Below, piece by piece: positions 1-56,831 of a stretch of DNA of 56,831 nucleotides; position 1 is the first letter of the stretch; every line of letters begins with the position of its first letter. Origin of the DNA: an archaeon (GTDB lineage: Archaea > Thermoproteota > Nitrososphaeria > Nitrososphaerales > Nitrosopumilaceae). The notes beneath the pieces were generated by a model. It was not told the origin of the DNA. It made no database searches and saw nothing but the letters and a program-made list of their open reading frames with translations. Made by a program: the position numbers and the translations under genes. Location of the stretch: assembly GCA_024276695.1 (NCBI GenBank), contig JAJRWR010000041.1, positions 1 through 56,831 on the forward strand, read 5' to 3'.

Positions 1-137
1 AACGATTCTTTGCATGGATCAAGTGCGGATTCCACAGAACAAGAATTAGATACGAAAGAAAGATTGAGAACTATCTTGGATTGGCAAACATTGCATGTGT
101 CATGATGTATTGGAGAGTATTGGGATGAGTTGATCAT
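1..137. repeat. Inverted repeat, left copy (IS5-type end)
   Basis: These 137 bases recur as an exact reverse complement at 56686-56822 by eye comparison. The match stops after GTTGATCAT, nine bases past the transposase stop codon, where the two flanks diverge into unrelated genes. That common end point marks the right boundary of one insertion sequence present in two inverted copies. The left side of the repeat is cut by the window edge. Confidence 0.9.
3..128 (+). CDS. IS5-type transposase, C-terminal 41 residues (partial)
   Basis: Reading from base 3 gives RFFAWIKCGFHRTRIRYERK followed by a short helical tail ending in YWRVLG and TGA. This matches the C-terminal pattern of IS5/DDE_Tnp_1 transposases (ERxFAWxK, then RxERKxENY), which carries the last catalytic Glu region. 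The rest of the gene lies outside the window. The same peptide is encoded at the other end of the window on the opposite strand. The family assignment rests on this motif alone. Confidence 0.75.
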   Translation, partial: RFFAWIKCGFHRTRIRYERKIENYLGLANIACVMMYWRVLG

Positions 138-270
138 CATTTAGAATTATGATGTATCTGTCAGATACAGGGGATGGCGTTGCTTGAGCTGGAATTAAAG
201 CTGGAGTAATAGACATAGTAACAGTTAATGTGAAAATTAGTATAAATGATAACAGTTTGATATGTTGCAT
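100..270 (-). pseudogene. Secreted protein, N-terminal fragment cut by IS
   Basis: Starts with ATG at 270. The first ~30 residues are a signal peptide (MQHIKLLSFILIFTLTVTMS then ALIPAQA). The next residues, SDRYIIILNDD, resemble the start of an inhibitor-I9 propeptide of subtilisin-like proteases. Genuine gene sequence ends at about 138, where the IS repeat begins; the remaining codons up to a TGA at 100-102 are antisense IS sequence. So this is the 5' end of a secreted, possibly S8-protease, gene interrupted by the IS. The signal peptide is clear; the protease assignment is an inference from a short motif. Confidence 0.55.
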
Positions 271-321
271 TAATTATTCATCATAAAATTTGCATTTAAC
301 CGTTACGAACAAGACAGATAT

Positions 322-1026
322 CTAAGAAAGACTAACAGAGCCAAACCCTTCACGATTTGTTCTGTTTGATGCCATATTGTAATCATAAATTGTTTTTGAA
401 TAGTCCTTGAATTCATCCTTCATCGGATCAAGGGAATCAGCCAAGTAAAATCCAGGACAATCTCCAGTAAATTGGTATGTTGCATGAACTCGTGCCTTTC
501 CTTGCTCATTTTCAAGCCAACTTGAAAACGGATACAGATAACATACACCAGGTCTGTTTGGATGCATAGAACAACCTCCTTTATCATCTAAAAATCTACA
601 AGAAATATGAGTTCCATCATCGGCTTCTATTTCATCAGTTTTTCTTTTTAGATTAATTGTAGTCATGGTAGTCATTTGGCCTGAGGGTCCGGGTTCCTGA
701 TATGTAACAGTAAGTGTTTCATTTTTTATAAAATCTGAAGATTTTTCGTATTTTAATCCCTTCCCAATTATGATTAAATCATCAGATGTTAATGGTAGTC
801 TACCTTGTCTATCACAGCAATTGTGACAATCAGGCCAATAGCATTTCCATAAAATATATTTTTTTTCAGAATTCAGATAAGGAACATGAAAAACTACATC
901 TTGTACTTTAATTTGATAATCAGATATGTCAGTTATTTTTCCTAGCATGAATTTGCGCAATATTGGGTCAACATCCCAATCTTTTTCCAGTAAATTTAGT
1001 GATTCTTCAATTTCTTTTTGAGACAA
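322..1026 (-). CDS. YkgJ-family cysteine cluster protein
   Basis: The middle of the protein has the Cys cluster KCYWPDCHNCC and later CRFLDDKGGCSMHPNRPGVC followed by YLYPF. This is the arrangement of the YkgJ/UPF0153 family, thought to bind a metal or Fe-S cluster; function unknown. I place the start at a TTG (1024-1026, LSQKEIEES). An upstream ATG at 1137 would add a residue stretch with no family character and would overlap the divergent gene by about 94 bases. No signal peptide is seen with the shorter start, so the protein is likely cytoplasmic. Family assignment is good; start uncertain. Confidence 0.75.
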   Translation of the reverse strand: MSQKEIEESLNLLEKDWDVDPILRKFMLGKITDISDYQIKVQDVVFHVPYLNSEKKYILWKCYWPDCHNCCDRQGRLPLTSDDLIIIGKGLKYEKSSDFIKNETLTVTYQEPGPSGQMTTMTTINLKRKTDEIEADDGTHISCRFLDDKGGCSMHPNRPGVCYLYPFSSWLENEQGKARVHATYQFTGDCPGFYLADSLDPMKDEFKDYSKTIYDYNMASNRTNREGFGSVSLS

Positions 1027-1043
1027 CTGATAAATTATAACAT

Positions 1044-1382
1044 ATGTTGCAGATGTTATTAATGTTGAGTGAAAAAGGAAAATATGCTTCAGCAACAGAG
1101 AACAGAAGATTTGTTTGGGCAGAAATTGTTTGGCCATTAATTTTAGAAATCAATGATGTTTCATTTTCACTAAAACAATTTCAAAATAAAAGAGAAAAAG
1201 TGTGTAAAGAAAAAAATATTCCAATCACCATTCCATCAAGAGGACTAGCATCATTGTTACAGAAAGGAATCATACTAAAAGAAGACAACATCTATTCAAT
1301 TCATTACAAATTAATTCCATACATGAGATTAAGAGCAGTTTGTGATTATGCAACTGTAATTCACGAAGTCAGACTAAAATAA
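1044..1382 (+). CDS. Small winged-helix-like protein, unknown
   Basis: 112 residues, possibly starting at the third in-frame ATG (1062, MLSEKGKYASATENRRFVWA). The second half (GLASLLQKGIILKEDNIYSI) reads like the recognition helix and wing of a winged-helix fold, so a DNA-binding role is possible. It is divergent from the YkgJ gene with almost no spacer, so the two promoters must overlap the opposite coding sequence. Not recognised as a named family. Confidence 0.55.
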   Translation: MLQMLLMLSEKGKYASATENRRFVWAEIVWPLILEINDVSFSLKQFQNKREKVCKEKNIPITIPSRGLASLLQKGIILKEDNIYSIHYKLIPYMRLRAVCDYATVIHEVRLK

Positions 1383-1427
1383 TTACAACAAATGATTATA
1401 TGCCAAATCATTAAGATTCATTTCAGT

Positions 1428-1515
1428 AGCCCGATAGTCTAGTGGTCAAGGATTCTGCCCTCTGGATCTCAAGAGTGGATAGGCGGAGACGGCAGTTCGA
1501 ATCTGCCTCGGGCTA
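1428..1515 (+). tRNA. tRNA-Gln (CTG) with 15-nt intron
   Basis: Acceptor stem AGCCCGA (1428-1434) pairs with TCGGGCT (1508-1514), discriminator A at 1515. The T arm is GGCAG/CTGCC around TTCGAAT. Anticodon stem CTGCC (1455-1459) pairs with GGCGG (1482-1486). The loop is 7 nt (CTCTGGA) only if 1466-1480 is removed, which places an intron at the canonical 37/38 site and gives anticodon CTG (1462-1464). The acceptor sequence AGCCCG also suits archaeal tRNA-Gln. No CCA is encoded. Confidence 0.85.
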
Positions 1516-1537
1516 CCTAAAAAATTTCTAAAAATTA

Positions 1538-2137
1538 CTATCTTGATGCTTGTGCGATTCTTTCCAATTCGTGTTTCTTCTTTACAGAAGGTGCTCCAGG
1601 ATCATTTGCTGCTGCAAGCATGAGTTGTTCAGCCATATGCTCCTCAATGGGTTTTGGATTTGAGAAAGTTGCTTCTTTAATAGCATCTGCGATAAATTTC
1701 AAAGCTAAATCTACTCTTCGGATTGGAGCAACATCTACTGAGACGTGATATACAGTACCACCATATACGATTCTAGTAGTATCTTCATTAGGAGCAGAGA
1801 ATTCTATGGCTCTAACCAAAACTTCAACTGGATTTTGTCCAGTTTTTAGTGCAATAATATCAAATGATGTTTTTACGGTATTGAGAAGTTTAGTTTTTTT
1901 ACCTGTCATTCTACCTGTGTTCTTTGCATATTTTTTACCAAAATGCATTGTTTTGTTGATTAGTCTTTCAACAATGTTAACATCTGCTTTATTGAATCTC
2001 TTTAGGGCTGAACGTCCATAAGTATATGGTAAGATTTGCTTTCTCAAAGAGATTGCAGTTTTTAATCCAGGATCTTTTACTTCAATATCAGATAAATCCC
2101 ATTTTCTAAATAATAACAAATTTTTAGTTTCTGTCAT
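1538..2137 (-). CDS. rps7: 30S ribosomal protein S7
   Basis: Small-subunit head protein that binds the 3' major domain of 16S rRNA next to the decoding site. The sequence shows the S7 core (RKQILPYTYGRSALKRF near the N-terminus, NPVEVLVRAIEFSAPNEDTT, and VAPIRRVDLALKFIADA). I chose ATG 2137 (MTETKNLLLF) because a purine-rich AAGGAGAT lies just upstream and the gene then starts 4 bp after rps12; an upstream start at 2170 would overlap rps12. About 199 residues, normal for archaeal S7. Last gene of the rpo-rps operon. Confidence 0.95.
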   Translation of the reverse strand: MTETKNLLLFRKWDLSDIEVKDPGLKTAISLRKQILPYTYGRSALKRFNKADVNIVERLINKTMHFGKKYAKNTGRMTGKKTKLLNTVKTSFDIIALKTGQNPVEVLVRAIEFSAPNEDTTRIVYGGTVYHVSVDVAPIRRVDLALKFIADAIKEATFSNPKPIEEHMAEQLMLAAANDPGAPSVKKKHELERIAQASR

Positions 2138-2141
2138 TTCT

Positions 2142-2579
2142 CTATCTCCTTGGTTTTTCCTTCTTTCCAATTACTAATTCATGTAATGATGTACCATTAA
2201 CTTTGAAAACTTTGAATCTAACTCCAGGAATATCTCCCATTGCACCACCTTGTGTTGCACCCATACCTTGAATGTGTACTTCATCGTGTTCATCAATAAA
2301 GTTCATTGCACCGTCTCGTGGCAAAAATGCTGTAACGGTTTTTCCATTTTTAATTAATTGAACACGGACACATTTTCTAATAGCAGAATTTGGCTGTTTT
2401 GCAGCAATACCTACTTTTTCTAAAACAATACCACGTCCTTGTGGTGCACCTCCCAAAGGATCTGCTTTTTTATCAATACCGAGTTTTCTTCTCTTGAAAG
2501 TAGAGATTGCCCATCTTTGTTTTTTCTTTTTGGTTGTTAGAACTCTTCCTGCAAATAATCCAAGTGGTGATTTTCTCAT
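2142..2579 (-). CDS. rps12: 30S ribosomal protein S12
   Basis: Decoding-centre protein of the small subunit. The highly conserved segments [20 protein letters not shown] and the [12 protein letters not shown] region are present; 145 residues is the usual archaeal length. It sits 3 bp after the nusA-like gene and 4 bp before rps7, the standard archaeal order, so it is cotranscribed. Confidence 0.96.
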
Positions 2580-2582
2580 CTA

Positions 2583-3047
2583 TTACATCTCCATTGTTGC
2601 CCGTTCAGGACTGTTAATCAACACACTGCTAATATCAAAATATCGTTTCGCAAGAAGTCTTGCCTTTTCTGCATTTCTGCCTTCTCTTCCAACTACAATT
2701 CCTTTCTTTCTTGCATCTACCATTACTATTGCCTGTTTTGACCCGTCAGCTCGTTTATTTATTTTTACTTCAGAAATTAGTTTTGAATTAAGTAAATTAG
2801 ACAAAAATTTTGCAGGATCCTCATCAAATTCTACCAATTCAACATTTCTCTTAACAATGTTCTGTAATGATTTGATATGGATACCGCCTTTGCCAATTGC
2901 AAGTCCCATTTTACCAGTATTTACTACAAAAATTACTCTATCTTGTTTTTCATCTTCAACACAATCACGTGCAGTTGCACCAGTAACATTTTGGAACAAA
3001 GACATCATTCTCATTTGATCTGTTGTTAGTTTGATTGATTGTGCCAT
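2583..3047 (-). CDS. nusA: NusA-like transcription factor with KH domains
   Basis: 154 residues carrying two KH RNA-binding modules: MGLAIGKGGIHIKSLQNIV in the first half and KKGIVVGREGRNAEKARLLA in the second (GxxG loops GKGG and GREG). Archaeal NusA lacks the S1 and RNAP-binding domains of bacterial NusA, and the size here agrees. The position between rpl30e and rps12 is the conserved archaeal context. Likely RNA binding during transcription or rRNA processing. Confidence 0.92.
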   Translation of the reverse strand: MAQSIKLTTDQMRMMSLFQNVTGATARDCVEDEKQDRVIFVVNTGKMGLAIGKGGIHIKSLQNIVKRNVELVEFDEDPAKFLSNLLNSKLISEVKINKRADGSKQAIVMVDARKKGIVVGREGRNAEKARLLAKRYFDISSVLINSPERATMEM

Positions 3048-3110
3048 TGTAATTCCTATTTATCTCCGACAAAAATTGTCTCATTTAAACTTACATTCAA
3101 GAAACTACAA

Positions 3111-3434
3111 TTAATCATTTTTTTCCTCAGCTTGTGTATCTTTTAAAATTGATTTGATGCTAGCATCAGCAATAGATGTAAATGAAATTGTTGAAATTCT
3201 AAATTGTAAGCCACATAGTCTCCCTAATGCGACTGATGTTCCTTGAAAGTTTACTAAAGGTATTTTTTCTTTTTTTGCATCTTCTTCAATTTGCTCAATC
3301 ATTTCTTTTTTTATGGATTGAGACAATACAATTAGCTTGGAATTTTTAATAGAGTTTAAAACTTGTTTAGTGCCCATCGTTAGTTTATCTTCTTTGCGAG
3401 CATCCCTTAATGATTTTTCAAGTATCTTACTCAT
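3111..3434 (-). CDS. rpl30e: 50S ribosomal protein L30e
   Basis: 107 residues of the L7Ae/L30e fold. The order is as expected: an N-terminal helix (SLRDARKEDKLTMGTKQVL), SKLIVLSQS strand, a helix, VNFQGTSVALGRLCG and FRISTISF. In archaea the gene follows the RNA polymerase large-subunit genes. Here it is separated from rpoA by an Sm-like gene and two secreted-protein genes, so it may have its own promoter in the spacer upstream of 3434. Confidence 0.9.
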   Translation of the reverse strand: MSKILEKSLRDARKEDKLTMGTKQVLNSIKNSKLIVLSQSIKKEMIEQIEEDAKKEKIPLVNFQGTSVALGRLCGLQFRISTISFTSIADASIKSILKDTQAEEKND

Positions 3435-3509
3435 GTGTTTTCCTTATGACGATCGTCTTCTCAGGGCTTTATAGGTTTATTGAAAAATTAAGCGTGTAAT
3501 ATTAAAAAA

Positions 3510-5129
3510 TTAGTTTAGAAAACTAAACAGTGAACCCAAAGTTGAAAATGCAATGCCCACTTCATCAAAAAAATTACTTGGCTTTTGATTTTCAAATTTA
3601 GTAAAATTAGTTTTTTCAGAAGAAAATTCAGAATGAGAGATTTTTTCAATCTTTGAATCAGAAAGATTGTCAGATAGATCATGAGTTGAAGACATTGCAA
3701 TTTTTAGATTTTTTGCAGCAGTTAGATAATTTGGATTTTGGTTCAAGATTTGATTGTATAATAAAATTGCATCATCAAATTGCCCTAAATTTGCAAGGGC
3801 ATTTGCTTTGTTATTTTTAGCTGGGAGGAAATTTGGATTAATCTTGATGGCATGATCATAAAATACTATAGCCTCAGAAAAATATCCTAATTTTCCCAAA
3901 GTAGAACCTTTGTTTACCAGAATTTCAACATCATTAGGATTGTCAATCAATGACTCGTTAAAAAAATTCAATGAACTATCGAACTTACATAATCTATACA
4001 ATGCAGGGCCCATTCCATCATAATACGAAATTGTATCAGTGAAAGTACTTGTATCACATTCTAATTTGATCTGATTTAGTATTATTCCTAATTCTACATC
4101 CTCTACAGTTAGATTATTTTCTTTTTTTATTTTATTTAGAATTGGAGTTTTTTCTTTGATTGTTTTTGTCACTTTATTTTTTGGTTCAATTGTTTTTTTG
4201 ATAGGAATTTCTTTTGTAATGCTTTTTGTTATAACGTCATCATTTAATTCAGTTTTTTGTGGAGGATTAATTATTTCAGAATCAATAGATTCCGAATTAT
4301 TTTGTGGGTTATCAGTTGTTTGTATTTCAGGAGTTATGATTTCAATCTCGGATGCAACTTCATCAGATGTTTGTTTTGTTTTTTCATCTTCAAGTTCAGA
4401 CTCAGTCGTTTCATATTCTAAATAATCGTCAACAATTATTTGTGGCACTTTGGAATAATCAAAAAAAGACTTTGCTTCAGACTCAGCGTAATATGCTTTC
4501 ACAGAATATGTTCCATCCACTCTAAAGTTTACACCATGTTTTACAAGAAAACTTGTAGTAAATTCCAAGTTAGGATCAATTGTACCAAAATAAAATCCAG
4601 CAGGCATTCCAAATGGATCATAAATTCCGATTAGAACAGTTGGAGAATCTATTGTTGAAACTAGTCCAATAATTTTTATCACATCTTTGTCAGTGTATTG
4701 TTTTTGTTCTGTGTAGAGTAAGAGAATTTCAGGTATTGTATTTTCTTGAATTAAAATTTCAGACTCTAAAAACTCTCCTTGTATAGTAAAAGAATGATTT
4801 TCAGATGTTTGGCCATAGTCTAATTTTACTAAATACTGACCAGTTTTTTCATAAAATGAAGAATCAAGTTGTATGGTTTTAGAAAATGTTTGATCAGATT
4901 TAATTTCTAAATTATATACGGATATAATTTTCCCATCTGGGTCATAGATACTCATTGCAATTATAGGCATTTCAAGATCAAAAATTTGTCCTGAAACATT
5001 AAGTGAATCACCAAGATCATAAAACTCCTTATCAAAACTTACACTAAATGAATCCGCAAAGACGTCTGCAAAAATCACAGGAGATAATGCGGTTAACACT
5101 AAGACTAATCCTAAAACATATCCTAACAC
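3510..5129 (-). CDS. Secreted protein with Ig-like and TPR repeats
   Basis: 539 residues. The N-terminus is a signal peptide (MLGYVLGLVLVLTALSPVIF). Two Ig-like segments follow (DKEFYDLGDSLNVSGQIFD and TDKDVIKIIGLVSTID), then a low-complexity Thr/Glu/Lys linker. Near residues 390-480 there are TPR units (LVNKGSTLGKLGYFSEAIVF, KNNKANALANLGQFDDAILL). The protein is probably exported and surface attached, with the TPRs outside the cell. It lies unusually inside the rpo-rps gene run. No PEFG-CTERM tail is seen. Function unknown. Confidence 0.8.
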   Translation of the reverse strand: MLGYVLGLVLVLTALSPVIFADVFADSFSVSFDKEFYDLGDSLNVSGQIFDLEMPIIAMSIYDPDGKIISVYNLEIKSDQTFSKTIQLDSSFYEKTGQYLVKLDYGQTSENHSFTIQGEFLESEILIQENTIPEILLLYTEQKQYTDKDVIKIIGLVSTIDSPTVLIGIYDPFGMPAGFYFGTIDPNLEFTTSFLVKHGVNFRVDGTYSVKAYYAESEAKSFFDYSKVPQIIVDDYLEYETTESELEDEKTKQTSDEVASEIEIITPEIQTTDNPQNNSESIDSEIINPPQKTELNDDVITKSITKEIPIKKTIEPKNKVTKTIKEKTPILNKIKKENNLTVEDVELGIILNQIKLECDTSTFTDTISYYDGMGPALYRLCKFDSSLNFFNESLIDNPNDVEILVNKGSTLGKLGYFSEAIVFYDHAIKINPNFLPAKNNKANALANLGQFDDAILLYNQILNQNPNYLTAAKNLKIAMSSTHDLSDNLSDSKIEKISHSEFSSEKTNFTKFENQKPSNFFDEVGIAFSTLGSLFSFLN

Positions 5130-5180
5130 ACGAGTAAAAACGTAATTTTCTATTTAATAATCACGTAGAAATTATTCTTT

Positions 5181-6356
5181 TTATTGAACAGTAATCAAAG
5201 TAGACATTAATGGAGATAGAGCTATTGAATCACCAATAGAATTCCAAACAAAAGTTTCAACGGTGTATTTTCCAGATTCTTTTGGAACCCAAGATTGTGA
5301 AACATCTAAAAATTGATTAGAGGAGATCTCCCCTCTAACCCATGAAAGCGATTCAACATAATTTTGATCATTTTTTACTTGAAAGAAATAAACAAATTTT
5401 TGTTTAAACTCTTGTTCATTTTTTATTGTTCCAACTATTTGCATCTGAGTGTTTTGGGAAAAAGATTCCAGAGGATTTCCTAAACTGCCAGAAAAAGAAA
5501 TTGGTGAATTTACAATTCTCTCAATTGGTGGGATTGATGAGTCAACTCTTGCAATAGTTTGAATTTCTAAATTATCAGATGTTGAATAGGGTTTAGGAAG
5601 GGTATAGTCATCATATTTGGCAAATATCGCATCGCCAGGTATAGAATAAAGTCGATTTCCAATAGAGGATAAATTCTGTGATAAAGAAAATGTTGCAATA
5701 AAGGCACCAGATCTTTTAGATGTTTCAACAGCATTAACTTCAATTCCAGTAACATCAGAATCAGAAAAAAGTTGGATTGTTAAATTGTCTAATGCTTCAG
5801 GGTTTAGGTTCATATCAACATCAACAACACGAACCACTGCAGAATTTTCTAAAAAGAAAAGATCTTCAGCAAAATTAATTGTTCCAAGATTCCAGATTAC
5901 AGGAACTGATTCTACTAGTATAACTCCATCTGCAAATTCAAACGAGATAGTTATAGTAGAATCCCTATCTACTTGTAAAAACCCACTTGTAGGACCACTA
6001 CCAATTGTTCTCGGAGTTGTATCAAAATTTCCATCCCCATTAACATCATGAGAAAAACCAGTAAGAATTACTTCGGCAGTAAAAATTCCAGAATTTACAT
6101 CTGTTTCTGTAAATCTATATGGCTCTAGAGAATGCTCAGATGTTGCAATTTTGATAGGGTGACTATCCATATCTCCAATTGAATCAATCAGATATCTATC
6201 AGTATTCCAGCTAGGGGCAATAATAGTCATTTTGACTTTATCAGTCCAAGAATAAACTGGCTTGTCAGTAAAAATTGGAGAGTATGGATCATTGTAATCT
6301 GGAGTAGATTGTCCAAAGGCAGGAAGTAAAATTAAGAAAAGAAAAAAATACACCAT
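5181..6356 (-). CDS. Secreted cell-surface protein, unknown
   Basis: 391 residues with a short N-terminal hydrophobic stretch (MVYFFLFLILLPAFG) acting as a signal peptide. The body is beta-rich and repeats the pattern VDVDMNLNPEALDN / SGAFIATFSLS also seen in the large surface protein at 33351-36542, so the two may share a repeat domain. The C-terminal third looks like one further Ig-like domain. Placed between the Sm-like and TPR genes on the same strand with small gaps. Not recognised as a named family; surface location is inferred from the signal peptide. Confidence 0.7.
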   Translation of the reverse strand: MVYFFLFLILLPAFGQSTPDYNDPYSPIFTDKPVYSWTDKVKMTIIAPSWNTDRYLIDSIGDMDSHPIKIATSEHSLEPYRFTETDVNSGIFTAEVILTGFSHDVNGDGNFDTTPRTIGSGPTSGFLQVDRDSTITISFEFADGVILVESVPVIWNLGTINFAEDLFFLENSAVVRVVDVDMNLNPEALDNLTIQLFSDSDVTGIEVNAVETSKRSGAFIATFSLSQNLSSIGNRLYSIPGDAIFAKYDDYTLPKPYSTSDNLEIQTIARVDSSIPPIERIVNSPISFSGSLGNPLESFSQNTQMQIVGTIKNEQEFKQKFVYFFQVKNDQNYVESLSWVRGEISSNQFLDVSQSWVPKESGKYTVETFVWNSIGDSIALSPLMSTLITVQ

Positions 6357-6403
6357 ATCAAAAAGTATGATTTATCGAATTTAATGTTTGATAAATAAAA
6401 TTT

Positions 6404-6634
6404 TTAAGATTCTTCTTCTGGTAAGGATACTGCCAAAATATTATCTCCACGAAGTAGAATTTTTCCTAGCTGTTCATGTTTTTCTTCAGAAACATCTTCA
6501 GCATTTTCTAGTGTTAAATTCATATGGATATCAAAATCTTTGAGGACGCCTTGAATGGTTTTGGTATTTCTCAATCGAAGCAAAACAACTTTTCCTTTGC
6601 TGTTACTCATCAATGTTGAAATTTCGTCGGCCAT
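6404..6634 (-). CDS. Sm-like archaeal protein (LSm)
   Basis: 76 residues with both Sm motifs: Sm1 KVVLLRLRNTKTIQGVLKDF DIHMN and Sm2 ILLRGDNILAVSLPE. Archaeal LSm proteins form rings that bind U-rich RNA. It starts 9 bp after the end of rpoA, so it is probably read from the RNA polymerase operon. Confidence 0.88.
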   Translation of the reverse strand: MADEISTLMSNSKGKVVLLRLRNTKTIQGVLKDFDIHMNLTLENAEDVSEEKHEQLGKILLRGDNILAVSLPEEES

Positions 6635-6643
6635 AATTCTTAC

Positions 6644-7984
6644 TCAATTCTTATTTTTCTTGCTTACCTGCATGTACAAATCAACAGTACCACTTCCAAT
6701 TGGAATGTTACTACCAACAATAACGTTTTCAGTAATACCCTTGAGTTGTTCAACTTCACCACCAAGTGCAGCATGTGCAATTGTTGGAACTGTAATCTCG
6801 AATGCAGCTCTTGCAAGAACACTATCTTTAGTACCTGCAATTCCGTGTCTACCGATTTGTTGCATGTAACCTCTAGAACACATCAAATCAGATACTAGCA
6901 TGATATATCTATTATCAACCTCTAATCCTTGGTCGCCCAAAGTATGATTAAGTTCATCAATCAATGAATTTCTTGCAGCTTCAATTCCTAATGTTCCTGC
7001 AATTTCAAAGACATTGTTTGTTCTGACATTCTTTTTATCAATTCCTTTAACTTCAAGGACTTTTGCAACGTTAGAACCAGTCGTTTGAATAACCCATTCA
7101 TCATCTTTTTGAATTAGTGTAACTCGTTCAACATCTGGAACTCCTTTAACAGTAGTATTGAGAACTTTATTTCTAATTGTAATTGCAGTTGCGGTATCTG
7201 CTTCATCTACCAAATTCAAAGTGATTAACTCACCTACAATTTCCATCTTGAATTTTTTATTTGATGAAAGTGCGGCTTCTACTTCTGCAATAGAGCATCC
7301 TCTTTCCTTTAGTCTGTTAGTACTCATGATTAGTTTGATATTTGTAGAGTAATCTGTTTCAGTATCAGCAACCAATGCACTGACTTTAGTTTGCAATACA
7401 TTTCGTGCAACTTCGATTGCTTTTTCTCTAGATTTTTTTGATTCTTCATCAAGGTAAATATCCATAGTTGGAGTGACAGGTTTCTTTCTGGCATCTACTA
7501 GTTCAATTAATCTTGGAAGGCCCAAGGTAACGTTTCTTTCTTTAATTCCTGCAAAATGGAAAGTTCTCAAGGTCATCTGAGTTCCCGGTTCTCCGATTGA
7601 TTGTGCAGTGACAATTCCTACTGCTTGACCAGGTTCTACTTGGACTTTGTTGTAAAGTGAAAGTCCTTTTTTACATACTGCTTCAACACCGCCTTTACTT
7701 AGATTAGATTTGTGTAGTGCATCAGTTACAAGATGAGTTAATCTTGGATTGAATGTCTTCGTGTATTTTTTAGCAAGAACATCAATTTCATCTTTGGTTG
7801 CTTTCTTTCCAGAATCAATAATAGTTTGGGATTCAGCTAATCTACTTGCGTTAAATGCTTCACCATGATCACTTTTTTGTACATCGATTCCATCTTCACC
7901 ATATAGGAATTGAACAATATGTCCGTGTGGATCTCTAACAGTTCCATCATATTCTAATCTAATGTGTTCTAATGCGTTAATCAA
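6644..7984 (-). CDS. rpoA2: RNA polymerase subunit A, C-terminal (A'') part
   Basis: Carries the A'' half of the largest RNA polymerase subunit: the GYMQRRL continuation ([18 protein letters not shown]), the funnel/trigger-loop region ([25 protein letters not shown]) and the C-terminal clamp segment ([20 protein letters not shown]). It is in the same frame as the upstream part, separated by a single TAG (7991-7993) and two codons. The only start available after the TAG is a TTG at 7982-7984. The break lies earlier than the classical archaeal A'/A'' split. Probably one fused rpoA gene with an amber codon; see the finding. Confidence 0.9.
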
Positions 7985-7990
7985 TCTACG

Positions 7991-10441
7991 CTACATGTAA
8001 CCACTTTGTTGTGTTCTAACTGCAGTATCTACAAGTCCTTCACGTCCACCCATTGCGTGGAAGAAGAATTCTAAAGCTGTAAGACCTGTTCTGTAATTTG
8101 ATTTTACAAATCCATGTGCGTCAGGATTACTATCATGTTCTTTATAGTGTGTTAATGCACGATTACTATAACCATAACTCATTCTATTTCCTCTTCTTGA
8201 TTGTTGGCCTAATGCACCTGCCATCTGACCTACATTAAGTGCTGAACCTCTAGCACCAGTAGTAGCCATAATTTTCCCAGCGTTACTATCATCTAAAGAG
8301 TCATTTGCTGTAGCTCCTGCTTTCTCTCTTGCCTTACCTAATTCATTAACAATGTATGCCTCTAAGGCTTCTTCTGCTTTCATACCTCTTGTTAGTTTTA
8401 GAGTTCCTTTTTCATATTGATCAGTTAAATCAGACACAGTATCATATGTTGCTTTAATATCATCTAGAATTTGCTGCACGTTCTTTTCTGGAACTTCAAG
8501 ATCACCATATCCATAACTGAATCCATAATGTGTGATGAATTGTTTTACCATAATTAGAATAGAATTTAAGAAGTTCTTACCAGCTGCATTTCCATAATCT
8601 TTTGTAATTCTGTGTAAAACACTTTCTGGTTCTTCTGCACCGATAGACGTTTTGTCAATTACGCCGCTGATTAGTTGGCCGTTTTTAATTACAACGTCTT
8701 TTTCTGGACCTTTTGTTCCCTTCGACCATTTTGATGTAAGAACATAGTTGAAATCATTTGGAAGGAATAATGAGAATAGTTGTTTTCCTGTATATGCAGG
8801 TCCGTCTTTTGTTTTGGTTCCAGGTTTTGGAAGTGGTTCAGTGTAACCACCAAGCATGGCGTAGTTTGAAAATTCTTGAACAGATAAAATAGTGTCATCT
8901 TTAGTTAGAAGATATGCACCAGTTACAAAGTCTCTTAGTGCTCCAATAATTGGGCCACCATATCTTGGTGAAATTAATTGATCTTGAACTCTCATCAAGA
9001 GAATTGCTTCTGCTCTTGCTTCCTCACTTTGAGGAACGTGAAGGTTCATCTCGTCACCATCAAAGTCTGCGTTGTATGGTGGGCAAACAGAAGGATGTAA
9101 TCTGAAAGTTTTACCTGGAAGTACTCTGACATAGTGAGCCATGATAGACATTTGGTGCAGTGATGGTTGTCTGTTGAACATTACAATGTCACCATCTGCA
9201 AGATGTCTTTCAATGAGATAACCAATTTCTAGTGTTTCAGCAATTGTAGAGCGGTCTTCTACGAAATCTAATCTAATCTTTACACCATCAGGTCTTACGA
9301 TATAGTTTACACCTGGGAATGTTTCAGGTCCATTAATTACTAATTTTCTCATTCTTTCAATGTTCCATTCAGTAACAATTTCAGGAATAGTTAATTTCAT
9401 AGCAACTTGTTCAGGAACTCCAACTTCGGATAAATCCAAATTAGGATCAGGTGAGATTACAGTTCTGCTTGAAAAATCAACTCTCTTTCCAGATAATGAG
9501 CCTCTAAATCTTCCTTCTTTTCCTTTTAGTCGTTGAGTTAATGTTTTAAGTGGACGTCCAGAGCGGTGGTGTGCTTGTGGAATTCCAGAAACTTCGTTAT
9601 CAAAATATGTTGTAGAGTGATACTGTAACAGGTCAACTAAGTCTTGCACAATTAATGGTGGAGTACCTGCTTCTTTACTTTCTTTTAGTCTTTGATTAAC
9701 TCTAATGATATCTACCATTTTGTGTGTCAAATCATCTTCAGATCTAATTCCGGTTTCAAGAATGATTGAAGGTCTAACAGTCACTGGTGGGACAGGTAAT
9801 GCTTGAAGGATAAACCATTCTGGTCTTGCAGTTATAGGATCATAAGATAATAATGATAAATCTTCATCCAAGATTTGTGAAAATCTTTCTCTAATTGTAA
9901 TTGGTAATAATCTATGTTCACCGATCTCAGTTTTCTCTACAAAGATTGTCGGTTTCGTAAATACTAGCTCATATTGTGTTTTTCCACAGTGTGGACATTC
10001 CTTTGCTTTTTTTGCTTTTTCTATTATTTGTTCAGGAATTCTTTTTTGTGAAACTACAGTGTAAGCGGCATGTTTGTCTTTAATTTTTTTAAATGCATTT
10101 AAATCATCTTGTGGAACTTTGAGTCTTGCACAAGAACGGCATGTTGATTGTAATAATTTGTAGATGTTATCAATAAAGGCAATATGTAAAATTGGTTCTG
10201 CAAGTTCAATGTGTCCAAAGTGTCCAGGACATCTTGCAGCAGTATTTCCACAGGTTAGGCATTTTTGTCCAGGCTCAAGGGTTCCCAATCTACCATCCAT
10301 AAGACCTCCTTGAACTGGCATTCCATCTTCATCATATGTTTCAGGAGCAGTAATTTCAGCTACCGAATATTTTCTAATTTCAGTTGGAGACCATACTGAA
10401 AATCGGATTCCATCAATTGCTTTAATTGCTTGAACAGACAT
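7991..10441 (-). CDS. rpoA1: RNA polymerase subunit A, N-terminal (A') part
   Basis: 816 residues. N-terminal zinc site CLTCGNTAARCPGHFGH, the catalytic Mg loop NADFDGDEMNLHVP, and at the end the bridge-helix region FFFHAMGGREGLVDTAVRT QQSGYM. It stops with TAG where RPB1 family members continue GYMQRRL, so the Gln codon CAG is replaced by TAG. It overlaps nothing and begins 1 bp after rpoB. Thaumarchaeal RpoA is generally a single fused chain, so I read this as the first two thirds of a broken fused gene. Confidence 0.93.
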   Translation of the reverse strand: MSVQAIKAIDGIRFSVWSPTEIRKYSVAEITAPETYDEDGMPVQGGLMDGRLGTLEPGQKCLTCGNTAARCPGHFGHIELAEPILHIAFIDNIYKLLQSTCRSCARLKVPQDDLNAFKKIKDKHAAYTVVSQKRIPEQIIEKAKKAKECPHCGKTQYELVFTKPTIFVEKTEIGEHRLLPITIRERFSQILDEDLSLLSYDPITARPEWFILQALPVPPVTVRPSIILETGIRSEDDLTHKMVDIIRVNQRLKESKEAGTPPLIVQDLVDLLQYHSTTYFDNEVSGIPQAHHRSGRPLKTLTQRLKGKEGRFRGSLSGKRVDFSSRTVISPDPNLDLSEVGVPEQVAMKLTIPEIVTEWNIERMRKLVINGPETFPGVNYIVRPDGVKIRLDFVEDRSTIAETLEIGYLIERHLADGDIVMFNRQPSLHQMSIMAHYVRVLPGKTFRLHPSVCPPYNADFDGDEMNLHVPQSEEARAEAILLMRVQDQLISPRYGGPIIGALRDFVTGAYLLTKDDTILSVQEFSNYAMLGGYTEPLPKPGTKTKDGPAYTGKQLFSLFLPNDFNYVLTSKWSKGTKGPEKDVVIKNGQLISGVIDKTSIGAEEPESVLHRITKDYGNAAGKNFLNSILIMVKQFITHYGFSYGYGDLEVPEKNVQQILDDIKATYDTVSDLTDQYEKGTLKLTRGMKAEEALEAYIVNELGKAREKAGATANDSLDDSNAGKIMATTGARGSALNVGQMAGALGQQSRRGNRMSYGYSNRALTHYKEHDSNPDAHGFVKSNYRTGLTALEFFFHAMGGREGLVDTAVRTQQSGYM

Positions 10442-10442
10442 T

Positions 10443-13400
10443 CTAGATTTTCTCCTTGATTAACAATCTTGGTGCAACATTAAGACTCTGCATTTCTTGT
10501 AAGAGTAGTTTGAATGCATAAGCTACAGATACAGAAGATACTTTGGCTTTATCACCACAAACTCTGCAAACGTATTTTCGTTGTTTAACATCATGATATG
10601 CAACTAGTCCGCATCTCTCACATACAAAAATATCAGATTTATCAGACTCGTCTAACAATCTATCTTTAAGAATCATTGAAGCACCATAAGCAATCAAACA
10701 ATCTCTTTCCATTTCACCAAATCTCAATCCACCACCTCGTGCTCTTCCTTCAGTTGGTTGTTTAGTTAACATCTGAACTTGTCCACGAGCTCTTGCATGA
10801 ATTTTATCTGCAACCATATGATGTAATTTTTGATAGTATACAACTCCAATGAAAACATCTACTGGGAATGATTTTCCAGTTCTTCCATCATACATTGTTT
10901 CTTTACCAGAATATTCAAAACCATGTGCATCCATTACCTCTTTGACTTCAGGCATTTTCTCTCCAACAAATGCAGAACCATCAAATCTTTTTCCACGTAA
11001 TGCTGCAGATTTACCACAGATAGACTCCATCATCATTCCGACAGTCATTCTTGAAGGGAATGCGTGTGGGTTAATCAAAACATCAGGAGACATTCCACTT
11101 GCAGTATATGGTAAATCTTCTGCTTTAGCTAAAATTCCTAGAACACCTTTTTGTCCATGTCTTGATGCAAATTTATCACCAATTTCTGGAATTCTCATAT
11201 CTCTTGCTCTAATTTTGTACATTTTTCCACCTTCATTTGATTGAGTCATGACAACTGTATCAATAACGCCAGTTTCAGATGGTCTTACACCGATTGAAGT
11301 ATCACGTCTATATGGACCAGATGATTCGAATTCTCTATACTCTTCCATGAATCGTGGGGGACTAGTTTTTCCAATCAAAATATCTCCGCCTTTAACTGGA
11401 GCTTCTGATGCAACTACTCCATCATCTTCAAGTAATCTATATGCACGTTCTCCTTTGTAACCTCTGATGTTATCTTCAGCGTTTGGAATCTCAAAGCTAT
11501 CACGCATTCCACCAGGATATTGTTTGGCTTCAGCATCATAAATTCTAAAGAAGAATGTTCTACCAAGACCTCTATCAACAGAGGATTTACTCAGTACAAT
11601 AGCGTCTTCAATGTTGTAACCATCAAATGGCAATACTGCAACAACACAATTCTGACCTGCGGGTCTATCTTCTAATCCTAAGAGTTTCATTGCTTTTGTA
11701 TTTACAATTGGAACTTGAGGATATAGCATAAAGTGCTGTCTAACGTATGTACTGGTATTCATCATTGGTGTTGAAAATCCTAAACTTTGTTTTGCCATTG
11801 CAGACTCGTATGTATTTCTTGGAGATTGGTTATGTTCAGGATACGGAATGATTGAAGCTCCTGCACCTAAAATTGCTGGTGGGAATACTTCCAAATGTGT
11901 ATGCTTTTTTGCATCTTTTTCATCCAAAGTAACATAACAATTTTCTTCTTCGTTTGCATCAATCATTTCTAAAATACCCATTCTCAAAAGATCAGTCCAA
12001 GAGAGTAGTTTCTTTGAAATTTTATCTAATAATTCTGCAGTTAGTAATGGTTTGTTATCTTTGATTATAATTAATGGACGTAAAACTCGACCGGCATTGC
12101 AATTAACATATAATCTTCTTGTTGAGCCTTCGATTTCAGATTTATGAAATGATACTCCAACATGAGGATGAATCTTTGAGTTTCTTCGTAATTCTCTGAG
12201 TGACTCGGCCAGTTCTCCGCCATCTTTATAATAACCAATTAAACGACCATCTACAAATATACGAGTTCCATCTTTCTTCAAATCTTCTTTTGCATCAAAG
12301 AAATGAACTGTTCCAAGATCATAGAGTTTTTCTACAATTTCCTCGTTTGGTACATTTACTGAGATGATTCCAGATAGGGCTAGATTTTTTACTAAACCAC
12401 AGTTTGATCCTTCAGGAGTTTCACTTGGACAAATTCTTCCAAAGTGTGTAGCGTGCAAATCTCTTGCTTCAAAGTTTGGTTGTGTTCTACTTAGAGGGGA
12501 TTGAATTCTTCTAAGATGACTAATTGTTGAAAGATAATTTGTTCTATCAAGTAATTGAGTAACACCTACACGTCCTCGGCCCCAGTTTCCAGTTGCAATA
12601 GCATTGTTTAGTTTATCAGTAATTATTCCAGGACGAATTGCTGCAGCAACTGCATTAATTCCACGTTTTTGACCTGAACGCTCCAATTGATATTTCATGT
12701 CTCTAACCAAATTTCTAAATGCGGTTCTGAACAAATCAGCTAACATTTGTCCTGCAAATTTGATGACTTTGTTTCCATAGTGATCTTTATCATCAGGAAT
12801 AATCCATCCAAGTTTTAGTTCTAATAATTTACAAGCAGCTTCACCCAAGAATTGTGCTTTTTCTTTTCTGTTTTCAGGATGTTTGCCCAAGTGTGGTAAG
12901 AGTCCCCAATCAAGTAGAGTTTCAGCACGTTTTATTTGAAATTCTTCTAACATTCCAGGAGCAATTCTTTTACTGATATAGACAATGGCATCTTTTGATG
13001 TTGGCACATCGCCTGCTTTTTCAAAAGAGCCTTCAAGTTCATCTTGAATATCATCAACTAATGAGACTACAGATGCAATTTCCCTATCAGATTCTAATCC
13101 AAGCGCTCTCATTAATGTAACAACAGGAATATCAACTGGAGAACCAGGAATTCGGGCAACAATTAATCCGTCATTTTTCATGACAAGTTCTAGTTTTGCA
13201 CGATAACCAACAATTGAAGAATAAACTTTAGCTTTGAAAACAATATTTCCACCTACAGTTTCTCTATCGACAATTATTTTGTTGTAAGAAAGATCTTCTA
13301 ATCCAACAATGACACGTTCTGAACCATTAATGATAAAGTAACCACCAGGATCATTTGGATCTTCACCATGTTCAATTAATTTTTGAGAAGAGAAATTATG

Positions 13401-13790
13401 TAAAATACATGCATTGGATTTTGCCATAACTGGTACGTCTCCAATATGGACAAATCTAGATTCCAAAATTTTTCCATCCTCTACAACACTTGCCTCCATC
13501 ATTACGGGTGCAGAATAGGAGACATTTCTCAATCTTGCCTCAGCTGGAGTAATGTGAGTAATTGAACCGTCTAGTTCCATCATTCTTGGTTGTTGTAGTT
13601 TGACTTTACCTAGTTGAATCTTGTAAGGATATTCAGCATTCTCAATATCAATTTGGCCAACTTCATTTATGATACTTTGAAGACCTCGCTCTAAAAATTC
13701 ATCAAAAGAGTTTAGATGTTGACGTGCAATTCCTTCACGTTTCAAGATATCTTGAATTACAGGCCAACGTTTGGTTGAAGGATCTACCAT
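10443..13790 (-). CDS. rpoB: RNA polymerase subunit B
   Basis: 1115 residues, single unsplit beta-like subunit. Recognisable blocks include RRIQSPLSRTQPNFEARDLH with ICPSETPEGSNCGLVKNLAL, GDKFASRHGQKGVLGILAKA in the hybrid-binding region, and the C-terminal zinc ribbon CERCGLVAYH...CRVCGDKA. It starts 1 bp... immediately after rpoH and ends 1 bp before rpoA, a tight operon. Catalytic core with RpoA. Confidence 0.97.
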   Translation of the reverse strand: MVDPSTKRWPVIQDILKREGIARQHLNSFDEFLERGLQSIINEVGQIDIENAEYPYKIQLGKVKLQQPRMMELDGSITHITPAEARLRNVSYSAPVMMEASVVEDGKILESRFVHIGDVPVMAKSNACILHNFSSQKLIEHGEDPNDPGGYFIINGSERVIVGLEDLSYNKIIVDRETVGGNIVFKAKVYSSIVGYRAKLELVMKNDGLIVARIPGSPVDIPVVTLMRALGLESDREIASVVSLVDDIQDELEGSFEKAGDVPTSKDAIVYISKRIAPGMLEEFQIKRAETLLDWGLLPHLGKHPENRKEKAQFLGEAACKLLELKLGWIIPDDKDHYGNKVIKFAGQMLADLFRTAFRNLVRDMKYQLERSGQKRGINAVAAAIRPGIITDKLNNAIATGNWGRGRVGVTQLLDRTNYLSTISHLRRIQSPLSRTQPNFEARDLHATHFGRICPSETPEGSNCGLVKNLALSGIISVNVPNEEIVEKLYDLGTVHFFDAKEDLKKDGTRIFVDGRLIGYYKDGGELAESLRELRRNSKIHPHVGVSFHKSEIEGSTRRLYVNCNAGRVLRPLIIIKDNKPLLTAELLDKISKKLLSWTDLLRMGILEMIDANEEENCYVTLDEKDAKKHTHLEVFPPAILGAGASIIPYPEHNQSPRNTYESAMAKQSLGFSTPMMNTSTYVRQHFMLYPQVPIVNTKAMKLLGLEDRPAGQNCVVAVLPFDGYNIEDAIVLSKSSVDRGLGRTFFFRIYDAEAKQYPGGMRDSFEIPNAEDNIRGYKGERAYRLLEDDGVVASEAPVKGGDILIGKTSPPRFMEEYREFESSGPYRRDTSIGVRPSETGVIDTVVMTQSNEGGKMYKIRARDMRIPEIGDKFASRHGQKGVLGILAKAEDLPYTASGMSPDVLINPHAFPSRMTVGMMMESICGKSAALRGKRFDGSAFVGEKMPEVKEVMDAHGFEYSGKETMYDGRTGKSFPVDVFIGVVYYQKLHHMVADKIHARARGQVQMLTKQPTEGRARGGGLRFGEMERDCLIAYGASMILKDRLLDESDKSDIFVCERCGLVAYHDVKQRKYVCRVCGDKAKVSSVSVAYAFKLLLQEMQSLNVAPRLLIKEKI

Positions 13791-14042
13791 TTAGATTTCC
13801 ACCACGTATCGATAATAGAGACTTTCGCCAGCTGTTGGACTTTTTCGAGTGATCTTAATCATATCTCCAGGTTTTACACCAAGTCCCAAAATTGCAGGAT
13901 CGTTTACAAAGATTAACGGTAATTCAGTGGGTTTACAATTATATTTTTTTAAAACTTCTTCAGCTTCTTGTTTAGGAATAATTTCATGTTTTGGAACATA
14001 AACGTGATCAGGAACTAGGACTTGATTTTTCTTAGTTGCCAT
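13791..14042 (-). CDS. rpoH: RNA polymerase subunit H
   Basis: 83 residues matching archaeal RpoH (C-terminal domain of eukaryotic RPB5): VPDHVYVPKHEIIPKQEAEE, then LPLIFVNDPAILGLGVKPGD and ITRKSPTAGESLYYRYVV. First gene of the operon, and it abuts rpoB without a gap. Assembles near the downstream DNA channel. Confidence 0.95.
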   Translation of the reverse strand: MATKKNQVLVPDHVYVPKHEIIPKQEAEEVLKKYNCKPTELPLIFVNDPAILGLGVKPGDMIKITRKSPTAGESLYYRYVVEI

Positions 14043-14117
14043 TTAGAAACCCCCACGTCGAACATTACATGTAATACTAATGAAAACATACAAACTATCA
14101 AAAATTCACGCTCGGGT

Positions 14118-14133
14118 TAATATATATGTAATT
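14118..14133 (-). promoter_or_regulatory. Putative promoter of the rpo operon
   Basis: On the minus strand the segment TACATATATATTAACC is the only strong TATA-like stretch between rpoH (start 14042) and the divergent PEFG gene. It lies about 80 bases upstream of the rpoH ATG, which would give a leader of roughly 50 bases. Inferred from composition only. Confidence 0.4.
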
Positions 14134-14186
14134 TGAAATTTGCGATAAATCAGTCTTTTTTCTATTTTGTCAACAAATTTTTTCAC

Positions 14187-14198
14187 AACCTTAAATAG
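14187..14198 (+). promoter_or_regulatory. TATA-like box of first PEFG gene
   Basis: AACCTTAAATAG lies 23 bases before the ATG at 14221. The same TAAATAG ends 23 bases before the ATG of the next two PEFG genes, so this is probably the core-promoter position for the family. Confidence 0.5.
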
Positions 14199-14220
14199 TC
14201 CAAATCTGGGCGTAAAAATA

Positions 14221-15048
14221 ATGAAATCTCAACTAGCAGTGTTTGCCTTATCTGCAATTTTAATTGCAAGTATTGGTATGGCACCAGCATTTGGACAAAG
14301 TTCTGTTGTAATCGCTACAGACAAACCATCATATTCTGAGGGAGAGACAATCCTAGTTACAGGTGAAGTAGCTCAACTTCTGGGAGGTTATGGACTTACG
14401 ATTACAGTGAAATCAGACTTGGCTATTGTTTACATTGGTCAACTTACTGTGGGTGCAGATAAAAAATTTAGTACCACTATTGCAGCAGGGGGATCATTAA
14501 TGAAAAATGATGGCACGTATACAATTACTGTCCAATATGGAGACAACAAAAATAATGCAGCAAGTACAACATTTGAATTCGGAGGATCTACAGCTACACC
14601 ACCAACTGAGGTTTCTGAAATAACTGACACAACAGTTTCAGTTTCAGGTTCTAGTGATTTGATAGGATATGAAATTACAGGCGGAAAACTACTAAGTATT
14701 ATGCCTGACGTGGATGCAAATTCACTAATCGTATCTATTGATACTACAAACGATGGATTACTTACACTCACAATCCCTAGATCTGTGTTGGATGCAACAA
14801 TTAATGGTGAAGATGATGACTTTTTCATCTTAATTGATGGAGAAGAAGTAGACTTTGAGGAAACTATATCATCAACTGATAGAATACTCACCATAGCATT
14901 CCCAGCAGGTGCTGAAGAGATCGAAATAATCGGTACATTTGTAGTTCCAGAATTTGGTACAATCGCAGCAATGATTCTAGCAGTAGCAATTATCTCAATT
15001 ATTGCAATATCTGCAAAATCAAAACTTAGTATTATTCCAAGATACTAA
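14221..15048 (+). CDS. PEFG-CTERM cell-surface protein 1
   Basis: Start at 14221 (MKSQLAVFALSAILIASIGM, a signal peptide ending near PAFGQ); an upstream in-frame start at 14167 only adds non-signal residues. The mature part has an Ig-like segment (VVIATDKPSYSEGETILVTG) and a beta-rich domain with FFILIDGEEVDF. The C-terminus is VVPEFGTIAAMILAVAIISI plus basic KSKLSIIPRY: the PEFG motif, one membrane helix and a basic tail, i.e. the archaeosortase-type PEFG-CTERM signal described in Thaumarchaeota. Likely exported, cleaved and anchored. Divergent from rpoH. Confidence 0.88.
   Translation: MKSQLAVFALSAILIASIGMAPAFGQSSVVIATDKPSYSEGETILVTGEVAQLLGGYGLTITVKSDLAIVYIGQLTVGADKKFSTTIAAGGSLMKNDGTYTITVQYGDNKNNAASTTFEFGGSTATPPTEVSEITDTTVSVSGSSDLIGYEITGGKLLSIMPDVDANSLIVSIDTTNDGLLTLTIPRSVLDATINGEDDDFFILIDGEEVDFEETISSTDRILTIAFPAGAEEIEIIGTFVVPEFGTIAAMILAVAIISIIAISAKSKLSIIPRY
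14941..15048 (+). repeat. PEFG 3'-end direct repeat, copy 1
   Basis: 108 bases coding the PEFG-CTERM tail. They differ from copy 2 (15870-15977) at about three positions and are almost the same as copy 3 (19753-19860), although the upstream parts of the three genes differ strongly. Confidence 0.85.
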
Positions 15049-15065
15049 ATTTCATCTTTTTTTCT

Positions 15066-15087
15066 ATTTTTAAATATACATAAATAG
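15066..15087 (+). promoter_or_regulatory. TATA promoter of second PEFG gene
   Basis: A 22-base AT-rich block containing TTTTTAAATATACATAAATA is identical to 18937-18958 in front of the third PEFG gene. Both are exactly 45 bases from block start to the ATG. It follows a T-run (15057-15063) that may also terminate the preceding gene. Confidence 0.65.
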
Positions 15088-15110
15088 CAATAATGCTGGG
15101 TGAAATTAGC

Positions 15111-15977
15111 ATGAATTTTAAACGTTCTACAACATCAATGGCAATAGCCCTTATGGTATTGTCATTAGTTTCAATGACTTCAATTCAACAAGATGCTTTT
15201 GCTCAAAGTCTTGGAATGTCCATTACGGCAACAGCCGATAAAGGATCAGACACAATTACCCTCACAGGTAAAACAGTTTCAGACATTACAGATGTTACTT
15301 TTAGAGTAACGTCCCCAAGTGGAAATAACGTTGTCGCAATTGGACAAATATCACCCAATGATGACGGAGATTTTGTAAAAGAATTCAAAGTAGGACCAAC
15401 ATGGACTGAAGATGGATTTTATGAAATCCAGGCAATGCAAAGTATAGGATCAAATTCATTGTATACTTTGAAAGTACTTGTTGAAGTAGCAAATGGTATG
15501 ACTGAAAGAACTTCTGTAACTGAATCTAATTTAGAAACAGGAATTTTTACAGCACCTGACCTAAACAATGCTGCTGCAGATGCAGGACTTTTCCTTGATG
15601 CAATAATTATCGAGAATGGTTCTACAATGTTTGAAGTTACCGGAATAACTGATAGAGTAAGTCAAGATATTACATTAACAGTAACAGCACCAAATGGGAA
15701 TGTGGTAACAATTGATCAAATATCACCAATGCTTGATGGGAATTTCGCTGCTGAAATTACAGTGGGTGGATCATTATGGAAACAAGATGGTTTTTACACT
15801 GTAACTGTACAACAATTTGACGATCCAAAATATACTGCTTCATCTGAAGTAGATATCTTAGATGGAGTCGTAGTTCCAGAATTTGGTACAATCGCAGCAA
15901 TGATTCTAGCAGTAGCAATTATCTCAATTATTGCAATATCTGCAAAATCAAGGCTTAGCATTATTCCAAGATACTAA
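15111..15977 (+). CDS. PEFG-CTERM cell-surface protein 2
   Basis: Start at 15111 (MNFKRSTTSMAIALMVLSLV), preceded by GGGTGAA at Shine-Dalgarno distance and 45 bases from the promoter block shared with gene 3. Signal peptide ends near DAFAQS. Two Ig-like units follow: DTITLTGKTVSDITDVTFRV and DITLTVTAPNGNVVTIDQIS, the second closely similar to PEFG protein 3 (TVISPLNSIVTIDQLTVAED). PEFG-CTERM tail as in protein 1. Surface protein; ligand or partner unknown. Confidence 0.86.
   Translation: MNFKRSTTSMAIALMVLSLVSMTSIQQDAFAQSLGMSITATADKGSDTITLTGKTVSDITDVTFRVTSPSGNNVVAIGQISPNDDGDFVKEFKVGPTWTEDGFYEIQAMQSIGSNSLYTLKVLVEVANGMTERTSVTESNLETGIFTAPDLNNAAADAGLFLDAIIIENGSTMFEVTGITDRVSQDITLTVTAPNGNVVTIDQISPMLDGNFAAEITVGGSLWKQDGFYTVTVQQFDDPKYTASSEVDILDGVVVPEFGTIAAMILAVAIISIIAISAKSRLSIIPRY
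15870..15977 (+). repeat. PEFG 3'-end direct repeat, copy 2
   Basis: Second copy of the 108-base tail-coding repeat; see 14941-15048. Confidence 0.85.
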
Positions 15978-15996
15978 GTTCATACAACTTTTTTCT

Positions 15997-16004
15997 ATTT
16001 TTAA
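15997..16004. repeat. 8-bp target-site duplication, left
   Basis: ATTTTTAA directly precedes the element end GGCTCTGT and recurs as ATTTTTAA directly after the other end (18937-18944). Eight bases is the duplication length of IS6-family insertion. Confidence 0.8.
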
Positions 16005-16171
16005 GGCTCTGTAAAGTCAACAAGGCTTTGACTTGTAATTTTCTTTTGTCAAATTCGAGACCTAAATACAAACGATCAGTATCAATAAGAAAATACGAAA
16101 ATCATAAAAAGAACACAAATTATGATAAAATTGTGCCTTGATCTGCCAAAATATATCGATACAGAACAAGG

Positions 16172-16866
16172 TTGGGAATGGATGTTATCCAACCAAGATT
16201 ACAAAATATGGAAATTACCCGTACTGAGGACATTCACATTCATGAACCAAATGGAAATTCGATAAGTGGAGATATGGTTCTCGTAGAATTAAATGGTGAG
16301 AGACGTTTTTTTGGCTTCGTAATTGATTTAGATAACAGAATAATAATCCTTTATGGAACTTCCAAATTTAGATCGTTAGTTTTACGAAATATAGTATCGA
16401 CAATACAAGATAATCATAGAGATTGGGAAAATTTTATTGAAACTGAAGAAAATGGCTTTAGTATATCAAATGAACAAATTTTTACTCTAATAGATAGATT
16501 AAGAGCAGAACATGAGGATAACACTGTAGTTAAGTTACTCTTAACTTCGGATGAAGCACACCCATCATAATTCAACATGGAACACAAGAAGGTCAAGGTT
16601 TACCATACTATGAATTAGATTTTAGACTAGTCAATGATTCCGCAGAACAACACCCATTAAGAAAAACATTTGAACAATCAGCACGTTCTATCGGATTCAT
16701 TATTGAATTAAAACAATGTAGAGGATTAAGGAATGTTGAAGAAAGAACCCCTATTAAAGTACACATCAATCCAGACTTTTCATTCTGGTTACACAAAGAC
16801 TCAGCAATTAATGAATGGACTGATTTTATCTACGGGTTCTGCATGGATTTCATAAATGGACGATAA
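16172..16866 (+). pseudogene. Unknown IS passenger gene, one frameshift
   Basis: The first frame (from ATG 16172, or 16178) reads MEITRTEDIHIHEPNGNSI and ends at a TAA at 16568-16570. The next frame is open from there to TAA at 16864-16866 and continues with IIIQHGTQEGQGLPYYELDF and DFSFWLHKDSAINEWTDFIY. Both halves look like real protein and join near 16555, which indicates one indel. Restored product about 230 residues, soluble, no motif I recognise. It lies inside the IS6-like element. Confidence 0.6.
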
Positions 16867-16878
16867 GGAAACTTCATA

Positions 16879-17402
16879 ATGTTTGATGCGGTATATAGAA
16901 TGATGGCAGACATATTTTCATCAATTTCAACTCAATTTGCAGATTCGTATCTTTCTATTATCGTTAGTTCCGTAATTGGGGGTCTTATAGCATGTTATAT
17001 TTACAAAGTAAATGAAAATAAAAAACAAAAAAGTGATAAAATGAATTGGAATGCAATTAATGAATATTGTAAAAAAGCACAAAAAATCTATAATACAATA
17101 TACAGTTACTCGGACAAATCCCTGAAAACGAAGAAGATCAATTAAGAAAAATAAATTCATTTTTGGAAAGGGATTCGGAAAAATTGAGGCGAATCCACGA
17201 TACCATTTTTAATTATAGTTTACAACTTCATAAAAAAACAGAAAAAGACAAACGTAAGATAGAAGATATTTTATTGCATATTGATTGGTTGTCAAATGAT
17301 TATTTCAGAGCGTCTTTGGATAAGGAAGCACGTAAAACATACTTTGTAGATTATAGAGATGAATTATCATCCCGAAGAAAGGAAATCTCTGAATTAGCAT
17401 AA
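16879..17402 (+). pseudogene. Membrane-anchored coiled-coil protein, one frameshift
   Basis: The first frame begins MFDAVYRMMADIFSS and has one membrane helix (SYLSIIVSSVIGGLIACYIY) followed by charged helix; it stops at 17143-17145. The second frame overlaps from about 17100 and reads QLLGQIPENEEDQLRKINSF then SEKLRRIHDTIFNYSLQLHK to TAA at 17400-17402. Joined near 17100, the two make one ~170-residue protein with a membrane anchor and a cytoplasmic coiled coil. Function unknown; 12 bp after the preceding gene, probably cotranscribed. Confidence 0.6.
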
Positions 17403-17416
17403 TACCCAAAATAGTT

Positions 17417-17599
17417 TCAAGTATTATGACTATCTGCTTTGATTTCAACCGTATTTTTTCCTTTCAGGACAAATTTTACAAAATTTGGATCTCCTAACGC
17501 TTCCATGATAGGTTTAGGAATAGAACTTTGATATCCTCGATTTTCATTAAAATTAACACTAACAGTAAATTCTTTAGCATCTTTTTTCCACTTAGGCAA
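17417..17599 (-). CDS. SpoVT/AbrB-like DNA-binding protein
   Basis: 60 residues from a TTG start (an in-frame TGA lies two codons upstream). EFTVSVNFNENRGYQSSIPK followed by PIMEALG and FVKFVLKGKNTVEIKA has the beta-alpha-beta swapped-hairpin pattern of AbrB/MazE-type regulators (strand, IPKPIxEALG, strand). It is divergent from the transposase, and an array of TACGTA-centred palindromes lies between them, so it may repress both. An antitoxin role is possible but no toxin partner is visible. Confidence 0.65.
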   Translation of the reverse strand: MPKWKKDAKEFTVSVNFNENRGYQSSIPKPIMEALGDPNFVKFVLKGKNTVEIKADSHNT

Positions 17600-17614
17600 T
17601 AATCAAAATCGTCA

Positions 17615-17689
17615 TATCTACGTATTAAAGGTATCTACGTAGTTAAGTAAAGTTAATATATCTACGTAGATATTGTATATACGTAGATA
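17615..17689. promoter_or_regulatory. Operator-like TACGTA palindrome array
   Basis: Four sites in 75 bp: TATCTACGTA at 17615-17624 and 17632-17641, a perfect 16-bp palindrome ATATCTACGTAGATAT at 17658-17673, and TATACGTAGATA at 17678-17689, the last running into the transposase ATG. They occupy the whole spacer between the AbrB-like gene and the transposase. A dimeric or tetrameric repressor site is the simplest reading. Confidence 0.6.
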
Positions 17690-18810
17690 TGACTAACCGT
17701 GAAACAAAAGCACAAAAAATAATTGAAAAAAATAACCAAATTAAACAAATAGATAATCATACTTTCCAAGTAAAATCACAATCATCAGACAAATGGTATG
17801 ATGTTATATCTACTGAATCAGGATTCATTTGTTCCTGTCCTTACTCAACATTCAGAAAAACAAATTGTAAGCATTCAATCTCAGTTGAGATTAATCAAGG
17901 AATTAGAAAATACATTGAAGATGTAAAACAGAAACAAGTAATCATCAATCCAGTAGAGATTAACGGTTGCAAGTTCTGTGAATCTAATCACATCATAAAG
18001 AAAGGATTGAGAAAAAACAAAAATTATTCAATCCAAACTTTTCAATGCAAAGACTGTAAACGAAAGTTCTCAATCAATATTGGATTTGAGAAGATGAGAG
18101 TCACACCACAAGCAATTACAGCAAGTATGAATCTCTACTTTAACGGGGAATCATTACGCCATGTTGTCGATTTCATGAAACTCTTTGGCGTAGAAGTGAC
18201 ACACCAAACTATCCATAACTGGATCAAAAAATACATTGGATTAATGGAGACTTATCTTGAATCCATAACCCCTCAAGTTTCAGACAAATGGTACTGTGAT
18301 GAGATTTTCTTGAAAATCAAAGGAGATAGAAAATATCTCTATGCCATGCTTGATGATTCCTCAAGATTTTGGATTGCCTCACAAGTGGCAAAAACAAAGT
18401 ATACCGAAGATGTAAGACCATTATTCAAAAACAGTCAAGTCAGAGCAGGTAAGAAACCCAAAGTCTTACTTTCAGATGGGGCTAAGAATTTCATGCAAGC
18501 CCATAAGAAAGAATGGTATTCAAATTACAAAAAAGACAAGGTAGAACATATCAGACATATTCACTTCAAAGGTGACAAAAATACGAACAAAATGGAACGT
18601 CTCAACAATGAGATAAGAGACCGTGAGAAAGTAATGCGTTCTCTAAAAACCGATGATTCGCCTATTCTTACAGGTATGCAGATTTTCCACAATTATGTTA
18701 GACCTCACATGGGTATTGATGGAATGACTCCAAGTGAGAAAGCAGGAATCAAAATTGAGGGATTAAACAAATGGATTACAATTATTCAAAATGCGAAATT
18801 AAACCAATAA
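17689..18810 (+). CDS. IS6-family-like DDE transposase
   Basis: 373 residues. N-terminal SWIM zinc finger (C48, C50, C60, H62 in CSCPYSTFRKTNCKH), then a zinc ribbon (C94, C97, C120, C123), then a DDE core: D204 in WYCDEIFLKIKG, D263 in VLLSDGAKNF and E303 in NKMERLNNEIRDREK. The motif spacing and the HNYVRPHMGIDGMTPSEKAG tail fit the IS6 superfamily. The gene looks complete. Its ATG overlaps the last operator-like site. The terminal repeats and 8-bp duplication fit IS6-type transposition. Confidence 0.85.
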   Translation: MTNRETKAQKIIEKNNQIKQIDNHTFQVKSQSSDKWYDVISTESGFICSCPYSTFRKTNCKHSISVEINQGIRKYIEDVKQKQVIINPVEINGCKFCESNHIIKKGLRKNKNYSIQTFQCKDCKRKFSINIGFEKMRVTPQAITASMNLYFNGESLRHVVDFMKLFGVEVTHQTIHNWIKKYIGLMETYLESITPQVSDKWYCDEIFLKIKGDRKYLYAMLDDSSRFWIASQVAKTKYTEDVRPLFKNSQVRAGKKPKVLLSDGAKNFMQAHKKEWYSNYKKDKVEHIRHIHFKGDKNTNKMERLNNEIRDREKVMRSLKTDDSPILTGMQIFHNYVRPHMGIDGMTPSEKAGIKIEGLNKWITIIQNAKLNQ

Positions 18811-18906
18811 TTTTTTTGTTATACAATCAGGACATAGAATTACTCCTTGTTCGTTATCTGTAAGTTGTAACATGGTATCTGTATATTCATCGATCTCATT
18901 TTTCAC
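18799..18906 (-). CDS. 35-residue CPDC mini-protein in the IS
   Basis: GTG start; reads MKNEIDEYTDTMLQL and ends with VILCPDCITKKLLV. The CPDC pair could bind a metal with a partner. It is convergent with the transposase and overlaps its 3' end by 12 bases. It fills the right arm of the element. May be a remnant of a longer zinc-ribbon protein. Confidence 0.35.
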   Translation of the reverse strand: MKNEIDEYTDTMLQLTDNEQGVILCPDCITKKLLV

Positions 18907-18936
18907 ATAATTTACCCAAGCTAACTTGACAGAACC

Positions 18937-18944
18937 ATTTTTAA
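18937..18944. repeat. 8-bp target-site duplication, right
   Basis: ATTTTTAA, matching 15997-16004; it also forms the upstream half of the TATA box of the next gene. Confidence 0.8.
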
Positions 18945-18958
18945 ATATACATAAATAG
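18937..18958 (+). promoter_or_regulatory. TATA promoter of third PEFG gene
   Basis: Identical 22 bases to 15066-15087, with the same 45-base distance to the ATG. The first eight bases are the IS target duplication, so the insertion rebuilt the TATA box but replaced everything upstream of it. Confidence 0.65.
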
Positions 18959-18981
18959 AGACAAATGCAAATCGCAACAAG

Positions 18982-19860
18982 ATGAACAATCGTACGTCGT
19001 TCGCGCTACTAGCCTTATTGACTGCAGTCGGAACTCTAACTATGTCATCAGCATATGCTGCACAGAATCCAGCATATATTGAATCCATGGAAGATGCAAG
19101 AGCAATGGCATCACAAGAACTCATGGATACAATTCCTGTATCTGTTTGGACAGACAAAACAGATTATGGTCATAATGATATAATTATGATAGAAGGTCAA
19201 GTAGCAAATACATCTGGATTTCCAGTTACAATTACTGTGATTAGTCCTCTAAACTCTATTGTTACAATTGATCAACTCACCGTAGCAGAAGATGGTAGTT
19301 TTGAGACAACCCTAAACACAGCAGGTGCAATGTGGAAATACGACGGTACCTACACCATTAAAGCAAACTATGGCAGTGCTGAAAAAAGTAACAGTGTCAA
19401 AGTTGAATTAACTGGTGGAGTTGCATTTACACCAAACTACAATACACCAACAGTACCAGACAAACAGTGTGGTGCTAATGAATTGTCTACAAGTGGTCAA
19501 TGTGTGCCATTTAGCATTTCAGGTGGAAAGGTAACAAGTGCAATGCTCAATACTAATGACAATTCAATTGTCATTATGATCAACGCCGAAGATGATGGAA
19601 CATTGATAGTATCCCCATCAACAACAGTCCAAGACGGTATCTTCATGGTACTAGTTGACGGAGAAGAATGGGATGATGTTGAAATTGTTGCAAACAAAGT
19701 AACAATCATGTTCCCAGCAGGTGCTGAAACAATTGAAATAATTGGTACCTATGTGATTCCAGAATTTGGTACAATCGCATCAATGATTCTAGCAGTAGCA
19801 ATTATCTCAATTATTGCAATATCTGCAAAATCAAGACTAAGTATTATACCAAGATACTAA
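18982..19860 (+). CDS. PEFG-CTERM cell-surface protein 3
   Basis: Signal peptide MNNRTSFALLALLTAVGTLT ending near AYAAQ. An Ig-like domain (VWTDKTDYGHNDIIMIEGQV) is followed by NSIVTIDQLTVAEDGSF, a short Cys-containing linker (CGANELSTSGQC) and a second beta domain with MVLVDGEEWDDVEI like protein 1. Ends with VIPEFGTIASMILAVAIISI and RLSIIPRY. Expression may be altered because the sequence upstream of its TATA box now belongs to the IS6-like element. Confidence 0.87.
   Translation: MNNRTSFALLALLTAVGTLTMSSAYAAQNPAYIESMEDARAMASQELMDTIPVSVWTDKTDYGHNDIIMIEGQVANTSGFPVTITVISPLNSIVTIDQLTVAEDGSFETTLNTAGAMWKYDGTYTIKANYGSAEKSNSVKVELTGGVAFTPNYNTPTVPDKQCGANELSTSGQCVPFSISGGKVTSAMLNTNDNSIVIMINAEDDGTLIVSPSTTVQDGIFMVLVDGEEWDDVEIVANKVTIMFPAGAETIEIIGTYVIPEFGTIASMILAVAIISIIAISAKSRLSIIPRY
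19753..19860 (+). repeat. PEFG 3'-end direct repeat, copy 3
   Basis: Third copy of the 108-base tail-coding repeat, a few substitutions away from copies 1 and 2. Confidence 0.8.
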
Positions 19861-19872
19861 AAGTTACACAAC

Positions 19873-19894
19873 TTTTTTCATTTTTTCATTTTTT
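19873..19894 (+). terminator. T-run terminator after PEFG gene 3
   Basis: Three successive T-runs separated by CA, starting 13 bases after the stop codon. Oligo-T stretches of this kind are the usual archaeal intrinsic termination signal. Confidence 0.5.
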
Positions 19895-19924
19895 AATAGT
19901 AAAGGAAATATACAAACAAGTATT

Positions 19925-20734
19925 TTGAAATTTGTGGATTTAAGAATATTTTATGGATTCATAATAGTGTTAACAATTTCTACAGGAACAGCATTTGCAC
20001 AAGAATCATTAATTTCAATTCAAACAGATGATAATCATTATGATGAAGGAGACGCAATTGTAATTTCGGGAAATGTGAATATAGTAATAGGTGAAACACC
20101 ATTAATATTACAATTATTTAATGAAGGGAATTTGGTAGATATTGCACAAATCACAGTAGCGCAAGATGGTAGTTTCACAAAAACATTCCTGGCAGAAGGA
20201 GCATTATGGAAAAAATCTGGAGAATATATAATCATAGCATCATACCAAGAACACCAAATTGAAACTGGGTTTTCATATACTCCAAAATCAGAGGCAACTG
20301 TAACAACAGAGCCTTATGAAGTAGATGCAGGAAGTCACGGAACATTTGATGTAGAGTATACCATCCAAGGTGGTACTGTAAAAAACATGATTGTAGATTC
20401 TGACATTTTTGCAGTGATAGTTCAAATTGATGCAATAGATGAAGGAACAATAACACTAGATTTACCTAGAGAATTCATAGGTGCAGAAAAACAAGATGGT
20501 AAAGATGACACGTTTATCATATTAATTGATGGGATAGAAGTAGCATATCAAGAATCAGTAGTGCTTGCAGATTCTAGAGTAATAACGATTAATTTTGAGC
20601 AAGGGGACTCAGATATTGAGATTATTGGAACTTATGTTGTTCCTGAGTTTGGAACAATTGTGATGATGATTTTTATTGTTGGAATTATGACGACGATTTT
20701 AGTTGCTAAAAATAAATTTCAAATTAGCATTTAG
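19925..20734 (+). CDS. PEFG-CTERM cell-surface protein 4
   Basis: TTG start, signal peptide (IFYGFIIVLTISTGTAFAQ), Ig-like segment (SIQTDDNHYDEGDAIVISGN), a second domain with FIILIDGIEVAYQESVVLAD as in proteins 1 and 3, and the tail VVPEFGTIVMMIFIVGIMTT with KNKFQISI. The DNA coding the tail is not a copy of the 108-base repeat, so this is an older paralogue. It ends 4 bases into the convergent cysteine desulfurase gene. Confidence 0.85.
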   Translation: MKFVDLRIFYGFIIVLTISTGTAFAQESLISIQTDDNHYDEGDAIVISGNVNIVIGETPLILQLFNEGNLVDIAQITVAQDGSFTKTFLAEGALWKKSGEYIIIASYQEHQIETGFSYTPKSEATVTTEPYEVDAGSHGTFDVEYTIQGGTVKNMIVDSDIFAVIVQIDAIDEGTITLDLPREFIGAEKQDGKDDTFIILIDGIEVAYQESVVLADSRVITINFEQGDSDIEIIGTYVVPEFGTIVMMIFIVGIMTTILVAKNKFQISI

Positions 20735-21897
20735 ATTTTAGAAAAAGAATATTTCTCTTTGAAAGGAGAAAATGATCTTAGTTCTTCAACTATTTTTTTA
20801 AGAGAAGTTACTGTTTCTTCAATTTCCTTTTCATTATTGAATATGCTCATAGTCAATCTCAAAGAACCAGTTATCTGTTCATGAGAAAATCCCATTGCCT
20901 GTAAAACATGAGAAGCCTTTTGAGTATTAACAGAACACGCAGAACCTGTCGAAGCTGCAATTCCATATTCGTCAAGCTTGATAATCAGATCTTCTCCATT
21001 AACACCAAGAAATGTAAAATGTGCATTATTTGGTAATCTTGATCTAGGATCACCATTTAGAGTTACTTCAGGAATTTCAGTCAATACTTTGTCAACTAGT
21101 AAATCTCGCAGTTTTTTTACATATAATATATTTTTATCCAAATTATTTTTTGCAATTTCACAGGCTTTTCCAAATCCAACAATATTTGCAACATTTTCAG
21201 TTCCAGAACGTAATCCATTTTCTTGACCGCCTCCCAAAATTACAGGATTAATTTTGATGCTATTTTTGATATATAATGCACCTATTCCCTTTGGGCCATG
21301 AAGTTTATGAGATGAAATTGAGAGCAAATCTATACCTAATTCTTTAACATCGATAGGAATCTTACCAACTGCCTGAACAGCATCTGAATGAAATAGAATT
21401 TTTTTTTCATTACATATTTTAGCAAGTTTAGAAATTTTTTGTACAGTACCAACCTCATTATTCCCAAACATTATCGAAACAAGACAAGTGCTCTCAGATA
21501 GATGATTTTTGAATTCTGATGGATCAACCATTCCAAATTTATCAACAGGTAGATAATCAATAATTAATCCATTTTTTGCTAGCTGTTTACAAGGTTCTAA
21601 AATTGCATCATGTTCAATTGAGGATGTAACAATATGATTACAAGTTTTGTTCATAGACATTCCTCTTAGAACCGTATTGTTTGATTCTGTTCCTCCAGAT
21701 GTTATCAGAATTTCAGAAGGTTCAGCATTAATCAACAAAGCTATTTGTTTTCTGGCTTTTTCGATGGCTTTGTGTGCCAATCTACCATATCTATGAATGG
21801 ATGATGCATTACCATAGTGTTCTTTAAGATAAGGTAACATTGAATCTAAAACATCTTCATGAATTTGAGTTGATGCTGCATTATCCAGATAAATCAA
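20731..21897 (-). CDS. Cysteine desulfurase (NifS/IscS family)
   Basis: PLP enzyme that takes sulfur from cysteine as a persulfide. The N-terminus YLDNAAST, LITSGGTESNN, the PLP lysine motif SSHKLHGPKGIGALYIK, RSGTENVANIVGFGKA and the active-site Cys in STGSACSVNTQKASHVLQ are all present; 388 residues is normal. Its start overlaps the end of larE by 4 bases, so it is translated with larC-larE and is a plausible sulfur source for LarE and Fe-S assembly. Confidence 0.93.
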   Translation of the reverse strand: MIYLDNAASTQIHEDVLDSMLPYLKEHYGNASSIHRYGRLAHKAIEKARKQIALLINAEPSEILITSGGTESNNTVLRGMSMNKTCNHIVTSSIEHDAILEPCKQLAKNGLIIDYLPVDKFGMVDPSEFKNHLSESTCLVSIMFGNNEVGTVQKISKLAKICNEKKILFHSDAVQAVGKIPIDVKELGIDLLSISSHKLHGPKGIGALYIKNSIKINPVILGGGQENGLRSGTENVANIVGFGKACEIAKNNLDKNILYVKKLRDLLVDKVLTEIPEVTLNGDPRSRLPNNAHFTFLGVNGEDLIIKLDEYGIAASTGSACSVNTQKASHVLQAMGFSHEQITGSLRLTMSIFNNEKEIEETVTSLKKIVEELRSFSPFKEKYSFSKI

Positions 21898-22691
21898 TCT
21901 GCAATCACATTAATTTTTCCTGGTTTATACCCTTCTTGATCAACTTCAACAGAAGTGAAACCAATCATCTTTAGTTTTTCAGTAATTTGATTCAAAGTGA
22001 CATCATCAATTTGAAAAATCATTTCTTTCTCAACTTCAATTCTTGCAGAACCATCTATATCACGTACTCGTACTTGTTTTACATTTGTAAGTTGTTTTAC
22101 TATAGTTTCACCAAACTCAATTCGAGTTAATTTTTCTATAGTTACTCGTTGCCCCCAAGGAATTCTTGATGCAAGACATGAATTTGCTGGTTTATCAAAC
22201 ACAGATAATCCTATCATTTTGGCAGTTTCCCTAATTTTTGATTTTGAAAAATTTGTCTCTACAAGAGGACTTCTGATTCCATTTTGTTTTAATGCTTTAA
22301 TTCCAGGTCTGAAATCACCTAAATCATCAATGTTTGTCCCATCAACAATCACATCTACATCATGCTTTTTTGCTAATTCAATCAAATGATCTCCTAATTC
22401 CAATCTACAATGAAAACATCGATTAGAGTCATTTTTTACGAAATCTTCATTTTCAAGTTCATTATAATCCAAAAGGATTTGTTCAATTCCAATCTCTGAA
22501 CAAATCTGTTTAGCAGTATCAAGTTCTTCTGCAGACAAAGTTTTATAATCAGCAGTTACCGCAATTGCAGAAGTTCCTAGTTTTTGAAATGCAGCGTATG
22601 CAACTAGTGCACTATCAACACCTCCAGAAAGAGCAATCATCGCTTTATTTTTATCCTCAAACCAATTTTCAAGATTTTCAAGAGTTGTCAT
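21894..22691 (-). CDS. larE: LarE-type sulfur transferase for nickel-pincer cofactor
   Basis: 265 residues. PP-loop SGGVDS (residues 22-27) for adenylylation, VVDGTN-like DVIVDGTNIDDLGDFRPG, and the NSCLASRIPWGQRV segment typical of LarE. Three cysteines C92, C95 (RCFHC) and C172 (SCLAS) are placed as in LarE proteins that hold a [4Fe-4S] cluster, not only the single sacrificial Cys. LarE turns the carboxylates of pyridinium dicarboxylate mononucleotide into thiocarboxylates. Overlaps larC by 14 bases. Confidence 0.88.
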   Translation of the reverse strand: MTTLENLENWFEDKNKAMIALSGGVDSALVAYAAFQKLGTSAIAVTADYKTLSAEELDTAKQICSEIGIEQILLDYNELENEDFVKNDSNRCFHCRLELGDHLIELAKKHDVDVIVDGTNIDDLGDFRPGIKALKQNGIRSPLVETNFSKSKIRETAKMIGLSVFDKPANSCLASRIPWGQRVTIEKLTRIEFGETIVKQLTNVKQVRVRDIDGSARIEVEKEMIFQIDDVTLNQITEKLKMIGFTSVEVDQEGYKPGKINVIAD

Positions 22692-23913
22692 TGTTCATCT
22701 CCAATTGTTCAATTTTTTTTCTCAGTAATGCGTCTGTTTCTTTAATCGATTTATCAATAATATTGGAAATTTTCTTTAGATCATCAAATTCTATTTTAAA
22801 ATCAACTTTCCCTTTGAATGAAGATTGTTTGTAATTTACATCAAATGTATTACCATTCAAAGATAAAGAAACTTGATGACTTGATCTAGGAACTGTAAAT
22901 CTATTAGAATCAGAAATTCTAATTCCCAAAGTTCCAGTTTCCAACACTAGTGTATCAACTATTTTATCAAGAGTGTCATCAGTACAAATTATAGATACAA
23001 GATTTGTAGGTCTTCCTTTCTTTGTGATTCCATTGTAAATAGATACATCTCGAGCTCCTTTTTGCATGATTTTCTCAATTAAATTTCCTAAAATTTCTCC
23101 TGAAATATCATCTACATTTGTTTCAAGTATTTTTACAGAATCGATTTTAAAATTATTTTCAGAACCTCTAATAATTTTTAGAACATTAGAAAATGATTCA
23201 AAGTCTTTTTGACCTGCCCCATATCCAATAGATTCTACTTTCATTGAAGGATAATATTTTACCGATTCATGGACCAAATTTACTAAAATACAGGCTCCAG
23301 TAGGGGTTGTAAGTTCCTCATTTGCATCATTTCCTGTAATCATTAAATTAGAATTTTTAAAAATCTCAAGGATGGCACTTGCAGGATTGGACATGGTTCC
23401 ATGCGAAAAGGTGACAGAACCTCCACCTACAGCAACAGGTAAACAAACTATTTTTTCATCAAACAATCCCAAATCCTCTAATGCAATTGTAATTCCAATG
23501 ATGTCTACTAGAGTATCAATGCTTGATGCCTCGTGAAAATGAACTGATTCTTCAGAAATACCATGAATTTTAGATTCCGATAAAATTAGAGTATCAATGC
23601 AAGATTTAGCAAAGGAATTTGCTTTTTCAGAAAAATGAATTTGTTTTGAAGAGTCAATAATTGCGTTTTTAATTTCTGAACCCTTTCTTTCATGACCATC
23701 TTCATTAATTTCTAAAATCAGTTGTAAAGATTCAATTCCATGTTTTTGAATTTTTTCAAAATCAATTTTTTTTATCGTAGAATTTGAAAGGAATTTTTCA
23801 GACTTTTTAATTCCATCAATTATTTTATTTTTATCAGCTCCTAAATCCACTAATGAGCATAGAAGCATATCACCAGATATACCAGCAATTTGTGGATCAA
23901 TTACAATAACCAT
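22678..23913 (-). CDS. larC: LarC, nickel insertion for pincer cofactor
   Basis: 411 residues. IDPQIAGISGDMLLCSLVDL at the N-terminus, VHFHEASSIDTLVDIIGITI, PTGACILVNLV, GYGAGQKDFESF and ILETNVDDISGEILGN are LarC signatures. It is a complete single-frame gene, whereas some bacterial larC genes need a programmed frameshift. CTP-dependent enzyme that inserts Ni into the cofactor. First gene of the minus-strand larC-larE-nifS unit; divergent from mdh. Confidence 0.92.
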   Translation of the reverse strand: MVIVIDPQIAGISGDMLLCSLVDLGADKNKIIDGIKKSEKFLSNSTIKKIDFEKIQKHGIESLQLILEINEDGHERKGSEIKNAIIDSSKQIHFSEKANSFAKSCIDTLILSESKIHGISEESVHFHEASSIDTLVDIIGITIALEDLGLFDEKIVCLPVAVGGGSVTFSHGTMSNPASAILEIFKNSNLMITGNDANEELTTPTGACILVNLVHESVKYYPSMKVESIGYGAGQKDFESFSNVLKIIRGSENNFKIDSVKILETNVDDISGEILGNLIEKIMQKGARDVSIYNGITKKGRPTNLVSIICTDDTLDKIVDTLVLETGTLGIRISDSNRFTVPRSSHQVSLSLNGNTFDVNYKQSSFKGKVDFKIEFDDLKKISNIIDKSIKETDALLRKKIEQLEMNNDNS

Positions 23914-24002
23914 GATTAAAAATTATCAAAAATGCTTATAAATTCGACTAATATTTTAGGAATTTCATTAGATTTAATTATTCAAAATTTACATCGATTT
24001 TC

Positions 24003-24917
24003 ATGATTACAATAATTGGTTCAGGTAAAGTAGGCGGAGATGCAGCATTGTTTTCAGCATTAAAACGATTAGACGATCAAATATTATTACTAGATGTGGC
24101 CAAAGGACTTCCTCAAGGAGAAGCAATGGATATCAATCATATGTTATCAGAACAAGGAATAGATGTTGAAGTAAAGGGGTCTAATGATTTTGCAGATATA
24201 AAGGGCTCAAACGTAGTTGTAGTGGTAGCTGGTTCTGGAAGAAAGCCAGGAATGACTAGAATGGATCTTTTGAAAATTAATGCTTCAGTTGTAAAAAGCG
24301 TAGTTGAAAATGTGAAAAAATATGCAGATGACTCTATGTTAATTCCAGTTACAAATCCACTTGATCCAATGGCATACGTTACATACAAGGTCTCGGGATT
24401 TGACAAAAGTAGAGTATTTGGAATGGGAGGAATGCTGGATTTATCAAGATTTAGACAATTTATTCATGAAGCAACTGGACATTCTCGCGATTCCATAAGG
24501 GCTTTAGTTATTGGTGAACATGGAGAAAACATGTTACCATTACCAAGATTTTCAACAGTATCAGGAATTCCATTATCATCTTTTCTTCCAAAAGAAAAAC
24601 TAGACGGATTAATTGTTAATACAAAACAAGTAGCTGCCAAAGTAATTGAATTAAAAGGTGCCACAGTACATGCTCCAGGAAATGCAATTTCTGCAATTAT
24701 CGAATCAGTTGTAAGAGATAGAAAACAAGTCATGCCAGTTGCAACATATCTTGATGGAGAATATGATCATTCGGATGTAACAATAGGAGTTCCAGCAATT
24801 ATTGGTAAAAAAGGCGTAGAAAAAATTATTGAATTAGATCTAAATGATGAAGAAAAGCAAATATTTGATAAAGGTGTTGAAAGCGTGAAAAGTGCCATCT
24901 CTAGTATTGAGATCTAA
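24003..24917 (+). CDS. mdh: Malate dehydrogenase (LDH/MDH family)
   Basis: 304 residues. Rossmann start [23 protein letters not shown]-binding loop [21 protein letters not shown] with R residues for dicarboxylate binding, [17 protein letters not shown] and [10 protein letters not shown] containing the catalytic His. Oxidises malate to oxaloacetate for the citric-acid route and the thaumarchaeal carbon cycle. Starts with ATG 90 bases from the divergent larC. A T-run follows the stop. Confidence 0.93.
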
Positions 24918-24920
24918 GCC

Positions 24921-24927
24921 TTTTTTT
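24921..24927 (+). terminator. T-run after mdh
   Basis: Seven T residues four bases after the mdh stop codon; a possible terminator, although larB begins only 24 bases later and readthrough is likely. Confidence 0.35.
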
Positions 24928-24950
24928 ATACTAACAAAGAAAAATCATCA

Positions 24951-25730
24951 GTGGAAATTCATGAAATTTTAGAGTCATTAAAAGAAGGAAAAATTTCAAT
25001 AAATATTGCAAAAAAGTTACTATTACTTTATTCAATTGAAGAAGTAGAGGGATTTGCCAAAATTGACATTAACAGAAGAAAAAGAAGAGGAATTCCAGAA
25101 GTAATTTTTGCTGAAACAAAAGAATTAGATGAGATTAAAAAAATTACTAAGAAAACTTTAGAAAAAACAAATTCAGTAATCATTTCTAGAATTAAGAGAA
25201 AAGATTATCCAAAAATTTTAGTATTCTCAAAGAGATTAAAGGTGAAAATAAAAACTGGAAAAAATTCATCATCATTGTTACTATTTAAAAAACCAATTAA
25301 ATTCCATGGAGGGAAAATTGGAATTATGACTGCAGGTACTTCAGATATAGGGGTAGCTGAAGAATCTAGATTGATGTGCGAGGCAATGAATTGTAAATGC
25401 ATTACAAGTTATGATGTTGGAATTGCAGGAATTCAGAGGGTTTTCCCGATTTTAAAAAAAATGATAAATGAAGATGTGGATTGCATAATAGTTGCTGCAG
25501 GGATGGAAGGTGCTTTAGCTACTCTAGTTTCAACTTTAGTTGATATTCCAATCATAGGAATTCCAACGTCTGTAGGATATGGATATGGAGAAAAAGGAAT
25601 TGCAGCTCTTGCATCAATGCTTCAAAGTTGTTCTTTAGGATTATCTGTGGTAAATATCGATAATGGTATTGCAGCAGGAGGAATAGCAGCAAACATTGCA
25701 AATAGAGCAATCAAAAAAAATAAACCATAG
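24951..25730 (+). CDS. larB: LarB, carboxylase/hydrolase for pincer cofactor
   Basis: 259 residues. The C-terminal half resembles PurE: GIMTAGTSDIGVAEESRLMC, SYDVGIAGIQRVFP, DCIIVAAGMEGALATLVSTL and GVPTS-like IIGIPTSVGYGYGEKGIAAL. LarB carboxylates nicotinate adenine dinucleotide and cleaves it to the pyridinium dicarboxylate used by LarE. GTG start. Separated from larC/larE by mdh but within 1 kb, so the pathway set is kept together. Confidence 0.92.
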   Translation: MEIHEILESLKEGKISINIAKKLLLLYSIEEVEGFAKIDINRRKRRGIPEVIFAETKELDEIKKITKKTLEKTNSVIISRIKRKDYPKILVFSKRLKVKIKTGKNSSSLLLFKKPIKFHGGKIGIMTAGTSDIGVAEESRLMCEAMNCKCITSYDVGIAGIQRVFPILKKMINEDVDCIIVAAGMEGALATLVSTLVDIPIIGIPTSVGYGYGEKGIAALASMLQSCSLGLSVVNIDNGIAAGGIAANIANRAIKKNKP

Positions 25731-25790
25731 AATTTCAGGACTAATCCACCTCGTAAATGATATATAGAATACTTTAACGAAGTTGGGTAA

Positions 25791-27371
25791 TTGGCTGGCA
25801 AACGTGTTGTACTTACTGCTGATCGTAGTTTAATGACAAATTATCGAGGAAATTTTCTTTATGGGTTTATTGCATGTGGGCCATACGAAGTGTTACCTGA
25901 ATGGGTTTTTGACAAAGTGTTTTGTCCATCAGTAGAAACTGATCCAATTACAGGTGAAGTTAAAGTTGCTCAAGTGGGACTAAGAAGAATTGAAAGTTCA
26001 TTGATTCAAGGAGGATACAAAAGAGAAGATGTCTTCATGGCTCATCCTGAAATGCTGCAAAAATCAATTGGATCAGATACCAAAGTTGTAGGAATCAATG
26101 TAATGGATCCATTAGGAATGGCTCCAGTTACAACAACAATGTCTCCAGAAAAATTATCTTATGTTGCAATGAAATTTAAAAAAATGTGTGCCAGCATTAT
26201 TCAACTCAAAAAGAAATATGATTTCAAAGTTGTAGTTGGCGGAAATGGTGCATGGGAGTTAGCTAAATCAGATAGAATGAAAATACATGGAATTGATACA
26301 GTAGTTGTCGGAGAAGCTGATGAATTAGCTGTAGATTTGTTCCAAGATTTAGAAAAAAATGATGCACCAGAACTAATGCATTGCTTTGTAAGAAATCTTG
26401 AAAATATTCCAGTTATCGAAGGTCCTACTATCAATTCATTGATTGAAGCGATGCGTGGCTGTGGAAGAGGATGTGACTTTTGTGATGTAAACAAGAGATC
26501 AAAGAAAGATCTTCCACTAGAAAGATTACAACATGAAGCAAAAACTAACTTAGACTATGGATTTGATTCAATTTGGTTACATTCAGATGAAATGTTACTT
26601 TATGGATGTGATAACAGAGACTTTGTTCCAAATAGAGACGCCATAGTTGATTTATGGAAAGGACTCAAAGGACTAGGTGCAAACTTTATTGGCACAACAC
26701 ATATGACATTTTCGGCAGTTGCAGCAGATCCATTATTGATGCAACAAATTTCACAGGTTAATGAACAAGATAAAACTGGAAGATGGCTTGCAACTAATCT
26801 AGGAATTGAAACAGTTTCACCAAACATGGTAAAGAAACACTTGGGAGTTAAAACAAAACCATTTGCACCTGAAGAATGGGGCAGTGTTGTAAGAGAAGGG
26901 GCAAAAATTCTAAATGAAAATCATTGGTTCCCAGCTGCAACAATCATTATTGGTTGGCCTGATGAAACACCTGATGATATTCAATATACTATAGATATGA
27001 TGAGTGATTTTAGAAAAATGAACTTTAGAGGTTTGGTAGCACCATTACTTTATCAGGACTTTAGTGAAAAGAATTCTATGCACTTTGGAAACTTGAATGA
27101 AGCACAATTTACACTGTTTTGGAAATGTTGGGAAAATAACTTGCGTGTAATTAATGACATTATTCCAATTATTCTTAGAAATAAAACGTATGGTCCACCA
27201 ATGAAAATATTCATGTACGGAATTCTTAAAGCTGGAACGTGGGCAATTATGAGATATCTCAGAGGGCTCTGCAAAGATCTGTTTAATGGTAGAACTCCAG
27301 ATGAGATTATTGACAAATATGCTAGAAGTAGATCAGTAACTGCACCAAAAATTCAAACTAAGAAATTATAG
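25791..27371 (+). CDS. B12-binding-type radical SAM protein
   Basis: 526 residues from a TTG start. The first ~200 residues look like a cobalamin-binding-type domain (MAHPEMLQKSIGSDTKVVGI, DFKVVVGGNGAWELAKSD). The radical-SAM cluster is C224, C228, C231 in MRGCGRGCDFCDVNKRSKKD, followed by GFDSIWLHSDEMLLYG. Substrate unknown; the set of conserved AOA radical SAM proteins of this size is known but not characterised as far as I can tell. Its TAG stop lies within the casposon target duplication and survives the insertion. Confidence 0.85.
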   Translation: MAGKRVVLTADRSLMTNYRGNFLYGFIACGPYEVLPEWVFDKVFCPSVETDPITGEVKVAQVGLRRIESSLIQGGYKREDVFMAHPEMLQKSIGSDTKVVGINVMDPLGMAPVTTTMSPEKLSYVAMKFKKMCASIIQLKKKYDFKVVVGGNGAWELAKSDRMKIHGIDTVVVGEADELAVDLFQDLEKNDAPELMHCFVRNLENIPVIEGPTINSLIEAMRGCGRGCDFCDVNKRSKKDLPLERLQHEAKTNLDYGFDSIWLHSDEMLLYGCDNRDFVPNRDAIVDLWKGLKGLGANFIGTTHMTFSAVAADPLLMQQISQVNEQDKTGRWLATNLGIETVSPNMVKKHLGVKTKPFAPEEWGSVVREGAKILNENHWFPAATIIIGWPDETPDDIQYTIDMMSDFRKMNFRGLVAPLLYQDFSEKNSMHFGNLNEAQFTLFWKCWENNLRVINDIIPIILRNKTYGPPMKIFMYGILKAGTWAIMRYLRGLCKDLFNGRTPDEIIDKYARSRSVTAPKIQTKKL

Positions 27372-27381
27372 ATTTTCAATA
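27367..27381. repeat. 15-bp casposon target duplication, left
   Basis: TATAGATTTTCAATA, identical at 31961-31975. It contains the stop codon of the radical SAM gene. Casposons typically duplicate 14-15 bp. Confidence 0.9.
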
Positions 27382-27425
27382 AAAATAGAATCCCCCCTTT
27401 TTGTGCCTAGGTTTGTGCTATGTTT
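27382..27425. repeat. Casposon terminal inverted repeat, left
   Basis: 44 bases, perfect reverse complement of 31917-31960. Includes a six-C then five-T stretch and the palindrome-like CCTAGG. Confidence 0.92.
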
Positions 27426-27468
27426 TGAAATATGCCATTGTCATTCACTAATTTAGAAGTGATAAGTG

Positions 27469-28128
27469 ATGATTCCTAAAGGAAGTAAAGATGTTGAAGT
27501 TTATGATAGAAGCAAAAAAATTACAATCTCATTCATTGACAAATTATATGAAAAAAATTGCCTAAAAATGACACTTTCGATAGAAGAAGACATACTAACT
27601 GAAAAAATTACTGAGAGATTAAATTCTACAAATACTTCTTTATGGAAATTAGAAAATGCGATAACTTCTAAAAATTTTACAAAATTGAAAGAATTTGGTA
27701 AAAGTCTAGATTTTTCTGAAACTGATTTTATGAATATGTATCAATCATTATTCATTGTAGGAGTTTTAGGAGGTTATGAACTATTTAGAAAATATCTTTT
27801 AATGACATTAGATAGAAAGTTTTTTTCCATCACAGGACGAGAAGGGTTAGGGCAATTAATTTTCAAATTAGAGAAAAAACAAATTCAACATGGATTTGAT
27901 GAGTATTTGGACAAGCATTTACGCAATGCATTAGGACATGATTGGTATTGGTTCTATAACAATGTTTTTTATTATACAATTGATCCTACTTTGAAAAGAA
28001 CTAAAAGCCTATCCTTAGGTGAATTAATGATTAAGAAAAGACAAATTGAATTATTTACAAGAAGTTTTACAGAAAATGCCTTTGATAGAATTATTTATCA
28101 TAAAAATAATTCAAAAACAAAGGTGTAG
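27469..28128 (+). CDS. Casposon passenger with HEPN-like R-X4-H motif
   Basis: About 219 residues, mostly helical. Near residue 155 it reads YLDKHLRNALGHDWYWFYNN: R-N-A-L-G-H fits the R-X4-H catalytic motif of HEPN ribonucleases and related toxin or defence proteins. No other domain recognised. I chose the ATG at 27469 (MIPKGSKDVEV). It lies just inside the left terminal repeat and is convergent with polB (38-base overlap). HEPN is an inference from a short motif and a helical context. Confidence 0.55.
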   Translation: MIPKGSKDVEVYDRSKKITISFIDKLYEKNCLKMTLSIEEDILTEKITERLNSTNTSLWKLENAITSKNFTKLKEFGKSLDFSETDFMNMYQSLFIVGVLGGYELFRKYLLMTLDRKFFSITGREGLGQLIFKLEKKQIQHGFDEYLDKHLRNALGHDWYWFYNNVFYYTIDPTLKRTKSLSLGELMIKKRQIELFTRSFTENAFDRIIYHKNNSKTKV

Positions 28129-29860
28129 ACTCGTTCATTATTCTATCGTCCATTGATTCAATCCTTCCCAACCAAAACCTTTTCCTGTCTGCATTCAAAT
28201 TAAACTCTCTAGTTTCAGGTTTTATCTTGCCAATTTCTCTAATCTTATCTTGTAATATTGATGATCGTAATCGATTATTCCTCAACACATTGAATCTGTA
28301 GTACAACCTCCCATCTCTTTCAAATGTATCTAGATGTTCTATTTCTCTAGTTCCCAACTTGCCTAGACCTCTCTGCTTCCACTTTCCATTAAACCGATAG
28401 AACCCATTTTGCAACACAAAAACATCATCCGCCTTATTATCAAATGAAAAATCACCTAGTTCAGTTGAATTTACATCTAATTTCTTGGTCGTACATATGG
28501 AATCTGTTGCAAAGAACACCGCATTCTTCTCAATGTCATATTTACGCACAAAATTGTACAATTGAGCACGACAAAAACCAGTGATAAAGGCAAAAATCAC
28601 AGGATTGAACAAATTTCCAATCTTATGATTCACATTCTGTCCAGTCTTTCCATAGATAGAATTTAGAATTATTTTGATTGGTAATTGCATAGGATCATTT
28701 TGTTGTTTTAGTTCCATTCGTTTCTGATACAATTTCTCTATAAAATCACGGTATGGATAAATATCAGATTCAGGTATGAATTGATAACTTTCAAGAATCC
28801 TGTAGAAGGTTTTACTTTCACAGGCTTGAAGTTCTGCTAGAGTACAAACGTTTCAAATTCTCCTGATGGAAAAATAATAATATTTTTTCCAACGAAAGGA
28901 AATGGTGGAATATATTTACAATCTGGAATATTTGCTCTAATCCTAAAGAAACCAATCTTTGTGAATTGTTTTTCTTTTAATCCATTTACCTTTAGATAAA
29001 TCTGGAATTTGTGTCATTGCATATGGATATACAGAGTTGATATCGTATAGATATCCAGTTCCAATGAATCCACGTTTTAGAATTTCAAATCGTCCTCCAT
29101 AGTAACTTCGATATGCCATCTCTTGAATTTCATATGGAATAGAATCAAACTTTGAAATGTCTATTTTGTTATTTATCAAAACTTTCTCTGCTAGATATCC
29201 AGAGGATAACCACCTTGCAGGATAAAACGAGAATGCATCATCAAATAGTTTGATCCAATGTTCTGATAGTTTCTTTGTCTTTATGCAATCATCAATGCAA
29301 TACTGTCTTACTGCATTTGTGTTTCTTCTATAGTATGATGGAGAAAATGAACTTCGTTTCTTTTTGAAATCAAGATATTGTTTTGATAACTTTTCAATGT
29401 TGTTTTGATATGCATCAACCAAATCAGAATGGTAAAATTGTGCAATGTCATAGAAAATAACACTATGGTGACCTACTGTGATCTTGAGGCATTTGCTTGG
29501 ATAGTAGACAATTCCGTATTTTCCAAAATTAAACTCAAGTTTGCCAGTTCTTTTGTATCTGAATAGTTCTGTTCCAAGTAGTTTTAGAATAACTTCTGCA
29601 TCATAAGATAGATTGTAAAAAAAGCACCAAGAACCTTCGTATTTCTTGAAAAATAGCCATGAAATGACTGATTCAGGTGTGATTTTATCCAAGAATCTAC
29701 CATCAGAGTCTGCAATGAGAAAGATATCGCCCTGCCATGTCTCAGTGTCTAGTGCATAAATTTCTCTTAATTCAGACTGTGCAGGATCTCTGTTTTGTTT
29801 TTTCTTGGTGTAGAGTTTTGCCAGAGTCTTGTAGTCAGTTACGGGGATGGATTCTGCCAT
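28091..29860 (-). pseudogene. polB: Protein-primed family B DNA polymerase, two frameshifts
   Basis: The N-terminal frame (from ATG 29860) has Exo I (LDTE, residues 37-40), Exo II (NLSYDAEVIL), the Exo III-like CIDDCIKTKKL, the YYGGRFE motif of protein-primed polymerases and motif A (YDINSVYPYAM, 271-281). It stops at 28943. A second frame (28855-28985, minus) continues with EKQFTKIGFFRIRANIPDCK and ends in VL-stop. A third frame from about 28856 gives TLAELQACESKTFYRIL and then motif B (KIILNSIYGKTG) and motif C (FFATDSICTT). All catalytic motifs are intact; two indels separate A from B. Confidence 0.85.
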
Positions 29861-30117
29861 ACTGCATCCGGAATTGAGACATCTTCTTGGTTTCGTCGTT
29901 TTGCAAACTGTTTTCTAATTTCTGCATGTGACAAATCAGGAAAGTTATCTCTGATTAATCGAATGTATTGATGATATCTTTTGAGTTTACTGGAACGTGA
30001 CAGATTTACATCTTTTGAAACTGGGACTGGAGTAACATCTAATCTCTCAATCTTTGTTTTGATTTGCTCTCGAAGTTGTTTTACCAGTTTGTTGTTTGGA
30101 AAACTTTTCAGAACACA
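29839..30117 (-). pseudogene. Small casposon gene upstream of polB, start missing
   Basis: Open for 92 codons and ends in TAA 22 bases inside polB (frame-overlapping, as translationally coupled genes do). The C-terminal part KLKRYHQYIRLIRDNFPDLS HAEIRKQFAKRR reads as a helix-turn-helix-like segment. No ATG, GTG or TTG occurs in the first 70 codons, so either the start has decayed or translation begins with an unusual codon. Not a named family. Confidence 0.4.
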
Positions 30118-30126
30118 TTAAATGTC

Positions 30127-30573
30127 ATGTTAGAACGAAAAATAATTTTTAGGGAAAAAGATACAGAACAAAAACAAAAAGTGTGGTATTATTTACAATT
30201 GGGTTTTGAAAAACTGGAAAATGATTTAGTTCAAAGTTATTCCCAAAGAATCGATTATCATTATAAGAGACTAGAAGAAATGGAGAAAAAATTTCCCTCA
30301 ATGGATATTTTTGACAAAGCAAGAGAATTTGTATCGTTTACTACAATTTTACACTATACCAGTTTTAACATGAAATATTTGATAGAGATTTATCCAAAAA
30401 ACAAAGATGTTTTGCATGCAATGCCTAAAATAAAAAAAACCCAATCTAAATTAAAAAAAATATTTTCTAATATTGAAAAACAAGATAAAAATGAATTTGA
30501 TCAACTGGTATTAAGAAACTCTATATCAAATGAGTTTAAAGAATTTGAAAAACTTCATTCATTATACATCTAA
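30127..30573 (+). CDS. Casposon passenger, helical, unknown
   Basis: 148 residues from ATG 30127 (MLERKIIFREKDTEQKQKVW). Almost entirely helical and charged, with no membrane segment and no motif I recognise. It lies between polB and cas1 on the opposite strand, so it is a cargo gene. It is followed by another passenger on the same strand, 34 bases downstream. Confidence 0.5.
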   Translation: MLERKIIFREKDTEQKQKVWYYLQLGFEKLENDLVQSYSQRIDYHYKRLEEMEKKFPSMDIFDKAREFVSFTTILHYTSFNMKYLIEIYPKNKDVLHAMPKIKKTQSKLKKIFSNIEKQDKNEFDQLVLRNSISNEFKEFEKLHSLYI

Positions 30574-30607
30574 AAAGATCAAATACTATATTCACACATT
30601 AAAAAAC

Positions 30608-30946
30608 ATGAGAAAATTCTGGGATAATACAAGAGAAGAGGAGAACTTTGAAGAGAATACAAGAATAATTGATGGAAATTTAGAGTGTGAAGAGCGAATT
30701 ATAGAAGATATTGAGAGATTTGGTAGAGTTCGTACTACATTGATGAGAAATTTACGACAAAACTTTGGAGATGATACAGCAAACAGAGCACTATGGAGAG
30801 TAAGAAAGAGAAAGACTAAGGGTTATCTGCAAGAAAACTCTCAGAATAACCACAGCAGTAATCTGCAAGGGATTGTACAGTCAGTTTTGCAATCGTTATC
30901 TCCTGACACATCGAAAGACCATCAGAGCGTTTCCGACCGTGCTTGA
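30608..30946 (+). CDS. Casposon passenger overlapping cas1 3' end
   Basis: 112 residues from ATG 30608. The middle (VRTTLMRNLRQNFGDDTANR) could be a helix-turn-helix. The final ~44 codons run antisense to the end of cas1 (131-base overlap). Because cas1 is certain there, the gene may have been shorter originally or extended by loss of a stop. Low certainty. Confidence 0.4.
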   Translation: MRKFWDNTREEENFEENTRIIDGNLECEERIIEDIERFGRVRTTLMRNLRQNFGDDTANRALWRVRKRKTKGYLQENSQNNHSSNLQGIVQSVLQSLSPDTSKDHQSVSDRA

Positions 30947-31841
30947 GCCTGTATAGTCTCTCTTTGCTAAATATTCGCTCTAGTCTTTCTAAGAATCGTT
31001 TGATAAGAGAATAATCCAAAACAATATTCCCATCTCTAGTACGTGCATAGTCTTTGAGGTAAATTCTCTGCCTTGAGTTTTGATTATTGGCAAGACTAAA
31101 CACAGCATAATCTACCATCCACCTGAATGGCTCTATTACATCATAAACTAGTGACTGGAAACTACCGTGAGTTTTATGCAGGAATCCACAATATGCATCC
31201 AAACCTATTCCATTGACAAACTTTGAGATCTCAGCAGCTAATACAGCATAGCCATAGTTTAACAGTGCATTAATGATATCTTTAGCATCACTTTTCAAGG
31301 CAGTGCCAAATGATTGATTTCTGAAATGAAACTCAAACCTTTTTGGAAGAAATTTTGCATATTCTGCAAAATATGCTTTGCTTGCAGCAGCTTCTTTGTC
31401 AGGTAATGTATCGATTGTACTTCCTATTTTGTAAAGTAATTGCAGTTGAGATTTTTTCTTTGCGGATATAATTTGAGTGGCAAGATATTCCCTTTTTGAT
31501 TTATCTCTGAATGTATCATATTGAGCAATTCTATATTTTGTAGCCGTTGTAGATTCTCTTACTGGATTGAGAAATGTTGTTGGTTTTCCATATATGTCCA
31601 ATAAGATTACATTTCTGTTATTTTGAGACAACAAACTCAATGCTTCAGTTGAGATGTATCCTTTACCTGAAAGAACTATTTTTTCGTATGGCATTGTGTT
31701 GACATACCATTCTTCAATTTCTGGTTTTGAGAAAGGATCATAATTGTTTGTTAGAATAATTTTAGAATCTTTTACCTTGATTGAAAAACCATATCCTTTC
31801 AAAAATTTTACATTGTAATGATTTCTTTTGGGTATGGTCAC
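30816..31841 (-). CDS. cas1: Cas1-family integrase (casposase)
   Basis: 341 residues with all Cas1 marks: the catalytic Glu E150 in PDKEAAASKAYFAEYAKFLP, NYGYAVLAAEISKFVNGIGL, the catalytic His H222 in AYCGFLHKTHGSF and the acidic residue E237 in LVYDVIEPFRWMVD. Casposases integrate DNA by joining 3' ends to the target and leave 14-15-bp duplications, as found here. The gene is near the right terminal repeat and reads inward. Intact, unlike polB. Confidence 0.95.
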   Translation of the reverse strand: MTIPKRNHYNVKFLKGYGFSIKVKDSKIILTNNYDPFSKPEIEEWYVNTMPYEKIVLSGKGYISTEALSLLSQNNRNVILLDIYGKPTTFLNPVRESTTATKYRIAQYDTFRDKSKREYLATQIISAKKKSQLQLLYKIGSTIDTLPDKEAAASKAYFAEYAKFLPKRFEFHFRNQSFGTALKSDAKDIINALLNYGYAVLAAEISKFVNGIGLDAYCGFLHKTHGSFQSLVYDVIEPFRWMVDYAVFSLANNQNSRQRIYLKDYARTRDGNIVLDYSLIKRFLERLERIFSKERLYRLKHGRKRSDGLSMCQEITIAKLTVQSLADYCCGYSESFLADNP

Positions 31842-31916
31842 AAAGTTATGCTGTACGTATTGATCTTAAGGAATTTGCAACAAATCATAACGTGAATAAT
31901 TACCAAGACCTTCTTC

Positions 31917-31960
31917 AAACATAGCACAAACCTAGGCACAAAAAGGGGGGATTCTATTTT
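31917..31960. repeat. Casposon terminal inverted repeat, right
   Basis: 44 bases, perfect reverse complement of 27382-27425. Confidence 0.92.
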
Positions 31961-32283
31961 TATAGATTTTCAATAGCAATATCAGCTATGGTATTTCGTT
32001 TTGGAGTTAGAGAAATAAAGTAAACTTTGTCTGCTCGTTCAACACCTTCAACTTTTTTGAATAACTTTGATGCAACATCAAATTCATAAATGCCTGATTC
32101 TAGTGAACCTTTTGCATAAAGCATGAGATATGTTTCTCCAGTTGCAGGACTAAGTGGAATAAATGACATCATATAACCTTTGTAAGAATTAATTGGCATT
32201 GTATTTTTCATGGGAGGAGCTGCAGATGCCATATACATTAAAAGATCTTCAACTGTTTCAAATTCCTCATATTCAATATGCAT
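31960..32283 (-). CDS. Small conserved-looking protein, unknown
   Basis: 107 residues: MHIEYEEFETVEDLLMYMAS then a beta-rich core (GYMMSFIPLSPATGETYLML, KVYFISLTPKRNTIADIAI). No signal peptide or known motif. Before the casposon arrived it converged on the radical SAM gene, and the insertion site lies over both stop codons. Confidence 0.7.
   Translation of the reverse strand: MHIEYEEFETVEDLLMYMASAAPPMKNTMPINSYKGYMMSFIPLSPATGETYLMLYAKGSLESGIYEFDVASKLFKKVEGVERADKVYFISLTPKRNTIADIAIENL
31961..31975. repeat. 15-bp casposon target duplication, right
   Basis: TATAGATTTTCAATA; provides the last codons of the 107-residue gene whose TAA is 31960-31962. Confidence 0.9.
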
Positions 32284-32330
32284 GAATTACCACAATGTGT
32301 TTCAGTATAATAACCTAGAGTGAAATTGGA

Positions 32331-33296
32331 TTATTTTCTAGATTTGATAATTTTGTTGATTTTGAATCCAATTAATGCAGGTGCTGCAATATACATTCCT
32401 AAGTTGAGTGCAATTACAGAAAGTCCCAGTCCTAAAACCTCTGCTTCTGAACCATCATCAGCCAATGTCATTATAGATAATGTTGAAATCATTGGAGTGA
32501 TGAATGCTCTAACTGCTTCTTGGAACAGGGGGTTTTCTCTTTCCATATCAGCAATTGTTGGGGAGAATGAATAGTATAATTGATTAAATCCAGACATAAA
32601 TGCTGTACCATATGATGTACTCATTACAGTGTTATCTCTAATTTCTCTAAGGAATTGAACTTGTGGTGCCAACTCAGAGCCATATGCTGCAGTTGCAATT
32701 AAACAACCACCGACTTTTGGTTCTTCAGTTTTTACTACTTGACAGATTCCATTTACTAATGTAGTGCCTGCACCACATGTTGGTTCTGGCTCAGGGGTTG
32801 GTTCTGGTTCTGGCTCAGGGGTTGGTTCTGGTTCTGGCTCAGGGGTTGGTTCTGGTTCTGGCTCAGGGGTTGGTTCTGGTTCTGGCTCAGAAATTACTTG
32901 TGTTCCACCAACATAATTTACGGAAACTTCAGATGTATCTGGACCATATTTTACTTTAATAGTATAATCACCATTTTTCAGCCAGAGAGGTTCACTTGCT
33001 TTAAAAGAAAATTGAAATGAACCATCAGAATTTGGAACAGGTTGTCCAATTCCTACGAAATTACCATCAGGAGAAATTATTGTGTATGTAATTCCATTTC
33101 CAGACGAAGCATCATAATCTCCAATATTTCCAGAAACGGTTACAGTTAAACCGTTTGAAACAATGTCCAAATCAGTAGAGATAGGCAATGCAGGATTGGG
33201 ATCACTAGTTGCAAATGCAACACCACTTATACCATAAGATAAAATTGAAAATGACAATAATGCAAATGCTAAGAATCCAGTTAGCCTCATTTTCAA
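32331..33296 (-). CDS. Secreted Ig-like protein with EP-rich linker and CFI-box
   Basis: 321 residues. Signal peptide [20 protein letters not shown]; Ig-like domain ([20 protein letters not shown]); then about 40 residues of EPEPEPTP repeats; Cys-containing [13 protein letters not shown]; then [27 protein letters not shown], the CFI-box-type C-terminal region, ending in a hydrophobic helix and basic tail ([11 protein letters not shown]). Probably a membrane-anchored surface protein. The EP linker would keep the Ig domain away from the membrane. Confidence 0.75.
32782..32890. repeat. 24-bp tandem repeat encoding EPEPEPTP
   Basis: About 4.5 units of a 24-base repeat (GGTTCTGGCTCAGGGGTTGG is its core on the plus strand) encode the EPEPEPTP spacer. 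Copies look nearly identical, so the linker length may vary between strains. Confidence 0.85.
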
Positions 33297-33350
33297 TTTG
33301 AATCATGATTGGAGGTATTTATGTTTTCAATGAAACAAAAATTGACCAGA

Positions 33351-36300
33351 TTATATTCTAATGATACCTTTTTTGACCAAGTATTCGATCGATTTTACAA
33401 AGTCTTCATCAGAAATTTGATCATTTGCCCACCATTTTGCATTGTTTTTGATCCAATTGGGTATTTTTTGTTCAGAAACGGTTGTATCAGGTTTGACGAA
33501 GAATCCTTTCTCAACAAAATATTTAATTCCATCAATAAATTCTGAATCAGGTACAGTATCATAAGACCATGATTGTGCGTTGTTTTTGATCCAATCTGGG
33601 ATTGGAGGATTTGAAACCGTAAATGAGATTTCTTTTACAAAGGAATCATTGTAAGATAAATGAATTTTGTAAATACCTAATAAAGAATTCTCATTAATTG
33701 AAATTATAGATTTGTAGCTACCATTGCTAGATAATATTGCAGCAAAATTTTGAGTTTGTCCATCAGGAGTAAAAATCATTACTGTCAATGGAATTCCTCT
33801 TTTATGATTATCAATACTTCCAGAAAGAATAATTTCTTTGACTTTTCCTGAAACAGGTTTTACAACATCGTATACACTAAGTTTTGGTGAACTATACGGT
33901 GAAGAAGATGAATCTCTCAATAAACTGAAAATGTTTGGATTCCCATAACTATCTCTAGAATCATAATATTTTGCATCAAGACTCCCGCCTGCGGTAGAAA
34001 TCAATTTAGTTCCAGATTTATCACATATTTGTGAGGGCATTTTAAATACACCTTCAAAAATTCCTGTACTCGGTCCAGTTTCGACTAGAGTAAATCCAGT
34101 AGCCCCCAAACCACCATATTCAACACCATTTATGGTACAACGTTTGTAACGAATGTCTTTAAGTTTAATTTCTAATAAAATCTCTCCATCTTTTCCCACA
34201 GTATCGACATTAGGAGAATTGGGATCATTGATAGTTTGATAGCTTTCTATTGTGTCGCTTTTCAAATTAAGATCAGAGTCTTTCAAAGTTAGAGTAACAG
34301 GTTGGCCAAATCTAAAAGTTGTGGAAGAAGTTGAAACATTTCCAGAATTTGTAGCAACGTCGGATTGTATAGATGTCGTAGTTGATACACCTACTTTATC
34401 TAAATCTGAATAAGATATAGTAATTCCTTCTTCATCAATTAATCTGTCGGTAACAATGATTTTTATTTCATCGTCGATAGTTTGTATAGTTTGAATAAAA
34501 TTAGGATCTAGTATGTTTAGTTGATTTGTAACTGCATATTCAAAAGTACCTTCAAAAGTAGAAGAGTTATCATGGGTTTCTTCCAATTCAAAACGATAAA
34601 TTGAATTGTTTATACTTTGATCATCATCCAATCCAAAAGAAAAGAAATCAAAAACAATTGGTTGCTTATTTGTTTCATCAAATACTGTTACAGCACCTGA
34701 AGAATCAAAATCAATTGTTAAAAATACGGTTCCACTTTGAGATAAAATAGTACTCACATCAGAATCATCAATCTGAATAAATCCTTGCGATGATGAAATA
34801 CCACCTACATCAACAATGGTTATTGTATTATCTCCAAGATTTCCGAAAGAAAGAAGAATTGAGGTGTCATCAAAGTTTGAAATTCCCAAATCATTTTCAA
34901 ATGATCTCAAATCATAGTTTATCCAATTTGTACCATTAGTGTTTAATTTAGAATTATCAAGTAAAATAGAGGCAAGATATGAAACAGTTATGCCAAGATC
35001 TGTAGAAAACATCTCATACGAACCATTAGCCACAGTGGAGGAATCAATGATCAAACGGTTGGAATTAGAATCAGGTACTGATGAGTTTACATTAAAACCA
35101 GCAGGAAAAGTTCCAGATGAGGTATGAAACAGGGTATTTTGGGCATTCTCAAGAGTTACAGGATTGCCAATTGTGATTGATGGAATGATTGTAGTTGTAC
35201 GAAAAACATCCAAATGATCTCGAGAACCAGAGTTGATATTTTGATCAGGATCAACCAAGATGACTGGAAATTTTTTTCCAGATGTTAATTGAGAACCATC
35301 ACCAATTTCCAAAATAGGATCATCTAAAGAAACATTCGCTGATGAGGAACCAATAAGAACAGAAATAGATTTTTTATCATATGTGATAGAACCAGCTTGA
35401 CCTCGCGGTGCATTATTCAAAATTCCCAAAGTAGATTGATCATTATCATCTCCAGTATCAAAGATACCAGAATTTGGGCCATCTTCAACTAATGTAATTA
35501 TTTCTGAATAAGTTAAAGTCCCATCAGAAACAAAGGTGCTAGATTGCTCATCATTTGATTGCAATTCAATGACAGAGTTTTGATTTATAGAAAGTTGTCC
35601 ATTGTTCTCAAATCCAACATTTGAAAGATATGGAACTAAATCAACTAAACCAGATGTACCATTTGCTGAATTAATACCGGAATCATCAAATGCTTGATAG
35701 AAAACAGATGAAGTAGATCCCACATCAAAAGTCCAGGAATCTTCATCAGTTGGATCTTGATTTAATTGAAAATCATTTACTAATAAAAAAACTTCAGCAT
35801 TTTCAGGATAAAGATCTCTATCAAGAGTCATAGAAATATTTGGAATCTCATCATACTCTAGTAAAACTTGTTGTGATTGGCCAGCAGGATTGTATTGGAT
35901 TACAACATCATCAAATGAATAAAGTTGGATTAATGGCCATGCATTAGAATCTAATCCTATTTGTCCATTAGGTACATTAGAATTTGTATTAATTGATTTT
36001 GCATTGCTAACAACATTATTCCAATTTGTACCAGATGGAGAACCAGTACACGAAATAAATGAAGAATTGCCATCAGTAGAACCAGAGGCAAAACGTGGTA
36101 TTGCAAATCCATCAGTTTCAGAAAGAGAGATTCCAATTATTCCAGAGGATGTATCCCTACTACAAAAAACTCCAAAATCTAACCCCTTACCTTCTAAACC
36201 AACTGTGGAATCGGCTTCCTTGGCTTTGTCAACATTGGCAAAATAGGCATACCAACTACCATCAGTTGCTTGTACCATTCGTAATGACTTTCCATTGATA

Positions 36301-36542
36301 GTAACATCAGGTTCACCCTTGCCCTCATCTGTGTCACTTAGATTAGGATCGATTACTACTACTTCAATCACCATAGAGCCTGAAAAGTAATTGTTAAATT
36401 GTGAATTTTCAGCAGATACAAACAAGTTGGGATTATTTGATGCCTCAGCCTCAATAATTAGAATTGGTAATATAATTGAAAAAAATGCAAATAAGCTCAA
36501 ATATTTTGTATTCAACACATTCCTAAGACCATATTTTATCAC
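33351..36542 (-). CDS. Large S-layer-like surface protein
   Basis: 1063 residues. Signal peptide within the first 35 residues (YLSLFAFFSIILPILIIEAE). The next region (NPNLFVSAENSQFNNYFSGS, GEPDVTINGKSLRMVQATDG SWYAYF) resembles the N-terminus of thaumarchaeal S-layer-type proteins. Many beta repeats follow, with Asp-rich loops suited to calcium. The C-terminus has two copies of a ~45-residue unit (PxWIKNNAxxW...DxxFxxxIxYxVxKG: IPDWIKNNAQSWSYDTV and IPNWIKNNAKWWANDQI). Smaller than the main S-layer protein, so likely a paralogue or accessory. S-layer assignment is from memory of the pattern. Confidence 0.65.
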   Translation of the reverse strand: MIKYGLRNVLNTKYLSLFAFFSIILPILIIEAEASNNPNLFVSAENSQFNNYFSGSMVIEVVVIDPNLSDTDEGKGEPDVTINGKSLRMVQATDGSWYAYFANVDKAKEADSTVGLEGKGLDFGVFCSRDTSSGIIGISLSETDGFAIPRFASGSTDGNSSFISCTGSPSGTNWNNVVSNAKSINTNSNVPNGQIGLDSNAWPLIQLYSFDDVVIQYNPAGQSQQVLLEYDEIPNISMTLDRDLYPENAEVFLLVNDFQLNQDPTDEDSWTFDVGSTSSVFYQAFDDSGINSANGTSGLVDLVPYLSNVGFENNGQLSINQNSVIELQSNDEQSSTFVSDGTLTYSEIITLVEDGPNSGIFDTGDDNDQSTLGILNNAPRGQAGSITYDKKSISVLIGSSSANVSLDDPILEIGDGSQLTSGKKFPVILVDPDQNINSGSRDHLDVFRTTTIIPSITIGNPVTLENAQNTLFHTSSGTFPAGFNVNSSVPDSNSNRLIIDSSTVANGSYEMFSTDLGITVSYLASILLDNSKLNTNGTNWINYDLRSFENDLGISNFDDTSILLSFGNLGDNTITIVDVGGISSSQGFIQIDDSDVSTILSQSGTVFLTIDFDSSGAVTVFDETNKQPIVFDFFSFGLDDDQSINNSIYRFELEETHDNSSTFEGTFEYAVTNQLNILDPNFIQTIQTIDDEIKIIVTDRLIDEEGITISYSDLDKVGVSTTTSIQSDVATNSGNVSTSSTTFRFGQPVTLTLKDSDLNLKSDTIESYQTINDPNSPNVDTVGKDGEILLEIKLKDIRYKRCTINGVEYGGLGATGFTLVETGPSTGIFEGVFKMPSQICDKSGTKLISTAGGSLDAKYYDSRDSYGNPNIFSLLRDSSSSPYSSPKLSVYDVVKPVSGKVKEIILSGSIDNHKRGIPLTVMIFTPDGQTQNFAAILSSNGSYKSIISINENSLLGIYKIHLSYNDSFVKEISFTVSNPPIPDWIKNNAQSWSYDTVPDSEFIDGIKYFVEKGFFVKPDTTVSEQKIPNWIKNNAKWWANDQISDEDFVKSIEYLVKKGIIRI

Positions 36543-36613
36543 AAATAATGTTGTCGTATCAATTCTTCTTAGAAAACGGTAATACGTGATTCAAATAATT
36601 AAAAAGAAGGAAA

Positions 36614-37966
36614 ATGTTTGTTCAAAGAACCAAGGTTTTACAGATTTCACTTTTAGCTATTTTTTCAGCATTTTTAGTAGAATTAATTTTTGGTTTAATC
36701 TCAAATAGTCTTGCACTTATTACAGACGGCATTCATGCTTTGCTAGATAGTGTAGTTACACTTGTTTTATTGTTAGCAGCAAGATGGGCAATAAAACCTC
36801 CAGATGCAGAGCATACGTATGGTCATGGAAAAATTGAATCTTTAGGAGGATTGATTGGAGGAATAGCAATTTTTCTAATTGCTTGTTTTTTTATTTATGA
36901 GTCTATCAACAGATTACAAAGTCCACCACCAAGTGTTTTACCAGGATTGTTTGCAATAATTGGTGGCCTATACACAATTGGTATTGACTTTTTTAGAATA
37001 ATACTTCTGAGAAGATCTATTAAAAAAGTTGGCGGTGCTACTCTAAAAGCAGATTTTTATCATGCATTCATGGATCTTGGTTCTACTTTAGTTGCAATTG
37101 CAGGAATTGTTTTAGTTTCATATGGATTGTATTTTGGAGACTTTGTTGCAGCATTAATTTTAGGAATATTGTTAGCAATACTTAGTGTAAAATTAATTTA
37201 CAAAACAGCATTAGATTTAACTGATGTAATATCGCCAGAACTTGTAAAAAATGTTAGAGAAATTTCTATATTGACTGAAGGCGTAATTGATGCAGGACCA
37301 ATACTCATGAGAAAATCAGGTGATACAATTTTTGCAGATGTTACCATTTCATTAAGAGGGGATACTAGTTTTGATATAGCTCATAAAATTAGTGATAGTG
37401 TAGAGAGAAATATCAAAGACAAAATTTCAAATGTATCAGCTACAATACATTTTGAGCCTAATTGGAAAGATGTTCCATTAGATTTAAAGATCTTAGATAT
37501 TGCAAAAAATGTAGGAGGGGTTAAAGGAGTTCACAATGTTAGTACACATAAAACAAAAGGAAAGACATATTCTAATCTACACGTAATGGTGAATAGAGAA
37601 ATTAATCTATCATCTGCTCATAAAATTTCCGAAATAATCGAACAAAAAATTCAAGAGCAAATTCCAGAAATATTTCATGCTACTATTCACTTAGAGCCAT
37701 TTGTCACAGTTCCAGAAAATTTCAATATTGAAGATATTGAAACTGAAGAAAGAATTAAGACAATATTAGAAAAATATCCAGACATTAAGAAAATTGGTAG
37801 AATATTATCTTTGAAATTTGAGAATATTCTCAAAATAGACATTGATTGCTCATTTAACAAAAATTTATCAATTGAAAAAGTTCATGATTTAACATCTGAA
37901 ATTGAGCATATTATTAGAGCAAAAATTAAAAATTCTGTAATTACAATACATCCTGAACCATACTAG
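36614..37966 (+). CDS. Cation diffusion facilitator with three tail domains
   Basis: 450 residues. The first ~200 are a CDF membrane domain: ALITDGIHALLDSVVTLVLL with HxxxD in TM2, HTYGHGKIESLGGLIGG loop, and DFYHAFMDLGSTLVA with HxxxD in TM5, which suits zinc or a similar divalent metal. The remaining ~250 residues are three successive ferredoxin-like cytoplasmic domains, each ending in a variant of ATIHxEP (SATIHFEPNW, ATIHLEPFV, VITIHPEPY). Most CDF proteins have one. Metal export is the likely role. Confidence 0.87.
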   Translation: MFVQRTKVLQISLLAIFSAFLVELIFGLISNSLALITDGIHALLDSVVTLVLLLAARWAIKPPDAEHTYGHGKIESLGGLIGGIAIFLIACFFIYESINRLQSPPPSVLPGLFAIIGGLYTIGIDFFRIILLRRSIKKVGGATLKADFYHAFMDLGSTLVAIAGIVLVSYGLYFGDFVAALILGILLAILSVKLIYKTALDLTDVISPELVKNVREISILTEGVIDAGPILMRKSGDTIFADVTISLRGDTSFDIAHKISDSVERNIKDKISNVSATIHFEPNWKDVPLDLKILDIAKNVGGVKGVHNVSTHKTKGKTYSNLHVMVNREINLSSAHKISEIIEQKIQEQIPEIFHATIHLEPFVTVPENFNIEDIETEERIKTILEKYPDIKKIGRILSLKFENILKIDIDCSFNKNLSIEKVHDLTSEIEHIIRAKIKNSVITIHPEPY

Positions 37967-38157
37967 ACGAAGATATTGATTAGATACACTACAAGTATTC
38001 CAACTGCAAATCTAGAAACCACAGCAAATCTTGATAGTTTTTGTTCACTTTTATCTCGAATCCATTTCAAAATAACAAAGATTGCCTGAAAAAATGCACC
38101 AGTTACAATTGCTAGAAAGATCACGGATCTAAATGGAGAATAAACAAAATCGCCCAT
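37963..38157 (-). CDS. Small two-helix membrane protein
   Basis: 64 residues: membrane helix SVIFLAIVTGAFFQAIFVIL, a short basic loop (KWIRDKSEQKLSR), then FAVGILVVYLINIFV. The stop overlaps the CDF stop by four bases, convergent. Not recognised. Confidence 0.55.
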   Translation of the reverse strand: MGDFVYSPFRSVIFLAIVTGAFFQAIFVILKWIRDKSEQKLSRFAVVSRFAVGILVVYLINIFV

Positions 38158-38285
38158 TATACACTAAAAATATCAGTACTCTCAACAACCATCCCACCCA
38201 TACCAACAAGTTTTCCCGACATCAGTTTCTTCCTCACAAATTTAGAAAAAATTAGGTTTAAACTAAAGAAAATCAGCCTAAATCT

Positions 38286-38792
38286 GTGCAGAAATCAGGA
38301 TTAGTTATAGTAATTTTTGGATTATTAATTGTGGGAGGATTAGCAGTATCCTTAGTTGAAAATCAAACAACATTAGAAGGAATTAATCAAGGAAATGGAA
38401 GAGTGAGTTCAACTGAAACCGTTACAGTTTCAGTTGAAATAGATAAAGAAACAACACCGGTTGGAATTTTTGCAGTTCAAGTTATGGAATTTAAAGAAAA
38501 TACAATTTCTGCAAAAATATTAGATCCATCAAATATTGAAATAATTTCTCATAAAATAAATGAAGAGACTATTGAAAAAGAATTTGAGGTATTTGAATCA
38601 GGAACCCATCAATTAATTATCAATAGTTCAGATGATGATGGAATTTATGTCACAGGTGCAATTGGATCACTACCAGATGCAGATAAAAAATTAATTCTTT
38701 CAACGATTTCCTTATCTTTACTGATTATTGGGATGATTGGGTTGGTAGTTGTTGGAATATCTATGATTAGAAATAGAAAAAGATTAGTTTAG
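38286..38792 (+). CDS. Membrane protein with external beta domain
   Basis: 168 residues from a GTG start. Membrane helices at each end (LVIVIFGLLIVGGLAVSLV; LILSTISLSLLIIGMIGLVV) enclose an extracytoplasmic domain of about 100 residues (VTVSVEIDKETTPVGIFAVQ, FEVFESGTHQLIINSSDDDG). The layout resembles emp24/GOLD-like small anchored domains, but no motif proves it. Confidence 0.6.
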   Translation: MQKSGLVIVIFGLLIVGGLAVSLVENQTTLEGINQGNGRVSSTETVTVSVEIDKETTPVGIFAVQVMEFKENTISAKILDPSNIEIISHKINEETIEKEFEVFESGTHQLIINSSDDDGIYVTGAIGSLPDADKKLILSTISLSLLIIGMIGLVVVGISMIRNRKRLV

Positions 38793-39137
38793 ATAACTAT
38801 CCATTTTTTCCAACCCACTAATAGTTGCATTAAAATTATCACCATTTTCAATAATACTTGTTAATTTCTCAGAGTTAGCAGCGAGAACACATTTTCCATC
38901 ATCAGAATTTTTTGAGATAAATCCATGTTCAATCAAATATGATAGTCTTTCAAGAACTTCAGATTTAGAAACGGATGACTGTTCAGCCAAAAATAAACAT
39001 TCTTTTTCACCATCCTCAAGTTCTGCCAAAATAGAAGAAGTGATAGGATTAAACATACATTCTACAATTTTTTCACGATCATATGTATCACTCACAATCA
39101 AATTGAAGAATTTTGAAAGTAATAACTTTTTGATCAT
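38784..39137 (-). CDS. Winged-helix transcriptional regulator
   Basis: 117 residues. ITSSILAELEDGEKECLFLA followed by SSVSKSEVLERLSYLIEHGF and ISKNSDDGKCVLAANSEKL is a classical ArsR/wHTH order: helix, helix-turn-helix, wing. Convergent with the membrane protein, 9-base overlap. The next gene, a Cys-rich mini-protein, is divergent and may be its target. Confidence 0.7.
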   Translation of the reverse strand: MIKKLLLSKFFNLIVSDTYDREKIVECMFNPITSSILAELEDGEKECLFLAEQSSVSKSEVLERLSYLIEHGFISKNSDDGKCVLAANSEKLTSIIENGDNFNATISGLEKMDSYLN

Positions 39138-39171
39138 ATTACTCCAATAGAATAATTAAGAAAAAGAGCTC

Positions 39172-39333
39172 ATGAAAATCATGCAAAAGCTCTGTAGCAA
39201 GGATCCATCTGGAAAAGGAATACACTGTTTTTGTGTGAATATTGACGCTCAAAGAGGAGGTAAAAAATGCTGTAAATGTAATCAATGGAATGTCCAAGGT
39301 AATGACTGGACAAGTGATGAGGACTTCAGATAA
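39172..39333 (+). CDS. Cys-rich mini-protein, 53 residues
   Basis: Reads MKIMQKLCSKDPSGKGIHCF, then CVNIDAQRGGKKCCKCNQWN and WTSDEDFR before TAA. Six Cys and one His in pairs suggest a zinc- or cluster-binding knuckle. It begins 34 bases from the divergent wHTH regulator. Family not recognised; the codon use and clean reading frame support a real gene. Confidence 0.5.
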   Translation: MKIMQKLCSKDPSGKGIHCFCVNIDAQRGGKKCCKCNQWNVQGNDWTSDEDFR

Positions 39334-39457
39334 CAAAATTCAAAAATTTACTAAGAGCAGGCATGATCTTGAAATGACAATTTTTCCATATTTCAAAAAT
39401 CACATAATTTGATGCCTAGTATGGTTTTTATCTGGGATTCTTTGAATTTTTGAATAC

Positions 39458-40069
39458 TTGAGCACACAAGAATATAGACACATTGTCAGAATTGTAGGAA
39501 ACGATATTCGTGGAGAGAAGAAAACAATTATCGGATTAACCCAAATTAAGGGACTTGGCTACAACTTTGCAACTGCAATTCTAGATACTCTAAAAATTAA
39601 TCCAAATTCCAACATAGGTAACCTTACTGATGAAAATGTTAAAGCAATTGAGAAATTAATCACAGATCCAATTGCAAGTAACTTTCCAATATGGTTCCTT
39701 AACAGGAGAAAAGATATTGAAACTGGTGGAGATTTACATTTGTTAACTTCGGATATTCCATTTACATTAAGAAATGATATTGAAAGAGAAAGAATTACTG
39801 CAAGTTGGAGAGGTTATCGTCATCTAAGTGGTCTCAAAGTTAGAGGACAAAGAACAAGGACATCGGGTAGAAAAGGTGGAGCAGTAGGTGTAGCTAAAGG
39901 TGGATTGGCAGCTCCAGTTAAGAAAGGAGGAACAGGCGCTCCAGCAGCTCCAGCAGAAAGTGCAGCAGCTCCAGCAGAAAGTGCAGCAGCTCCAGCAGAA
40001 AGTGCAGCAGCTCCAGCAGAAAGTGCAGCAGCTCCAGCAGAAAGTGCAGCAGCGGAGAAAAAAGAATAG
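39458..40069 (+). CDS. rps13: 30S ribosomal protein S13 with Ala-rich tail
   Basis: 203 residues from a TTG start. The S13 core is normal: [36 protein letters not shown], then [17 protein letters not shown]. It is longer than usual because of a C-terminal tail of five APAESAA units (see repeat). Followed 9 bases later by rps4, the standard archaeal pair. Confidence 0.93.
39947..40051 (+). repeat. 21-bp tandem repeat in the rps13 tail
   Basis: Five copies of GCTCCAGCAGAAAGTGCAGC A, identical by eye, encode APAESAA. The sameness of the copies means recent expansion. Confidence 0.9.
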
Positions 40070-40078
40070 GTGGTATGA

Positions 40079-40714
40079 ATGGGAGATCCTAAATATCCAC
40101 GTAAAGTATGGAGGAAACCAAAAAGACCTCTTAATTATGAATTAAAAATGGATGAACTAAAAACTCTCGGAACATTTGGATTAAGAACTAAAAGAGAATT
40201 ATGGAAAGCACATACAGAACTATCACGGGTAAGACATCAAGCCAGATCATTGCTTGCATTAAGACAAGAAGTTAGAGCAGAAAAAGAACCAATCTTGATG
40301 AACTCTCTTGTAAGAATAGGTTTGGTAAGCGGTGATGCAACACTAGATGATGTACTTAACTTAAATGCAACTGATTTACTTTCACGAAGATTACAAACCA
40401 TTGTTACAAAAAAACTTGGATTCAAAACACCATACCAAGCAAGACAAGCAGTGATTCATGGTCACATTATGATTGGAGATAGGAAAGTAGACATTCCATC
40501 TTACACTGTTACAGTTGATGAAGAAGATAGCGTTCATTTCGCACCAGAATCAAAGATTCCAGAAATGTTAGAAAAGACAAAGAAAGAGGAACCAGTAGTA
40601 GAAGTTACTGAAGAAACAACAGATGCTGTTGAGACACCAAAAGATGCCGTTATAGAAAAACCAACTGAAACTCCTGCTGAAGCCCCAAAAGATAAAACTT
40701 CTTCAACTGAATAA
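40079..40714 (+). CDS. rps4: 30S ribosomal protein S4 with acidic tail
   Basis: 211 residues. MGDPKYPRKVWRKPKRPLNY, LGFKTPYQARQAVIHGHIMI and GDRKVDIPSYTV are S4 core features (the S4 RNA-binding domain). The last ~40 residues are an acidic, Thr/Pro-rich extension (VVEVTEETTDAVETPKDAV) absent from typical archaeal S4. Initiates small-subunit assembly. Confidence 0.94.
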   Translation: MGDPKYPRKVWRKPKRPLNYELKMDELKTLGTFGLRTKRELWKAHTELSRVRHQARSLLALRQEVRAEKEPILMNSLVRIGLVSGDATLDDVLNLNATDLLSRRLQTIVTKKLGFKTPYQARQAVIHGHIMIGDRKVDIPSYTVTVDEEDSVHFAPESKIPEMLEKTKKEEPVVEVTEETTDAVETPKDAVIEKPTETPAEAPKDKTSSTE

Positions 40715-40766
40715 TTGAAAAAATAGGCTTATCAGTAAATAACCCCAATTATCAAAGAGAATCATT

Positions 40767-42531
40767 ATGTGTTCAATCATAGGCTATTATGGAAATAAAA
40801 TAGCAGCTCCCATAATCGTCAAGGGGTTAAAAAGAATGGAATACCGAGGGTACGATAGTGTAGGAATTGCAACAGAATCAGATCATCAAATTGAATTAAA
40901 AAAAGGAGTTGGAAAAGTAAACGAAGTAAATTCAAAAATTCAACTATAGATGCACTTCCAGGAAAAATAGGTATTGGACATACAAGATGGGCAACCCATG
41001 GAAAAGTTACTGATTTTAATGCACATCCACATCAAAGTAATTCAGGAAAAATTGCCATAGTACATAATGGAATAATTGAAAATTTTGAGGAATTAAAGAA
41101 ACAGCTGCAAGAGGAAGGATATAATTTCAAAAGTGAGACAGATAATGAAATTATTGCAAATTTACTTCAAAAATATTATAAAGAAACAAAAGATGTTGAA
41201 AAAACAATTTTGAAAACTGTTTCAGCAATTAAAGGGCATTATGCATTTGTTGCAATGTTTGAAAATGGACAACTGGCAGCTGCAAGATTTCATGAACCAT
41301 TAATTATAGGAGTTGGGCATGATGATTTCTTTTTGTCAAGTGGTGTTTTAGGATTCATTGAATTTACTGATGATGCAATTTATTTGGAAAATGGAAATTT
41401 TGTCATTTTAGATAAAAACAAATTTCAAATTTTAGATTTTCAAGGGGGACATGCAAAATATGGAATTACAAAAATATCCAAAGAATTTGGAGATGCATAC
41501 AAAGGAGATTATGCACACTTTACATTAAAAGAAATTTATGAGCAGCCTGAAACTATATTGAGAGCTGGAGAGAAAACTAAAGAAGCAATTGAAAAAACGG
41601 CAGATTACATAAAGCATGCAAAAAATATTCATGTAACTGGAAGTGGGACAAGTTACAATTCTGCTCTCATCGCAAAGCAAATTTTATCAAAATATGTTAA
41701 AATTAAGGCAGATCCAGTCATGTCAAGTGAACTTCAATTTTCACCAGAAAGTATTGAAGAAAACTCCATCATAATTGCAATATCTCAAAGTGGAGAAAGT
41801 GCAGATGTCTTAGATGCAGTAAAAATCGGAAAACAAGCAAATTGTAAAATTATTGTCATTGTTAATTTAATGACATCATCTCTTGCACGTGAGGCAGATG
41901 TAGTAATTGGAATGAATTGTGGACTAGAAATTGGTGTATAGCTGCAACAAAAAGTTTTACGTCACAACTAGTAATATTGTACAAAATTGTTCAGAGATTA
42001 AGCAATAACAAGATAACAATTAACTTTGAAAATTTCTCTACGTCAATTTTAAAAATATTAGAAAACACAACAAAAATTCAACAGATTGCAAAAGAGTTAA
42101 AAGAAATTTCAGACATTTACATTTTAGGTAGAGGGATAAATTATCCAATCGCCATAGAAACTGCACTAAAACTAAAAGAATTGACATACATTCATGCAAA
42201 AGGAATTGCAGGCGGGGAATTAAAACATGGGCCACTTGCATTGATGGATTCAAACGTATTTGTGATAATTATCAATCCAAATGATTCAACATATTTAGAT
42301 ACGCTAACAAGTGCAAGAGAAATCAAAGCTCGTGGAGCAAAAATTATTGGAGTTTCAGATATAGAAAGTGATGTTTATGATTATTGGATAGAAATGCCAA
42401 AAATTGATGAAGTGTTATATCCAATTTCAGAAATAATTCCACTTCAGTTATTATCATATTATGCAGCTCTTGAGAAAAATACAGATCCTGATTATCCTAG
42501 AAATTTAGCAAAATCAGTTACAGTGAAGTAA
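40767..42531 (+). pseudogene. glmS: glmS, glutamine-fructose-6-P aminotransferase, frameshifted
   Basis: Frame A: MCSIIGYYGNKIAAPIIVKG with Cys2 as the glutaminase nucleophile, ending at TAG 40947-40949. Frame B opens near 40940 (STIDALPGKIGIGHTRWATH GKVTD) and runs through SIS domain 1 (VTGSGTSYNSALIAKQILSK, AISQSGESADVLDAVK) to TAG at 41939-41941. Frame C from about 41935 reads CIAATKSFTSQLVILYK and SIS domain 2 (ILGRGINYPIAIETALKLKE, GGELKHGPLALMD) to 42531. First shift in a run of A (40937-40941), second by an extra TA or a lost base in GTGTATAGCT. Total matches ~588 residues. Confidence 0.88.
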
Positions 42532-43582
42532 ATAATCTACGATATTCTTTTTCTGCAAGCTCTAAAAATTTTGTAGAATCATTTCTAGTTTTGATCATTG
42601 AAGATATAATACTTCCACCTGCCCCAACTCCTTCTTTTGCAAATCCTTCAGAAAATGCTTTCAAACCAGAATGTTGTGAATTTTCCAAGCCTGGGTTTAC
42701 AGATATAACAGGAATATCCGCAATTTCTTTTACAAGACTAGTGAAATTTGCACTATCATCATCAGTAATGTAAGAGGTTGTTCCTATTGTAGTATTTTCT
42801 TCATTAAATCCAATTTTTGATGCAAATGCCAAAACAGCTGCCATTTGTGTTCCACCTGCCAACATCACATTGGATACACTAGATGCAGAACTTAACATGC
42901 CAGATACAAAAGGAATCATAGGATCACCGACTTTTGCTACTATACTATATGGATGATCAGAATCTATTCTTTCTAATGCAGAATTAACAATTTGGTTTTT
43001 TAGTTCAACTGGATTGTTCGGAATACTGGAACTCACTTTGGCATCAAAGTCTAATGCTTTCAATACTGCTAGTGCCGTAGTAGTTCCTCCAGGAATACTT
43101 TCACCAATCACTAAACAATCAGTAAGTGATGCCATACTTCTACCAACAATTCTTCCATAGTCTACAGCATTAGATACTTGAGAATCAGTCATGGCATCTT
43201 GGATTGAAATATTTCTTCCAAATGTCATACCTGTATTGATGAATGGGAGTTGTGGAGAAATTTTACTACCAGCGTTTATTGTTAAGTGAGGAATACTTGC
43301 AGATTCTAGTGCAGTTTTTGTAAGTAATCCAGGAGTTGGCTTTCCATCAGGAGTCATTGGAATTTTATCAATCGTTTTACAATATCCATAATGAAGATAT
43401 TCAGCATCTGCAGGAGGAGTAAACTGTATTGAATTCTTATCAGTCCCTGCAAAAGTAATTCCTGGAATTTCACAGGTTTCTGTGTATGAAATAACAAATG
43501 AAAAAAGAAATTTACCATTCTTTGTAGATTCAAGAAAATCTTTTCCTTGTTCTATATTTCCAAATAATTCAAAATTATCCAT
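42518..43582 (-). CDS. cobT: CobT-like nicotinate-nucleotide phosphoribosyltransferase
   Basis: 354 residues. NAGSKISPQLPFINTGMTFG, GRSMASLTDCLVIGESIPGG TTTALA and VSNVMLAGGTQMAAVLAFA follow the archaeal CobT-type protein pattern. It would activate the lower-ligand base in cobalamin assembly; thaumarchaea make B12. Convergent with glmS, 14-base overlap. Confidence 0.85.
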   Translation of the reverse strand: MDNFELFGNIEQGKDFLESTKNGKFLFSFVISYTETCEIPGITFAGTDKNSIQFTPPADAEYLHYGYCKTIDKIPMTPDGKPTPGLLTKTALESASIPHLTINAGSKISPQLPFINTGMTFGRNISIQDAMTDSQVSNAVDYGRIVGRSMASLTDCLVIGESIPGGTTTALAVLKALDFDAKVSSSIPNNPVELKNQIVNSALERIDSDHPYSIVAKVGDPMIPFVSGMLSSASSVSNVMLAGGTQMAAVLAFASKIGFNEENTTIGTTSYITDDDSANFTSLVKEIADIPVISVNPGLENSQHSGLKAFSEGFAKEGVGAGGSIISSMIKTRNDSTKFLELAEKEYRRLFTSL

Positions 43583-43590
43583 TAAAATCC

Positions 43591-44199
43591 CTAACCCATC
43601 ATATCAAGAAACTGTTGTTCAGTTCGTTTTTGCATCACATGATTAGTGATTTTCTCATATCCAAGAGTAGAGGTCTCAGAACTACCATAATTATGACCAG
43701 AATATAGAACTAGATTTTCATCCAAATTGTGTAAAACATCAAAAAGACTATGATAGAGATCTTTTGCTGAACCTCCAGGCAAATCAATTCTGCCACAATT
43801 TCCAACAAATAGTGTATCACCAGAAAAAATTTTTCCATCACCAATAAGACAAATGCTATCTTGTGAATGACCAGGAGTATGAAGTACTTTTAATTTTGAA
43901 TTTCCAAATTCAATGAAATTCCCATCCTTTACCGTAATATCGTGTTTTAATTCTGAATTTTCATGTTGAATGATTGGAGCTTTAGTAGATTCAACCATTG
44001 CCTCATTTCCTAAGGTATGATCAAAATGATGATGGGTGTTTACAATATATTTTATTTTTAAATTATTTTCTTTTATGATCATTTCTAATTCTATTAAATC
44101 CCAAGAAGGATCAATTATGATAGATTCACTAGTGTCTTCATCTTCTATAATATATGAGAAATTCTGCATATTTCCCACTTGAATTTGATGAACTTTCAT
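43591..44199 (-). CDS. Metallo-beta-lactamase-fold hydrolase
   Basis: 202 residues with the metal site THHHFDHTLGNEAM, then TPGHSQDSICLIGDGKIFSG DTLF and LYSGHNYG. Length and motifs match the glyoxalase-II-like/persulfide dioxygenase-like group. Its ATG overlaps the TGA of the NnrE gene (ATGA), so it is coupled. Substrate unknown. Confidence 0.85.
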   Translation of the reverse strand: MKVHQIQVGNMQNFSYIIEDEDTSESIIIDPSWDLIELEMIIKENNLKIKYIVNTHHHFDHTLGNEAMVESTKAPIIQHENSELKHDITVKDGNFIEFGNSKLKVLHTPGHSQDSICLIGDGKIFSGDTLFVGNCGRIDLPGGSAKDLYHSLFDVLHNLDENLVLYSGHNYGSSETSTLGYEKITNHVMQKRTEQQFLDMMG

Positions 44200-44852
44200 A
44201 GTATGCCTTCTTCTGCTTCAGGCGGAATTCCAATTTTTTCAGCAAACAATTCACCAGTCAAATCCTTCCTTTTAGGAATTCCTTGCTTCATTTTGTGAAA
44301 TGTTACTGTCATATCACATTTTGTGAAAATATTTGCAGTTTCTCCAGTTTGCGGATCTAATCCAGATGGAACATCAACCGCAAATTTGTAACAATCTGTT
44401 TCATTAATGTAATTTATTGCAGATGCATATGGCTCTCTAATTTCTCCAGCAATTCCTGTTCCCAGAATTCCATCAACTATAACATCAGGTTTAAAATCAA
44501 AATTAACAGAATCTCCAGACATTAATTTCACAGAAGGCATCTTTTGTAAAATAGACCAATTCCAATTACTTTCTTCAGTTTTTATTTTATCAGGACTCCC
44601 AAGTAGCATTACTGTAACTTTGGCACCATATCCTGCAAGATGTCTAGCCATAACCAAGCCATCTCCACCATTATTTCCCAACCCAACAAAAATCAGAATA
44701 TTTTTTGATTTTATATTATCGATTTTTTCAAGCAATCTTCTAACTGCTACAGCTCCTGCATTTTCCATCATGAATTTTTTCAAAAATCCCATATCATGAC
44801 CTTTATTTTCAATATTGTACATTTGATCAACAGTTATTTCCATATTTTTCAT
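44196..44852 (-). CDS. nnrE: NAD(P)H-hydrate epimerase
   Basis: 218 residues of the YjeF N-terminal fold: MENAGAVAVRRLLEKI, ILIFVGLGNNGGDGLVMARH LAGYGAKVTV, DVIVDGILGTGIAGEIREPY and FAVDVPSGLDPQTGE. Repairs the hydrated S/R-NADHX. The C-terminal dehydratase domain is absent; the next gene is an MBL hydrolase instead. Confidence 0.9.
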   Translation of the reverse strand: MKNMEITVDQMYNIENKGHDMGFLKKFMMENAGAVAVRRLLEKIDNIKSKNILIFVGLGNNGGDGLVMARHLAGYGAKVTVMLLGSPDKIKTEESNWNWSILQKMPSVKLMSGDSVNFDFKPDVIVDGILGTGIAGEIREPYASAINYINETDCYKFAVDVPSGLDPQTGETANIFTKCDMTVTFHKMKQGIPKRKDLTGELFAEKIGIPPEAEEGIL

Positions 44853-44916
44853 GAAATTATATCTAAAATAAGAGTTTAGTAAACGGATTTATCCTAGTTT
44901 TAAAACATGTGTAAAC

Positions 44917-45531
44917 ATGACATTAAAAAATGTAAAACCATCATTAATCAAAATTGCAAAAGACTTAGAAGTCACCCAAGACTCTAGAGAATTTCTACTA
45001 AAAAATACTAGGAAAATTATCATCCTATGTAGTAAATCAATAATCGCAGTTCATAAAGGGGATTTAGCAACTGGGAAAAATAATTTAAAGCAAGCAAAGA
45101 CATTATTAAAAAAATATAAGAAAAAAGCAACTGGAGGATTAAGGAGATACCTAATTACACCAGAGCAAGAATTTGTAGAAGCTGTATGTTTAATTGCAAT
45201 TGTTGAAAAAAAAGAAATTCCATCAGATAAAAAATTATCAGTAATGCCAGAATCATATGTTTTAGGATTACTTGACTGTGTTGGTGAATTGAAAAGGCAA
45301 GTATTTGATAAAATTAGGATGGATAAGATTGATGAAGCAGCAAGAATTTTTGAAGTAATGGAGAGTTTGTATCTTCAACTATACACTTTCTCAATGTATG
45401 ACAAAGTAGTAAAAGAAGCAAGAAGGAAAATTGATGTAAATAGAATTCTAGTAGATGATGTTAGATCAGTAATTACTGAAGAAAAAAGAAGAACAGAATT
45501 AATCAAGGTTTTACAAAAATTAGAGAAATAA
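44917..45531 (+). CDS. Translin-family protein
   Basis: 204 residues, all helical. ITPEQEFVEAVCLIAIVEKK, YVLGLLDCVGELKRQVFDKI RMDKIDEAARIFEVMESLY and FSMYDKVVKEARRKIDVNRI match archaeal translin homologues that bind single-stranded RNA/DNA. Followed by tRNA-Leu on the opposite strand, which is suggestive of no more than shared location. Confidence 0.85.
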   Translation: MTLKNVKPSLIKIAKDLEVTQDSREFLLKNTRKIIILCSKSIIAVHKGDLATGKNNLKQAKTLLKKYKKKATGGLRRYLITPEQEFVEAVCLIAIVEKKEIPSDKKLSVMPESYVLGLLDCVGELKRQVFDKIRMDKIDEAARIFEVMESLYLQLYTFSMYDKVVKEARRKIDVNRILVDDVRSVITEEKRRTELIKVLQKLEK

Positions 45532-45545
45532 TCTAGAATTAGTGA

Positions 45546-45630
45546 TGCGGACGATGGGATTTGAACCCACGAACTCCTGAGAGACTAGCCCCTCAAGCTA
45601 GCGCCTTTGGCCAGGCTGGGCGACGTCCGC
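45546..45630 (-). tRNA. tRNA-Leu (GAG)
   Basis: On the minus strand GCGGACG (45630-45624) pairs with CGTCCGC (45553-45547) and A follows at 45546. The anticodon arm is CTAGC TTGAGGG GCTAG, giving anticodon GAG. A long variable arm (TCTCTCAGGA) and the T arm GTGGG/CCCAC around TTCAAAT are the class II features of tRNA-Leu. No intron and no encoded CCA. Confidence 0.92.
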
Positions 45631-45680
45631 AAAGGAATTTTCTTGCATGGTTTTTATAATCCTTGGTTACTTTTTCATTC

Positions 45681-45917
45681 GTGTTAATTCCTGTTAGATG
45701 TTTGACTTGTGGAAAATTAATTGCAGACAAATTTGATGATTATCAAAATAAAATTAAAGCAGGAGAAGATCCTACAAAAACTCTTGATTCTTTAGGCGTT
45801 GAAAGATATTGTTGTAGAAGAATGCTTCTGACTACTGTAGAAACAATACAACAAGTGATTCCATTTTACGAAGCAATTCAGAGAAGAAAACAAGAAGTTC
45901 AATCTGAGTTAGAATAA
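45681..45917 (+). CDS. rpoN: RNA polymerase subunit N
   Basis: Starts at GTG 45681 (MLIPVRCLTCGKLIADKF), the conserved N-terminus of the RPB10 family; the upstream residues of the longer frame are not part of it. CxxC at C7 and C10 and the CC pair in RYCCRRMLLT form the zinc site. 78 residues. One base-pair region before enolase; part of an archaeal rpoN-eno-rps2 set. Confidence 0.94.
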   Translation: MLIPVRCLTCGKLIADKFDDYQNKIKAGEDPTKTLDSLGVERYCCRRMLLTTVETIQQVIPFYEAIQRRKQEVQSELE

Positions 45918-45918
45918 C

Positions 45919-47157
45919 TTGGCCAAAATTTCCTCAATTGAAGGACGTATTCTATACAATAGCAGAGGTAGTAAAACTATCGAAGTAGATGTTAAATCAG
46001 ATAATAAATTTCTAGGAAGAGTATGTGCACCATCAGGTGCAAGTGTTGGAAAATATGAAGCAGTTAGTTTTCCAGATGGAAAACCTGAAGAAAGTCTTAG
46101 AATCTTGAAAGAAAATTCTCAGAAATTTGTTGGGTTAGAATCATCAGATCTAAAAGGAATTCACGAGATTCTAAAAAGTATAGATGGTTCTACAAATTAT
46201 TCAGTAGTAGGAGGAGCCTTAGCTTTTGCAGTAACAATTGCTTCTATGGAATCAGCATCAAAGGTATCTGGAGAGCCATTATTCAAAATACTATCATCAG
46301 AATCTTCATTCAAATTTCCATTTCCCTTAGGAAATATTTTAGGAGGAGGGGCACATGCAGGACCAGGTACTCCAGATATTCAAGAGATATTGATTTGTGC
46401 CACAGGCTCAAAAACTATCGAAGATGCTATTGAAACTAATTTATCAGTACATAAAGAACTACGTCGTGTTTTAGAAAAAGAAGATCCTAACTTTACAAAT
46501 GGTAGAGGCGATGAAGGTGGATGGGCACCAAAATTGGAAAATCAAAAAGCATTAGAAATTTCTGCAAAAGCATGTGAAAATTTAGGATTCACTCTAGGAA
46601 AAGAAGTATCATTAGGGGTAGATTTTGCATCTTCAACCCAATGGAATGAAGAAAAGGAAAAATATCTTTATGATAGAGCAGGGTTTGAAAATTCTACTGG
46701 TGAGCAGATTGATTTTGCAGCAAAGATTATTGAAGATTTTAAATTAATTTATGCTGAAGATGCTGTTCATGAAGAAGCATTTGAGGACATGTCAGAATTG
46801 ACAAAAAAATTCCCAAACACATTGATAACAGGTGATGACCTTATTGTCACAAACAAGAATATCCTGAAAAAAGCAATTGGCGCAAAATCATGTAATGCTG
46901 CAATTTTAAAAGTAAATCAAGCAGGCAGTCTTTTTGATGCACTAGAATTTGCGGATGAGGCAACTCAAAACAATATCAAACTAATCACTTCACATAGATC
47001 TGGAGAATCCACAGATTCGCAAATATCCCACATTGGTCTTGCTACAAAGTCAAAAATGCTCAAAGTTGGCATCGTAGGAGGCGAAAGAATAGCAAAACTC
47101 AATGAATTATTACGACTATCAGAGCATGATTTAATACGCGGTATGGCAGAGATTTAA
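45919..47157 (+). CDS. eno: Enolase
   Basis: 412 residues from a TTG start. IEGRILYNSRGSKTIEVDVK, GRGDEGGWAPKL (catalytic Glu region), YAEDAVHEEAFEDM, TGDDLIVTNKNILKKAIGAK and SHRSGESTDSQISHIGLATK are the conserved steps (metal-binding D/E and catalytic Lys). Converts 2-phosphoglycerate to PEP. Starts one base after rpoN. Confidence 0.94.
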   Translation: MAKISSIEGRILYNSRGSKTIEVDVKSDNKFLGRVCAPSGASVGKYEAVSFPDGKPEESLRILKENSQKFVGLESSDLKGIHEILKSIDGSTNYSVVGGALAFAVTIASMESASKVSGEPLFKILSSESSFKFPFPLGNILGGGAHAGPGTPDIQEILICATGSKTIEDAIETNLSVHKELRRVLEKEDPNFTNGRGDEGGWAPKLENQKALEISAKACENLGFTLGKEVSLGVDFASSTQWNEEKEKYLYDRAGFENSTGEQIDFAAKIIEDFKLIYAEDAVHEEAFEDMSELTKKFPNTLITGDDLIVTNKNILKKAIGAKSCNAAILKVNQAGSLFDALEFADEATQNNIKLITSHRSGESTDSQISHIGLATKSKMLKVGIVGGERIAKLNELLRLSEHDLIRGMAEI

Positions 47158-47164
47158 AATCGTC

Positions 47165-47788
47165 ATGAGTCAACAAACTGAAGCAACTGACATCAAAAGG
47201 AAGGTTTTAGCTACGGGTATCAGAGTAGGCACTCAAGTAAAAACAAAATTCATGAAACCATTCATCACTAAAGCCAGTCCTGAAGGACTTTACATGCTTG
47301 ATTTAGATCTTACATTAAAAAAAATTCAAACAGCCGCCAAATTCATCAACAGGTTAGGTACTGAAAATCTCATCGTATGCTCAGGGAGACAATATGCAGA
47401 AACTCCAATTGAGAAATTCTGTGATAGTTTGGGCTCAAAGAAATTACTTGGAAGATTTATGCCAGGAACTTTAACAAATCCTTCATTACCATATTACATT
47501 GAACCAAAATTAGTTTTAATTTCAGACCCACAAGTTGATGAACAGGCTATTATCGAAGCAACAAATGCCGGTATTCCAATTATTGGGATTGCAAATACAG
47601 ACAATATCACATCAAATCTAGATGTAATTATTCCAGCAAACAATAGAGGAAGAAAAGCTCTAGCAACAGTTTACTGGTTATTGGTTCGTCAAGTCTTAAT
47701 TGAAAGAGGAAAATTAAAAGAGGATGAACCAATGAAAGAAGGAATCGATGATTTTGAAACAAAGATTACCGAAGAAGAAATCGAATAA
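47165..47788 (+). CDS. rps2: 30S ribosomal protein S2
   Basis: 207 residues: GLYMLDLDLTLKKIQTAAKF, VCSGRQYAETPIEKFC, GRFMPGTLTNPSLPYYIEPK LVLISDPQVDEQAI and NTDNITSNLDVIIPANNRGR KAL are the uS2 signature blocks. ATG start, 7 bases after enolase, as in other archaeal rpoN-eno-rps2 operons. Confidence 0.95.
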   Translation: MSQQTEATDIKRKVLATGIRVGTQVKTKFMKPFITKASPEGLYMLDLDLTLKKIQTAAKFINRLGTENLIVCSGRQYAETPIEKFCDSLGSKKLLGRFMPGTLTNPSLPYYIEPKLVLISDPQVDEQAIIEATNAGIPIIGIANTDNITSNLDVIIPANNRGRKALATVYWLLVRQVLIERGKLKEDEPMKEGIDDFETKITEEEIE

Positions 47789-47812
47789 ATTTTAGAATTT
47801 TAAAGTACACTA

Positions 47813-48754
47813 TTGAAATCTAAAGCTTCATCACCAGCAAAAGTAATTCTTTTTGGCGAACATTTTGTAGTGTATGGTGTTAAAGCAATATTATGTGCAA
47901 TAAATAAAAGAATCACAGTTACTGCAGAGATAATTAAAGAAAATAAAATTTCTATTAAATCTAATATTGGAAATTTAGAATTAGAACCTAACAAGGAAAT
48001 TTCAGAAATTAATTCTCCGTTAAAACCATTTTATTATTTAGCAAATAAATTATTAGAGGATCAAAATATTGGGATTAAGATTGATGTAAAATCAGATATT
48101 CCATTAGGAGTTGGGCTGGGTTCATCATCTGCATGTTGTGTTGCAGGTGCTGCAGCAATTTCAAGGTTATTTAATAAGACATCGAAAAAAGAAATTCTAG
48201 AACTTGCAATAGAAGCTGAGAGAACAATTTTTGAAAATACATCTGGTGCAGATTGTACTGTATGTACATATGGAGGAATTATGGAATATGACAAGAGAAA
48301 TGGATTTAGTAAAATAGAATCTGAGCCTAATTTTCATCTCGTAATTGCCAATTCCAATATGGAACATTCTACCAAATCTGTTGTGAAAGATGTAAAACAG
48401 TTCAAGGAAAAAGATGAGAATATATTTTCCACATTATGCAATAAAGAATCAAAGTTAGTAGAAGACGTTTTAGAATTATTAAAAGATAATAACATTGTGG
48501 AATTAGGAAATAAAATAACAGAAAATCAAGAATATCTTGAAACCATAGGAATTTCAAACGAAAAATTGAGAAAAATGATTCAGATAGGTCAAAACAAATC
48601 ATTTGGTGCAAAAATTACAGGTGCAGGTGGAGGAGGATGTATCTTTGCACTTACAGATGAATCGAATCTTAGACAAACCATGAATCAATTCAAAGATGAG
48701 AATTACGATTGTTTTTCTGTAAAAATTGATTTTAAGGGACTGGATACTTTTTAA
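47813..48754 (+). CDS. mvk: Mevalonate kinase
   Basis: 313 residues, TTG start. GHMP kinase motifs: SSPAKVILFGEHFVVYG at the N-terminus, the ATP loop PLGVGLGSSSACCVAGAAAI, and KITGAGGGGCIFALTDES near the C-terminus. Phosphorylates mevalonate, the first kinase step of the archaeal modified mevalonate route. Neighbours ipk, idi and idsA give the rest. Confidence 0.93.
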   Translation: MKSKASSPAKVILFGEHFVVYGVKAILCAINKRITVTAEIIKENKISIKSNIGNLELEPNKEISEINSPLKPFYYLANKLLEDQNIGIKIDVKSDIPLGVGLGSSSACCVAGAAAISRLFNKTSKKEILELAIEAERTIFENTSGADCTVCTYGGIMEYDKRNGFSKIESEPNFHLVIANSNMEHSTKSVVKDVKQFKEKDENIFSTLCNKESKLVEDVLELLKDNNIVELGNKITENQEYLETIGISNEKLRKMIQIGQNKSFGAKITGAGGGGCIFALTDESNLRQTMNQFKDENYDCFSVKIDFKGLDTF

Positions 48755-48777
48755 TTGATCAGATAAGTTTGAACAAC

Positions 48778-49530
48778 ATGATTTTAATAAAATTAGGCGG
48801 TTCAATTATCACAAATAAAGAAAAACCATTATCAGCAAGGAAAAAAACAATTGAAAATCTTTCTAAAAATTTGAGGAAAATTAACGAACCGATAATTATT
48901 GTTCATGGTGGAGGTTCCTATGGACATTTTTGGTCTGTAAAATATGATATGCATACAAAAGGAAAAAAATATGATCTAAGGGGAGTATCTATTGTTAAAA
49001 ATTCAATGATCGAATTAAATAAAATCATCTTAGATTCAATGCTAAAAAATAAACTAAATCCATACTGTCTTCCACCAACAGATTTTATGTCTGGGAATAA
49101 ACCCATTACTAAAAAAATTAAAGAAATTGAAAAAATTGCCAAATCAGGCCTGATTCCAGTCACATTTGGTGATGCATTATGGTTTGGTCAGAAAAAAACA
49201 TACATTCTGTCAGGAGATAAAATAATGACCTATCTTGCGAAAATACTCAAACCCAGACTATGTATTTTTGCATTAAATGAAGATGGATTGTATTCAGACT
49301 TGAAATCAAAAAAACTAATTTATGAATTACAAGGTGAACGACCAACTATTTCTGAAAATAAAATGGATGTTACTGGAGGAATGACTAGGAAAGTAAAAGA
49401 AGCATCAAAAATTGCCAAAATTGGGTTGAATGTGTTCTTTGTAAATGGGAACAAACCAGAAAGAATTGTAAAAGCGGTTAAAAATAGGACATTTGAAGGA
49501 ACATTGTTTAGAGGTAAAAGAAATGTCTGA
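48778..49530 (+). CDS. ipk: Isopentenyl phosphate kinase
   Basis: Start at ATG 48778 (MILIKLGGSIITNKEKPLSA). IVHGGGSYGHFWSVKY carries the catalytic His of IPK, and FGDALWFGQKKTYILSGDKI with LNEDGLYSD is the amino-acid-kinase core. Makes isopentenyl diphosphate from isopentenyl phosphate. 250 residues. Overlaps idi by 8 bases. Confidence 0.93.
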   Translation: MILIKLGGSIITNKEKPLSARKKTIENLSKNLRKINEPIIIVHGGGSYGHFWSVKYDMHTKGKKYDLRGVSIVKNSMIELNKIILDSMLKNKLNPYCLPPTDFMSGNKPITKKIKEIEKIAKSGLIPVTFGDALWFGQKKTYILSGDKIMTYLAKILKPRLCIFALNEDGLYSDLKSKKLIYELQGERPTISENKMDVTGGMTRKVKEASKIAKIGLNVFFVNGNKPERIVKAVKNRTFEGTLFRGKRNV

Positions 49531-50173
49531 AGAACTTGTTATTTTAGTAGATGAAAACGATAATCCAATTGGAACTGAAGAAAAAGTAAAATGCCATTTA
49601 CCAAACGGAAAATTGCATAGAGCGTTTACGGCATTATTGTTTGATAGTGAAGGAAGATTGGTTCTCACTAGAAGAGCTAAAGAGAAAATGTTGTGGCCTA
49701 ATGATTGGGATGGAACATTTGCGAGTCACCCAAGAGAATCAGAAACTTATACTTCATCAGGAGAAAGAAGGATGCCTGAAGAGTTAGGAATTAATGGCAC
49801 ATTAGATTATTTACACAAATTTGAATACCATGTTCCGTACAAAGATGTCGGTTCTGAAAACGAAATTTGTGGAACATTGATTGGGATTATCGATAAATCC
49901 ACAAAATTAAAAAAGATTGAAGGGGAAATTGATGAGATCAAGTGGATTTCATCAAAAGAATTACTTGTAGAATTACAGATAAATCCAAAAATTTATTGTC
50001 CATGGATGCTTATTGCATTAGAATTATTAGATAAATCCAATAAATCCATGCTTGAAAAGCATGTAAATGTCTTATCTACATGGATAAATGGTGAAGTCAA
50101 AAATGGATTACAAAAAGCAATTAAAATTCATCTACCAAATGACAAATGGAGATTAGTAAATGAAAAAAACTAA
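49523..50173 (+). CDS. idi: Type I isopentenyl-diphosphate isomerase-like Nudix protein
   Basis: Start ATG 49523 (MSEELVILVDENDNPIGTEE) preceded by GAGGT; 216 residues. Nudix/IDI-1 fold with LHRAFTALLFDSEGRLVLTR RAKEKMLWPNDWDG and GERRMPEELGI and SENEICGTLIG holding the metal and general-acid Glu. At the catalytic Cys of E. coli IDI (Cys67 in NSVCGHP) the residue is Ala (residue 67, GTFASHP). The flanking His of SHP is kept. The role is probably IPP-DMAPP isomerisation but by altered chemistry, or the protein is degenerate in function. Confidence 0.85.
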   Translation: MSEELVILVDENDNPIGTEEKVKCHLPNGKLHRAFTALLFDSEGRLVLTRRAKEKMLWPNDWDGTFASHPRESETYTSSGERRMPEELGINGTLDYLHKFEYHVPYKDVGSENEICGTLIGIIDKSTKLKKIEGEIDEIKWISSKELLVELQINPKIYCPWMLIALELLDKSNKSMLEKHVNVLSTWINGEVKNGLQKAIKIHLPNDKWRLVNEKN

Positions 50174-51140
50174 ACAAATTGAACAAAATGCAAAAACAAT
50201 AAACAAGTATCTAAACTCTAAATTAAAAGGAAATCCAAAAAAACTCTACGACGCTGCGGGACATCTTATTGTGAATGGTGGAAAAAGACTTCGACCATAT
50301 ATGGTTATCAGAAGCTGTCAAATTTTAAAAGGAAAAGTCTCCAACGCAATGCCAGCTGCAAGTGCAGTAGAGATGGTACATAATTTCTCATTAGTTCATG
50401 ATGATATTATGGATAATGATGAAATGCGTCATGGTGTTCCAACGGTTCATAAAAAATTTGGCATACCAATTGCAATTCTTGCAGGTGATGTATTATTTTC
50501 AAAAGCATTCCAAGTGATAACAGATTCAAAATTATCATCAAATGCAATCATACAACTTGTTTCTAGACTTTCAAAAGCTTGTATAGACATCTGTGAAGGA
50601 CAGTTACTTGATGTAAAAATGGCTGAAGAGAAAAAAATTCCTTCCCAAGCAGAATACATTACAATGATAGGCAAAAAAACGGCTGCATTGTTTGATGTAT
50701 CATGTGCAATGGGGGCAATTTGTGCAACAAATAAACCAAAAGATGTTTCAAATCTTTCATCATTTGGAAAGAATTTAGGAATTGCATTTCAAATTACTGA
50801 TGATCTCATTGGAGTAATGGGAGATCCTAAAATTACAAAGAAACCAGTAGGGAATGATCTAAGAGAAGGAAAGAAATCACTCCCGATTTTGATGGCAATC
50901 AAATCAGCAAAAGGTAATGATAAAAAAATTATTTTGAAAGCATTTGGAAATTCTAAAGTTTCAAGAACGGATCTCAACAAAGCTGTAGAGGTTATTAGAT
51001 CCTTAGGAATTGAACAAAATGTAAGGACTCAGGCTTTAAGATATGCAGAAAAAGCTGAAAAAGCATTAGTAAGATATTCAGGTCCGTCCAAAATAGAGTT
51101 AATCTCATTGTTGGATTTTGTGGTAAAAAGAAGCGTATAG
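50160..51140 (+). CDS. idsA: Polyprenyl diphosphate synthase (GGPP/FPP)
   Basis: 326 residues. GGKRLRPYMVIRSCQIL, first Asp-rich motif FSLVHDDIMDND, GDVLFSKAFQVI, and the second motif FQITDDLIGVMGD followed by GKKSLPILMAI. Makes C15-C20 prenyl diphosphates for archaeal ether lipids. Its ATG overlaps the idi stop region by 14 bases. Confidence 0.94.
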   Translation: MKKTKQIEQNAKTINKYLNSKLKGNPKKLYDAAGHLIVNGGKRLRPYMVIRSCQILKGKVSNAMPAASAVEMVHNFSLVHDDIMDNDEMRHGVPTVHKKFGIPIAILAGDVLFSKAFQVITDSKLSSNAIIQLVSRLSKACIDICEGQLLDVKMAEEKKIPSQAEYITMIGKKTAALFDVSCAMGAICATNKPKDVSNLSSFGKNLGIAFQITDDLIGVMGDPKITKKPVGNDLREGKKSLPILMAIKSAKGNDKKIILKAFGNSKVSRTDLNKAVEVIRSLGIEQNVRTQALRYAEKAEKALVRYSGPSKIELISLLDFVVKRSV

Positions 51141-51161
51141 TTGCAATAGGTGAGAATCGAC

Positions 51162-52871
51162 ATGGATGAAGAACTAAGAAAAGATATTAGAAAAATGGCT
51201 CTTCAAAATGCTTTTGAACACGGAGGTGAGACTAAAAATAAAATAATTTTAGGAAAAATTCTTGGAACGAAATCAGATCTCAGAAGTAAAGTGAAGGAGA
51301 TATTTCCAAAAATTTCTGAAATTGTTACATCAGTTAATCAGTTATCATCAGAAGAACAAGAAAAAGAGATCAAAGAAAATTTTCCAGATATTTTAATACC
51401 TAAAGAAAAAATTGAAGAGAGGGAAGGACTTCCGGAACTAAAAGATGCACAACAAGGTAAAGTCATAACAAGATTTCCACCAGAACCTAATGGATATCCA
51501 CATATTGGTCATGCAAAAGCAGCTATCATTAATTCAGAATATGCCAAGATGTATGGTGGGAAATTTATTCTAAGGATGGATGACACTAATCCAGAAACAG
51601 AAAGAATGGAATATCATGCAGCCATTAAAGTAGGATTGGAATGGTTAGGAATAGAATTTGATATTGTAAAAAGTACATCAGATGATATGGAATTATTTTA
51701 TGAGAAAGGGAATGAATTAATTAATTTAGATAAAGCTTATGTTTGTACTTGTAAGAGAGAATCTATTAGTAAGAATAGAAGAGAAAGAAAAGCTTGTAAA
51801 TGTAGTACAGAAAATATTGAGAAAAATAATAAAAATTGGGAAAAGATGAATAAGAAATTCAAACCAGGTGATGCCATTATGAGATTTCGTGGAGATATGA
51901 AAGCAGATAATGCAGTCATGCGAGATCCAGTATTATTCAGAATTATTGAAGGGAAACATTACACGTTAGGAGAGAAATATAGAATTTGGCCAAGTTATGA
52001 CATGGCTGTTGCCATAGAAGACAGTATTGACGGAATTACCCATGCTTTTCGTTCAAAAGAATTTGAACTAAGAAAAGAGCTAATTGATGCAATTTTAGAT
52101 GCGTTAAACATGAGAAAGCCAACACAGGGATTTTTCTCAAGATTAGAATTCAAAGGAATGCCAATTTCAAAAAGAATCATCAAACCTCTGATTGAAGAAG
52201 GTAAAGTTTCATGGTATGATGATCCTAGATTACCAACTTTAGAGGCATTGAGACGAAGAGGGATCAAGCCTGAAGCCATTAGGAAATTCATAATGTCATT
52301 AGGATTTACCAAAGCAAATACTCTAGCACCATTTGATTCACTTGAAGCATTCAACAGGAAATTTGTAGATGCTGACAGTATTAGGTTATTCATGGTAAAT
52401 AATGCTAAAAAACTCACAGTACAAAACTTGCCAATGTCATCAGTTGAAATTCCAAATCATCCAATTAATGATATGGGAAAAAGAAAAATTGAGATTGATG
52501 GAAATTTTTACATTTCAGGAGATGATGTACAAAGCATCAAAGAAGGCACACAAATTCGTCTTTTAGGTTTAGGAAATGTATCCATTATAAAATCAGGAAT
52601 AGAATTAGAAGGAGAATTTGTAAAAGAGGGTAAAATTACTAACATTTCAAAAATACAATGGGTTCCTCAAAAGACAGCACATAGAATTAAGATGTTAATC
52701 CCAAAAACTTTGTTCAACGGGGATAAATTTAATGAAGATAGTTTAGAAGAATTAGATGTTTATACAGAACCACATTATCTACAATTAAAAGAAGGAGAGG
52801 AAATTCAATTTGTTAGATTTGGATATTGTAGAAAAGATTCACAGAATCAAGCAATTTTTACACACAAGTGA
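51162..52871 (+). CDS. gltX: Glutamyl-tRNA synthetase (archaeal type)
   Basis: Start ATG 51162 (MDEELRKDIRKMALQNAFEH) with AGGTGA upstream. Class I HIGH motif as PEPNGYPHIGHAKAAI, RMDDTNPETERMEY, and the KMSKS equivalent MPISKRIIKPLIEEG. 569 residues, the archaeal/eukaryotic-like GlxRS, which also charges tRNA-Gln in archaea before amidation. Ends 6 bases before the FAH-family gene. Confidence 0.93.
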   Translation: MDEELRKDIRKMALQNAFEHGGETKNKIILGKILGTKSDLRSKVKEIFPKISEIVTSVNQLSSEEQEKEIKENFPDILIPKEKIEEREGLPELKDAQQGKVITRFPPEPNGYPHIGHAKAAIINSEYAKMYGGKFILRMDDTNPETERMEYHAAIKVGLEWLGIEFDIVKSTSDDMELFYEKGNELINLDKAYVCTCKRESISKNRRERKACKCSTENIEKNNKNWEKMNKKFKPGDAIMRFRGDMKADNAVMRDPVLFRIIEGKHYTLGEKYRIWPSYDMAVAIEDSIDGITHAFRSKEFELRKELIDAILDALNMRKPTQGFFSRLEFKGMPISKRIIKPLIEEGKVSWYDDPRLPTLEALRRRGIKPEAIRKFIMSLGFTKANTLAPFDSLEAFNRKFVDADSIRLFMVNNAKKLTVQNLPMSSVEIPNHPINDMGKRKIEIDGNFYISGDDVQSIKEGTQIRLLGLGNVSIIKSGIELEGEFVKEGKITNISKIQWVPQKTAHRIKMLIPKTLFNGDKFNEDSLEELDVYTEPHYLQLKEGEEIQFVRFGYCRKDSQNQAIFTHK

Positions 52872-52877
52872 TCAATA

Positions 52878-53747
52878 ATGAAAATAGCACGACTGTTACA
52901 TGATAATAATGAAACATATGGTTTTGTTAATGGAGATAAGGTATCTACGAAAGACGAAATTACTTTCTTAACAGGAGTACCAATTCCTCAAAATGTAAAA
53001 GATTTTCTTTTTGATGGGTGGTATGACGAAATAAAAAATAAAATTAAAGATTTACTATATGAAGAAAATCTTTCAAAATTCAAATTATTGCCACCTATTC
53101 CAAATCCAAATAAAATCATTTGTTTAGCATTTAACTATGTAGACCATGCAAAAGAACAAGGATTGCAAGCACCAGAGGATCCAGCCATAGTGATCAAACC
53201 ACGTACTACATTAAACAGTACAAATTCAGATATTGTATGCCCAGATTTTGTTACACAGTTAGACTATGAAATAGAATTAGCCTTAATTATAGGAAAAAAT
53301 TGCAAGAATATTAGTGTGAAAGATGCTCATAATGCAATATTTGGCTATATGATATTCAATGATGTTTCTGCAAGAGATATTCAATTCAAGGACAAACAAT
53401 TCACAAGAGGGAAAAGTTTTGATTCTTTTGCACCATGTGGACCATGGATAACAACAGAAGATGAAATTCAAGATCCTCAAAATCTAAAAATGACTACAAA
53501 AATTAATGGAGAATTAAGACAAAATTCTTCATCGAATAATATGTTTATTAAAATTCCAGAAATTGTTTCAAAAATTTCTAAAGTAATGACATTAGAAAAG
53601 GGAGATATTATTTCTACAGGAACGCCAGCAGGGGTTATGCTAAATAAACCAAATGCAGTGTTTTTGAAAGATGGTGATAAAGTAGAAATGGAAATTGAAA
53701 ATTTAGGAATTTTAAATAATACAATAAAAATTGTAAGATCAGACTAA
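52878..53747 (+). CDS. Fumarylacetoacetate hydrolase family protein
   Basis: 289 residues. C-terminal FAH domain: ICLAFNYVDHAKEQGLQAPE DPAIVIKP, LDYEIELALIIGKNC, GYMIFNDVSARDIQ, KSFDSFAPCGPWI and ISTGTPAGVMLNKPNA. Metal-binding Glu residues (E/E/D) in the usual places. Reaction unknown: C-C bond hydrolysis or decarboxylation of acyl-pyruvates. Overlaps the convergent GNAT gene by 9 bases. Confidence 0.87.
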   Translation: MKIARLLHDNNETYGFVNGDKVSTKDEITFLTGVPIPQNVKDFLFDGWYDEIKNKIKDLLYEENLSKFKLLPPIPNPNKIICLAFNYVDHAKEQGLQAPEDPAIVIKPRTTLNSTNSDIVCPDFVTQLDYEIELALIIGKNCKNISVKDAHNAIFGYMIFNDVSARDIQFKDKQFTRGKSFDSFAPCGPWITTEDEIQDPQNLKMTTKINGELRQNSSSNNMFIKIPEIVSKISKVMTLEKGDIISTGTPAGVMLNKPNAVFLKDGDKVEMEIENLGILNNTIKIVRSD

Positions 53748-54527
53748 AGGTTTTTTCATTAAATAAAATGAAATTTTATATTCCAATGAATCAAAATTGG
53801 ATAATTTTTCCCTAGTTAAAATTTGAATTCGCTCATAGTTTTGTTCAATACCATAATTTTGTAAAAATGAAATAATTTCCAATGCAGAATCATCTGAATT
53901 TGAAAATAAAGTAACTATCAAAGTTCTATCAAGATATTCGGAATCAGTAAGAATTGCAATAGAATATTCATCATTAACATGAGATTTTACAATACAATTT
54001 TCATCATAAAAAGAGCTCAGTGTTTTATTATCAATTGGAAGCCATCTCCAAGATTTTACATAGTGGGAATATAATTGGCGATTAAGGGATTTTTCATACG
54101 TAACATTGTAGTTTAAATTTATTTTTGGTTCTAGAGAATAGAAATTCCAAGTTTGGAAAACATCATAATTTAAAGAATTAGCAAGATATAGAGATTCAGA
54201 GTTTTCTGAATCTATTAGCATGTAAGAAAATGATAAATTTTTTTTCCGTCCAACAGTTTCAGCATGTTTTACTAGTTTAGATGCAATATTCTGACGACGG
54301 GAATTCGGATCTATTCGAATCCCCTCTATCCAAATTTGATCTTTTGAGTAAAATGCATGACAAATTCCAACAGGAAATTGTGTTTGGGCTAAAAACAAAT
54401 GGCCTTCAGATAACCAAAAATCCCAAACATGTTCGATATAATCACCCCAAGAGAAAGTATTTTTGCAAAATTTTAAAATTGAGATCTTATCTAAATTATT
54501 TGCACCTCTAATTTTTATCTTCATCAT
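53739..54527 (-). CDS. GNAT-family N-acetyltransferase
   Basis: About 262 residues. The acetyl-CoA loop is IWIEGIRIDPNSRRQNIASK LVKHAETVGRKK, followed by FSYMLIDSENSESLYLANSL. A second, less clear domain follows. The ATG at 54527 (MMKIKIRGANNL) is chosen over an upstream TTG. Substrate unknown. Confidence 0.75.
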   Translation of the reverse strand: MMKIKIRGANNLDKISILKFCKNTFSWGDYIEHVWDFWLSEGHLFLAQTQFPVGICHAFYSKDQIWIEGIRIDPNSRRQNIASKLVKHAETVGRKKNLSFSYMLIDSENSESLYLANSLNYDVFQTWNFYSLEPKINLNYNVTYEKSLNRQLYSHYVKSWRWLPIDNKTLSSFYDENCIVKSHVNDEYSIAILTDSEYLDRTLIVTLFSNSDDSALEIISFLQNYGIEQNYERIQILTREKLSNFDSLEYKISFYLMKKPLV

Positions 54528-54566
54528 ATCCAAAAAATTATTAAGAATAATTAGATAAAAACTTCA

Positions 54567-54875
54567 ATGGGGAAAATTATAGCTGGAAAAACTTCAGATA
54601 TTCAACTAGGGAAAATGATCAAAGTATCAATTGATGGTAGAGATATTTTAGTTGCAAATATCAATGGAGAATATTGTGCTACAGATGATTCATGTACACA
54701 TTCAGGTTCAAGTCTATCTGAAGGGAAATTAGATGGTTGTACTATTACTTGTGGATGGCATGCAGCAGAATTTGATTGTAAAACTGGAAAATTAGTTAAA
54801 TTCCCAGCAAAAATTAGAGATTTAACATCATACAATGTCGTTGTGGAATCAGACAATGTCTTTGTAGAGATGTAA
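54567..54875 (+). CDS. Rieske-type 2Fe-2S ferredoxin
   Basis: 102 residues with CTHSGSSLSEGKLDG and CGWHAAEFDCKTGK: C-X-H...C-X2-H ligands of the Rieske cluster. The short form is similar to ferredoxin components of dioxygenases and nitrite reductase-like small subunits. Electron carrier with unknown partner. Divergent from the GNAT gene. Confidence 0.85.
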   Translation: MGKIIAGKTSDIQLGKMIKVSIDGRDILVANINGEYCATDDSCTHSGSSLSEGKLDGCTITCGWHAAEFDCKTGKLVKFPAKIRDLTSYNVVVESDNVFVEM

Positions 54876-54910
54876 CTATATACTTCTATTTTTTAAGAAA
54901 AGGTGTAAAA

Positions 54911-55180
54911 ATGGCTGACGATGCTCAAAATAAACAATCAATGAAAGAGGCAATTGAGACATTAGAACAAATTACTTCAAGTAATTCAACTCCAAAGACA
55001 ATTAAAAAATCAATTACAGATTTAATTACAGATCTAAATAATCCAGAATACGCATTAGCAGTTAGAGCAGCAAATACAATTAGCTTACTAGATGATGTTA
55101 CACAAGATCCAAACATGCCTTCATACGTTAGAACACAATTATGGCAAGCAGTTTCAAAATTAGAAAGCATAAGAGAATAA
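54911..55180 (+). CDS. UPF0147 family protein
   Basis: 89 residues, helical: MKEAIETLEQITSSNSTPKT, then LNNPEYALAVRAANTISLLD and MPSYVRTQLWQAVSKLESI. Characteristic of the conserved archaeal UPF0147 family. Function unknown. ATG with GGTGTAA upstream. Confidence 0.85.
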   Translation: MADDAQNKQSMKEAIETLEQITSSNSTPKTIKKSITDLITDLNNPEYALAVRAANTISLLDDVTQDPNMPSYVRTQLWQAVSKLESIRE

Positions 55181-55205
55181 ATCCTCGTTTGCAGTATTAG
55201 TAATA

Positions 55206-55967
55206 ATGAAAATTGAAGAATACTTAGAAACACTTCCAAATAATTTACTTAGTGGTGAGGATGTTCAGCTACCTGAAAAATCATTTAGGGAAATTTTCAA
55301 ATTTGTAGGTTTAGATAAAGATGATATTTTTTATCATTTAGGATGTAGTGATGAAAAAGGAATTGAAATAGCTATTAATGAATTTGAAGTCAATAAAGCA
55401 GTAGGGATCGACAATAACTCAAAAAAAATAGAACGTACAAAGAAAATTCTAAAAGATAAAAAAATTGATGCCAAATTAATTTGTGAAAACATTGAAGAGT
55501 CAGATATCTCAGATGCTTCAGTAATTTTGTTCTGGTTTACCGATGAGAATGTAATTAGTAAAATGATGGAGAAATTTGAAAAATTAAACCCGGAAACAAA
55601 GATAATAACAATTTGGGGACCTCTTCCAGATTGCCTTCCAGATAAAATAGATTTTCCATATATTATGAATAAAGTTCCATTCAAAAAAGCACAAAGCATG
55701 CAAGAACAATTGCTGGCAATTTTTGGTGTGAAATGTGTTGATTTTGTTACAGCATGGGAATTTGCAGAAAGATATACCAAAGCTATAGGATCACCAGAAA
55801 TTAAAAATGATCGATTTTTGACAATCATACAAACTTTGATAATTTGGATAAATGCAAAAAAACTAGGAGTTGTGTGTGGAGATGAGATTCCAGAATCTAT
55901 TAAAACATACATTAGCATAATGAAAATGCATTTTGACATAGATTTTGAATATCTATTAAAAGAATAA
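55206..55967 (+). CDS. SAM-dependent methyltransferase-like protein
   Basis: 253 residues. SAM-binding order DIFYHLGCSDEKGIEIAINE, AVGIDNNSKKIERTKK (acidic end of strand 2), KLICENIEESDISDASVILF WFTD, then ITIWGPLPDCLPDKIDFPYI. The methyltransferase fold is likely, substrate unknown; the C-terminal 100 residues are an extra helical part. ATG 26 bases after UPF0147. Confidence 0.7.
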   Translation: MKIEEYLETLPNNLLSGEDVQLPEKSFREIFKFVGLDKDDIFYHLGCSDEKGIEIAINEFEVNKAVGIDNNSKKIERTKKILKDKKIDAKLICENIEESDISDASVILFWFTDENVISKMMEKFEKLNPETKIITIWGPLPDCLPDKIDFPYIMNKVPFKKAQSMQEQLLAIFGVKCVDFVTAWEFAERYTKAIGSPEIKNDRFLTIIQTLIIWINAKKLGVVCGDEIPESIKTYISIMKMHFDIDFEYLLKE

Positions 55968-56007
55968 CTTGTGTAATCCTTTTATTTTGTTTTTATGTAA
56001 TCAAAAC

Positions 56008-56355
56008 ATGGAAAGTAGATTAAACATCAATGTTTCCGCAATAGACTATGATAAAACTAGTAAAGCATTAACCCATCAATTGTCACTCTTGGAAGAAATG
56101 GTTCATGGAAAAGAAGATTTTGTGATGACAGATTCAGAATTTGCCTTTGGTTGGCACTTTTTTGTATTGAGCATAAACAAATCTTTGATTGAAAAATTAG
56201 CTGAAATGATGGGAATAGATTTTGAGAAATTGAAAGGAAAAGGTACCGATAAGAAATTTTTGGCATGGTTAACAAAAAATGTAGAAGCTAAATCACCTAG
56301 ATTCAAACTAGCTATCAAAGAAGAGATGGAATCCAGCAAGTTTGGAATTTTTTAA
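56008..56355 (+). CDS. Small conserved-looking protein, unknown
   Basis: 115 residues from ATG 56008 (MESRLNINVSAIDYDKTSKA); upstream TTG at 55969 adds hydrophobic residues with no clear role. Reads HGKEDFVMTDSEFAFGWHFF VLSINKSLIEKLAEMMGIDF then helical. Not recognised. Followed by 95 bases in which I see no gene. Confidence 0.65.
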   Translation: MESRLNINVSAIDYDKTSKALTHQLSLLEEMVHGKEDFVMTDSEFAFGWHFFVLSINKSLIEKLAEMMGIDFEKLKGKGTDKKFLAWLTKNVEAKSPRFKLAIKEEMESSKFGIF

Positions 56356-56450
56356 AATTATAGACCTTCGAGTGAACTTACCAAATTAGTTCAAAACCCT
56401 TACGAATTTGAGTATAATCTATGCCTAAAATTTAGATAATTCTGCATGGA

Positions 56451-56693
56451 TTATTCAGGCAAGTCTTGGATCACTAGTACTGTTGGCTCACCAATAGAAT
56501 ATTTGTCATCTGTGTTCCAAAAATAGAATACTTTACCGTATGTTGCATCTATTATTGGCTGTAATGGAGCTAGTTCTTTATCTGTTAGATCAGGAAAAGC
56601 AGCTTGTGCTCTTGGAAGTTCTGTAAGATGGTAATGCCAATATTTCTTTTCATCATCAGGTAATTCTGTGAATTGTTCAGATGTTATGATCAA
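56451..56693 (-). pseudogene. DUF1264 (OBAP-like) protein, 5' part cut by IS
   Basis: 80 residues open from the IS boundary. LPDDEKKYWHYHLTELPRAQ and IDATYGKVFYFWNTDDKYSI GEPTVLV are the conserved C-terminal part of DUF1264/oil-body-associated protein-like family (LPxxEqxxWHxHxxE ... YGKxxxxWq ... lGxP). The N-terminal ~100 residues are missing and replaced by the transposase end, whose TTG (56691-56693) is only an accidental start. Confidence 0.65.
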
Positions 56694-56822
56694 CTCATCC
56701 CAATACTCTCCAATACATCATGACACATGCAATGTTTGCCAATCCAAGATAGTTCTCAATCTTTCTTTCGTATCTAATTCTTGTTCTGTGGAATCCGCAC
56801 TTGATCCATGCAAAGAATCGTT
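56686..56822. repeat. Inverted repeat, right copy (IS5-type end)
   Basis: Exact reverse complement of 1-137; nine more bases of the element (56823-56831) follow to the window end. Confidence 0.9.
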
Positions 56823-56831
56823 CCACTACAA
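56695..56831 (-). CDS. IS5-type transposase, C-terminal fragment (partial)
   Basis: The minus strand reads VVERFFAWIKCGFHRTRIRY then ERKIENYLGLANIACVMMYW and stops at TGA (56697-56695). Same protein as the fragment at 3-128 but three residues longer at the cut end. The upstream part of the gene is outside the window. Confidence 0.75.
   Translation of the reverse strand, partial: VVERFFAWIKCGFHRTRIRYERKIENYLGLANIACVMMYWRVLG

Follow-up and report, generated by a model that had tools for sequence, protein, structure and literature searches.

The element in the window

The window, the 56,831-nucleotide stretch of Nitrosopumilaceae DNA that was analysed here, contains a 2,932-bp unit that carries a transposase, a divergently oriented regulator, two cargo genes, and a short remnant of a conserved protein (Table 1). 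The tips of the unit are identical at 13 of 17 positions (left GGCTCTGTAAAGTCAAC from 16005; right GGTTCTGTCAAGTTAGC, given as the reverse complement and ending at 18936), and an exact 8-bp target duplication (TSD) flanks it. An earlier note on this DNA had pointed out these ends and the duplication, and had read the unit as an IS6-like element with cargo and a regulator; the ends, the TSD, and a Pfam match of the transposase to DDE_Tnp_IS240 (PF13610, 3.1e-10) bear this out. Short, related TIRs that start with GG and contain cTGT are a feature of IS6 and are present in the unit (GGCTCTGT and GGTTCTGT); the 8-bp duplication, a further feature of IS6, is present in the unit and in its relatives. 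At 2,932 bp, the unit falls outside the IS6 pattern of 0.7-0.9 kb with a transposase alone.

Table 1. Features of the element and of its target in the window.
Feature	Position	Strand	Evidence or remark
Paralogous target promoter, unoccupied	15066..15087	+	100% identical to the right flank over 22 nt; in L039 a relative sits at the orthologous place
Left TSD, ATTTTTAA	15997..16004	.	Exact match to the right copy
Whole element, 2,932 bp	16005..18936	+	TIR 13/17, 8-bp TSD, transposase; displaced-TSD control
Left end of the full 60-bp type, with GGnnCTGTAAAGT outermost and ...TCGAGACCTA subterminal	16005..16064	+	
Cargo gene 1, no family assigned	16178..16866	+	Frameshift near 16561-16570
Cargo gene 2, probable membrane/coiled-coil protein	16879..17402	+	Frameshift near 17103-17145
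AbrB/MazE-like DNA-binding regulator (predicted), divergent from the transposase	17417..17599	-	Alignment of 21 homologues; fold search
Probable operator of palindromic ATCTACGTAGAT-type repeats, between the genes for regulator and transposase	17611..17693	.	
IS6-type DDE transposase, 373 aa	17689..18810	+	SWIM-type finger, zinc ribbon, HTH-like helices, DDE core D204, D263, E303
35-aa remnant of a conserved CxxC protein of about 70 aa, cut by the right end	18799..18906	-	
Right end, outer 14 bp GGTTCTGTCAAGTT only; subterminal motif lost	18923..18936	-	
Right TSD, ATTTTTAA	18937..18944	.	Exact match to the left copy
BRE position, 6 nt, ATATAC	18945..18950	+	
Predicted TATA box, ATAAATA, for the target gene; distance to the element 14 nt	18951..18957	+	
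Target gene, surface-type protein	18982..19860	+	Distance from the element to the predicted start codon: 45 nt

The two ends of the element agree at 21 of 60 positions, versus 53 to 60 of 60 in its closest relatives. The form of its left end is also that of both ends of the elements in L038 and L039 and of one end of L031. The reading frame that the earlier note took for a mini-protein is the C-terminal half of the CxxC protein; the N-terminal half of this protein is intact in L020, L003, L119, L095, and L168. A deletion inside the element, at its right end, accounts for both the short right end and the halved protein.

The two cargo genes that the earlier note had called unknown are present; each looks like a single gene interrupted by a frameshift, which may be an assembly error. 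In cargo gene 1 the frame at 16178-16570 runs on in another frame to 16866; in cargo gene 2 the frame at 16879-17145 runs on to 17402. A comparison with Pfam returned nothing above the cut-off for the window cargo proteins, and the homologues found for cargo gene 1 were a 29-aa remnant match in G075 and a weak match in G091. Judged from its sequence, the window copy looks decayed and immobile.

The search for the 2.9-kb unit elsewhere, proposed in the earlier note, found no second copy among the relatives; only pieces recur. The only closely recurring stretch is the left 250 bp, which is found at 93% identity, and without a transposase, in G075. Isolated ends of the same type, also without a transposase, are located in L012 (1501-1751) and L031 (1501-1552); these are relics or, possibly, short non-autonomous copies.

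The transposase and the regulator

The earlier note had described a DDE transposase with a SWIM zinc finger. The DDE assignment stands: PF13610 is the best-scoring Pfam family, the match to Transposase_mut (Mutator) being below the cut-off at 0.002, and across 33 relatives D204 and E303 are invariant and D263 is at least 90% conserved. The finger is less clear-cut. The SWIM match in Pfam is weak and below the cut-off (E 0.007), but the cysteines and histidine of the SWIM-type motif CxC...CKH at residues 48-62 are at least 90% conserved in the same number of relatives. A zinc ribbon follows, with CxxC at 97 and at 120-123. The AlphaFold model of the transposase (pLDDT 84) has an RNase H-type fold and matches DDE transposases and retroviral integrases; its nearest PDB fold is ISCth4 (3.5e-06), which we take to be an IS256/Mutator-type enzyme. 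More copies of the transposase, full or broken, are found in the same genome (G000) at C8, C14, C18, and C29.

The regulator is 60 aa long and has homologues at the equivalent position in many relatives. Its assignment to AbrB in the earlier note received nothing above the cut-off from Pfam and nothing significant from a PDB sequence search. The fold search with its AlphaFold model (pLDDT 87) placed MazE, VapB, SpoVT, and AbrB among the best matches, with weak E-values of 0.7-6; the model makes an AbrB/MazE-like protein likely, not proven. The palindromes between regulator and transposase, which together with the regulator are 87% conserved in G094, form a probable operator. In other relatives the same slot is taken by a ribbon-helix-helix-like or zinc-ribbon protein, as assigned by eye from the sequence.

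A family of cargo-carrying elements

We searched for related transposases and used an end-finder that accepted a locus only if TIRs and an exact 8-bp TSD enclosed the transposase. Fifty distinct elements were recovered in this way, and then 17 more; the resulting 67 comprise the window element and 66 Nitrosopumilaceae relatives, with lengths of 1.9-6.8 kb (median 3,260 bp). When the TSD was displaced by 1-9 bases, duplications were found in 0, 0, 0, 0, 1, and 0 cases (1 of 396), against 48 of 66 loci at the true position. Transposase matches occurred in 111 of 250 genomes of the family and, over a sample of the phylum, in 77 of 398 genomes and 43 of 163 genera. In many genomes, ends of the same type accompany homologous transposases, a point that the earlier note had proposed to check. 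The transposases are mostly 308-403 aa long. The tips read GRnnCTGT in most relatives, and one subclade begins with ACTTC (ACTTCTG).

Cargo, defined as at least one further open reading frame of at least 85 aa, was present in 65 of the 67 elements. A tIS is characterized by passenger genes that lie between the IS ends and travel with them as a unit, and in these 65 elements the sequences place the cargo within the TIRs and the TSD, as would be expected of such a unit. The core of regulator, operator, and transposase and the type of end are common to the relatives, whereas the cargo is exchanged and differs between elements. The cargo families comprise HNH endonucleases, N6/N4 DNA methylases, a type I specificity subunit, GmrSD, Fic, AbiV-type HEPN, AAA/AbiEii-like, RelA/SpoT, NurA, and proteasome-like proteins, and response regulators. 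PADLOC matches among the cargo were mostly to methylases and mad2. The family is large and apparently undescribed, and its cargo is often defence-like. Individual cargo items include a proteasome-type protein (L085, 4821-5744), whose family was matched by 4 of 127 cargo proteins, and a tRNA-Ile gene with anticodon TAT (L039, 6909-6993), which lies as apparent cargo inside a 2,558-bp element.

Members of the IS6 family are 789-880 bp long with transposases of 213-254 aa, and ISDsp3 is the sole listed member with a passenger gene (PMC7986276). The archaeal entries measure 696-853 bp and 211-237 aa, and Harmer and Hall argue for a separate family (PMC6807381). We took the limits of the IS6 family from these two sources. 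The earlier note's remark that cargo is uncommon in IS6 holds for the published lists; it does not hold in this clade.

The elements might be seen as ordinary IS6 copies that captured flanking genes, the window element being an isolated case with cargo. The PF13610 domain, the GGnnCTGT ends, and the 8-bp TSD agree with this reading. However, no cargo-free unit of IS6 size, such as a short transposase-only unit moving by itself, was found in the clade, cargo is the rule, and the sizes lie beyond the published limits; we consider the reading unlikely. With 373 aa, a SWIM-type finger, and a zinc ribbon, the window transposase likewise goes beyond what is given for IS6, about 211-254 aa and no domains besides H-HTH and DDE. 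Because the published limits on size and transposase are exceeded, we call the family IS6-like, not IS6 proper.

Insertion sites upstream of predicted promoters

Comparison of the flanks revealed a layout that had no part in the earlier note's reading. On one side of the element, the 8-nt TSD is followed by 6 nt (BRE) and a TATA box, and this promoter reads outward from the element. The TATA boxes at these sites, like the starts downstream of them, are predictions from sequence. We trained a TATA matrix solely on surface-gene and radA-type sites and ranked 95 offsets. For 22 held-out sites, in part of whose flanks the offset had first been spotted by eye, offset 14 ranked top (z 4.6; 0 of 20,000 random shifts). 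It also ranked top in two sets fetched later: 16 elements obtained after the hypothesis, including the clade with ACTTCTG tips (z 4.4; 0 of 200,000), and 15 elements from outside the Nitrosopumilaceae (z 4.1; 0 of 100,000). In all three sets the peak was essentially one base wide.

The 43 non-redundant sites have strong signals for AA at offsets 9-10 and for TTAWA at 14-19. Offsets 9-10 are where the archaeal BRE lies. A start codon was located 40-52 nt from the element in 27 of 53 TATA-side flanks; among low-scoring flanks the count was 6 of 53, and among random positions the share was 3%. The distance, often 42-50 nt, is what leaderless transcripts of archaea would be expected to show. The TATA box lies to the right of the element in 30 cases and to the left in 20. 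A sizeable minority of sites has no clear TATA box or nearby start codon. IS1595 loci, which also have an 8-bp TSD, were intended as a control; no ends were found in 30 short loci, and the result bears neither way. The element at C29 (L117, 2,835 bp) follows the same offset, with a start codon at 42 nt.

Insertion could be random, with only the copies upstream of core promoters persisting, and insertions in promoters or genes would indeed often do harm. Selection predicts a broad tolerated zone, however, whereas a single offset is seen across lineages whose transposases share 30-80% identity. Because the peak is so narrow in each set, we reject survivorship, which we regard as very improbable. 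The SWIM finger does not set the target either, since the elements in L133, L134, and L136 lack the finger yet sit at offset 14.

The promoter would be read by the transposase either as DNA or through bound TBP/TFB. The latter, comparable to the yeast Ty3 integrase with TFIIIB, is a variant within the best explanation and, in our estimation, a strong possibility that stops short of being probable. In its favor, the distance to the TATA box is fixed to a single base while the TSD varies (GGGGAAGG, CCCAAGCG, GTGCCTAG), a BRE-like AA lies upstream of the TATA box, and strong expression would be expected of several of the genes concerned. The TSD would also lie at the upstream edge of a TBP-TFB complex. 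A direct reader of DNA would, however, yield an identical pattern. Direct reading of the TATA/BRE DNA, by its sequence or bendability, would suit the AT-rich surface-gene promoter, which is struck repeatedly (in the window, L039, L040, L041, L076, L077, and L128); but TATA-like 6-mers should far outnumber promoters in AT-rich genomes, and about half of the TATA-side flanks still have a gene start at 40-52 nt. We hold direct reading to be possible, if rather doubtful.

Target genes, empty sites, and arrays

Two targets were hit repeatedly: the radA promoter (L094, L103, L107, L108, L110, L111, L121, and others) and a surface-protein array (the window, L039, L040, L041, L075, L077, and L128). 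By our reading of the sequences, further targets would include the genes for ribosomal P1, EF-1alpha, alanyl-tRNA synthetase, threonine synthase, and an SSB-type protein. In the window, the surface-type genes are tandem paralogues (14167-20734) with near-identical promoters (ATTTTTAAATATACATAAATA) and a common C-terminal PEFGTIAAMILAVAIISII anchor.

Besides the empty paralogous promoter upstream of the element (Table 1), an empty orthologous site is available: the spacer between genes B and C is empty in L039, from another Nitrosopumilus. The insertions in the two genomes are independent. The window element lies between genes B and C and that of L039 between A and B, so that each locus is the empty version of the other.

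Elements often abut, and a single copy of their shared TSD then separates them; at L111 (4642-13940), three tandem elements lie at the radA promoter, all with the duplication TGTTTCGA. If recognition goes via a TATA box that is outside the TSD, an insertion would leave the site intact, and arrays with a common TSD would result. Elements with unlike ends and matching TSDs are also seen. The association between poor TIR matching and array membership was a trend only and not significant (p=0.065).

Comparison with described elements and a model

The archaeal IS6/IS26 branch (PMC7986276 and PMC6807381) resembles the window family in its DDE_Tnp_IS240-type core, GGnnCTGT tips, and 8-bp TSD; unlike what is described there, the window family has elements of 1.9-6.8 kb with cargo and a divergent regulator, and a longer transposase, mostly of 361-403 aa, that includes a SWIM-type finger and a zinc ribbon. 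The long clostridial IS6-like elements of clades VII/VIII likewise have an N-terminal zinc-finger extension of about 90 aa on an IS6-like DDE core, but they are bacterial, about 1.2-1.3 kb long, and cargo-free, and promoter targeting is not reported in the accessible part of their description (PMC6807381).

TnGBS, ISLre2, and ISKra4 insert ahead of sigmaA promoters in bacteria, 15-17 bp before the -35 box (PMC3942029). With the window family they share a DDE transposase, a fixed short distance to the promoter (here offset 14 to a predicted TATA box of archaeal promoters), and, in some cases, cargo (PMC3942029). They differ in that the TnGBS-type transposase belongs to the Mutator superfamily and acts at sigmaA promoters, whereas the window family combines an IS6-like transposase with archaeal BRE/TATA promoters. 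Ty3, as cited in PMC3942029, is likewise guided to promoters via initiation factors and spares the gene; it is, however, a retroelement at Pol III genes in yeast. A survey of IS in Thaumarchaeota, the same hosts as those of the window family, lists 244 IS in 13 families, mentions IS6, and finds typically 1-2 genes per IS; the word "promoter" is absent from its text (PMC6563490). Our literature search, with limited coverage of subscription papers, turned up no description of a promoter-proximal target for IS6-like or archaeal elements. The window family works like TnGBS in its choice of target and is IS6-like in its enzyme and ends.

From the sequence comparisons, we consider it highly probable that the window element is a decayed member of a large, phylum-wide family of cargo-carrying IS6-like transposons that insert upstream of promoters. 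The transposase would move the whole unit, and the small divergent regulator would probably repress the transposase via the palindromes between both genes. Insertion would duplicate 8 bp at a constant distance ahead of a host promoter and keep the core promoter of the gene. The site beside the TATA box would be regenerated, so that further elements could land there and form tandem arrays; recombination within the arrays may exchange cargo and give unlike ends with matching TSDs, and defence-like cargo may pay for carriage. More tentatively, we propose that the transposase docks on the TBP/TFB-bound promoter and inserts at the upstream edge of the BRE, as a counterpart of Ty3/TFIIIB, and that the arrays with a shared TSD are islands that exchange defence-type genes.

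Offset 14 would amount to a single-base landing rule for widespread archaeal transposons, 14 nt upstream of the TATA box at the edge of the BRE. If true, this would be an archaeal case of promoter-guided integration, and a link between the initiation complex and integration becomes testable. The archaeal initiation complex is close kin of the eukaryotic one. The rule would explain how restriction, abortive-infection, and toxin-antitoxin-like cargo sits at radA, EF-1alpha, and ribosomal-protein genes with the core promoters kept, and it suggests a possible tool for site-specific insertion in archaea that are hard to engineer.

A palindrome at the radA promoter

In many genomes, the stretch from the TATA box to the radA start codon contains a palindrome, TACCGTAnnnTACGGTA; it lies at 3605-3650 in L107, with equivalents in L094, L103, L110, L111, and L121. 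We rejected it as a part of the elements, as it belongs to the radA promoter region; it is possibly a conserved operator of this recombinase gene.

Follow-up and report, generated by a model that had tools for sequence, protein, structure and literature searches.

The 56.8-kb window, by which we mean the whole stretch of archaeal DNA analysed here (56,831 nucleotides), carries a transposase gene (17689-18810, plus strand; 373 amino acids) and, divergent to it, a gene for a small AbrB-like putative DNA-binding protein of 60 amino acids with a TTG start (17417-17599, minus strand). The spacer between the two genes is filled by four TATCTACGTA-type sites, which are candidate operators and are given here on the plus strand. 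Site 1 (17615-17624, TATCTACGTA) overlaps a TATA-like box of the small gene (17623-17629; TTTAATA on the minus strand, approximately 24-30 bases before the TTG start). It is followed by site 2 (17632-17645, TATCTACGTAGTTA), by a TATA-like box of the transposase gene (17653-17659, plus strand; TTAATAT, beginning at -36), by site 3 (17658-17673), which is the perfect 16-bp palindrome ATATCTACGTAGATAT, and by site 4 (17676-17689, TATATACGTAGATA), whose last base is the A of the transposase ATG. The sites thus bracket the TATA-like boxes of both divergent genes, each box being predicted from consensus only. The original prediction of four such sites between an AbrB-like gene and a transposase, running into the transposase start codon, was borne out, while its emphasis on palindromes holds fully for site 3, the other three being one or more bases off. 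The interval first given, 17415-17691, includes the AbrB-like gene, at whose end it starts; the array proper is 17615-17689.

The array is real and dedicated. With up to one mismatch, TATCTACGTA is matched 9 times in the 56.8-kb window, where 1.49 matches would be expected; none of 100 shuffles reached 9, and seven of the nine matches fall at 17615-17689. Four of the seven TACGTA words in the window belong to the array (at 17619, 17636, 17663 and 17680), and all three exact copies of the 11-mer TATCTACGTAG in the 1.56-Mb genome are found there. A repeated-word test of the spacer found 4 copies compared with 1.7 in dinucleotide shuffles (p ~0.01, the lowest value obtainable from this test).

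The small protein is probably AbrB-like, an assignment made with good but not final confidence from its predicted fold and from its homologues, which are encoded beside other transposases. The window protein has no Pfam match, including to PF04014 MazE_antitoxin, and no NCBIfam match, and a sequence search of its class against solved structures returned nothing relevant. An AlphaFold2 model built from 12 homologues (pLDDT 82.3) has a predicted beta-beta-alpha-beta-beta order. The best Foldseek match of this model was MazE, at a weak level (probability 0.84, E 0.62), and in a second structure comparison all 18 rows were MazE, Abh, SpoVT, AbrB, VapB, C68 and like proteins, with Z scores of 2.5-4.5.

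The transposase matches PF13610 (DDE_Tnp_IS240) at 3.1e-10 and 40.8 bits, above the cut-off of 27, and has an N-terminal SWIM-like zinc motif (PF04434 SWIM, 0.0074, below cut-off). Among all models, the curated IS6 model NF033587 scored best (104.1 bits, 8e-30), but below its cut-off of 125, and we therefore call the transposase IS6-like, a divergent relative. An 8-bp target duplication is typical of the IS6 family. The window element shares with the IS6/IS26 family its DDE domain type, GG-tipped, TGT-containing inverted repeats of 15-20 bp and a target duplication of this length. It differs in size, approximately 2.9 kb rather than a short single-gene element, and in having the SWIM-like motif, a control gene and further open frames. 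In its excerpted text, a 2021 review of the IS6 family names one member with a passenger gene, ISDsp3 (PMC7986276).

We located the ends of the element by comparing the PEFG-CTERM locus between genomes. The whole IS6-like transposon spans 2932 bp (16005-18936, plus strand), has GGYTCTGT ends and is flanked by exact copies of the 8-bp target duplication ATTTTTAA (15997-16004 and 18937-18944). Its left terminal inverted repeat, GGCTCTGTAAAGTCAACAAGG (16005-16025, plus strand), pairs with the right repeat, GGTTCTGTCAAGTTAGCTTGG (18916-18936, read on the minus strand), at 15 of 21 positions. L159 and L162 provide empty sites, in which the same PEFG2-PEFG3 spacer has a single copy of the duplicated sequence and neither insert nor small gene. 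Three extra open frames lie inside the element on the plus strand (16172-16570, 16879-17145 and 17163-17402; span 16172-17402) and have no Pfam match above cut-off. An inverted-repeat search close to the small gene, within 480-700 bp to the left and up to 400 bp to the right, gave no excess; the true ends are farther out. A profile search with the transposase 3' end yielded one inverted remnant, in L028, where the 3' end of another transposase lies approximately 300 bp to the left of the locus's own transposase.

Ends of the GGYTCTGT type with an 8-bp duplication were found in 32 of 103 full-length relatives, the duplication being exact in 31 of the 32, whereas shuffled right flanks gave a mean of 0.6 and at most 2 such end pairs. 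The window's element was tested directly and is not counted in the 32, since its locus copy, L001, does not extend far enough to the left. Three relatives at the PEFG locus have terminal repeats with GA instead of GG tips. Since the ends and the target duplication enclose the small gene and the array, both lie inside the transposon. This bears on a reading in which the small gene and its array are host DNA and the element starts at the transposase, inserting beside host operator arrays. Such a boundary could account for the finding that elements with different small-gene classes resemble each other in DNA from the transposase start onward, and for the solo AbrB-like genes with arrays and no transposase in L062 and L063. 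Nevertheless, the mapped ends already contradict it: the small gene is enclosed by the inverted repeats and target duplications in the window and in the 32 relatives, and it is missing from the empty sites. We regard this reading as almost certainly wrong.

We also considered vertical descent of the window transposase at the PEFG locus, with its neighbours diverging alike. This was rejected because position and orientation vary among genomes and because a separate target duplication accompanies every mapped insert. Four related elements (the window's and those of L159, L160 and L162) share the insertion target NTTTTTAA in promoters of PEFG-CTERM genes, the individual targets being ATTTTTAA for both the window and L159, TTTTTTAA for L160 and CTTTTTAA for L162, in different genes of the PEFG-CTERM cluster. 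Judging from these sequences, the elements appear to prefer a PEFG-CTERM promoter motif as target. The L159 element carries a tRNA-Ile (TAT) gene (L159 6842-6926) between the transposase and the right end. In the window, a short minus-strand frame with a CPDC motif (18811-18936) reaches the right end of the element, and by eye a similar frame lies downstream of the transposase in L029. C-terminal transposase fragments are common in the window's own genome (L004-L009) and in many relatives, N-terminal pieces being rarer; this excess could reflect decay or better detectability.

The transposase is present in 22 of 61 genomes at E<=0.001 and in 66 of 250 family genomes at E<=1e-40, the window's own genome being counted in each case. 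For comparisons between elements we used relatives chosen by hand as near full-length matches, with fragments and degenerate copies left out before counting; L066 and L152 are the same element, counted twice in sets of 103 and once in sets of 102. Of the 103 full-length elements, 90 have a divergent small gene, assignable to one of ten classes, and 13 have no assigned small gene. The class labels were coined in this analysis, and small-gene clusters 9-17 were dropped as spurious. The largest class is RHH1 (24 elements), followed by the window's class, AbrBA (19), zinc-ribbon (10), RHH2 and YLYY (8 each), SpoVT (6), MKLQ and RHH3 (5 each), AbrBC (3) and MazE (2). The MKLQ, SpoVT and MazE classes match PF04014 MazE_antitoxin above cut-off, and Pfam weakly supports zinc-ribbon and ribbon-helix-helix assignments for other classes. 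A model of RHH1 (pLDDT 91.6) matched CopG, NikR and AvtR with a probability of at most 0.97 and E values of 0.15 or worse. Some class-unassigned copies also carry arrays, with other motifs such as CGTTATCGGTAACG in L052 and TTATGGTACCATAA in L087, and in L032, L051, L054 and L154 the small gene is farther off, with no clear array. In L116 and L117 a tRNA-like sequence, noticed by eye, occupies the position upstream of the transposase that the repressor cassette has in other elements; ARAGORN found no tRNA at either locus.

Arrays are a recurrent feature of these spacers. A repeated-word array (p<0.05) was detected in 46 of 102 spacers and in 1 of 99 control stretches; the 56 spacers that fail do so under a strict test, which misses arrays with looser repeats. 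The expectation that the array would be kept in related elements also held, in that elements with the same small-gene class have the same kind of array in the same places, whereas related elements of another class carry a different one. The AbrB-like class alone uses operator cores of TACGTA, CACGTG, CGTACG or CTTAAG. Judged by shared spacer 8-mers, operator words vary with the small-gene class and not with the transposase. In every bin of transposase identity, pairs of one class have more 8-mers in common than pairs of different classes: 2.18 (206 pairs) versus 0.65 (1475 pairs) below 40%, 2.34 versus 0.58 at 40-50%, 2.73 versus 0.55 at 50-60%, 5.29 versus 0.83 at 60-70%, and 7.05 (63 pairs) versus 0.91 (76 pairs) above 70%. 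Within RHH3 alone, sharing was not higher (0.5 versus 0.66), and numbers for AbrBC and MazE are tiny.

Transposases and spacers also part company in individual pairs. The three transposase pairs that lie closest together in the tree (L144/L147, L090/L100 and L067/L123; 91.6-92.1% protein identity) each combine different small-gene classes, and in near-identical transposases with different classes DNA similarity starts approximately 20 bases before the matched transposase start. Conversely, L001 and L104 have spacers that are 91.7% identical and transposases that are 48.5% identical, and the corresponding values for L067 and L056 are 90% and 44%. Across 90 labelled tips the tree requires 51 class changes, compared with 58.5 for shuffled labels (smallest 52), and class is therefore weakly tied to descent. 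As operators track class and transposases are mismatched with spacers, repressor and operators move as an exchangeable cassette; at the level of sequence comparison, exchange between elements is shown.

These data also speak to whether the array might be a recombination or transposase-binding site, such as subterminal repeats or a res-like site for cointegrate resolution, instead of an operator. Its location inside the transposon, adjoining the transposase start, would suit such a role, and the excerpted text of a Tn3 review places the res site between divergent genes in some elements (PMC7157771). Yet the motif tracks the small-gene class, nearly identical transposases have different motifs, the real ends lie elsewhere, at 16005 and 18936, and the small proteins look like AbrB or ribbon-helix-helix proteins, not recombinases, in their predicted folds. 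We consider a recombination or transposase-binding site highly unlikely and favour an operator array.

The positions of the sites are consistent with control of transcription. In the window the core centres lie at -67.5, -50.5, -23.5 and -6.5 from the transposase start, and those of L104 are within one base of these (outermost at -68.5), with TTAATAT at -36 in both; L055 lacks the outermost site. CACGTG-type arrays are found at about -46 and -17, ACGTACGT-type arrays at about -45 and -17, and GGTACC-type arrays (four of the five MKLQ elements) at -38.5 and -14.5, on either side of a TTTATAT at about -29. L056 carries an array of the ACGTACGT type and L049 one of the GGTACC type. Given these positions, proteins of unrelated classes would converge on one arrangement, with sites on both sides of the TATA box. 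Sites so placed can keep out TBP and TFB in archaea. At their own and neighbouring promoters, F55 and C68 bind over the BRE or the start (PMC5569661).

Because of the site positions and this precedent, we propose a model of autorepression and transposase silencing. The AbrB-like protein, probably as a dimer, would bind the TATCTACGTAGATA sites bracketing the two divergent TATA boxes and block TBP and TFB at both promoters, thereby limiting its own amount and, in an established host, preventing expression of the transposase. In a copy that enters a host without the AbrB-like protein, the transposase would escape repression for a short time. The cassette passed between elements consists of the repressor gene together with its operators, and in relatives unrelated small proteins (AbrB-like, ribbon-helix-helix, zinc-ribbon and others) would act through their own operators in the same place. 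The self-repression circuit originally predicted to silence transposition is thus supported, with binding and repression inferred from sequence. Overall, we put at about 0.8 the probability that the array serves as operator for an autoregulated switch encoded by an IS6-like archaeal transposon and belongs to an exchangeable cassette.

Two other readings keep the small protein as a regulator and change what it does. It may be an activator of the transposase or a two-way switch; the viral factor AvtR of archaea both activates and represses, depending on concentration (PMC5569661). The sites, however, lie on or directly beside the TATA-like box and the start codon, where a bound protein should block, and we find an activating role improbable. 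Alternatively, the small gene may be an antitoxin remnant whose array is its own autoregulatory operator, the transposase being affected by accident. AbrB/MazE and ribbon-helix-helix proteins are common as antitoxins, three of the classes match the MazE_antitoxin family, and Tn3 elements may carry AbrB- or RHH-type antitoxins together with toxins, according to the excerpted review (PMC7157771). By contrast, antitoxin models give no match above cut-off for the zinc-ribbon and YLYY classes, several unrelated classes have their sites at the TATA box and start of the transposase gene, and an unsystematic look revealed no common partner gene and, in the window, no toxin recognisable by name. An antitoxin remnant is therefore an unlikely explanation, and repression of the transposase by a dedicated protein is the reading we retain.

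The cassette also occurs outside this transposon family. L062 and L063 each have an AbrB-like gene, with CCACGTGG sites, that is divergent to another gene of approximately 240 amino acids instead of a transposase, and L062 also encodes, by eye, an apparent tyrosine recombinase end. L171, a contig from the IMG/VR virus collection, has an AbrB-like gene, a TACGTA array and a remnant of a GGTTCTGT end, with no transposase match on the contig. It is on balance probable that these IS6-like transposons control their transposase through a "socket" that takes at least ten small-protein classes of several unrelated folds, each with its own operators, and that cassettes pass between transposons, an integrase-bearing element and a virus-like contig as a shared pool of plug-in immunity modules in ammonia-oxidising archaea. 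Heteroimmunity, in which copies within one genome avoid the same class, was unsupported by class sharing or by operator likeness. When elements were assigned to genomes by hand from the locus list, 7 of the 50 pairs within one genome had a class in common, compared with 7.3 under the null (P 0.56). The operators of these seven pairs are no less alike than is usual, in a comparison that one similar pair in L144 dominates.

The usual description of an insertion sequence comprises a transposase and its ends. The modular, exchangeable cassette is the larger finding here, beyond a single repressor circuit. One family appears to have repeatedly gained dedicated repressors and operators, of unrelated folds, in the same place around the promoter. 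These elements represent a natural library of repressors with predicted cognate operators, applicable to archaeal promoters, as well as a system for studying repressor-operator co-evolution and a way to ask whether phage-like immunity benefits transposons. In a 2019 survey of thaumarchaeal mobile elements, a single brief section is given to insertion sequences, and that section mentions no such switch; the word AbrB is absent from the survey's text (PMC6563490). Literature searches of open-access journal papers, judged mostly by title and the opening of the abstract, returned no exchangeable repressor-operator cassettes in an insertion-sequence family and, within the same limits, no papers linking transposase, AbrB and Nitrosopumilus.

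Among the closest known systems are C68 of pSSVx, which is AbrB-like, and F55 of SSV1, a ribbon-helix-helix protein, both described as small proteins acting at repeated sites in their own and a neighbouring promoter (PMC5569661). Those proteins, however, serve viruses or plasmid-virus hybrids and not a transposase, and their recognition motifs differ; the modelled window protein resembles C68 only as a distant fold match. The tnpR/res region of Tn3 elements likewise has a regulator divergent from the transposase and several sites in the shared spacer, according to the review (PMC7157771); in our case binding is predicted. Unlike TnpR, which is a resolvase, the 60-amino-acid protein is predicted to be AbrB-like and not a recombinase, and the fold of the regulator seems to differ from element to element. 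In the immunity regions of temperate phages, a repressor gene and its cognate operators are exchanged as one module. The cassettes described here are similar, in that a module appears to be swapped between otherwise similar elements and the operators match their own repressor class. They differ in belonging to a DDE transposon of archaea, in which same-class exclusion between copies was tested and not seen.
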